This document shows, piece after piece, positions 1 through 32,086 of a stretch of 32,086 bases of DNA. The stretch is from Microbacteriaceae bacterium (GTDB lineage: Bacteria > Actinomycetota > Actinomycetes > Actinomycetales > Microbacteriaceae), in the NCBI GenBank assembly GCA_025465035.1, contig JAODMH010000041.1, positions 1 through 32,086 on the forward strand. Reading direction: 5' to 3'. The stretch's first letter is position 1, and each line of letters starts with the position of its first letter. The notes beneath the pieces were generated by a model. It ran no database searches. It was not told the DNA's origin and worked only from the letters and a program-made list of their open reading frames with translations. The position numbers and the translations under genes were made by a program.

Positions 1-1
1 C

Positions 2-1375
2 GGCGCCGGGGCCGTCGGCGAGAATATCGCCGACCGAGCAGTTCAGGGTGGCCTCACCGCGCTGCTCATCGAGAGCGAGCTCGTCGGCGGCGAATGCTCC
101 TACTGGGCCTGCATGCCATCCAAGACCCTGCTGCGCAGCGGGATCGCCCTGCGTGCTGCCAAGGCGGTTGGCGGGGCGCGCGAGGCTGCGACCGGCGGCC
201 TCGATGTCGCCGCGATCTTCAAACGCCGCGACGGCATGGTGCACGAGTGGGATGACCAGAGTCAGGTCGACTGGGTCGCCGGGGCAGGCATCGGCCTCAT
301 TCGCGGGCACGCCAGAATCACCGCGGAGAAGCAGGTGACCGTCGACGGCACCGTCTACACCGCCCGTCACGCCGTGGCTGTGAGCGTCGGATCTGATCCG
401 CTGCTTCCCGACATCCCCGGCATCACCGACGTGAGCCCATGGACCAGCCGGGACGCGACCTCCGCGAAAATAGCGCCGAAGAGTCTCGCGATCATCGGCG
501 GCGGTGTCGTCGCCGTCGAAATGTCGACGGCATATGCGAGTTTCGGCACCGAAGTGACGGTGCTCGCCCGTAGCGCGCTGCTCGGCGGCCAGGAACCATT
601 CGCCGGCGAGACCGTGACCAAGGCGCTCGGCACCCTCGGTGCCACCGTGAAGATCGGGGTGTCGGCGACCTCGGCGAAGCGTACAGACGTGGGAGTCGAA
701 CTGCGCCTAGACGACGGCTCGACCCTTACCGCAGAGGAGGTCCTGGTGGCCACGGGACGTGTACCGCGGACCTTGGACCTCGGCTTCGAGAACATCGGTC
801 TCACCCCCGGCGACTGGCTCGACGTCGACGACACGCTGCTGGTGACGGGGTTCGACTGGCTCTACGCCTGCGGCGACGTCAACCATCGCGCGCTGCTCAC
901 CCACCAGGGCAAATATCAGGCACGCGCGGCCGGCGACGTCATCGCGGCTCGAGCTCTCGGCAAGCCGGTCTCCGACGGCAAGTGGGGCACTCACGTCGCG
1001 ACGGCCGACCACGAGGTCGTCCCGCAGGTCGTCTTCAGCGACCCTGAGGTGGCCTCGGTGGGGCTCACCGCCGATGCAGCGAAGAGGGCGGGTTACGACA
1101 TCCGCGTCGTGGACTACAACCTCGGCTGGGTCGCCGGTTCCTCACTGCAGGCGGATGACTACGAGGGCAGGGCACGCATGATCGTGGATGAGAACCGCAA
1201 GGTCATTCTCGGGGTCACCTTCGTCGGCCAGGATGTTTCAGAACTCATCCACGCTGCCACTACCGCGATCGTCGGGGAAGTACCTCTGGACAGGCTCTGG
1301 CACGCCGTGCCCGCCTATCCGACCATGAATGAGATCTGGCTGCGCCTGCTCGAGACCTACGGCAGGCCAGCGTGA
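2..1375 (+). CDS. Class I pyridine nucleotide-disulfide oxidoreductase, MerA/Lpd-like (5' truncated)
   Basis: The reading frame is open from base 2, so the ORF-track start at 113 is an internal Met and the true start lies left of the window. The visible N-terminus carries the FAD-binding GAGAVG motif, so probably only about ten residues are missing. A redox-active disulfide CxxxxC lies in GGECSYWACMPSK (visible residues 32 and 37). Next come an NAD(P)-binding stretch (IIGGGVVAVE), the second FAD motif (YACGDVN) and a C-terminal dimerisation domain. In glutathione reductase and Lpd the partner subunit supplies a His in HxHPTxxE; here the motif reads PAYPTMNE, with Tyr in that place, as I recall for mercuric reductase. 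It is a soluble FAD enzyme that uses NAD(P)H to reduce a disulfide, metal or quinone-like acceptor. The substrate cannot be told from sequence. It runs convergently into the glycosyltransferase, with 10 bp between the stops. Confidence 0.9.
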   Translation, partial: GAGAVGENIADRAVQGGLTALLIESELVGGECSYWACMPSKTLLRSGIALRAAKAVGGAREAATGGLDVAAIFKRRDGMVHEWDDQSQVDWVAGAGIGLIRGHARITAEKQVTVDGTVYTARHAVAVSVGSDPLLPDIPGITDVSPWTSRDATSAKIAPKSLAIIGGGVVAVEMSTAYASFGTEVTVLARSALLGGQEPFAGETVTKALGTLGATVKIGVSATSAKRTDVGVELRLDDGSTLTAEEVLVATGRVPRTLDLGFENIGLTPGDWLDVDDTLLVTGFDWLYACGDVNHRALLTHQGKYQARAAGDVIAARALGKPVSDGKWGTHVATADHEVVPQVVFSDPEVASVGLTADAAKRAGYDIRVVDYNLGWVAGSSLQADDYEGRARMIVDENRKVILGVTFVGQDVSELIHAATTAIVGEVPLDRLWHAVPAYPTMNEIWLRLLETYGRPA

Positions 1376-1385
1376 CGGCCGACTC

Positions 1386-2615
1386 TCACAGACCGGCGTA
1401 GACACCGAGCAGCGCCGTCGCCGTCGCCGCCCAGGTGTACCCCTCGGCGTAGTGCCGGGCCGAGCCAGACAGCCGCTCCAAACGGGCGCTATCGTCGAGC
1501 ATTTCGGCGATGGCGCGTGCCCAGACACGCGGATCGCGTGAGTCGACCAGGTGCCCTGAGACGCCGGTCGAGACCGACTCGACCAGCCCACCACCCCTGA
1601 AGGCGACGACCGGCGTGCCGCTGGCCGCCGACTCGAGCGCCACCAGCCCGAAGGTCTCGGAGTGTGACGGCACGAGGGTCACGGTCGCTGCAGCGAGGAG
1701 ATCGGCGAGGCGTTCGCGCGACAGGGCGCCGACGAAGCGGACTTCGCCGAACACCCCGAGTTGAGAGGCGATGGTGCGCAGCGATACGGCGTATTCTTCG
1801 TCCCCCGGCGTCGCCTCCCCCGCGATCACCAGCACCGGTGCCCACCCGCGCAGGGCGTGCAACTCGGCGAGCGCGCGGATCGCGAGCTCCTGGTCCTTGA
1901 GAGGCTGCACGCGCCCGACGACGGCGAGGATCGGGCGTCCTGACGCGATCGAGAGCTCGTCGCGAAGACGCGCGCCCGCGACATCCGTCCGTGCCGGTGT
2001 GAAGAGATCGACATCGACACCGGGTGGGATCACCCAGATGCGGTCAGCCGGTGCGCGAACCTCGTCGATGAGGATACCCACCTCTGCGGCGGAACCGGCG
2101 ACGATCGCGCTCGCCTGGTTGGCGAGGTACATCTCGGTGCGGACGCGCTGTTCCGGCTCCGGTGCCTGTCCGAGCGCGAGCGCGCCATTCTTCATGGCAG
2201 CGACGGTGTGGAAACTCTGCACGAAGGGCAGCCCCAGTTCGAGAGCGACCGGCAGCGTCGCGAGTCCGCTCAACCAGTAGTGGGCGTGGATGAGGCCGTA
2301 GCGCGGCTGCAGACGGCCGGCGAGATTCGCCACGGCTTCGCCGAACTCGTCGGCGACCTCGAGCAGACGCCCCTTCTCGACGGCACCGGCCGGACCGGCC
2401 GCGAGTTCGTGCAGGGTCACCCCCTCGCTCAGTTCGATGACGCTCGGGGCGCCGGTGGCCCGGGTCAGCAGGTCGACCTCCACCCCCCGCTCGGCAACCT
2501 GCGATGCGATCGACAGCAGTGAGACGTTCATCCCGCCGGAATCGCCCATGCCGGGCGGGGCGATGGGCGAGGTGTGCATGGACACCATCGCCACTCGCTC
2601 CAACGGGCTCACCAT
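1386..2615 (-). CDS. GT4-family glycosyltransferase, MshA-like
   Basis: A 409-residue retaining glycosyltransferase of the GT-B fold. The N-terminal RVAMVSMHTSPIAPPG followed by GDSGGMNV matches the sugar-acceptor loop of MshA (D-inositol-3-phosphate N-acetylglucosaminyltransferase, first step of mycothiol synthesis) and related sucrose-phosphate-synthase-like enzymes. The C-terminal half has VIPPGVD, a VVGR-QPLKD nucleotide-binding region, and the Ex7E motif in SETFGLVALESAASGTPVV, which binds the nucleotide-sugar donor. The ORF track begins 60 codons earlier (2795), but that extension is arginine-rich and unlike the family. I chose ATG 2615 because homology starts there and a TACAGT hexamer lies exactly 6 bp upstream, which suits a leaderless mRNA. 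MshA itself is the nearest named relative, but other GT4 enzymes in actinobacteria share these motifs, so I give no symbol. Confidence 0.87.
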   Translation of the reverse strand: MVSPLERVAMVSMHTSPIAPPGMGDSGGMNVSLLSIASQVAERGVEVDLLTRATGAPSVIELSEGVTLHELAAGPAGAVEKGRLLEVADEFGEAVANLAGRLQPRYGLIHAHYWLSGLATLPVALELGLPFVQSFHTVAAMKNGALALGQAPEPEQRVRTEMYLANQASAIVAGSAAEVGILIDEVRAPADRIWVIPPGVDVDLFTPARTDVAGARLRDELSIASGRPILAVVGRVQPLKDQELAIRALAELHALRGWAPVLVIAGEATPGDEEYAVSLRTIASQLGVFGEVRFVGALSRERLADLLAAATVTLVPSHSETFGLVALESAASGTPVVAFRGGGLVESVSTGVSGHLVDSRDPRVWARAIAEMLDDSARLERLSGSARHYAEGYTWAATATALLGVYAGL

Positions 2616-2627
2616 GCAGACACTGTA
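2616..2627 (-). promoter_or_regulatory. Candidate -10 element for leaderless glycosyltransferase mRNA
   Basis: On the minus strand TACAGT sits exactly 6 bp before the ATG at 2615, placing a likely transcription start on the A of the start codon. There is no Shine-Dalgarno sequence upstream, and no convincing -35. Confidence 0.5.
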
Positions 2628-2719
2628 TTGGTATATGCCCCGCTGCGGCTGAGGGCCTTCCCACGGCCAGAAGTGATACAAATACGACATGTCCGCTGAA
2701 TCGTGCTCTGCCGTCGAGC

Positions 2720-2763
2720 GGCGCACGCGGCGATGCGTGCGCCGGGGCGCCGCGGTCCCCGGC
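2720..2763. other. Two overlapping GC-rich hairpins in the divergent gap
   Basis: The 231-bp gap between the divergent glycosyltransferase and dehydrogenase genes holds no supported gene. It contains GGCGCACGC/GCGTGCGCC (9-bp perfect stem, 6-nt loop, 2720-2743), overlapping GCCGGGG/CCCCGGC (7-bp stem, 9-nt loop, 2741-2763). They share the GCC at 2741-2743 and cannot both form. This may be an attenuator or simply structured GC-rich DNA. Confidence 0.4.
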
Positions 2764-2846
2764 CGACGCCGCGCACAGCTCTCGGCCCCGCTCACGTGGT
2801 TGAATCGCTTCGAGGTAGAGGCAGGACGAGAGAATGGCGGCTACGG

Positions 2847-3689
2847 ATGACCGTGGGCAATCGGGATCTTGATGGCGCAACGATCGTCATCACGGGAGCG
2901 AGTTCCGGCATCGGGCGGGCCGCCGCCACCGCCCTCGCCGATCGCGGCGCGGAGATCGCGGTCGTCGGCCGCAACCCGGAGCGTACGAACGCCGTGGCAG
3001 CGCAGGTGGGCGGCAGGATGTTCGTCGCCGACTATGACCGCCTCGACGACGTACGACACCTGGCTGATGCCCTGCTCGCCGTGTACGACCACATCGACGT
3101 CCTCGCCAACAACGCCGGCGGCCTCGTCAGCAGGCGTGGCCTGTCGGTCGACGGACACGAGCGCACCTTCCAGCACAACCACCTCGCCCCCTTTCTGCTG
3201 ACCAACCTGCTGCTCCCGCGTCTCGCCGTCGGCGGCGGTCGGGTGATCTCGACGGCGAGCGCCGCCAACCTGTTCGGGCGCCTCGACCTCGACGACCTGG
3301 ACGGGAAGAAGCGCCGCTATGCGGGCGGCTGGCGCGCATACGGCACGAGCAAGCTCGAAACGATCCTGTTCATCGAGGAGCTGGCCAGACGCATGGCCGG
3401 AACCGGTGTCGACGCCTTCGCCTTCCATCCCGGGTTGGTGACCACCGGCTTCGGCGCCGATTCCGCACTCCTCAGGTTCGGTCAGTTCGTGAGTCGCGGC
3501 AGTCTGGGGCTCAGCCCAGAGCAGGGCGCCGCGCCGCTCATCCATCTCGCATCGGTCGAGGATGTCGCGGCCCCCAGTGGCACCTACTTCGACGGCCTCA
3601 CGCCGAACGGGCGGACGCTCGCCGTCGCCCATGACGAGGACATCGCCGATAGATTGTGGAGGAAGAGCGCCGAACTGGTCGGACTCTGA
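2847..3689 (+). CDS. Short-chain dehydrogenase/reductase, first of a tandem pair
   Basis: A 280-residue Rossmann-fold SDR. It has the cofactor motif TGASSGIG near residue 15, then VVGRNP after the second strand, where the Arg suggests NADP(H). NNAGG follows, with the catalytic Ser in ISTASA and YGTSK as the Tyr-x3-Lys active site. The layout resembles retinol-dehydrogenase/WWOX-like SDRs, which often act on hydrophobic alcohols or carbonyls; the substrate is unknown. The ORF track starts at 2703, but the first 48 codons are arginine/proline-rich noise and homology starts at MTVGNRDLDG, so I take ATG 2847. The upstream ribosome site is weak. The gene is followed after 14 bp by a paralogue with the same length and motifs, indicating tandem duplication and co-transcription. 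Confidence 0.88.
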   Translation: MTVGNRDLDGATIVITGASSGIGRAAATALADRGAEIAVVGRNPERTNAVAAQVGGRMFVADYDRLDDVRHLADALLAVYDHIDVLANNAGGLVSRRGLSVDGHERTFQHNHLAPFLLTNLLLPRLAVGGGRVISTASAANLFGRLDLDDLDGKKRRYAGGWRAYGTSKLETILFIEELARRMAGTGVDAFAFHPGLVTTGFGADSALLRFGQFVSRGSLGLSPEQGAAPLIHLASVEDVAAPSGTYFDGLTPNGRTLAVAHDEDIADRLWRKSAELVGL

Positions 3690-3703
3690 AAAGGATTTCG
3701 CAG

Positions 3704-4537
3704 GTGAGCGGCAGTCTCGACGGCGTCTCGATCGTCGTCACCGGCGCGAGCTCCGGGCTCGGTCGAGCGGCGGTCGTCGAGTTGGCGCGCCGCGGGGCCT
3801 CGATCGCCGTGGTCGGTCGCAACCCCGACCGCACCGAGGAGGTCGCACGGCTCGTGGACGGCACCGCCTTCGTTGCCGACTTCGATCATCTCGACGAGGT
3901 GCGCGAACTCGCGGATGCCCTGCTCTCGCATTTCGATCGCATCGACGTCCTCGCCAACAACGCCGGCGGCCTCATCGGTAAGCGGGAAATGACGGACGAC
4001 GGTTTCGAGCGCACCTTCCAGTCGAACCACCTCGCGCCCTTCCTGCTCACCAGCCTCTTGCTGCCGCGGATCACCGAGAGCCACGGCCGCGTGCTGTCGA
4101 CCGCAAGCAACTCCAACCTCATCGCCCGGCTCGACCTGAACGATCTGGGCTTCGAGCACCTCCCATGGCGAGGCGGATGGCGCGCCTACGGTACGACGAA
4201 GCTGGAGACGATCCTCTTCATCCGTGAACTCGCTCGAAGGACCGCGGGCACCGGAGTCACCGCCTACTCGTTTCACCCGGGCTACGTGGCATCCAATTTC
4301 GGGGCAAACATCCCGATCATGAATTTCGCGCAGTTCATCAGCGCCGGCAATCTCGGTCTCAGCCCGGAACAGGGCGCTGAGCCACTGGTGTTCCTGGCGT
4401 CGACCGCGGACGTCGGGGCCGAGAGCGGTGCCTACTTCAGCCGCGAGCATCCGCACGGGCGCACCAAGAGGCTCGCGGACAGCGAGGCCACCGCGAAGGC
4501 GCTCTGGGAGAAAAGCGTGGAATTGCTCGGCCTCTAG
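3704..4537 (+). CDS. Short-chain dehydrogenase/reductase, second of a tandem pair
   Basis: A 277-residue SDR highly similar to the gene just upstream, about two thirds identical by eye over the N-terminal half. Motifs in order: TGASSGLG, VVGRNPDRT, NNAGG, a catalytic Ser in LSTASN, and YGTTK. The ORF track begins at 3656 inside the previous gene. I prefer GTG 3704 because an AAAGGA Shine-Dalgarno sequence lies about 9 bp upstream and the protein then aligns from its first residues with its neighbour (SGSLDGVSIVVTG versus NRDLDGATIVITG). Differences cluster after the catalytic site and at the C-terminus, where substrate is bound in this family, so the two copies may have diverged in substrate. 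This is inference; neither substrate is known. Confidence 0.88.
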   Translation: MSGSLDGVSIVVTGASSGLGRAAVVELARRGASIAVVGRNPDRTEEVARLVDGTAFVADFDHLDEVRELADALLSHFDRIDVLANNAGGLIGKREMTDDGFERTFQSNHLAPFLLTSLLLPRITESHGRVLSTASNSNLIARLDLNDLGFEHLPWRGGWRAYGTTKLETILFIRELARRTAGTGVTAYSFHPGYVASNFGANIPIMNFAQFISAGNLGLSPEQGAEPLVFLASTADVGAESGAYFSREHPHGRTKRLADSEATAKALWEKSVELLGL

Positions 4538-4681
4538 TCGGAGCTGAGCGACCGCGCGGCGCCGTTGGCTGAGACGATGCTGGCACCACGCCACCGACTG
4601 CTGCTAACGGTGCCATAACAGTCCTCTCGTCCGGTCACGCAGAGAAGTAGGGTTGTGCTCATCATCGAGATGGGGGATCCC

Positions 4682-5227
4682 GTGCGACACCGACCGGCAT
4701 TCGTTGCGGGCGCGGCTCTGATCGTCGCGATCGGGATGAGCGGTTGCGTGACCCCACCGACGGTGGGGCCGTCACCGTCGGTCAGCGCCTCGCCCTCCTC
4801 CGCACCCAGCGAAAGCCCGACACCGGTCGCACTCAGCTGCGAGAACATCGTCACGCCGGCCGCATATACCGACCTGACGACGGGCGAGAATGAGTTTTCC
4901 TACGACTTCGAGACACGCATGCGCGAGGAGAACAACGATCTGGTCCGCTTCCTCGACTATGGCGGCGTCGCCTGCCAATGGGGCCATCCCAACAGCGACA
5001 CAGTCGTCGTGCTCGCCTACTCCCCGATCACGGAAGAACAGGCCGTCGCCGAACGGCAGTACCTCACGGATAAGGGGTGGAAGCAGTCCAAGCAGGCTGA
5101 CGGCAGCGATACCTGGGCGACGCCGGACCTCGAGTCGTATCTCGGGAATCAGCCGACCTATGTATTCCGCCCCGGCAATTGGCGATACGCGCTCGACGCC
5201 TCGAGTCTCCCCTACTTCACGAGCTGA
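4682..5227 (+). CDS. Small secreted lipoprotein of unknown function (intact copy)
   Basis: A 181-residue predicted lipoprotein. It has a basic N-terminus, a hydrophobic segment and a lipobox ending MSGC (Cys22), then a Ser/Pro-rich linker of about 30 residues and a globular domain with two Cys (SCENI and ACQWG) that could form a disulfide outside the membrane. It is probably anchored to the outer face of the cytoplasmic membrane. The track start at 4655 is less likely than GTG 4682, which has GGGGGA just upstream. The downstream paralogue has the same arrangement, GGGGGA then GTG, and aligns in the leader too. A TAGGGT hexamer at 4648-4653 is a possible -10. I recognise no named domain. The 143-bp gap before it contains nothing else I can support. 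Confidence 0.75.
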   Translation: MRHRPAFVAGAALIVAIGMSGCVTPPTVGPSPSVSASPSSAPSESPTPVALSCENIVTPAAYTDLTTGENEFSYDFETRMREENNDLVRFLDYGGVACQWGHPNSDTVVVLAYSPITEEQAVAERQYLTDKGWKQSKQADGSDTWATPDLESYLGNQPTYVFRPGNWRYALDASSLPYFTS

Positions 5228-5291
5228 CGCGGCAGGTCTAGCCGGAGCGGACAGATAGAAGATAGTTGCACTCACTCAAGAGGGGGAAGCC

Positions 5292-5782
5292 GTGAGGATG
5301 GTTGGAAGAAGTCTGTTTATCGTCGGCTTGCTGAGCATTTCAACGCTGGTGATGGGGTGCACAAACCATTCCCTCGTTGCAGAGTCATCGCCCTCAGCGT
5401 CGCCGTCCTCATCTTCTCAAACCGAGCCCTCATCCGTGCCGACAGATCTCGCATGCGACGATCTAGTTACCGTCGGTTCACTATCCGCAATGACTGCTGC
5501 GGGATGGATTCGCGTCGATACCTTCGAAGCAGAGGTCCGCGCCGGCGATCAGGGACTGAACAAGTTCCTCACATTTGGGGGTCTCGTCTGCAAATGGGGA
5601 GAGCCGTCAAGCGATTTCTATACGGCCCTGGCTTTACTCGATCGCAATCCAAGGATGGCGAACTCTGGACCGGTGTGGCGATCGAAGGGGCTCCATACGA
5701 CTTTGTTCCGGCCTATCTGTTTGCGCCTGGCGCATGGAAATACTCCAACAATGTGAATGCTCTTGCCGAATTTGCGTTCTAG
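5292..5782 (+). pseudogene. Frameshifted paralogue of the upstream lipoprotein gene
   Basis: The GTG at 5292 with GGGGGA upstream opens a reading frame whose signal peptide (lipobox LVMGC, Cys23), Ser-rich linker, DLACDDLVT and LVCKWGEPSSD match the intact copy at 4682-5227. After about base 5630 that frame loses similarity and stops at 5756. Similarity resumes in the -1/+2 frame with GFTRSQSKDGELW and YLFAPGAWKYSNN, ending at TAG 5782. These match GWKQSKQADGSDTW and YVFRPGNWRYALD in the intact protein. Between the two blocks about 20 codons present in the intact copy are absent, so an internal deletion of roughly 60 bp, not a multiple of three, explains both shortening and frameshift. The alternative is two short ORFs (5292-5756 and 5357-5782), neither complete. 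It is likely non-functional unless both frames are joined by slippage, for which I see no slippery motif. Confidence 0.75.
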
Positions 5783-5810
5783 CTAGAGCACGAATCAGGC
5801 ACCGCCGCGC

Positions 5811-7229
5811 TCACCACTGCGGCGGATGCCGATGGTGCCACTGCAGCCGGCGCTCGAGCTGTGCCCCGATCGCCAGCAGCGTCGCCTCCCCACCCGGCCG
5901 GCCGATGAGCTGCACACCCATCGGGATGCCCCCATCGGTCTGGTACACCGGCAAGGTGATCGCCGGCAGCCCTGAGACGTTGGCGAACGACGTGAACGGC
6001 GTGTACTGCACCTGCTGTGCGAAGTTCCGTTCGCCATCCGTGCTGTCGTACCAGCCGATCGGACGCGGCGTCAGCGCGAGCGACGGGGTCATCACCGCGT
6101 CGAAACGGGCGAACTGGCGGATCACCGAGCGCTCGAACACGCTGAGCGCACCGAGGGCCTTCATGAGTTCCAGCGCGGAAATCTCTCGCCCCCGCGCGAC
6201 CAGCCACTGGGTGAGCGGTTCCAGCTTGCCCAGCTCCTCCCCCTCGGCGGGGATTCCTGCGGCGCTCGACTGCCAGATCGTGCGGAAGTTCGGCGCATAG
6301 CTGTCGTCCGGTTCGAGGGCGGTCTGCTCGATACCGTGCCCGATCGCGTCGAGTTCGTTCACCGCAGCGGCCAGGGCGGCGGATGCCTCCTCCGAAACCT
6401 CGATGTCGTAGGCGTCATCCCACGGCGAGGTCGTCATCACACCCAGCTGGAAGCGGCCCTCGCCGCGCACGGCGGCGTTGAGCAGGGCGCCGCCGTCCCA
6501 GCGCGGTGCCCGCAGGGTGAACGGGTAGTCCCCTCCGGCGACCATGGCATCGAGCATCATCGCCGCATCCGCAACCGTTCTGGCGAGCGGGCCGGGAACG
6601 GCGAGGCCGGCGAGCTTGTCGATGCCGGAGCCGCTCGGGATGAGGCCGCGCGATGGCTTGATTCCGACCAGGCCGCAGGCGGCCGCCGGGATGCGTACCG
6701 ATCCCCCGCCGTCCGACCCGGGAGCGAAGGGCAACAGGCCGGCCGCGACGGCTACCGCAGCTCCTCCGCTGGATCCGCCGGCGCCGAGCGAGACGTCCCA
6801 TGGATTCCTTGCGGGCGGAGCGACGAGGGTCTCGGTGTAGGACGGCAGGCCGAACTCCGGCGTGTTGGTCTTGCCGAGGCTCACAGCCCCGGCAGCGTCG
6901 AGCACCGTGACGAGTTCGTCAGAATCCTCCGGCATGAAGCCGGTCATCAGGCGGGAACCGTATCCCGTCGGAACGCCGGCGCGATTCGTGAGGTCCTTGT
7001 CACCGATCGGCAGGCCCCAGAGTGCGGCGGCCTTCGGCACGGCATCGGCGAGGTTCCGCGCACGCTCGACCGCGGCATCCGCCGTCACCGTGACGAAAGC
7101 ACCGAGCCCCGCATCGAGGTGTTCGATGCGGGAGAGATAGTGCGCCGTCAGTTCGACCGGACTGATCTCGCCGCGCTGCAGCCAGTCCCACTGCTCCTGC
7201 GCGGTCAGGTGATGGAGTTCGAAAGCCAC
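5811..7229 (-). CDS. Amidase signature (AS) family amidase
   Basis: A 472-residue amidase hydrolysing a carboxamide to acid and ammonia. The AS family uses a Lys/cis-Ser/Ser triad, all present: Lys78 in PIGDKDL, the Gly/Ser-rich signature [16 protein letters not shown] with cis-Ser153, and nucleophile Ser177 in [12 protein letters not shown]. Length is normal for the family. It is not GatA by context: there is no gatB or gatC nearby. Specificity (aryl amide, 6-aminohexanoate dimer-like and so on) cannot be read from sequence. The start is GTG 7229, with TAGGCT exactly 6 bp upstream and no ribosome site, suggesting a leaderless message. It is convergent with the lipoprotein pseudogene, 28 bp away, and divergent from the LCP gene. 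Confidence 0.92.
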
Positions 7230-7241
7230 GGGTCGAGCCTA
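7230..7241 (-). promoter_or_regulatory. Candidate -10 (TAGGCT) for leaderless amidase mRNA
   Basis: On the minus strand TAGGCT is followed by 6 bp and then the GTG start. The same hexamer and spacing precede the acetyltransferase gene and the short ORF ahead of ung. No clear -35 is seen. Confidence 0.5.
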
Positions 7242-7336
7242 CGAGGTTAGTTGCCCGAGTAATGAGGACCGCGCCAGAACAATGGATGCCAGGCCGCCGC
7301 AACCCGGTGGTCGGGCATCCGTCGCCCCCGACGCCG

Positions 7337-7368
7337 TTGACCGCTCTCCCACGATCGTCGGTTAGTAT
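7337..7368 (+). promoter_or_regulatory. Candidate promoter of the LCP gene
   Basis: TTGACC (7337-7342) and TAGTAT (7363-7368) precede ATG 7377 by 8 bp. The 20-bp spacer is longer than ideal, so the -35 may not be used. There is no Shine-Dalgarno sequence, suggesting a very short or absent 5' leader. Confidence 0.4.
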
Positions 7369-7376
7369 CCTCTGCT

Positions 7377-8600
7377 ATGCCAAGCGACACCATGAAACCC
7401 CTCGCTCGACACGGCCAGCTCCGCCGGTCGAGCCCATGGGCGACACTGGCGAAGCTTCTCGTGGCGGTCATCGCCGTGGTCGCGGTCAGCGCCGGATGCA
7501 TCGCCGCCGTGGCCGTCTGGGATGTGGCAAGCGGCATCAAACCCGGCGTCGACCTGATCCCTGCGAGCGGAGGCAAGCCGCCGGTCATTTCGGCAGCCGA
7601 GGGCGAGATCAACGTGCTTGTCGCCGCGAGCGACAGTGGCGGTGGAGATGTGGCAACCTACGGCAAGCGGGGCGAACACCTCAACGACGTGACCATGCTG
7701 CTGCACGTGTCCGCCGACCACAAGCGGGCGACCGTCGTCAGCTTTCCGCGCGATCTGATCGTTCCGATCGCCTCCTGCCCCAACGGCACCGGCGGCAGCT
7801 ACCCGGCGCAGACCAACAAGATCAATACCGCACTGACCTACGGCGGGCTTCCCTGCATCGTCAAGACCGTCGAAAACCTCACGGGCATGAGTATCCCCTA
7901 CGCGGCGCTGACCGAGTTCCAGGGCGTCGTCGGCATGTCCAACGCGATCGGCGGGGTCACGGTCTGCGTTGCCACCGCCATCCATGATCAGCAGATCGGC
8001 TTCAACCTGGATGCCGGTCAGCAGACCCTCGTCGGCACACAGGCCGTACAGTTCCTGCGCGTACGGTATGGTCTCGGCGATGGCAGCGACCTCGGGCGGG
8101 TAAGCAATCAGCAGCTCTTCCTCTCCGCGCTGGTGCGCAAGATCAAGACGCCGGAGGTCCTCGGCAATCCGGTCACGGACTACGAGCTCGCCAAGGCCGT
8201 GACCAGCAATATGACGCTCTCGAGCAGCCTGACCAACATCAACACCATGGTGTCGATGGCCCTGGCTGTGAAGGACATCCCTTTCGACAATGTGGTATTC
8301 GTGCAGTACCCGAACTCGTACGGGTCGAGCAACGGCCTGAACGGGGTGCTTCCGATCAAGACCGCCGCGGACACGCTGTTCACGGCGATCAAGGCGGATC
8401 AGCCCATCGCGCTCACCGGCACCACGGGCGTCGGCACGGTGGCCGCCCCGAACGCACCGACACCGACGGTGCCCCCGAGTGCGAGCGCCAATCCCAGCGC
8501 CAGCCCACCGGCCACGGCCGTGCAACTGCCGAGTACCGTCCACGGTCAGACTGCCGCGCAGCAGACCTGCACCAAGGGTCAGCGCGCCGGAGGCCACTAG
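7377..8600 (+). CDS. LytR-CpsA-Psr (LCP) family cell-wall glycopolymer ligase
   Basis: A 407-residue membrane-anchored extracytoplasmic enzyme. The family transfers polyprenyl-phosphate-linked glycopolymers to peptidoglycan. A basic cytoplasmic N-terminus (about 25 residues) is followed by one TM segment (LAKLLVAVIAVVAVSAGCIA) and then the LCP domain from about residue 77. Conserved LCP features are the Asp in HLNDVTMLLHV (Asp104), the Arg-Asp in SFPRDLIVP (Arg125), TNKINTALTYGG, and the later Arg pair in QFLRVRYG. Cys residues in IASCPNGT and GLPCIV could pair. The C-terminal 65 residues are a Pro/Ala/Thr/Ser-rich tail ending in TCTKGQRAGGH, probably a wall-spanning linker. It stands alone with its own promoter; the 3' end nearly abuts a convergent small gene (3 bp). 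Confidence 0.92.
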   Translation: MPSDTMKPLARHGQLRRSSPWATLAKLLVAVIAVVAVSAGCIAAVAVWDVASGIKPGVDLIPASGGKPPVISAAEGEINVLVAASDSGGGDVATYGKRGEHLNDVTMLLHVSADHKRATVVSFPRDLIVPIASCPNGTGGSYPAQTNKINTALTYGGLPCIVKTVENLTGMSIPYAALTEFQGVVGMSNAIGGVTVCVATAIHDQQIGFNLDAGQQTLVGTQAVQFLRVRYGLGDGSDLGRVSNQQLFLSALVRKIKTPEVLGNPVTDYELAKAVTSNMTLSSSLTNINTMVSMALAVKDIPFDNVVFVQYPNSYGSSNGLNGVLPIKTAADTLFTAIKADQPIALTGTTGVGTVAAPNAPTPTVPPSASANPSASPPATAVQLPSTVHGQTAAQQTCTKGQRAGGH

Positions 8601-8603
8601 CAG

Positions 8604-8969
8604 CTATTCGAGTTCTGCCCTCAGTTGCCTGAGCAGCCGATCGAAGACGAGCGGCGCCTGCTTGAGCACTTTTCGCCCCGTGACCGGACCGAGCCAGTGC
8701 GCAGTCTGGGCGACATTGACGATGTAGTGCTCGATGTTCGAACCCCTCTCGTCGGGCACTATGCGGTATTCGCCGCGGTACCACCAGCCCCCCTGGGCGA
8801 TGACGAGGAAGGCCGCCGGATCGGCGGTATAGAAGCTCTCGGCTCCCACCGGCGGGCGGAGCCGTCGATCGATCGCCTCGAAGACCGGCTTTGGACGCGC
8901 TCGCACGTGTCCGGCGAACGAGTGCAACAGGGTGTAGCCCCCTGGGCGCTCGCGGGGTGCTTCAGGCAT
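8604..8969 (-). CDS. Small conserved protein, possibly SRPBCC/START-like
   Basis: A 121-residue protein without signal peptide or TM segment. The track starts at 9191, but the first 74 codons overlap the neighbouring SMR gene and its upstream region antisense. I choose ATG 8969, which has TACAGT exactly 6 bp upstream. The sequence LLHSFAGHVRARPKPVFEAI resembles the first strand and helix of SRPBCC-fold proteins, and the C-terminal segment (TGRKVLKQAPLVFDRLLRQL) would fit their long final helix. GGWWYRGEYRIVPDERG lies in the middle. This assignment is a weak fold-level guess; the function is unknown. Confidence 0.65.
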   Translation of the reverse strand: MPEAPRERPGGYTLLHSFAGHVRARPKPVFEAIDRRLRPPVGAESFYTADPAAFLVIAQGGWWYRGEYRIVPDERGSNIEHYIVNVAQTAHWLGPVTGRKVLKQAPLVFDRLLRQLRAELE

Positions 8970-8981
8970 GCAACGACTGTA
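8970..8981 (-). promoter_or_regulatory. Candidate -10 (TACAGT) for a leaderless mRNA
   Basis: TACAGT, 6 bp, then ATG 8969 on the minus strand. This is the same hexamer and spacing as at the MshA-like glycosyltransferase. Confidence 0.5.
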
Positions 8982-9054
8982 GCGCCGGTGGCCCGGAGAA
9001 GGTTGGTGATGGGTCTCTATTCGCCCGCCAACTTCTGACGGAACGTATCCTCGA

Positions 9055-9078
9055 TTTTTGGTACATTTGTTCCAGAAA
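9055..9078 (+). promoter_or_regulatory. Palindromic operator ahead of the SMR-TetR pair
   Basis: A 24-bp imperfect palindrome with arms TTTTTGGTACA and TGTTCCAGAAA around a central TT, pairing at 9 of 11 positions. It includes TACATT, a plausible -10. It ends 12 bp before the SMR start. TetR-family regulators bind palindromes of this size, commonly over their own promoters, so this is the best candidate site for the downstream regulator. Confidence 0.6.
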
Positions 9079-9090
9079 GAAGGGACAGTC

Positions 9091-9417
9091 ATGGGGTATC
9101 TATTTCTTGCCGGAGCGATCATCGCCGAGGTTATCGCGACGAGCGCGCTCAAGTTCACAACCGGCGACGGCAACAAGGTCGTGCCATACATCCTCGTGGC
9201 TGTCGGCTACGTCGGAGCTTTCGTGCTTCTTTCCCAGTCGCTCGCCAAGGGGGTCCCACTCGGCATCGCCTACGCGATCTGGGCGGGTGTCGGGGTGGTG
9301 CTCGTCGTCATCATCAGCTGGCTGCTGTTCAAGGAATCCCTCACCCTGCTGCAGATCGGGGGCATGGTGCTCGTCGTTGGCGGTGTCACGCTTCTCGAGC
9401 TCGGCGGAAGGCACTAG
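9091..9417 (+). CDS. Small multidrug resistance (SMR) efflux protein, EmrE/Qac-like
   Basis: A 108-residue protein with four TM helices, the usual SMR size. These proteins work as dimers and exchange protons for lipophilic cations. The essential membrane-embedded Glu is present at residue 13 (AGAIIAEVIATSALK, equivalent to EmrE Glu14), and the conserved Trp is in AYAIWAGVG (Trp64). The track start at 9058 is upstream; ATG 9091 is preferred because AAGGGA sits 6 bp before it and SMR proteins begin just ahead of the first helix. A palindromic operator lies immediately upstream, and a TetR regulator begins 3 bp after the stop, so the pump is probably controlled by its neighbour. Export of quaternary ammonium compounds is inference. 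Confidence 0.93.
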   Translation: MGYLFLAGAIIAEVIATSALKFTTGDGNKVVPYILVAVGYVGAFVLLSQSLAKGVPLGIAYAIWAGVGVVLVVIISWLLFKESLTLLQIGGMVLVVGGVTLLELGGRH

Positions 9418-9420
9418 CTC

Positions 9421-9972
9421 ATGCCCCCCAGCACCGCGAAGGGCGAGGCCAGGCGGTCCGTGCTCCTGGACGCGGTCGTGCGCGTGCTCGAGCGCGGCGG
9501 TCCGGGGGCTGTCACCCATCGTGCCGTCGCCGCGGAGGCCGGCGTTCCCCTCGCGGCGGCCACCTACTACTTCGCCAACATCGACGACCTACTGGTGAGC
9601 GCATTGCGCCGGGCGACCGAGCAGCAGGTCGCCCTGTTCGCCGATCTGGCCGACCCGAGCTTGCACGACGTCGCCCGCCTGCTGCACGACTGGACACATG
9701 CCAACCGTGCGTCCGCGATCGCCCAGTACGAGCTGCTATTCCTCGCCATGCGTCGCGACACGCTGCGCGAGGCCGCCGACCTCTGGTACCGAAGCCTCGA
9801 GAACGCGCTCGGCCCGCGCCACGACCGCCGATCCCGCGTTGCGGCGCTCGCCATCGACGGACTGCTGCTTCGGATGCTGTGGAGCGGCGAGCCGTCGACA
9901 GTTGCCGGCATCGAGGCGGCGCTTCGCGACATCCTCGACCCGCCAGCCGGTCGAGTTAGCCGACCCGACTAG
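9421..9972 (+). CDS. TetR-family transcriptional regulator of the SMR pump
   Basis: A 183-residue TetR-type repressor. The N-terminal helix-turn-helix reads LLDAVVRVLERGGPGAVTHRAVAAEAGVPLAAATYYFANIDDLL in overlapping pieces, with the family hallmark TYYF about residue 43. The C-terminal ligand-binding region is divergent, as usual. It starts 3 bp after the SMR stop with GGAAGG upstream, indicating translational coupling and a shared mRNA. Likely role: binds the palindrome at 9055-9078 and is released by a substrate of the pump. Its last five codons and stop are part of a 13-bp tandem duplication. Confidence 0.92.
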   Translation: MPPSTAKGEARRSVLLDAVVRVLERGGPGAVTHRAVAAEAGVPLAAATYYFANIDDLLVSALRRATEQQVALFADLADPSLHDVARLLHDWTHANRASAIAQYELLFLAMRRDTLREAADLWYRSLENALGPRHDRRSRVAALAIDGLLLRMLWSGEPSTVAGIEAALRDILDPPAGRVSRPD

Positions 9973-9983
9973 CCGACCCGACT
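9958..9983 (+). repeat. 13-bp tandem duplication across the tetR stop codon
   Basis: AGCCGACCCGACT occurs twice head to tail (9958-9970, 9971-9983). The reading frame ends in TAG at the junction; without the second unit it would end in TAA at the same codon, so the protein is unchanged. Confidence 0.85.
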
Positions 9984-9996
9984 AATGGTGCGCCGT

Positions 9997-10040
9997 TTTG
10001 TTGTCCGTGCGGCAGCTGTGACAGGCGCACGGACAACAAA
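9997..10040. terminator. Long perfect hairpin in a convergent gap, likely bidirectional terminator
   Basis: TTTGTTGTCCGTGCG and its exact reverse complement CGCACGGACAACAAA form a 15-bp perfect stem around a 14-nt loop, between the stops of tetR and the acetyltransferase. The A/T-rich stem base gives T-runs on both strands, so it could end both transcripts. Confidence 0.7.
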
Positions 10041-10064
10041 GGCCCGCACGGTTGCGGCATCCGC

Positions 10065-10643
10065 CTACTTGAGCGACTTCTGCATGAGCACGGTGCCGAG
10101 CCAGCGGTCGAACTTGAAGCCGACCTTGCCCATGTGTCCGATCTCCTTGAAGCCGAAGTTCTTGTGCATCTGGATCGAGGCCTCTGCGCCCTTGTCGGCG
10201 ATGACCGCGATGATCTCTTTCAATCCGGCGGCCTTCGAGCGGGCGATCAGTTCGGCCATGAGCACCTTGCCGAGTCCCTTGTCCGTGGATGCCGGGCGCA
10301 GGTAGATGGAGTTCTCGACCGTGAACCGGTATGCGGCCTTCTCTTTCCACGGATAGACGTAGGCGTACCCCAGGATCTGTTCGCTCGGGCTCTCGGCGAC
10401 GATGAACGGCATCCCGAGCTTGGTCGCGTGCTGGAACTTCGAACGCATCTGCCTGAGAGTCATCGGAACCTCGTCGAAGGTGACCGTCGAGTTGGCGACG
10501 TAGTGGTTGTAGATCTCGCGCACGTCCGGCATGTCCTGCAGGCGGGCATCCCGAATCGAGTATTCGAACGGTGTCTCTAGTGGCGGCAGGTTACGCTGCG
10601 CTTCACGCGGCCGGTGGGTCGCCTGGTACTCCTCCTCAAGCAT
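10065..10643 (-). CDS. GNAT N-acetyltransferase, PAT/MddA type
   Basis: A 192-residue acetyl-CoA-dependent acetyltransferase of the phosphinothricin/methionine-sulfone acetyltransferase type. Diagnostic blocks are IRDARLQDMPDVREIYNHYV at about residue 29, then GYAYVYPW and YRFTVENSIYL. The acetyl-CoA loop is K-GLGKVLM, and FGFKEIGHMGKVGFKFDRW is the C-terminal signature. Related enzymes acetylate glutamine-analogue toxins or amino-acid sulfones and sulfoximines. The gene starts 9 bp after the ung stop; TAGGCT, which begins with that stop codon, lies exactly 6 bp before its ATG, so it may also be expressed on its own leaderless mRNA. Alternatively it is simply the last gene of the operon. Confidence 0.88.
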   Translation of the reverse strand: MLEEEYQATHRPREAQRNLPPLETPFEYSIRDARLQDMPDVREIYNHYVANSTVTFDEVPMTLRQMRSKFQHATKLGMPFIVAESPSEQILGYAYVYPWKEKAAYRFTVENSIYLRPASTDKGLGKVLMAELIARSKAAGLKEIIAVIADKGAEASIQMHKNFGFKEIGHMGKVGFKFDRWLGTVLMQKSLK

Positions 10644-10655
10644 GGCTCAAGCCTA
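10644..10655 (-). promoter_or_regulatory. -10 candidate TAGGCT overlapping the ung stop codon
   Basis: On the minus strand the ung stop TAG is the first half of TAGGCT; 6 bp later comes the acetyltransferase ATG at 10643. The geometry matches leaderless actinobacterial promoters. Confidence 0.45.
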
Positions 10656-11336
10656 CGGTGCGATCGACCAGTCGATGGGGTCGCCGCCCTGCTCGACCAA
10701 CAGGGTGTTCGCCCGGCTGAATGGTTTCGATCCGAAGAAACCGCCAGAGGCGGACAGCGGACTCGGATGCACGGACTTCACACTGGGCGTGGCGCCGAGC
10801 ATGGGCTGCAGCGACTGGGCATCCTTGCCCCAGAGGATCGCGACGAGCGGGCCGTCCCTGGCCACGAGTGCACGAATGGCGGCCTCGGTGACCGCCTCCC
10901 ATCCCTTTCCGCGATGGGAACCCGAGACCCCCGGCCGCACGGTCAGCACCCTGTTGAGCAGCATCACGCCCTGCTCGGACCATGCGCTGAGGTCGCCGTG
11001 CGGGGGCGGCACGAGTCCCAGATCGTCGTGCAGTTCCCGGTAGATGTTCTGCAGGCTGCGCGGCACCGGTCGAACATGCCGTTCGACCGCGAAAGACAGC
11101 CCGATCGGATGCCCCGGCGTCGGGTACGGATCCTGCCCGACGATCAGCACCCGCACCTCAGCGAACGGCCGCACGAAGGCGCGCAGCACGTTCGGACCTG
11201 AGGGAAGGTAGCCCCGGCCGGCCGCCACCTCCGCTCGGAGAAAATCGCCCATCGCCGCGACCTGCCCGGCCATGGGCTCGAGCGCCTTCGCCCAGCCAGG
11301 GTCGATCAGTTCTGCAAGGGGCTTGGGCGTGCTCAC
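10653..11336 (-). CDS. ung: Uracil-DNA glycosylase
   Basis: A 227-residue family 1 uracil-DNA glycosylase, removing uracil from DNA to start base-excision repair. The water-activating motif [16 protein letters not shown] holds catalytic Asp69. The leucine-loop motif HPSPLSA contains the His (190) that stabilises the uracil anion. The uracil-recognition region [10 protein letters not shown] (motif LLN) is also present, and length is typical. The start is GTG 11336, which overlaps the TGA of a 20-codon leaderless ORF (GTGA), so translation probably depends on reinitiation or coupling with that ORF. It sits downstream of a phosphoribosyltransferase and upstream of an acetyltransferase on the same strand. 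Confidence 0.96.
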
Positions 11337-11395
11337 CGCTCACTCCGAGCGGTGCCGCGCGAAACCCCCGTAGCGGTGGCCAGGCTGATTCCCAT
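11333..11395 (-). CDS. 20-codon leaderless ORF coupled to ung
   Basis: ATG 11395 begins a 20-residue frame (starts [10 protein letters not shown], ends RSER) whose TGA overlaps the GTG of ung. It is too short for the ORF track. TAGGCT lies exactly 6 bp before the ATG, so the transcript would start at the A of ATG. Ribosomes loading on this leaderless end would terminate on top of the ung start. The peptide has no recognisable motif and may matter only as a translation entry point. An alternative is that ung simply has a 59-nt leader with no translated ORF. Confidence 0.5.
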
Positions 11396-11407
11396 CCGAC
11401 GAGCCTA
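11396..11407 (-). promoter_or_regulatory. -10 candidate TAGGCT overlapping the phosphoribosyltransferase stop
   Basis: The TAG stop of the phosphoribosyltransferase (11405-11407) is the first half of TAGGCT; 6 bp further is the ATG of the short ORF before ung. It has the same design as the ung/acetyltransferase junction. Confidence 0.45.
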
Positions 11408-11881
11408 GACAGTCACCGGCGGCAGAGAGGACCAGGGGAACGCGATCCATCGTGAGGTCTTACGCCAGACGTAGTCTGGCTCGAGCACTGTCGCCGGCTT
11501 CGAATAGAGACACACCGTGCGTACGTCCGCCCCTGCGGCGGTGATGAGGTCGAGCACCATCTTGAGTGTGCGGCCCGAGTCGGAGACATCGTCGGCGACG
11601 AGCACCCGCTTGCCGTCGAGCGACACTTCATCGAGAAACGGGGCGAGGATGACCGGCTCGTCCAGGCGCTCGTCGACGCCGGTGTAGAACTCGGCGTTAA
11701 GCGCTCCGCAGTGCTTCACGTTGAGCGCGTAGGCGATGGCCCCGGCCAGCAGCAGGCCTCCGCGGGCGATGGCGACCACCACATCCGGGGCGAAGCCGCT
11801 GCCGTGCACCGTCGCCGCCAACTCGCGGGCGGCATCGCCGAACTCCGCCCAACCCAAGATCTCACGCTCGTCCTTCGCCAT
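11405..11881 (-). CDS. Phosphoribosyltransferase (purine-type PRTase)
   Basis: A 158-residue type I PRTase. The PRPP-binding loop is VLVADDVSDSGRTL at about residues 93-106, with the two acidic residues followed by a Gly-containing loop. VVVAIARGGLLLAGAIAYAL supplies the PPi-binding loop. The C-terminal YSKPATVLEPDYVWRKT and WIAFPW match xanthine-guanine/hypoxanthine-like PRTases, where an aromatic residue near the end stacks on the base. Likely role: salvage of a purine base to the nucleotide using PRPP, in the cytoplasm; the exact base is not determinable. TAGTTT lies exactly 6 bp before ATG 11881, with no Shine-Dalgarno sequence, so the mRNA is probably leaderless. It heads a leftward group with ung and an acetyltransferase. 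Confidence 0.88.
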   Translation of the reverse strand: MAKDEREILGWAEFGDAARELAATVHGSGFAPDVVVAIARGGLLLAGAIAYALNVKHCGALNAEFYTGVDERLDEPVILAPFLDEVSLDGKRVLVADDVSDSGRTLKMVLDLITAAGADVRTVCLYSKPATVLEPDYVWRKTSRWIAFPWSSLPPVTV

Positions 11882-11893
11882 GAACTAAAACTA
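11882..11893 (-). promoter_or_regulatory. Candidate -10 (TAGTTT) for leaderless PRTase mRNA
   Basis: TAGTTT, 6 bp, ATG 11881 on the minus strand. No ribosome-binding site intervenes. Confidence 0.5.
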
Positions 11894-11935
11894 CCGGCAC
11901 CGGGATGGCCACTCGCACAGCATCCAACGTCCACG

Positions 11936-11992
11936 GCGGAGCTTCGGCGCGACCGCCGTGCGCCACAGGGCGCGCTCCCGCCAAAGCTCCGC
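11936..11992. repeat. 57-bp palindromic element in a divergent gap
   Basis: GCGGAGCTTCGGCG and CGCCAAAGCTCCGC pair at 13 of 14 positions around a GC-rich 29-nt interior. It lies in the gap of about 195 bp between the divergent PRTase and MFS genes. I see no second copy of this arm in the window. Confidence 0.65.
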
Positions 11993-12063
11993 GGTCGAGC
12001 GACGGGCGCCCAGAGAAACACACCCGATAGCGCACCCGTTACGCCGCGGGCAGACAAAGCCAC

Positions 12064-12075
12064 TAGCATCCGTTC
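12064..12075 (+). promoter_or_regulatory. Candidate -10 (TAGCAT) for leaderless MFS mRNA
   Basis: TAGCAT at 12064-12069, 6 bp, ATG 12076. No Shine-Dalgarno sequence upstream. Confidence 0.5.
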
Positions 12076-13572
12076 ATGACCCTTCCTCCGGTGGAAAAGC
12101 TGCGCGGAAAGTCTGGCGCGATCACCTTCGGCCTCATCGGCTATCTCTTCCTCGTGGAGATCGTCAGCGGAATCCTGCAGGGCTACTATGTGCCACTCAT
12201 CAGCGACCTCGTGAAGTACCTGCACATCAAGGACGCCGACTTCAACTGGTTCGAGGCCGCGCAACTGCTGCTCTCTGCCCTCGTGGTCCCCATACTCGCC
12301 AAGCTCGGCGACATGTTCGGGCACAAGCGGATACTGCTCGTCGCGACCGTGCTCACGGCGCTCGCGAGCTGGGGCCTCGTCTTCGCCGATAACTTCACGC
12401 TCTTCATCATCGCCTGGGCTTTGCAGGGTTTCTACGTCGTCTGGTTGCCGCTCGAGGTCGCGCTCATCTTCGATCGCGGCCGTCGCACGGGCCACGGCGC
12501 GTCCCAGACCCGTCGTGCGGCCGGTTTCCTGGTCGTGGCTCTCGAGGTCGGCGCGATCGTCGGCGCGCTGCTGGGTGGACGGGTCTTCGGATGGTTCGGC
12601 GAGAACGTTCCCCTCACCCTCGCGGTCCCAGCCATCGCGGTCACATTAGTGTTCTTCGCGATCCTCCTCGGGGTACCGGAGTCGACACCGCTGCCGGGGC
12701 GCTCACTCGACCTCGTCGGATTCAGTATCCTCACCATCGGGCTGCTGCTGATTACCTCCGGCCTCACTTTTCTCAGGCTCGATGGACTTGGCGCATGGTG
12801 GGTGTACATCCTGATCATCATCGGGCTGCTGGTCTTCGTGCCGTTCGGTTTCTACGAACTGAGACAGAAAGACCCGGCCATCGATTTGCGGGTTCTGCGT
12901 CAGCCGAACATGTGGCCGGTACAACTGACCGCCGGGCTGGTCGGCATCAGCCTGCTCGGAGCCCAGGCACCGCTCAGCGCCTACGCCGGAACCGATCCCT
13001 CGAACGGCTACGGCCTCGGCCTCGACGCGGGTGACCGCTCCACCCTCATCGGCGTCTACCTGATATCGATGATCGTCGGCGCGCTGCTCTTCCCGCTCGT
13101 CTCGAGGTGGACCTCCCCGCGTGTCGCCCTGATCATCGCCGCCTTCTTCGTGGCGATCGGCTACCTCCTCTTCCTGCCATTCCATCTCGCAACCGGGGAG
13201 GTGTTCATGAACATGGTCATCGCGGGAGTGGGTTCCGGTGCACTCGTCGGCGCGATGCCCGCCGCCGCGGCAGCGGCCGCACCACGCGGACAGACCGGCA
13301 TCGCGGCGGCGCTCACCAACACGACGAAGACCATCGGCGGTTCATTCGCCTCGGCGATCTTCGGCATCGTGCTCGCCATGGGCGTCGTGACTGCTGCGGC
13401 GAGCACCGCCTCGAGTCTCGGCGGCTACATGGCGGTGTGGGCAATCTGCGGGGCGGGTGCCCTGATCGCGGCAGTTCTGCTGTTCTTCGTGCCGAAGCTT
13501 GCCTTCGCGGATGCCTCGGACACAGCACTGGCGGACGAAGAGGTCGTCACCTCCCCCGGGCCGCTGGCCTGA
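12076..13572 (+). CDS. MFS transporter, DHA2-like, 14-TM class
   Basis: A 498-residue major facilitator. The N-terminal half has the conserved loop between TM2 and TM3 (LAKLGDMFGHKRILL, the MFS motif A). About 14 hydrophobic segments can be traced, the usual number for the DHA2 group. Two central helices (LDLVGFSILTIGLLLI and WWVYILIIIGLLVFV) separate the halves. An alanine-rich run follows TM11 (AMPAAAAAAAP). A proton-coupled exporter is likely; the substrate is unknown. It is followed 9 bp later by an M20 peptidase gene on the same strand, and probably co-transcribed. That pairing could mean the transporter handles an amino-acid conjugate or its product (inference). TAGCAT with 6-bp spacing suggests a leaderless start. 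Confidence 0.88.
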   Translation: MTLPPVEKLRGKSGAITFGLIGYLFLVEIVSGILQGYYVPLISDLVKYLHIKDADFNWFEAAQLLLSALVVPILAKLGDMFGHKRILLVATVLTALASWGLVFADNFTLFIIAWALQGFYVVWLPLEVALIFDRGRRTGHGASQTRRAAGFLVVALEVGAIVGALLGGRVFGWFGENVPLTLAVPAIAVTLVFFAILLGVPESTPLPGRSLDLVGFSILTIGLLLITSGLTFLRLDGLGAWWVYILIIIGLLVFVPFGFYELRQKDPAIDLRVLRQPNMWPVQLTAGLVGISLLGAQAPLSAYAGTDPSNGYGLGLDAGDRSTLIGVYLISMIVGALLFPLVSRWTSPRVALIIAAFFVAIGYLLFLPFHLATGEVFMNMVIAGVGSGALVGAMPAAAAAAAPRGQTGIAAALTNTTKTIGGSFASAIFGIVLAMGVVTAAASTASSLGGYMAVWAICGAGALIAAVLLFFVPKLAFADASDTALADEEVVTSPGPLA

Positions 13573-13581
13573 GGCGGCGTC

Positions 13582-14805
13582 ATGGAACTGCGTGAGCTGG
13601 CTGCGGAGGCGGCAAACTACCTGCAACCGCTGCGGGAGGTGCGCCGCGACATCCATCGGCAACCGGAAGTCGGCCTGCACCTGCCGTACACCCTCGACCG
13701 CGTGCTCCTCTCGATCGACGAACTCGGGCTCGACACCCACGTCTCCGACACGATCTCCTCCGCGGTCGTGCGCATCACCGGTGACAAACCGGGGCCGACC
13801 GTCGTGCTGCGCGCCGACCTGGACGCGCTCGCCCTGCAGGAGGACTCCGGCGAGGACTTCGCATCGGAGATCCCCAATCGAATGCACGCGTGTGGTCACG
13901 ATCTCCATGCGGCAATCGGTGTCGGAGCCATCCACCTCCTGCGCACCCACCGCGATCGGCTGGCCGGCGAAGTGCTCTTCCTGTTCCAACCGGGCGAGGA
14001 GGGCGACAACGGTGCCGACCGGATGCTCGACGAGGGCGCGCTCAACCTCGCGAACGGCGAGCTCGTCGGGGCGTATGGACTGCACGTGACCACCTCCCAG
14101 CGACTCGGCGTCTTCGCCACCCGACCGGGACCGCTCATGGCCGGCTCGGCGACGCTCGACGTGACAGTGCGCGGTGCGGGAGGGCATGGGTCGGCACCTC
14201 AACTCGCGCTCGACCCGAACCAGGCGATCGCCGAGATCATCACGGGGCTGCAGACCATGGTCACCCGTCGCTTCAGCGCCTTCGACCCGGTGATCGTGAC
14301 CGTCGGCTGGATCCGTGGCGGGCAGGAGGGAACTAACAACGTCATCCCGAACACCGCATCCTTCGGCGCGACAGTACGCACCTTCTCGCGGGAGAGCCTC
14401 GCGGATGTCGAGCGCTACAGCCGCGAACTCGTCGAAGGCATCGCCGCCGCCTACGGCCTCACCGCGGACACGAGGTTCCTCTCGGTGACCGAGCCGCTCA
14501 TCAACGACGCACGTCACGCCGCACTCGCGGAAACTGTGGCGACGGAAATGTTCGGTGCCGACCGCTTCTCGACCATGCCGACGCCGATCGGCGGCGCAGA
14601 GGATTTCGCCGCGATCCTGCACGCCGTTCCCGGCTGCTTCGTCTTCGTGGGCGCCTGTCCGCCGGAACTCGACCCGCGGACGGCGCCGTACAACCACTCG
14701 AATCTCGCCCGCTTCGACGACAGCGTGCTTCCGGATGCCGCGGCCTATCTCGCCGCACTCGCCTTCGCGCGGCTCGACGAGGTCGCTGGTGTGGCGCGTC
14801 GTTGA
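13582..14805 (+). CDS. M20D-family amidohydrolase/peptidase
   Basis: A 407-residue metal-dependent amidohydrolase of the hippurate hydrolase/IAA-amino-acid hydrolase type. It cleaves N-acyl or conjugated amino acids. The catalytic domain has ADLDALALQE, HACGHDLHAA (metal ligands Cys104 and His106) and QPGEEG, with the catalytic Glu139/Glu140 pair. A lid/dimerisation domain begins near GGHGSAPQ. The last metal-binding block is GGAEDFA, and the C-terminal APYNHSNLARFDD is a family hallmark. Subfamily D normally has HxGHDGH; here Leu replaces the second Gly (HDLH), a mild deviation. It starts 9 bp after the MFS stop behind a GAGGCGG sequence. The 3' end faces a convergent dehydrogenase across a palindromic repeat. 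Confidence 0.92.
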   Translation: MELRELAAEAANYLQPLREVRRDIHRQPEVGLHLPYTLDRVLLSIDELGLDTHVSDTISSAVVRITGDKPGPTVVLRADLDALALQEDSGEDFASEIPNRMHACGHDLHAAIGVGAIHLLRTHRDRLAGEVLFLFQPGEEGDNGADRMLDEGALNLANGELVGAYGLHVTTSQRLGVFATRPGPLMAGSATLDVTVRGAGGHGSAPQLALDPNQAIAEIITGLQTMVTRRFSAFDPVIVTVGWIRGGQEGTNNVIPNTASFGATVRTFSRESLADVERYSRELVEGIAAAYGLTADTRFLSVTEPLINDARHAALAETVATEMFGADRFSTMPTPIGGAEDFAAILHAVPGCFVFVGACPPELDPRTAPYNHSNLARFDDSVLPDAAAYLAALAFARLDEVAGVARR

Positions 14806-14829
14806 TACGGCTCAGGCGTACGCAGGACC

Positions 14830-14898
14830 GTTGCGGAGGACGACACGCCGCGGTAGCCCGCCAGACGGCCGCGACACGCCGCCGCAGTCCTCCGCAAC
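14830..14898. repeat. 67/69-bp palindromic repeat, family 1, copy A
   Basis: Perfect 12-bp arms GTTGCGGAGGAC and GTCCTCCGCAAC enclose a GC-rich core in the convergent gap between the peptidase and dehydrogenase stops. The element from TTGCGG to CCGCAA is 67 bp, the same length as copy B at 24953-25019, and agrees with it at about 55 of 67 positions. It probably acts as a two-way terminator and is spread as a REP-like element. Confidence 0.8.
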
Positions 14899-14913
14899 CA
14901 TTGACGCGCGGCG

Positions 14914-15690
14914 CTAGCCCTTCGGCTTGAGTTCGCCGCGAATGACCTTGTATGGCGCGGCCTGCGCCACCGGCTTGATGGTGACGAGGTCGAGGTTCAC
15001 GTAGCCGGGAAGTTCGATCGCGTGCACGATCGCTTCGGCGATGTCCTCCGCGTAGAGCGGGTTCGGCACGTTGTCGTAGACCGCGTCCGCTCGCTCGCGG
15101 TCGCCACCGAAGCGAACGAGGGAGAATTCGTCCGTCTTGACCATGCCGGGAGCGACCTCGAGCACACGGATGGGCTCACCGGCGAGCTCGAGCCGCAGAA
15201 CCGCCATCAGCGCGTGTTCGGCAAACTTCGCGGCGTTGTATCCGCCCCCGCCCTCGTAGGCGATGTGGCCGGCGATCGAGGTGACGGCCAGGATGTCCGC
15301 GTGCCCGGCATCCGCGGCCGCCATCCGCAGCAGCGGCAGCAGAGCGCTCGTCACACGCTTGACGGCGATGACGTTCACCTCGAACATGCGGCTCCAGTCC
15401 TCGGCCGAGCTGTTCTCGACCGAGGCGAGGCCAAAGGCTCCGCCCGCGTTGTTGACCAGGGCATGTACCGGCCCGAGTTCGGCGAGATAGTCGCGCAGGG
15501 CCTCCACCTGCACCTGATCGGTGAGGTCGGCGGTGAACACCTCGGCGCCGGTTTCGGCGGCAAGCGCCGCGAGCCGATCGGTGCGGCGGGCGACACCGAC
15601 GACCTCCCAGCCGTGCGCGCGGAAGAGCCGCACCGTCGCCGCTCCGATTCCCGAGCTCGCACCCGTAACGACGACACGCCTGGCTACCAC
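14914..15690 (-). CDS. Short-chain dehydrogenase/reductase, YdfG-like
   Basis: A 258-residue classical SDR. Cofactor motif TGASSGIG lies at residues 9-16, with VARRTDR after strand 2, where the Arg residues favour NADP(H). NNAGG follows, with the catalytic Ser in VTSIAGH and the active site YNAAK. The segment after the active site, VAPGMVKTDEF, and the length resemble serine/3-hydroxy-acid dehydrogenases such as YdfG. These oxidise L-allo-threonine or 3-hydroxypropionate-type substrates, though this group is broad. The start GTG 15690 has GAGGGAG about 6 bp upstream. TACGGT at about 15715-15720 on the minus strand could be its -10. It differs clearly from the tandem SDR pair at 2.8-4.5 kb. 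Confidence 0.9.
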   Translation of the reverse strand: MVARRVVVTGASSGIGAATVRLFRAHGWEVVGVARRTDRLAALAAETGAEVFTADLTDQVQVEALRDYLAELGPVHALVNNAGGAFGLASVENSSAEDWSRMFEVNVIAVKRVTSALLPLLRMAAADAGHADILAVTSIAGHIAYEGGGGYNAAKFAEHALMAVLRLELAGEPIRVLEVAPGMVKTDEFSLVRFGGDRERADAVYDNVPNPLYAEDIAEAIVHAIELPGYVNLDLVTIKPVAQAAPYKVIRGELKPKG

Positions 15691-15769
15691 GTCAACTCCC
15701 TCGGTCCGACCTCCTTCAACCGTAGCGCGGTCGGGACGGTCGCATGACAGCGCTGCCGCCGTTCACGAT

Positions 15770-17332
15770 TCAGTGCAGGTTGACCCGCTTTGGAAGCACG
15801 AACACGAGCGCCAGTGCGGCGAGCGCGAAGATCGCGCTGACGAACAGCGCCATCGTTGCCGCTTCGCCGAAGTGTGCCGCAAGGCTCGCCTTCGAGATCG
15901 CCTTCGCCGCGAGTTCGGGCGAACTGTACAGACCCGCCTTCATCGCGTTCGTCACCTTGGCGGCAACCTCGCTGTTCAGGCTGGAGAGGTTGGCGACCCC
16001 GAACAGCACGCTGCTGACGACCGCGATACCGATGGCGCTTCCGATCCGCTGCATGGTTCCGATCACACCGCTTGCGGCACCCGCCTCAGAGCGATCAACT
16101 GTCGCGACGATGAAACGCGCATTCGGGGCGATGAAGAGGCCGTTGCCGATACCGGCGATCGCGAGCGGACCGAGCAGTATCCAGTTGTTCAGGTCACCCG
16201 GTGCGACGCTCAACAGAATGAGCCAGAGCGCGATGAGGCCGACCGCGACGAGCGCGGTTCCGATGATGAGCACAGAGCGTCCGAGCTTCTGAGCGAGCCG
16301 ATCGCTCTGCGACGCACCCAGGATGTTGCCGATCGCGAACGGTATGGAGACCAGGCCGGACTCCAGCGCCGTGTGGCCGAGACCCGCCTGCCAGAGGAGG
16401 GAGATCGTGAAGAAGATGCTCGTGAAGGCCGCGAAGTAGACCAGAGCGAGGACCGTCCCTCCCGAGAATGCGGGATGCGAGAACAGGTGCGGGGGCACGA
16501 GGGGCGACGACCCGCGAGCGGCCAGGAATCTCTCCCAGAGCGCGAACAGCGCCAGGAGCACCACCCCGCTGCCGAGGGACAGATAGGTCCACAGGGGCCA
16601 GCCCTGGTCCTGGCCCTGGATCAGCGGCACGAGAATCGCGACGAGCGCTCCGGCGAGCAGCAGAAGCCCGACAAGGTCCATCGCCGCCTTCTGGCCTGCG
16701 ACCACCTTGGGGAGCACGATCGCCGCCGCAACCAGTGCGACGACGCCGATCGGGAGATTGACGAAGAAGATGTACCGCCATCCGCTCGTTTCACCGAGCG
16801 CCTGAATGATGAGCCCACCGACGACGGGGCCGAGCGCAGACGAGACGCCGATGACGGCACCCATGATCCCGAAGGCCTTGCCACGTTTCATCGGTGGGAA
16901 GAGCAGCTGGATGAATGCGGTGACGGGTGGGAAGAAGATGCCACCGCCGAGTCCCTGCACGACGCGGGCGACGATAAGCTGCGTCGGATCTTGGGCCAGT
17001 CCCGCCGCCAGGCTCGCCACGGTGAAGAGCGCGAGACCGGTGAAAAACACCCATTTGTGACCGAAACGGTCGCCGATGCGCCCCGCCGGGATGAGGACGA
17101 GCCCGAATGCGAGCGCATAGCCGGAGATGATCCACGCCAGCGTCGACTCGTTCGCGTTGATGCTGTCCCGAATGGTCGGCAGCGCGACGTTCACGATCGT
17201 GGTGTCGAGGAGGGACATGAACATGCCGACGAGGAGTACGGCCAGGGTGCCCCATGCTCGCCGGTCGGATACCCCTACCGGGGTCACCCACGCCGGCAGT
17301 TTGCCCGCGGTCGTCTGTGGCTGATCACTCAT
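15770..17332 (-). CDS. EmrB/QacA-type drug:H+ antiporter (MFS DHA2)
   Basis: A 520-residue, probably 14-TM exporter. It has the DHA2 hallmark LLDTTIVNVALPTI in TM1 (motif D1), AGRIGDRFGHKWVF (motif A) and VVQGLGGGIFFP. Motif C follows in TM5 (GVSSALGPVVGGLI), together with the WRYIFFVNLPIG motif diagnostic of the EmrB/QacA group. The track begins at 17431 inside the regulator; ATG 17332 has AAAGGA about 9 bp upstream and overlaps the PadR stop by one base (TGATG), so the two are translationally coupled. Together they form a regulator-pump operon. It probably exports hydrophobic toxic compounds; the actual substrate is unknown. Confidence 0.93.
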   Translation of the reverse strand: MSDQPQTTAGKLPAWVTPVGVSDRRAWGTLAVLLVGMFMSLLDTTIVNVALPTIRDSINANESTLAWIISGYALAFGLVLIPAGRIGDRFGHKWVFFTGLALFTVASLAAGLAQDPTQLIVARVVQGLGGGIFFPPVTAFIQLLFPPMKRGKAFGIMGAVIGVSSALGPVVGGLIIQALGETSGWRYIFFVNLPIGVVALVAAAIVLPKVVAGQKAAMDLVGLLLLAGALVAILVPLIQGQDQGWPLWTYLSLGSGVVLLALFALWERFLAARGSSPLVPPHLFSHPAFSGGTVLALVYFAAFTSIFFTISLLWQAGLGHTALESGLVSIPFAIGNILGASQSDRLAQKLGRSVLIIGTALVAVGLIALWLILLSVAPGDLNNWILLGPLAIAGIGNGLFIAPNARFIVATVDRSEAGAASGVIGTMQRIGSAIGIAVVSSVLFGVANLSSLNSEVAAKVTNAMKAGLYSSPELAAKAISKASLAAHFGEAATMALFVSAIFALAALALVFVLPKRVNLH

Positions 17333-17907
17333 CAGTTGTGTCCTTTCGTGGACCGTCTCTGTCGTTCGTCTGAAATGATTTCCGGAAGTGCCGCGATGAG
17401 CTCTTGGTGCCAGCCGATCTCGCCGCGCCACCGGGAGATCTGATGCCGCATCGACCAGGTCTCCGCGACCGTGAGATACATTGCGACCTGCGCAAGATGC
17501 TTCTCGTAGTCGGCGAGCGCGGCCCTCAGCCGCGCAAGCCGTTCCCCGAACACCGCGGGCAGTTCCTCCACCCGATCGGGGTCGAGCCGCGCGAGAGCGA
17601 GATCGAGGGGATCCGGTTTGATCACGATCTCCGCGAGCCCGTGCCGACGCAGTTCACCGAGGGCGGCCTCGCCCGTCTCGCTGATGCGATATACCTGGCG
17701 CTCTGGGTAGTTGCCCTGGCGCTCGGTCCGCTCTTCCACGATGTGGCCCTCCGCGGCCAGCCGTTTCATGGCCCCGTATACCGCGCTCGACGCGAAGTCC
17801 GTCCAGAGGTCGATATGCTCTTCCTCCGCCAGCTGCAGGAGGCCGTGACCGTGCATCGGCCCGCGCTCCGCGAGCGAGCCGAGAATGAAAAGCCGAATGG
17901 ATGACAC
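17332..17907 (-). CDS. PadR-family transcriptional regulator
   Basis: A 191-residue regulator with an N-terminal winged helix. FILGSLAERGPMHGHGLLQLAEEE is the typical PadR opening helix pair. SSAVYGAMKRLAAEGHIVEE is the recognition helix region, and RQVYRISETGEAAL the wing. The C-terminal half (residues 90-190) is a helical dimerisation domain of the AphA/Vir-like type. It starts at GTG 17907, which lies inside a 32-bp palindrome, a strong sign of autorepression. The gene is directly coupled to the EmrB-like exporter, so it most likely represses the operon until a pump substrate or related phenolic or drug ligand binds. Confidence 0.92.
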   Translation of the reverse strand: MSSIRLFILGSLAERGPMHGHGLLQLAEEEHIDLWTDFASSAVYGAMKRLAAEGHIVEERTERQGNYPERQVYRISETGEAALGELRRHGLAEIVIKPDPLDLALARLDPDRVEELPAVFGERLARLRAALADYEKHLAQVAMYLTVAETWSMRHQISRWRGEIGWHQELIAALPEIISDERQRRSTKGHN

Positions 17908-17936
17908 GTGACTACTCTTGCATGACTAGTCACGTG
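17905..17936 (-). promoter_or_regulatory. Operator over the padR start codon
   Basis: CACGTGACTA and TAGTCACGTG form a perfect 10-bp inverted repeat with a 12-bp spacer. The left arm contains the padR GTG start (17905-17907 on the minus strand). The right arm overlaps a nested 10-bp palindrome, TGACTAGTCA. A dimeric regulator bound here would block both transcription and translation start. Confidence 0.75.
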
Positions 17937-17970
17937 GGTCAACCAGGCATTACGCAGTATGTCGGACGCC

Positions 17971-17999
17971 TTGCCTCGCCCGATGTCCCTGCCTAGGAT
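17971..17999 (+). promoter_or_regulatory. Promoter of metY
   Basis: TTGCCT (17971-17976), a 17-bp spacer, and TAGGAT (17994-17999). This gives a leader of about 50 nt ending in AAGGAG 8 bp before the ATG, too short for a SAM riboswitch of the kinds I know. Confidence 0.6.
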
Positions 18000-18057
18000 C
18001 GCCTGAACGAGGGCCATCGCCCGTCCGCACTCGATTTTCATCAAGGAGAACCACACC

Positions 18058-19386
18058 ATGAGTGACGCCGCTGCAACCTGGAAGTTCGAAACCAAGCAGA
18101 TCCATTCCGGCGCTGCTCCCGATCCCGTCACCAACGCCCGCGCGACCCCGATCTACCAGACGACGTCGTACGTGTTCAACAGCGCCGACCACGCCAAGAA
18201 TCTCTTCGCGCTCGCCGAATTCGGCAACATCTACACTCGCATCCAGAACCCGACCCAGAACGTCGTCGAGGAACGGGTCGCAGCGCTCGAAGGCGGGACG
18301 GCGGCACTGCTGGTCTCCTCCGGCCAGGCCGCAGAGACCTTCGCCGTGCTCAACATCGCGCAGGCGGGCGATCACATTGTGTCGTCCTCATCCATCTACG
18401 GTGGCACATACAACCTGTTCAAGTACACGCTCGCGAAGCTCGGCATCGAGACCACCTTCGTCGAGAACCAGGATGACGCCGACGAGTGGGCACGCGCCGT
18501 GCGCCCCAACACCAAGCTGTTCTTCGCCGAGACCATCGGTAATCCGAAGATCAACATCCTCGACATCAAGCTCGTCTCCGATGTCGCGCACCGGAACGGC
18601 GTTCCGCTCATCGTCGATAACACGATCGCGACGCCGTACCTGATCCGTCCCTTCGAGCACGGTGCAGACATCATCGTGCACTCCGCCACGAAGTTCCTCG
18701 GCGGCCACGGCACGATCATCGGCGGCGTCATCGTCGACGGTGGCAAGTTCGAGTGGAGCAAGAACGTCGAGAAGTTCCCCGGCCTCACCGAGCCGGATCC
18801 CTCGTACCATGGCGCGAGCTACACCACAGTGCTCGGCGACGGCATCGCCTACATCATCAAGGCCCGTGTACAACTTCTGCGCGACCTCGGTTCGGCGATC
18901 GCCCCCGCGAGCGCGTGGCAGCTCATCCAGGGCATCGAGACGTTGAGCCTCCGCATCGAACGCCACGTGCAGAACGCCCAGGCGGTCGCCGAATGGCTCG
19001 ACGGCCACGACGACGTTGCCTCGGTCAACTACTCAGGGCTGCCATCGAGCCCGTGGTACGCGAAGGCCAACGAGTACGCGCCCAAGGGCGTCGGCGCGGT
19101 GCTGTCCTTCGAGCTGAAGGGTGGGGTCGACGCTGGGCGTGCCCTCGTCAACAGCGTGAAGCTGTTCAGCCACCTGGCCAACATCGGCGACGTTCGCAGC
19201 CTCATCATCCACCCGGCGTCGACCACGCACTCGCAGCTCACGCCAGAGCAGCAGCTCACCTCCGGTGTCACGCCGGGGCTGGTTCGCCTCTCGGTCGGAC
19301 TCGAGAACATCGACGACATCCTCGCCGACCTCAGCTCCGGCTTCGCGGCGGCCCGCGAGGTCACGAAGGCCGCACAGAACGCGTAA
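18058..19386 (+). CDS. metY: O-acetylhomoserine sulfhydrylase (MetY)
   Basis: A 442-residue PLP enzyme of the Cys/Met metabolism family. It forms homocysteine from O-acetylhomoserine and sulfide in methionine synthesis. The PLP lysine is Lys212 in VHSATKFLGGHGT. The N-terminal ATPIYQTTSYVF, YTRIQNPT and ALEGG blocks are characteristic. The length and the insertion around PGLTEPDPSYHG distinguish MetY from cystathionine gamma-synthase, which is about 380-400 residues. AAGGAG precedes the ATG by 8 bp, so unlike many neighbours this gene uses a normal leader. metX follows on the same strand, 178 bp away, with a palindromic repeat between. Together the two make homocysteine by direct sulfhydrylation. 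Confidence 0.95.
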   Translation: MSDAAATWKFETKQIHSGAAPDPVTNARATPIYQTTSYVFNSADHAKNLFALAEFGNIYTRIQNPTQNVVEERVAALEGGTAALLVSSGQAAETFAVLNIAQAGDHIVSSSSIYGGTYNLFKYTLAKLGIETTFVENQDDADEWARAVRPNTKLFFAETIGNPKINILDIKLVSDVAHRNGVPLIVDNTIATPYLIRPFEHGADIIVHSATKFLGGHGTIIGGVIVDGGKFEWSKNVEKFPGLTEPDPSYHGASYTTVLGDGIAYIIKARVQLLRDLGSAIAPASAWQLIQGIETLSLRIERHVQNAQAVAEWLDGHDDVASVNYSGLPSSPWYAKANEYAPKGVGAVLSFELKGGVDAGRALVNSVKLFSHLANIGDVRSLIIHPASTTHSQLTPEQQLTSGVTPGLVRLSVGLENIDDILADLSSGFAAAREVTKAAQNA

Positions 19387-19397
19387 TCACACCTAGT

Positions 19398-19475
19398 GGG
19401 TTGAGTGGCGAGTGGATCTAGATCCTGGAACGCACACCGGGTCTCGATACGGGCGTTGAGCGCGCCACTCAACCC
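19398..19475. repeat. Palindromic repeat between metY and metX
   Basis: Perfect 13-bp arms GGGTTGAGTGGCG and CGCCACTCAACCC, 52 bp apart. Inside, GGGTCTCGATACG followed later by ACTCAACCC resembles the GGTTTCGATACG...ACTCGACC intergenic repeats I remember from Microbacteriaceae genomes (recollection, not checked). It could end metY transcripts. Confidence 0.7.
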
Positions 19476-19564
19476 TGCACCACTCGACCCCTGGGCGGCG
19501 CGCGAGACGCGACTCGCGTAACAATGGCGCCCGGTGCACCCGCGCTTGGGATACTTGCCTAGAG

Positions 19565-20770
19565 ATGGATTGGCAGACACCCGAGGACACGGTCCCGTCG
19601 AGCTTCGTTACGGAGGCGAACGCGCGGGCCATCGTCGGCAAACCCTCTGCGACAGGGGCCTGGCGAGAAGGCGACTATCCCGGCGATCGGCTCTTCGTGT
19701 CGATCGGCCAGCAGCAACTCGAACGTGGCGGGATGCTCCCGTCCGTGCGCATCGCCTACGAGACCTGGGGCGAGCTCGACGCCGACGGTGGCAACGCGAT
19801 CCTGGTGCTGCACGCCCTCACCGGCGACAGCCATCTCATCGGAGCCCCGGGACCGGGGCATCCGACTGCCGGCTGGTGGTCTGGCATCATCGGCCCGGGG
19901 AAGTACATCGACACTGATCGCTGGTTCGTCGTCGCCCCGAACATGCTCGGCGGATGCCAGGGCACCACGGGTCCGGCATCACTCGCGCCCGACGGCCGGG
20001 AGTGGGGCGCACGCTTCCCCTATCTGACCATTCGCGACCAGGTCGCGACGCAGGTCGCCTTCTCCGACGCCATCGGCATCTCGAGCTGGGCGGCCGTGAT
20101 CGGTGGCTCGATGGGTGGGATGCAGTCCCTCGAGTGGGCCATCGGGTATCCGGATCGCCTCGAACGCGTCGCCATCATCGCCTCGCCATCCATCAGCAAC
20201 GCCGACCAGATCGCCCTGAATTCCGTGCAGATCGAGGCGATCCACATGGATCCGCAGTTCGCTGACGGCGACTACTACGAGGCGGCGGACGGCGAGGGCC
20301 CGTACCGCGGGCTTTCCCTCGCCCGACGGATGGCGCTGCTCAACTACCGCTCACCCACGGAGTTGAACGACCGCTTCGAACGCAGCTGGCAGAGCAGCAT
20401 CAGCCCGCTCGGAGCCTCTGGCAGGTTCGCCGTCGAAAGCTACCTCGACTTCCATGGCAACAAATTCACCCGCCGCTTCGACGCCAACAGCTATGTGGTG
20501 CTCGCCCAGGCCATGAATTCTCACGACATCGGCCGGGACCGCGGAGGCGTCGCGGCGGCCCTCTCCCTGGTCACCGCGAAGAGCCTGGTGCTGGGAATCG
20601 ACAGCGACCGCCTCTTTCCGGTGTCCCAGCAGGTGGCGATCGCGAACCGCCTCGACGGCAACATCGACGGCGGCGAGGCCGTCGTCATCCACTCGGAGTT
20701 CGGTCACGACGGATTCCTCATCGAGGACGACCTCGTGGGTCCTCAGCTCGCCAGGCTTCTCAGTTCGTAA
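19565..20770 (+). CDS. metX: Homoserine O-acetyltransferase (MetX)
   Basis: A 401-residue alpha/beta-hydrolase-fold enzyme that activates homoserine with acetyl-CoA, the first step of methionine synthesis. Markers in order: YETWGELDADGGNAILVLHALTGDSH in parts (oxyanion strand), GGCQGTTGP, nucleophile Ser182 in GGSMGGMQSLEW, the catalytic Asp in GIDSDRLFP and His in FGHDGFL. The acyl-CoA preference (acetyl versus succinyl) is assumed from the partner MetY. ATG 19565 has GATACT 9 bp upstream and no clear Shine-Dalgarno sequence, so it may have its own promoter with a very short leader. The product feeds the MetY reaction. Confidence 0.95.
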   Translation: MDWQTPEDTVPSSFVTEANARAIVGKPSATGAWREGDYPGDRLFVSIGQQQLERGGMLPSVRIAYETWGELDADGGNAILVLHALTGDSHLIGAPGPGHPTAGWWSGIIGPGKYIDTDRWFVVAPNMLGGCQGTTGPASLAPDGREWGARFPYLTIRDQVATQVAFSDAIGISSWAAVIGGSMGGMQSLEWAIGYPDRLERVAIIASPSISNADQIALNSVQIEAIHMDPQFADGDYYEAADGEGPYRGLSLARRMALLNYRSPTELNDRFERSWQSSISPLGASGRFAVESYLDFHGNKFTRRFDANSYVVLAQAMNSHDIGRDRGGVAAALSLVTAKSLVLGIDSDRLFPVSQQVAIANRLDGNIDGGEAVVIHSEFGHDGFLIEDDLVGPQLARLLSS

Positions 20771-20825
20771 CTGTACAGGCGAGTTCCTATCACCTTGATT
20801 ATGCTTGGTGTACAGAGTGGTCTGT

Positions 20826-20843
20826 TCCAACAGTTAGGTTGGA
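20826..20843. promoter_or_regulatory. Inverted repeat upstream of response regulator 1
   Basis: TCCAAC and GTTGGA flank a 6-bp spacer; TAGGTT, a possible -10, lies within. The repeat ends 21 bp before the GTG start. It could be a regulator-binding site. The rest of the 94-bp gap after metX holds nothing else I can support. Confidence 0.4.
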
Positions 20844-20864
20844 TGCACTACTCGGGGGGACAAG

Positions 20865-21533
20865 GTGACTGCCACGACCAGACAGGCGCGCCCGAGCGCC
20901 ATCCGCGTTGCGATTATCGACGATCACCAGCTCGTCATCGATGGAATCGTTGCGCACCTCTCCGCGCGTCGAAACGGTATCGACGTGGTCATCGGCGAAT
21001 CCACCTGGATCGGGTTGCTCTCCCATAGCGAGTTCCCGGTCGACGTCGCGGTACTCGACCTCAACCTCGACGACAGCATCGCCATCGGCACCAAGGTCAG
21101 GGCGCTCAATGCCGCCGGCACCCGCACCATCGTGATGAGCAGGCATGCCGACCCATCTTCCATTCAGGGAGCGCTGAAGGCGGGGGCCCTCGGCTTCGTG
21201 CCGAAGACGGAGCCCGCCGACGAGCTGGTGCGGGCGATCCAATCGGCTGCGATGGGGAAACTGTATGAGAACGGCCCCCTCATCCGCGCCATCTCCGGAA
21301 TCACGACCTCGGCGGATCCGGGCCTCGGCAAGCAGGAACTCCGGGCGATGGTCCTCTACGCCTCTGGCCTTTCGATTCGAGAGGTCGCCCACGACATGGG
21401 GACAACTGACGAGACGGTGAAGTCCTACATCAAGCGCGGCCGTCGCAAGTACCGGCAGATCGGCGTCGACCTCGGGACCAAGATCCTGCTGCGCCGACAC
21501 GGCATCCGTGAGGGCTGGGTGACGCCGGAATGA
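20865..21533 (+). CDS. Response regulator 1, NarL/FixJ-like with LuxR-type HTH
   Basis: A 222-residue response regulator. The receiver domain (about 1-130) has all signature residues: Asp19/Asp20 in IIDDHQ, phosphoacceptor Asp65 in VLDLNL, Ser92 in IVMSRHAD and Lys114 in FVPKTEP. The C-terminal HTH (about 155-215) reads LSIREVAHDMGTTDETVKSYIKRGRRKYRQIG and shares VKSYIKR-R-KYR--G-D-GTK with response regulator 2 at 24.3 kb. The common HPEFPVDV/HSEFPVDV block ahead of the phospho-Asp also marks them as paralogues. GTG 20865 has GGGGGGACAAG just upstream. A strong terminator follows, so it is a separate transcription unit from the kinase genes, though clearly part of the same module. Confidence 0.93.
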   Translation: MTATTRQARPSAIRVAIIDDHQLVIDGIVAHLSARRNGIDVVIGESTWIGLLSHSEFPVDVAVLDLNLDDSIAIGTKVRALNAAGTRTIVMSRHADPSSIQGALKAGALGFVPKTEPADELVRAIQSAAMGKLYENGPLIRAISGITTSADPGLGKQELRAMVLYASGLSIREVAHDMGTTDETVKSYIKRGRRKYRQIGVDLGTKILLRRHGIREGWVTPE

Positions 21534-21543
21534 GGCGTTTGCT

Positions 21544-21576
21544 AGAGGGCCACAGCACTGCCGTGGCCCTCTTAAC
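21544..21576 (+). terminator. Terminator after response regulator 1
   Basis: AGAGGGCCAC and GTGGCCCTCT form a 10-bp perfect stem with a 9-nt loop, 10 bp after the stop, followed by TTAA rather than a long T-run. Confidence 0.75.
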
Positions 21577-21788
21577 ACAACCCCCCGGTTGACGCGGTAC
21601 GGAACGTACCTGCCCGGCGCCCACATTCGGGTGATGGCGCCGATCCGGATCCGAGGCTAGGTTCCTCGTCTCCGAGTGAGTGTGGCGACCCTCAGGCCGT
21701 GAGCCCCTCTTACTTACTCACGTCGACTGTACCGCTAAGGCTCCGCGGAATCGCAGCAGTGTTGCACCCCCACTTAAGGTCACAGTGT
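21577..21788 (+). other. Structured upstream region of the histidine kinase
   Basis: A non-coding stretch of 212 bp with several short palindromes. These are GGTACG-gaa-CGTACC (21596-21610), GATCCGGATC, and CGAGG/CCTCG around TAGGTT (21652-21668). TAGGTT is a possible -10 for a leader of about 120 nt. A second candidate is TAAGGT (21775-21780), 8 bp before GTG 21789. The palindromes look like regulator sites, but I cannot assign them. Confidence 0.35.
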
Positions 21789-22967
21789 GTGACTATTACT
21801 AACGTGGAACTCATCGCCAAAGAGCGCGATCGACTTCTTCAGCGCTCCACGCGCGCAATCGGACTGGGTTCGACGATAATCGCTCTTGCCTGTTTCAGCG
21901 TTCCGGGGGTGCTGAACTCGACGACGTATCTCGCAGCCCTGCCTCTCTTCGTCGTGCTCGCGTTCAGCCTCTTCCGTGTCGGCATCAACCGGTCCCTGGT
22001 CTGGGTCCTTCTGGGCGTCGCCGCCGGCCTCGGCATCCTCGTGGTCGTCCAGGTGCCCGTCGGCGGCGCACCGGGACCCGCGCTCGGTGCCGCCCTGGTT
22101 CCACTGGCGGCCGGAGCGATGGGTTCCTTCGCCATCGTGCTGACCACCACACCGTCCCGCGTGGCGATCCTCGTGGTCGCGTTCCTCGCGACGTTGGTCC
22201 TCACCGAGTTCGCCGTGCCTGGGCCCGCCATCGTGTCCGTGCGCGGCGGCGCCGTGGTACTCGGCTGGGTCCTGGCCGCGGTCGTCGGCTACTGGTTGTC
22301 GGCGAGCATCCCCCGCGCGGCGAGGCGCATCTACAGCATCGGACGCGCCCATCGCGCGGAACGGCAGGCGAGCGAGACCGAGGCCCAACGCCGCCAGGGT
22401 GCCCGCCTGCTCCACGACACGGTGCTCGCGACCCTCACCCTCCTTGCGCACTCCGGCGTCGGCGTCGCGGCGTCGGCCATGCAACAGCAGGCCGGCGAGG
22501 ATGCCCGGCTCCTCAGGCAGTTGCGGCTCGGCGCGAGCCCCGTGCCGCGGTCGTCGGGGGACTATCACCTGGAGCCGGTGGAGGAGACCGCCCTCGGCAC
22601 GACGCTCGAATCGGTCAAGCAGCGTTTCGGCCGGATGGGACTCGAGGTCAGCTGGCATGGCACGGGGCAGGTGCTGCTGCCCAGCGAGGTCCTCGATGCC
22701 TTCCTGCTCGCCCTTGCCGAATGTCTGGAGAACGTGCGCCGCCATGCTGGCGTGACCGACGCGCACGTGACGATCACGGATGACGACACGACGGTACGCG
22801 CGATGGTCACGGATGCCGGGGTCGGCTTCGACCTCAAAGACATCGACGAGGCTCGGCTGGGTTTCAAGGATTCCGTGGTCGCTCGTCTCCAGGAGGTCGG
22901 CGGTAATGCCCGGCTGTTCTCCTCCCCCGGTGCCGGAACGACCGTGGTCCTCGAGGTACCGAAGTGA
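21789..22967 (+). CDS. Six-TM sensor histidine kinase, DesK/NarX-like
   Basis: A 392-residue membrane kinase. Six TM helices occupy about residues 25-175, with no large extracytoplasmic sensor, so it probably senses the membrane or a small ligand. The dimerisation/phosphoacceptor motif is ARLLHDTVLATL (His209), as in HisKA_3 kinases. The ATPase domain has an N-box LAECLENVRRHAG (Asn314), a G1 box TDAGVGF and a G2 box SSPGAGTTV, so it should be active. The track start at 21699 would add 30 residues of unlikely sequence; GTG 21789 starts near the first conserved part and has TAAGGT 8 bp upstream. The stop overlaps the GTG of the next gene by 4 bp (GTGA). Likely partners are the response regulators on either side. 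Confidence 0.88.
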   Translation: MTITNVELIAKERDRLLQRSTRAIGLGSTIIALACFSVPGVLNSTTYLAALPLFVVLAFSLFRVGINRSLVWVLLGVAAGLGILVVVQVPVGGAPGPALGAALVPLAAGAMGSFAIVLTTTPSRVAILVVAFLATLVLTEFAVPGPAIVSVRGGAVVLGWVLAAVVGYWLSASIPRAARRIYSIGRAHRAERQASETEAQRRQGARLLHDTVLATLTLLAHSGVGVAASAMQQQAGEDARLLRQLRLGASPVPRSSGDYHLEPVEETALGTTLESVKQRFGRMGLEVSWHGTGQVLLPSEVLDAFLLALAECLENVRRHAGVTDAHVTITDDDTTVRAMVTDAGVGFDLKDIDEARLGFKDSVVARLQEVGGNARLFSSPGAGTTVVLEVPK

Positions 22968-24229
22968 CCGGCGGCCCGATGAGCGACTATGCGCGCCCAG
23001 AGGAGAACACCCTCGGCGTCATCCTCGGCAAGCGCAATCGCTCCGGTGTGCCGACGACGTCGACGGCCGGAATCGCGATGCGCCGCGCCAGCGCACCCGG
23101 CGGAAGCCTCGGCACCGGATATCTCGGGGTCGGCGCGAGCGTGATCGCCTCCATCCAGGGCATCTACGGCCTTGCCTCCTTCGTGAGCCATGCCGGCGTG
23201 TATCCCAACATTCTCCCGATCGCCGCCGCCTGGCTTCTCTACGCTCTCGCGCTCGTGGGCGTTGCCGTCTCCCTCGCCACCCGCGGCGAGCGGATACCGA
23301 ACTGGCTCTTCGCCACCTTCCTGGTCGCCCTTGCCGGGGTCGTCGCGCTCGACCTCATCGCGATCTGGCCGCTGCACGACATCGGCAGCTACGCCACGGC
23401 ATCCGTATCGGCCGGATTCGGACTTCTGACGGCGCTCACCCTTCGCCGTGAACGTGAAATCCTCGGGGCCGCGATCCTGCTCGGTGTGGCGCTCAGCGTG
23501 GCCATCGTGATGACCACGCCACTCACTGCCGAGACCATCCCCGCGCAACTGCTGCTGATCGCGACATCCGTGATGCCAGCGCTCTTCGGTATCTACATCG
23601 TGCAGCGCTTCCGGCGCATCGTGCAGATCGAACTCGACCGGGTGCTCGTACAGAGCACGGTCTCCGCCCCGCGGTTCGCAGTCGGGATGCTCGCCTCCGA
23701 GGAGCTCGCCAGGCTCGACCTCGCCGCGGAGGAGCTGCTCGACTCGGTCGCGATGGGCAGGATCCGCCTGCCCCTCACCCCGAGAACGGCCTCGGTGGCC
23801 GCCTCTCTCGCGACCGAGCTCAGGCTCCACCTGATCGAGGGCAGACGCGAGACCTGGCTGTATCACGCCATCACCGAGTCGGAACAGCTCGGCAAGTCGG
23901 TAACCCTGGTCGACCGAGGCAGCCTCGCCGGCCTCCTCGGTCCCCAGCAACGTGACGGCCTGCTCGCAGCCGTCTGGCTTCTGGTCAGCGACCGCAAGGC
24001 GAATCCGACGGCCTCGCTCACGCTCGGACCGGTAACGGCGATACCCGAACCGGGTTCCAGAACCATAACGGTACCGCTCGTCATCACGACGACCTCCATT
24101 TCGCGCAATCGTGTCGACCCGGCGACCTGGGATGCCATCGGCAAGGTGGGCCGTTTCGTCGACTCGACCCTCAATTCGAGTCTGCGCGTCGAGATCGAGT
24201 GTGTAGTGAACAATCCAGCCGACCAATAG
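22964..24229 (+). CDS. Six-TM protein, apparent degenerate histidine-kinase sibling
   Basis: A 421-residue membrane protein with a 50-residue N-terminal cytoplasmic tail and six TM helices (about 52-213), then a cytoplasmic domain of about 200 residues. The layout copies the upstream kinase. Blocks can be matched: LLDSVAMGRIRLPLTPR against LLRQLRLGASPVPR, and RDGLLAAVWLLVSD against LDAFLLALAECLEN. But the phosphoacceptor His is absent, the N-box Asn becomes Asp, and no G1 or G2 box exists, so ATP binding and phosphotransfer are not expected. It overlaps the kinase gene by 4 bp and must be co-translated, suggesting a stoichiometric complex. Possible roles are a sensory heterodimer partner or a response-regulator-binding scaffold. 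The homology rests on by-eye alignment; otherwise it is a membrane protein of unknown function. Confidence 0.72.
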   Translation: MTGGPMSDYARPEENTLGVILGKRNRSGVPTTSTAGIAMRRASAPGGSLGTGYLGVGASVIASIQGIYGLASFVSHAGVYPNILPIAAAWLLYALALVGVAVSLATRGERIPNWLFATFLVALAGVVALDLIAIWPLHDIGSYATASVSAGFGLLTALTLRREREILGAAILLGVALSVAIVMTTPLTAETIPAQLLLIATSVMPALFGIYIVQRFRRIVQIELDRVLVQSTVSAPRFAVGMLASEELARLDLAAEELLDSVAMGRIRLPLTPRTASVAASLATELRLHLIEGRRETWLYHAITESEQLGKSVTLVDRGSLAGLLGPQQRDGLLAAVWLLVSDRKANPTASLTLGPVTAIPEPGSRTITVPLVITTTSISRNRVDPATWDAIGKVGRFVDSTLNSSLRVEIECVVNNPADQ

Positions 24230-24233
24230 CATG

Positions 24234-24250
24234 CTGGACAAATAGTCCAG
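24234..24250. promoter_or_regulatory. Inverted repeat ahead of response regulator 2
   Basis: CTGGAC and GTCCAG flank a 5-bp AAATA loop, immediately after the pseudokinase stop and 8 bp before the ATG of response regulator 2. It could be a small attenuator, a translation-control hairpin, or an operator. Confidence 0.4.
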
Positions 24251-24258
24251 AGAATGGA

Positions 24259-24936
24259 ATGACCGTGCCCGAAACAGATGACCCCATCCGTCTAGCCATT
24301 GTTGACGACCACAGGATGCTCCTGGGGGCACTCACCGAGTGGATTCGCAACGCCGCAAGCGACATCACCATGGTCGCCGCCCTGTCCAGCTGGCCTGAGC
24401 TGCTCATCCATCCGGAGTTCCCGGTCGACGTCGTACTGCTCGACCTCGACCTCAAAGACAACATCCCGATCTCGCTGAAGATCTCGACCCTGAAGACGAC
24501 CGGGGTGAAGACGGTACTCATGAGCACCTACTCCGAGCCCAACGTGGTACGGGAGGCCCTCGCTGCGGGCGCCCTCGGTTATCTGGTGAAGAGTGAGGAT
24601 GCCGAAATGATCGTCGAGGCCATCAGGGCGGCCTCGAAGGGCGAGTCCTACATCTCAGCCGAACTGGACCTGGCGCTCAACGCCGGCGACGTCGGCGGCT
24701 CGCCCAAGCTCAGCGCGCAGGAACGACGGGTGATGGCCCTGTACGGCGGTGGCGAGCCGGTGAAGGCCGTCGCCTATCAGCTCGGCATCTCCGAGGAGAC
24801 CGCCAAGTCGTACCTCAAGCGAATCCGCGAGAAGTATCGGGTCGCCGGGATCGATGTCGGCACCAAGGTGGCGCTCCGTAAGCGCGCGATTCAGGATGGC
24901 ATCCTCCTTTCGACGGACGCCCCGAACAGCTTCTAG
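24259..24936 (+). CDS. Response regulator 2, NarL/FixJ-like with LuxR-type HTH
   Basis: A 225-residue response regulator, paralogous to the one at 20.9 kb. Receiver signature: Asp16/Asp17 in IVDDHRM, phosphoacceptor Asp62 in LLDLDL, Ser89 in VLMSTYSEP and Lys111 in YLVKSED; all intact. The HTH region PVKAVAYQLGISEETAKSYLKRIREKYRVAG is close to NarL-type recognition helices. The track begins at 24199 inside the previous gene; ATG 24259 is chosen because the receiver begins nearby and homology with response regulator 1 starts there. GTG 24265 is an in-frame alternative. The upstream gap is 29 bp and contains a small hairpin, so it is probably in one operon with the kinase pair. Confidence 0.93.
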   Translation: MTVPETDDPIRLAIVDDHRMLLGALTEWIRNAASDITMVAALSSWPELLIHPEFPVDVVLLDLDLKDNIPISLKISTLKTTGVKTVLMSTYSEPNVVREALAAGALGYLVKSEDAEMIVEAIRAASKGESYISAELDLALNAGDVGGSPKLSAQERRVMALYGGGEPVKAVAYQLGISEETAKSYLKRIREKYRVAGIDVGTKVALRKRAIQDGILLSTDAPNSF

Positions 24937-24952
24937 GGCTTCAGCCGCACCT

Positions 24953-25019
24953 TTGCGGAGGACGACAGGCCGCGACAGCCTGCCAGAGGGCCACGACGCG
25001 CCCATGGGGTCCTCCGCAA
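24953..25019. repeat. 67-bp palindromic repeat, family 1, copy B
   Basis: Arms TTGCGGAGGAC and GTCCTCCGCAA (11-bp perfect) around a GC-rich core, in the convergent gap between response regulator 2 and an MFS gene. It has the same length and core as copy A (14831-14897), with about 12 differences, half of them clustered near the right arm. Confidence 0.8.
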
Positions 25020-25059
25020 TTGCCAGGCACGGCGGCCCATTGTGAGGACAGCCGCTGCG

Positions 25060-26313
25060 CTATTCGACGCCGAGCGGCACCGTCGGAACAGGGCGGCGGC
25101 CGCTGTCCCGGCTGCCGCCGCGACTGCGCTGCAACCACACGCTCGAGACAGCGATGCCGATCGCCGGCGCGCACAGGATGAGGCCGACCCACACCGGCGA
25201 GACATATCCGAGCCCGGCGGCGATCGTCAGGCCGCCCAGGTACGCGCCGAGGCTGTTGCCGATGTTGAGGGCCGAGTGGTTCGCGGCGGCGGCCAGCGTC
25301 TGGCTGTCGCCGGCGACATCCATCAGCCTGGTCTGGATGGCGGGCGAGATGGCGGATGCCGCGACGCCGATGAGGAAGACGAAGACGAACAGGCCGATGC
25401 TTGACTGGGCCGTCAGCGCCAGACCGGTCAGCGAGACGGCGAAGAGGGCGAATGACCCAAAGATTGTGAGAACGACGCTGCGATCGGCCAAGCGTCCCCC
25501 GACGATGTTGCCGAGTGTCATGCCGAGGCCGATCGCGACGAGCACGAACGGTACCAGGGATGGAGCCAATCGGGTGACATCGGTCGCGATCGGCGCGATG
25601 TAGGTATAGACGGCGAAGAAGCCGCCGAATCCGACGGCGCCGGTGAGGAGAGTGAGCCAGACCTGAGAACGACCGAACGCGGCAAGCTCGCGTTTCATGG
25701 TGGCCTCCGGATTGCCAGCCTGTCGAGGCAGCAGCGCCACGAGGGCGACGAACGTGATGGCGAAAATGGTCGCGACGGCGAGGTATGCGATGCGCCATCC
25801 GGCTGCCTGGCCGAGGGCGGTGATGGCCGGAACGCCGATCACGTTCGCGATGGTCAGGCCGGAGAGCACGTAGGCAACCCCCGCACCGCGCCTCCCCGGA
25901 CCCATGAGGTTCGCGGCGACGAGCGAGGCGATGCCGAAATAGGCTCCGTGTGGCAGACCGGCCACGAAACGCGCCGCGAGCACCAAACCGAAACTCGGGA
26001 GAGCGGCAGAAGCGATGGTCGAGAGCGTGAAGACGGCAGCGAGTACGACCAGCAGATTCTTGCGCGGGAAGCGCGCGGAGAACGCGGCGATGGTCGGCGC
26101 ACCGACCACGACACCGAGAGCGTACGCGGAGACCAACCAGCCGGCCTGGGCATTCGCGGCCGCCGACGACTGGGCATACAGGGCGGGGAGCAGGTCATGA
26201 GCGATGTTCGGGAGCAGGCCGAGGGCGACGAATTCGGTCGTCCCGATGCCGAAGCCTCCGATGGCGAGGGCGAGTAGGGCCAGCCGCACACGGGCGGGAG
26301 AGAGAGTTGTCAC
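25060..26313 (-). CDS. MFS exporter, AraJ/PbuE (DHA1) type
   Basis: A 417-residue transporter with about 12 TM helices. IGGFGIGTTEFVALGLLPNIA is the TM1 signature of the arabinose-efflux/purine-efflux DHA1 group. SAYALGVVVGAP lies in TM2, with motif A nearby as ARFPRKNLLV. GLPHGAYFGIASLVAANLM is the TM4 signature, and NIGNSLGAYLGG lies in the C-terminal half. It probably exports small metabolites or drugs by proton antiport. The start is GTG 26313, with no clear ribosome site. A short palindrome CGAAC-c-GTTCG lies 8-18 bp upstream. It ends in a positively charged tail. Convergent with response regulator 2 across repeat copy B. Confidence 0.92.
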   Translation of the reverse strand: MTTLSPARVRLALLALAIGGFGIGTTEFVALGLLPNIAHDLLPALYAQSSAAANAQAGWLVSAYALGVVVGAPTIAAFSARFPRKNLLVVLAAVFTLSTIASAALPSFGLVLAARFVAGLPHGAYFGIASLVAANLMGPGRRGAGVAYVLSGLTIANVIGVPAITALGQAAGWRIAYLAVATIFAITFVALVALLPRQAGNPEATMKRELAAFGRSQVWLTLLTGAVGFGGFFAVYTYIAPIATDVTRLAPSLVPFVLVAIGLGMTLGNIVGGRLADRSVVLTIFGSFALFAVSLTGLALTAQSSIGLFVFVFLIGVAASAISPAIQTRLMDVAGDSQTLAAAANHSALNIGNSLGAYLGGLTIAAGLGYVSPVWVGLILCAPAIGIAVSSVWLQRSRGGSRDSGRRPVPTVPLGVE

Positions 26314-26457
26314 GTTGAGGCGAACCGTTCGAAGCTAGAAGAGTTAGGTGAAAGCTCGCCATCGAGCGTGGTGCTGGCTCCGCCGAAGACGAACCCAGGT
26401 CTACTGTAGAACGCTCGCGCCCCCCGTTTGCTTCCGGCTCGAACGCATCGGGTGCTC

Positions 26458-26532
26458 GTCAACAGGACGGATGCCGTCGATGGGTACCGTTCATCCTGTC
26501 GACGGGCCTCGACGACCGGTGGGCCTGTTGAC
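26458..26532. repeat. Palindromic repeat, family 2, copy C
   Basis: Outer arms GTCAACAGG and CCTGTTGAC are perfect over 9 bp. Inside, from 26460 to 26507, CAACAGGA and CATCCTGTCGACGGGC sit at the ends of a 48-bp unit, exactly as in copy D at 30862-30909. It lies in the 240-bp gap (26314-26554) between the MFS start and the thiamine-binding gene end, which holds no supported gene. Confidence 0.7.
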
Positions 26533-26554
26533 AGAGATGCCCGAACCGTCACGG

Positions 26555-26857
26555 TTAACCCTCGGCGAGCGCCGCCTCCACGCGCGCGACCTTCTCCGTG
26601 AGCTGACCCGTATAGCCCGGACGGATGTCCGCCTTCAGCACCAGGGAGACTCGTGAGCCGTACGCGCCCACCGCCTCGGTGGCTCGGCGGATCACATCGA
26701 AGACCGGCTCCCACTCGCCCTCGATCGTCGTGAACATCGAATCGGTGTGATTCGGGAGGCCAGACTCCCGAACGATCTTCACCGCCGCCGCGACGGCTTC
26801 GTGAACGGAACCGCTCTCGTCGCCACCGCTCGGCGCGACCGAAAATGCCACCAGCAT
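26555..26857 (-). CDS. Thiamine-binding protein, MTH1187/YqgV family (DUF77)
   Basis: A 100-residue ferredoxin-like-fold protein. MLVAFSVAPSG at the start, then VRESGLPNHTDSMFTTIEGEW, and SLVLKADIRPG near the end match the MTH1187/YkoF-type thiamine-binding family, which assembles as dimers or tetramers and binds thiamine or its precursor pyrimidine. The track start at 26971 lies inside the upstream gene; ATG 26857 has GAGGGAG about 6 bp upstream and is where the family begins. It starts 10 bp after the stop of the GT87-like gene, so the two are co-transcribed. No thiamine biosynthesis gene lies nearby and no TPP riboswitch is visible, so its role here is unclear. Confidence 0.88.
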   Translation of the reverse strand: MLVAFSVAPSGGDESGSVHEAVAAAVKIVRESGLPNHTDSMFTTIEGEWEPVFDVIRRATEAVGAYGSRVSLVLKADIRPGYTGQLTEKVARVEAALAEG

Positions 26858-26867
26858 GATTTCTCCC

Positions 26868-28217
26868 TCAGTTTTCCTTGAGACCAGAGTCCAGTCCGGG
26901 CGTCGTGGCACCGAACGGCCACACCGCCGGCAGCCACCTCGACCCGTCGGCCAGAGGAACGATCTCGGCACTCGTACGCGAGGCCCGCCACAGCGAGACG
27001 ATAGCCCAGCCGAGCAGAACGAACAACAGCAGGTTGCGCGCCGAGAGCACGACGAGAATCACGGCGTTGAGCCCGAGAAGGTAGTGATAGAGATAGGGAT
27101 AGAAGGCCTGCGTAAGGCCCGCCAGCACGAGGACGAGGATGGCCGGCGTGCGGAACAGCGGGCCGCGGCCCGCTGCGTTCGCCGCGAGCCCGAGGATGAC
27201 CGGCACGGCGAGCCAGGTCATGTACTGCGGCGAGCCGACCTTGTTGAACGCGATGAAGGCGGCGACGAAGGCGAGTGACAGGGACGGCAGCAGATCCGCC
27301 ATCGGTGCGCCGTTACGCGTCGCAAGGACGGCAATCACGGCAATCGCGATGGCGACCATGACCAACAGCGGCGTCATGAGCGCGCTGGCTGTCTCGACAC
27401 CGATCCCCCTCACCTGCCAGGTGAGGAGGGTGGTGTCGTAGTAGACGAACGTATTCGGCACGCCCGCGAAGGCCTGCCACAACCACACGTTCGAGATCGG
27501 TGCCTCGACCTGCAGGCCGCGGCTGGCCTGCTGGGTGATGAAACTGAAGACGTTGAGGCCGCTGCCGAGGGCGAGCGCCACGGCGATGATCGCCAGGCTG
27601 GTGAGCAGTCCGGCCAGGATGATGCGACCGCGATCCCGCAGGGCGATGACCATGGCCACGATGATGGCCGCCGGCCATACCTTGATCCAGGTCGCCACGG
27701 TGAGCACCACCGTCGCGGCACGCGGACGCGAGGCGATGAGCAATACCCCCACGATGGCGATGGGGACGGTGATCGAGTCGATCCTGCCGAGCGAAATCGG
27801 TCCGAGCAGTAGCAGAAAGCCGACCCACCACCAGCCGACGGCGATGTTCTGGCGGCTTCTGCCCCATCCCGTCATCATCGCGAGGGCAACGGCATCGAGC
27901 AGCATGACGAGGCTGAGCCAGGTGCTCGAATACAGTTCCGGGCCGAAAGCACGGGCCACGAGCATGGGCACCATCGCCACGATCGGGTAGACCCATGAGC
28001 TGTCGATGCCCACCCAGTAGTGGGCGATGATCGCCTGATCGGTCCAGAACTTGTAGACGATGCTCACGTCGCCCAGCGGAAGTCCTGTCCCATACAGGTT
28101 GAGCATGCCGAGCCAGAAATGGGCCAGCACGAAGGCGCCCCAGAGCACGATCGGGTTGCCGGCGATGCTTCTGGCGAGGGAGAGCCACATCACTCGATTG
28201 GATGCGGTGGCGCTCAT
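26868..28217 (-). CDS. Polytopic membrane glycosyltransferase, GT87/DUF2029-like
   Basis: A 449-residue membrane protein with about 10-12 TM helices. The first loop holds acidic residues after TM1 (GTGLPLGDVSIVYKFWTDQA), the place where GT-C glycosyltransferases keep a catalytic Asp. Later YPIVAMVPML, WIKVWPAAII and FNKVGSPQYMTWL match the GT87 family (actinobacterial mannosyltransferases using polyprenyl-phosphate-mannose, such as PimE). The protein probably adds a sugar to a lipid or wall polymer on the outer membrane face, and the acceptor is unknown. On the minus strand TACGCT lies 8 bp before ATG 28217. It is followed by the thiamine-binding gene (10 bp) and preceded by nnrD (44 bp). Confidence 0.82.
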   Translation of the reverse strand: MSATASNRVMWLSLARSIAGNPIVLWGAFVLAHFWLGMLNLYGTGLPLGDVSIVYKFWTDQAIIAHYWVGIDSSWVYPIVAMVPMLVARAFGPELYSSTWLSLVMLLDAVALAMMTGWGRSRQNIAVGWWWVGFLLLLGPISLGRIDSITVPIAIVGVLLIASRPRAATVVLTVATWIKVWPAAIIVAMVIALRDRGRIILAGLLTSLAIIAVALALGSGLNVFSFITQQASRGLQVEAPISNVWLWQAFAGVPNTFVYYDTTLLTWQVRGIGVETASALMTPLLVMVAIAIAVIAVLATRNGAPMADLLPSLSLAFVAAFIAFNKVGSPQYMTWLAVPVILGLAANAAGRGPLFRTPAILVLVLAGLTQAFYPYLYHYLLGLNAVILVVLSARNLLLFVLLGWAIVSLWRASRTSAEIVPLADGSRWLPAVWPFGATTPGLDSGLKEN

Positions 28218-28261
28218 GATTGACCAGCGTATCCGAGGAGGGCAGTGAGAACGGTGACCGG

Positions 28262-29083
28262 CTACCGGCTGAGCAATTCGGCGATCACCGGTGAGACCTT
28301 TTCTGCGAGATCGAGAACGGTGAATGGGCCGCCGGCGCTCGCCAGATCGGCGGCGAGACCGTGGATGACGGATGCCGTCGCGGCGAGTCGAGCGAGTGCG
28401 GCGGCGTCCTGCGCCACGGCATCCGCATGCGTCGCCACGAGCGCGCCGAGGATGCCGCCGAGGGCGTCGCCGGCGCCAGCGGTGGCCAGCCAGGCGGGGG
28501 CGGACGATGCGACCAGCCGGGTGCCGTCCGGACTCGCGACGTAGGTGTCATGGCCCTTCAGCAACACCGTGACTCCAAGCTCGTCGGCCGAGCGTGCCGC
28601 CCAGCCTGCCGGGTCGGCGGCGATCTGCTCCTTCGTCGCACCCACCACGCGGGCGAGTTCGCGGAAGTGCGGGGTGATGAGCAGAGGACCGGTGGCCGTG
28701 TCCAGGAGGTCGAGCGCACCCGCGTCCATGACGGTGGGCAGCCCATCCGCGAGGGCGTCGCCGAGGAGCGTCGCGGTCGCAGAGTCGCGGGTCGCTGCAT
28801 CCATTCCTGAGCCGATCAGCCAGGCCTGAACGCGTCCTGGCGCGGTCACCGTCTCGGGCCGACGCCGCAACACGAGGTCGCTCGGACGCTCTGCGCCGAA
28901 GTAGCGCACCATCCCGACCCCGGTGCGCAGGGCGGCCTCCACACCGAGAACAGCGGCGCCAGGGTAGTCGGCCGAGCCGGTGATCACGCCGAGCACGCCG
29001 CGGGAGTACTTGTCGGCGGCAGCGGACGGCACCGCAATGTATTCGCGCGCATCATCCGGAGTCCAGGGCGTAAAACTGCTCAT
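28262..29083 (-). CDS. nnrD: ADP-dependent NAD(P)H-hydrate dehydratase
   Basis: A 273-residue ribokinase-fold enzyme that repairs hydrated NADH and NADPH using ADP. Markers: KYSRGVLGVITGSADYPGAAVLG near the N-terminus, WLIGSGM, LPTVMDAGALDLL, LLITPHFREL (the TPHxxE-like block), VLLKGHDTYVASPDG and TAGAGDALGGILGAL. The last corresponds to GTGDVLAG with Ala for Thr. It is the stand-alone C-terminal half; the epimerase domain (NnrE) often fused to it is absent here. The track start 29266 is too early. ATG 29083 begins at MSSFTPWTPDD, and TATCGT lies 7 bp upstream. Confidence 0.92.
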   Translation of the reverse strand: MSSFTPWTPDDAREYIAVPSAAADKYSRGVLGVITGSADYPGAAVLGVEAALRTGVGMVRYFGAERPSDLVLRRRPETVTAPGRVQAWLIGSGMDAATRDSATATLLGDALADGLPTVMDAGALDLLDTATGPLLITPHFRELARVVGATKEQIAADPAGWAARSADELGVTVLLKGHDTYVASPDGTRLVASSAPAWLATAGAGDALGGILGALVATHADAVAQDAAALARLAATASVIHGLAADLASAGGPFTVLDLAEKVSPVIAELLSR

Positions 29084-29090
29084 GGCTCTC

Positions 29091-29100
29091 ACGATAGTTT
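29091..29100. promoter_or_regulatory. Back-to-back -10 elements of divergent nnrD and HAD genes
   Basis: On the minus strand TATCGT (29091-29096) precedes nnrD by 7 bp. On the plus strand TAGTTT (29095-29100) precedes the HAD gene start by 22 bp. The two hexamers share the central TA, so polymerase could probably not occupy both at once. Confidence 0.4.
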
Positions 29101-29122
29101 GGATGTCGGAAAGGCGAACCGG

Positions 29123-29743
29123 ATGCCGCTGACAATCTCCGATCGCGTCGTGGTCTTCGACTACGGCGAGGTCATCTCCCGCACTCCGAGCGAACGTGAT
29201 CGGGCCGATCTGCTCGGCGTCGCCGGCGTCACTCCCGAGCTGTTCTGGGACCCGTACTGGGCGCACCGCGATGCTCTCGACGAGGGCGTGCTGAGTGTGC
29301 GCGACTACTGGAAGCGGGTCGGGACGGACATCGGGGTCGAATGGCCGGAATCAACGATCCACGAGCTCTGGGTGGCCGACTTCACGGGCTGGCTGAGCGT
29401 GGACCCGGGAACCTTTGACATCCTGGCGGACCTGCACGAGGGCGGAACGCGGATCGCCCTGCTCTCGAACGCCGGATTCGATTTCGCCAGCCCCTTCCGC
29501 TACTCCCCCATGGCGCGGTTCTTCGAGCGGATGTTCATCAGCGCGGAACTGATGAAGCGGAAGCCGAACGCGGACATCTATCTCGAGGTGGCTGGCGAAC
29601 TCGGAATAATACCGACCCAGATGGTCTTCATCGATAACAAGCAGGTCAACGTCGACGGCGCCGAAGCTCTCGGCATCACCGGGCACCTCTTCGTCGGCCA
29701 TCCCGAGCTGCGCTCCTTCCTCGAGTCCATTACAGACAGGTAA
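29123..29743 (+). CDS. HAD-superfamily hydrolase, subfamily IA, YihX-like
   Basis: A 206-residue HAD phosphatase. The nucleophile Asp is in VVVFDYGEV (motif I; the family often has DLGGV). Motif II is IALLSNAG, the Lys of motif III is in LMKRKPNADIY, and motif IV is FIDNKQVNVDGAEALG, where the usual second Asp is Asn. The helical cap lies at about 20-95. Related enzymes dephosphorylate sugar phosphates or act on haloacids; the substrate here is unknown. The track uses TTG 29099; I prefer ATG 29123 with GGAAAGG about 8-12 bp upstream. It is followed after 2 bp by the OYE-like gene and divergent from nnrD. Confidence 0.87.
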   Translation: MPLTISDRVVVFDYGEVISRTPSERDRADLLGVAGVTPELFWDPYWAHRDALDEGVLSVRDYWKRVGTDIGVEWPESTIHELWVADFTGWLSVDPGTFDILADLHEGGTRIALLSNAGFDFASPFRYSPMARFFERMFISAELMKRKPNADIYLEVAGELGIIPTQMVFIDNKQVNVDGAEALGITGHLFVGHPELRSFLESITDR

Positions 29744-29745
29744 TC

Positions 29746-30831
29746 GTGCCGACACCCGCCATTTTCAGTTCGCTCACCGTTCGATCCATGACCTTCCGCA
29801 ACCGGATCTGGGTATCGCCCATGTGCGAGTACTCGGTCGAGAATGAGGACGGCGTCCCGACCGATTGGCACCTCGTACATCTCGGCTCCTTCGCCCGAGG
29901 CGGTGCCGGGCTCGTGATGACCGAGGCCACCGCCGTGAACCCGGTTGGGCGCATCTCGCCTCAGGACACCGGCATCTACAGCGATCCGCAGCGCGCAGCC
30001 TGGGCGCGAATCGTCTCCTTCCTGCACTCGCAGGGTGCCGCCGCCGGCATCCAACTCGCCCACGCGGGGCGAAAGGCATCGACATATCGGCCATGGCACG
30101 AGAAACACGGCACAGTACCGCAGGACGAAGGAGGCTGGCGATCGGTCGCCCCATCCGCGATTGCGTTCACCGGCTATGCGCCGCCGCTGGCCCTCGACCA
30201 CGATGGCATCGCGCAGGTGGTGGCGGACTTCACCGCCGCGGCACGGCGAGCGATCGATGCGGGATTCGACGTCCTCGAACTCCACGCCGCCCACGGTTAC
30301 CTGCTCCACCAGTTCCTCTCACCGCTGTCGAACCAGCGCGAGGACGAGTATGGCGGGAGTCTCGAGAACCGTGCCAGGCTGCTGCTCGAGGTCGTCAGCG
30401 CCGTGCGCGCCGAGGCGGGCGGCGACGTGCCGCTCTTCGTGCGATTCTCGGCGACCGACTGGGCGGATGGCGGCTGGGACCGCGAGCAGACCGCGACCGT
30501 CGCCGCCTGGGCGCGTGACGCCGGCGCCGACCTCTTCGACGTGTCGACAGGCGGCCTCGTCGCCGGCGCGAGCGCCCCCGTCGGCCCCGGCTACCAGGTG
30601 CCGTTCGCCGACTTCATCAAGCACGCGTCATCCGTGGACGTGAACGCCGTCGGTCTCATCACCGAGGCGCAGCAGGCGGAGGACATCGTCTCGTCCGGCA
30701 AGGCGGATGCCGTCATGATCGGCCGAGAACTCCTGCGCGACCCGCACTTCCCGCTCCGCGCCGCCAGGGAGCTCGGTTACGACCCGCCCTACTGGCCCTC
30801 GCAGTACCTCAGAGCCAAGCTCCCGGTCTGA
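29746..30831 (+). CDS. NADPH:flavin ene-reductase, Old Yellow Enzyme family (YqjM-type)
   Basis: A 361-residue FMN TIM-barrel enzyme that reduces activated C=C bonds with NADPH. SPMCEYS near residue 27 holds the Cys that marks the YqjM (thermophilic-like) class. Other markers are QLAHAGRKAS, ELHAAHGYLLHQFLSP with the His pair that binds the substrate oxygen, SNQREDEYGGSLENRARLLLE, and the C-terminal phosphate-binding region DAVMIGRELLRDP. Full length. GTG 29746 starts 2 bp after the HAD stop, so the two are co-transcribed. Its physiological substrate is unknown; related proteins respond to electrophiles and oxidative stress. Confidence 0.93.
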   Translation: MPTPAIFSSLTVRSMTFRNRIWVSPMCEYSVENEDGVPTDWHLVHLGSFARGGAGLVMTEATAVNPVGRISPQDTGIYSDPQRAAWARIVSFLHSQGAAAGIQLAHAGRKASTYRPWHEKHGTVPQDEGGWRSVAPSAIAFTGYAPPLALDHDGIAQVVADFTAAARRAIDAGFDVLELHAAHGYLLHQFLSPLSNQREDEYGGSLENRARLLLEVVSAVRAEAGGDVPLFVRFSATDWADGGWDREQTATVAAWARDAGADLFDVSTGGLVAGASAPVGPGYQVPFADFIKHASSVDVNAVGLITEAQQAEDIVSSGKADAVMIGRELLRDPHFPLRAARELGYDPPYWPSQYLRAKLPV

Positions 30832-30861
30832 GACCCGGCTGCCCTTCCCGGCGGCGCCGGC

Positions 30862-30909
30862 CAACAGGATGCACCGCCCGGTTCCATGCCGCCCATCCTG
30901 TCGACGGGC
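30862..30909. repeat. Palindromic repeat, family 2, copy D
   Basis: CAACAGGATG and CATCCTGTCG pair at 9 of 10 positions; CATCCTGTCGACGGGC and the 48-bp span are identical in layout to copy C. A shortened third unit (CAACAG...GTCCTGTC) follows at 30913-30932. Lies in the convergent gap between the OYE-like gene and the CNNM gene. Confidence 0.7.
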
Positions 30910-30962
30910 TCCCAACAGCACTCCGTCCTGTCCGCCGGCCCTGCCACCCCGGGCGAGGGCCC

Positions 30963-32003
30963 TCACGACCGCCGCGTAGCATCCTGGACCTCGCCGACCA
31001 ACTCTTCGATGATGTCCTCCAAGAACAGGACGCCCCGGGTGGCCCCGCTGTCGTCGAATACCCGCGCGAGGTGCACCCCCGATCGGCGCATGGCGGCCAG
31101 CGCATCCTCGAGGTCGGTTCCGCGGAAGATCGAGATGAGCTGCCTGATGCGTTTCGGCGGCACCGGCTCGTCGAACTCGGCCGGGTCCTCGAGGTCGAGC
31201 ACGTCCTTGAGATGCAGGTAGCCGGTCGGCTCCCCATCGCTGTCGACCAGCACGTAGCGCGAGAAGCCGCTCTGGGCGACGGCGCGCTCGACCTCGGCCG
31301 GCGTCGCCGCCTCAGAGAGACTCACGAGGTCCGGCATCCCGACAGCGATGTCCTTGACCTTCTTGGCGCTGAACTCGAAGGCGGCATTGAGGGCGCCGAT
31401 GCTGTCGGTGAGCACCCCTTCTCTGGTGGACTGGGCGACGATGTTGGCGACCTCGTCGACGGTGAAGGCGCTGTTCGCCTCGTTCTTCGGTTCGACCCGG
31501 AACAGCCGCAGGAATCCGTTGGCCGTCGCGTTGAGGGCGATGATGATCGGGCGGAAGACCGTCGACAGGAACACCAGTGGCGGCGCGAGGATCAGCGCGG
31601 CACGATCCGGCACGGAGAAGGAGAGGTTCTTCGGTACCATTTCGCCGAACACGACGTGCAGAAACGAGACGATGATCAGGGTGACCACGAATGCGATCGT
31701 GCCCAGGACCTCCTCCGGCCAGCCGGTGAGTGCGAGCGGCAATTCCAGCAGGCGGTGAAGAGCGGGTTCTGAAACGTTCAGGATGAGCAGCGAGCAGACG
31801 GTGATGCCCAGTTGGCTCGTCGCCAGCATCATGGTCGCGTGTTCCATCGCGTAGAGCGTGGTCTTCGCCGCACGGCTTCCCGCCTCCGCGCGCGGCTCGA
31901 TCTGCGAGCGTCGCGCCGAGATGACGGCGAATTCTGCGCCGACGAAGAAGGCGTTGACGAACAGAAGCAGGACGAGCCAGGCGATTCCGGACCAGTCGCT
32001 CAT
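30963..32003 (-). CDS. CNNM/CorC-like transporter with CBS domains (hemolysin family)
   Basis: A 346-residue membrane protein. The N-terminal CNNM (DUF21) domain has about four hydrophobic segments. It has AEFAVISARRSQIE after TM1, SQLGITVCSLLI, and HVVFGEMVPKNLSFS, which contains the family's conserved acidic/Pro motif. A CBS pair follows (residues about 200-325: VGMPDLVSLSEAATPAEV, YLHLKDVLDL, VLFLEDIIEELVGEV). The protein ends right after the second CBS motif and lacks the C-terminal CorC_HlyC domain found in longer relatives. The family is linked to Mg2+/Co2+ transport or efflux. It overlaps the upstream gene by 4 bp (ATGA), and that gene is probably its paralogue with the CorC tail; the two likely form a heteromeric unit. 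Confidence 0.9.
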   Translation of the reverse strand: MSDWSGIAWLVLLLFVNAFFVGAEFAVISARRSQIEPRAEAGSRAAKTTLYAMEHATMMLATSQLGITVCSLLILNVSEPALHRLLELPLALTGWPEEVLGTIAFVVTLIIVSFLHVVFGEMVPKNLSFSVPDRAALILAPPLVFLSTVFRPIIIALNATANGFLRLFRVEPKNEANSAFTVDEVANIVAQSTREGVLTDSIGALNAAFEFSAKKVKDIAVGMPDLVSLSEAATPAEVERAVAQSGFSRYVLVDSDGEPTGYLHLKDVLDLEDPAEFDEPVPPKRIRQLISIFRGTDLEDALAAMRRSGVHLARVFDDSGATRGVLFLEDIIEELVGEVQDATRRS

Positions 32004-32086
32004 GAGCGGTCACCGCCGTTGCCGTCCTCGGGCGACGGCGTGAAGCGAACGCGGTCGATCCGCCGGCCGTCCAGCCGCTCGACCCT
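32000..32086 (-). CDS. C-terminal end of an upstream gene, probably a CNNM/CBS/CorC paralogue (partial)
   Basis: The minus strand is open from the window edge to a TGA at 32000-32002 that overlaps the ATG of the downstream CNNM gene. The 28 visible residues include RLDGRRIDRVRFTPSP, which suits the tail of a CorC_HlyC domain. The identification rests mostly on the tandem arrangement of such genes in this group of bacteria. Confidence 0.6.
   Translation of the reverse strand, partial: RVERLDGRRIDRVRFTPSPEDGNGGDRS

Follow-up and report, generated by a model that had tools for sequence, protein, structure and literature searches.

The usual description of histidine kinases is that of homodimers, with few reports of heterodimers. 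Among the closest described systems, FasB/FasC/FasA of group A Streptococcus has two-hybrid data that support a heterodimer in which one partner was proposed to be a pseudokinase (PMC12675982), and in AbrC1/AbrC2/AbrC3 of Streptomyces coelicolor both kinases autophosphorylate in vitro (PMC4428217). The pseudo-histidine kinase DivL of Caulobacter, found with CckA and DivK, steers a working kinase (PMC4211667). In Corynebacterium glutamicum an inactive kinase, a pseudokinase variant of ChrS, alters the output of the paralogous kinase HrrS; the native ChrS and HrrS kinases heterodimerise, with no significant heterodimer for truncated ChrS (PMC9491836).

We analysed a stretch of 32,086 nucleotides (the window; assembly GCA_025465035.1, contig JAODMH010000041.1) from a Microbacteriaceae bacterium, in which four genes encoding a response regulator (RR1), a histidine kinase (HK), a second membrane protein resembling a dead kinase (PSK) and a second response regulator (RR2) lie in that order on the + strand (Table 1), the layout given in the original prediction. 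As that prediction also held, no named system with this make-up was present in the searchable literature, in which FasBC, AbrC and DivL/CckA are related. No description of the PSK family or of the locus was found, subscription journals being largely outside the search scope, and nothing relevant was found on two-component systems of Microbacteriaceae. Related two-sensor and pseudokinase ideas are known, and an unnamed family of dedicated pseudokinases appears to be new.

Table 1. Positions in the window of the genes, domains, motifs and non-coding elements of the module.
Feature	Position	Strand	Evidence
RR1, accessory response regulator of NarL type, paralogous sister to RR2	20865..21533	+	Response_reg E 3e-11
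Hairpin 3' of RR1, probable terminator, weak T tract	21544..21573	+	-21.7 kcal/mol, z -4.8
Conserved element ACCCCCANTTNNGGNGNCA just 5' of HK, possible operator	21766..21784	+	20/61 loci
HK, six-TM DesK-like histidine kinase	21804..22967 (alternative start 21789)	+	HATPase_c, motifs, model, orthologues
HK phosphoacceptor His codon	22413..22415	+	invariant in 45 orthologues
HK N box ECLENVRRH	22719..22745	+	45-orthologue alignment
HK G1 box VTDAGVGF	22806..22829	+	45-orthologue alignment
HK G2 box GAGTT	22929..22943	+	45-orthologue alignment
PSK, degenerate histidine kinase (pseudokinase), six TM helices, overlaps HK by 4 bases	22964..24229	+	
PSK membrane domain, residues 51-234	23114..23665	+	AlphaFold2 model
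PSK two-helix DHp-like stem, residues 236-295, without phosphoacceptor His	23669..23848	+	model, residues
PSK GHKL-like domain, residues 296-421, ATP lid ~9 residues	23849..24226	+	model, Foldseek
PSK Asp343, aligned with HK N-box Asn	23990..23992	+	alignment
Small hairpin in PSK-RR2 gap	24231..24253	+	-9.5 kcal/mol, z -2.85
RR2, core response regulator, most conserved module protein	24259..24936	+	72-92% identity, 60 loci

Judged by its motifs, HK is very probably a working DesK-like histidine kinase. It carries a Pfam HATPase_c domain (E 1e-7, over the cut-off), and H209, D210 and T211, which form an HD motif on the DHp helix, are invariant in 45 orthologues, among which the N box, G1 and G2 are invariant or nearly so. 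No HisKA_3 match was found in Pfam up to E 1, and HK was absent from the genome-wide HisKA_3 hits, so we call it DesK-like and not a HisKA_3 member. Its best NCBIfam match was the MacS family (NF047322), at 85 bits, well short of the cut-off of 300, and its structure model matches DesK and VraS. The motifs of a complete kinase are thus all present as originally described; the residue number of the phosphoacceptor needs amending, as it is His209 when counted from the start at 21789 and His204 from the start at 21804 that the orthologues indicate.

PSK overlaps HK in the window by exactly the 4 bases first reported. It had no Pfam match, no meaningful NCBIfam match and no similarity to HK found by BLAST, as would be expected if it were an accessory membrane protein without kinase descent, in a LiaF-like role. 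We regard such an origin as very improbable given the structure predicted for it. The AlphaFold2 model is confident (pLDDT 87, pTM 0.74), with six membrane helices, two stem helices (residues 236-263 and 273-295) and a cytoplasmic domain whose order of helices and strands follows that of the HK model (stem plus GHKL), the ATP-lid stretch being reduced from about 21 residues in the HK model to 9. The best PDB matches of the model in Foldseek were LvrB, the phytochrome A kinase-related domain and AgrC (probability 0.99) and DesK (0.84), all of them histidine kinases or kinase-related; the E-values were modest (8e-3 upward, none below 0.001) and the whole-chain TM-scores low. As a control, the HK model retrieved the same structure classes at E about 1e-5.

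Profile-profile comparison points the same way. PSK against HK gave 48-62% probability depending on the alignment, the longer of which covers the membrane helices, and the pooled set gave 70% over 300 colinear columns. A related PSK group of another family matched kinases at 93% over the part reaching from the stem to G1 (unrelated controls 0.1-0.3%), which again argues against an origin outside the kinases. No match (<1%) came from comparing HK2 directly with PSK2 (from a second module, below), nor from comparing the small profiles built for HK and PSK in family f117. These two lines and the residue losses together identify PSK as a degenerate kinase by fold, with moderate support from sequence. 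No His is present in residues 236-268 of PSK and none is conserved there in the family, the Glu of the N box is Leu339, and there is no G1 or G2 box; the invariant residues include D252, E256, R287, W298, R330 and W338. A DHp-like stem and a GHKL fold without catalytic residues, as the model has them, make PSK a pseudo-histidine kinase with moderate strength. The original prediction had described a second six-TM protein lacking the His and the G boxes, and this stands; the Asp that it placed at the N-box Asn is found here (Asp343) and in only 42/61 orthologues. The two computational checks that it had proposed both lead to kinases: the structure prediction gives a GHKL fold with kinases as the closest solved structures, and HHpred-type comparison gives a kinase relation that is weak for PSK proper and stronger for its relatives.

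Two genes that we take, from reading of their sequences, to be metY and metX lie directly upstream of the module (18058-20770), metX adjoining it in the loci read, and a convergent gene 3' of the module is presumably, on the same basis, an MFS transporter. A link between the module and methionine metabolism is possible.

The three genes HK, PSK and RR2 form a fixed unit of Microbacteriaceae. Of 250 genomes sampled from the family, 175 have PSK and 176 have RR2, the same genomes but one, and each gene is present in 58 of 85 genera. In the single mismatched genome (G113) RR2 lies at a contig edge and there is no PSK elsewhere in the genome. The order metX-HK-PSK-RR2, with metY nearby, was kept in 60/60 loci read, which represent most of the PSK/RR2-bearing genera, and this answers the question of gene-order conservation raised at the outset. 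Among 80 named loci in GTDB genomes, HK was directly upstream of PSK in all 80 and RR2 directly downstream in 76, three of the exceptions being contig ends and one being locus L239. The exact 4-base overlap was kept in 51 of 55 loci measured, with starts picked nearest to the start position of the query. The pairing of HK with PSK is far beyond chance, and no PSK without a neighbouring kinase was seen in the loci read, apart from contigs ending at PSK (L274, G935). Locus L239, downstream of 7266, is the one full-length named locus without RR2 within 400 bases of PSK. Genome G146, where a PSK-like gene occurs without an RR2 orthologue, was considered as a counter-example and ruled out, as it holds a complete HK-PSK-RR triad. 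A cytoplasmic domain without kinase-like fold, or a PSK gene occurring without kinase or regulators, would have spoken against the original prediction; both were looked for and neither was found. The PSK cytoplasmic domain evolves faster than that of HK, a trait that a decaying gene on its way out would also show; with PSK kept in so many genomes, invariant residues included, decay is already contradicted by conservation and is hardly credible.

The two regulators are 41% identical, and, as claimed for them, both have intact receivers. RR2 has all the features of a NarL-type regulator (receiver DD, D, T/S and K plus a GerE-type DNA-binding domain), with receiver residues invariant in 61 copies. 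RR1 has the receiver, and of its Pfam matches GerE stays below the curated cut-off and Sigma70_r4_2 exceeds it. The two blocks reported as common to both regulators were retained with a correction to the second, which reads VKSYIKRGRRKYR in RR1 and AKSYLKRIREKYR in RR2.

RR1 forms one clade, sister to RR2, with longer branches. That two sister paralogues with intact receivers flank the same kinase, and that RR1 seems to be on its own transcript, would suit a kinase/pseudokinase pair that exists to split one signal between RR1 and RR2. The hairpin after RR1 on which a separate transcript rests is strong, its T tract is short, and a simple terminator scan did not list it; it is a probable terminator, at the position (21544) first given. 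Full-length RR1 was, however, found in only 18/60 loci and was missing or not full-length in 42/60, where HK-PSK-RR2 stays complete; it evolves faster than RR2, and its receiver residues, kept in most copies, are lost in a few. One regulator is therefore enough for the core system, and the signal split, which the original prediction had put forward as the function of the pair, does not hold as a general function; we consider it quite unlikely to be the reason for the pairing. RR1 is better described, from its distribution, as a regulator with an accessory role in some genera, for which the same HK is a plausible source of phosphoryl groups.

Co-variation was measured as partial correlation controlling for metX and metY distances. 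HK and PSK co-vary in their cytoplasmic domains more than species relatedness accounts for, with a partial r of 0.74 (0.62 with RR2 also constant); the membrane domains gave 0.58 (0.46), compared to 0.37 (0.15) for the HK cytoplasmic domain with the PSK membrane domain. Domain-matched partners would be expected to give such a pattern, which is not proof of contact; genes of a single operon can also co-vary through changes in rate that they share. Between the PSK cytoplasmic domain and RR2 the partial r is 0.62, and PSK may form homodimers. PSK could be a homodimer that shares no stem with HK and acts as a membrane sensor or regulator in its own right, contacting HK or binding the regulator in the manner of DivL, for which reuse of a dead kinase core as a regulator sensor, reading DivK~P, is documented (PMC4211667). 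That PSK partners HK is favoured by the overlap of their genes and by the tighter correlation with the HK cytoplasmic domain, and we hold a separate PSK homodimer to be rather unlikely.

We consider it probable that HK, PSK and RR2 make up an obligate signalling unit in which PSK, a dead kinase, forms with HK a membrane complex that controls RR2. PSK would be a histidine kinase that lost the phosphoacceptor and the ATP-binding machinery and kept the membrane domain, the stem and the GHKL fold. Translational coupling at the overlap would yield HK and PSK in similar amounts, and the two would assemble in the membrane, most probably via paired stems. Such a mixed complex would have one phosphoacceptor and one ATP site per HK-PSK pair, and the PSK membrane domain would serve as a second sensory domain, governing the balance between the kinase and phosphatase activities that HK has towards RR2, the presumed phosphorylation target.

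Direct reading of the intergenic DNA upstream of HK gave the element ACCCCCANTTNNGGNGNCA, and testing of the pattern against shuffles showed that 20/61 loci have it within 2 mismatches, with 0.2 expected. Its position suggests that it may be an autoregulatory site; it was not enriched genome-wide, and we therefore claim no regulon. A first word search upstream of HK was discarded, as its words seem to derive from metX, whose 3' end is conserved. The small hairpin in the PSK-RR2 gap (24231-24253) is predicted and could affect RR2 translation. An Rfam search found no RNA element.

The PSK family extends beyond this locus. The same genome contains a second module, HK2-PSK2-RR3, flanked by a radical-SAM gene and by thymidine kinase, and at least two PSK-like matches per genome were counted by eye in roughly 120/176 genomes. 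The second module was seen at locus L149 (G000:C147:14000-22000), at 2594-5629, with a similar arrangement in L150. HK-PSK-RR triads or HK-PSK pairs were also found in two further families, f111 and f117, which belong to the same order, each PSK directly after its own HK. A single-sequence PSK search outside Microbacteriaceae gave no match and the first PSK profile (A1) missed distant members, which were reached via HK paralogues and their neighbours. A candidate distant PSK in G1071 was rejected as an ordinary histidine kinase. We tentatively propose, at somewhat under even odds, an unnamed pseudo-histidine kinase family, spread over several actinobacterial families, whose members are obligate heteromeric partners of the neighbouring kinase only, live/dead pairing being a standing architecture in these bacteria, where it would otherwise count as a rare exception.

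As HK is always encoded with a degenerate kinase and a very conserved regulator, the data suggest that Microbacteriaceae sense a signal through a working kinase paired with a 'dead' one. This would indicate a conserved signalling system in Microbacteriaceae, apparently uncharacterised so far, its pseudokinase family having no Pfam or NCBIfam entry and standing beside a working kinase in about 70% of sampled genomes. Kinase/pseudokinase pairing would become a general question, testable in many cultivable species.

Compared to known systems, HK falls by motifs, NCBIfam score and fold into the broad class of the kinases of DesK/DesR and MacS/MacR, although far below the MacS cut-off. We know of no pseudokinase partner in either system. 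DivL resembles PSK as a pseudo-histidine kinase partner of a working kinase; unlike PSK, it has PAS sensors and a kinase core that can still be recognised. The genes of DivL and its kinase are not known to form a coupled pair. FasB/FasC/FasA shares with HK-PSK-RR2 two sensor-kinase-like membrane proteins and one regulator, a likeness of organisation; it belongs to a different phylum, and FasC keeps its phosphoacceptor H246, which PSK lacks (PMC12675982). AbrC1/C2/C3 is likewise actinobacterial, with two histidine kinases and one regulator, but its kinase genes are 114 bp apart without overlap and its regulator is expressed independently, whereas HK and PSK overlap (PMC4428217). The ChrS variant is a laboratory frameshift mutant, whereas PSK is a conserved gene family.
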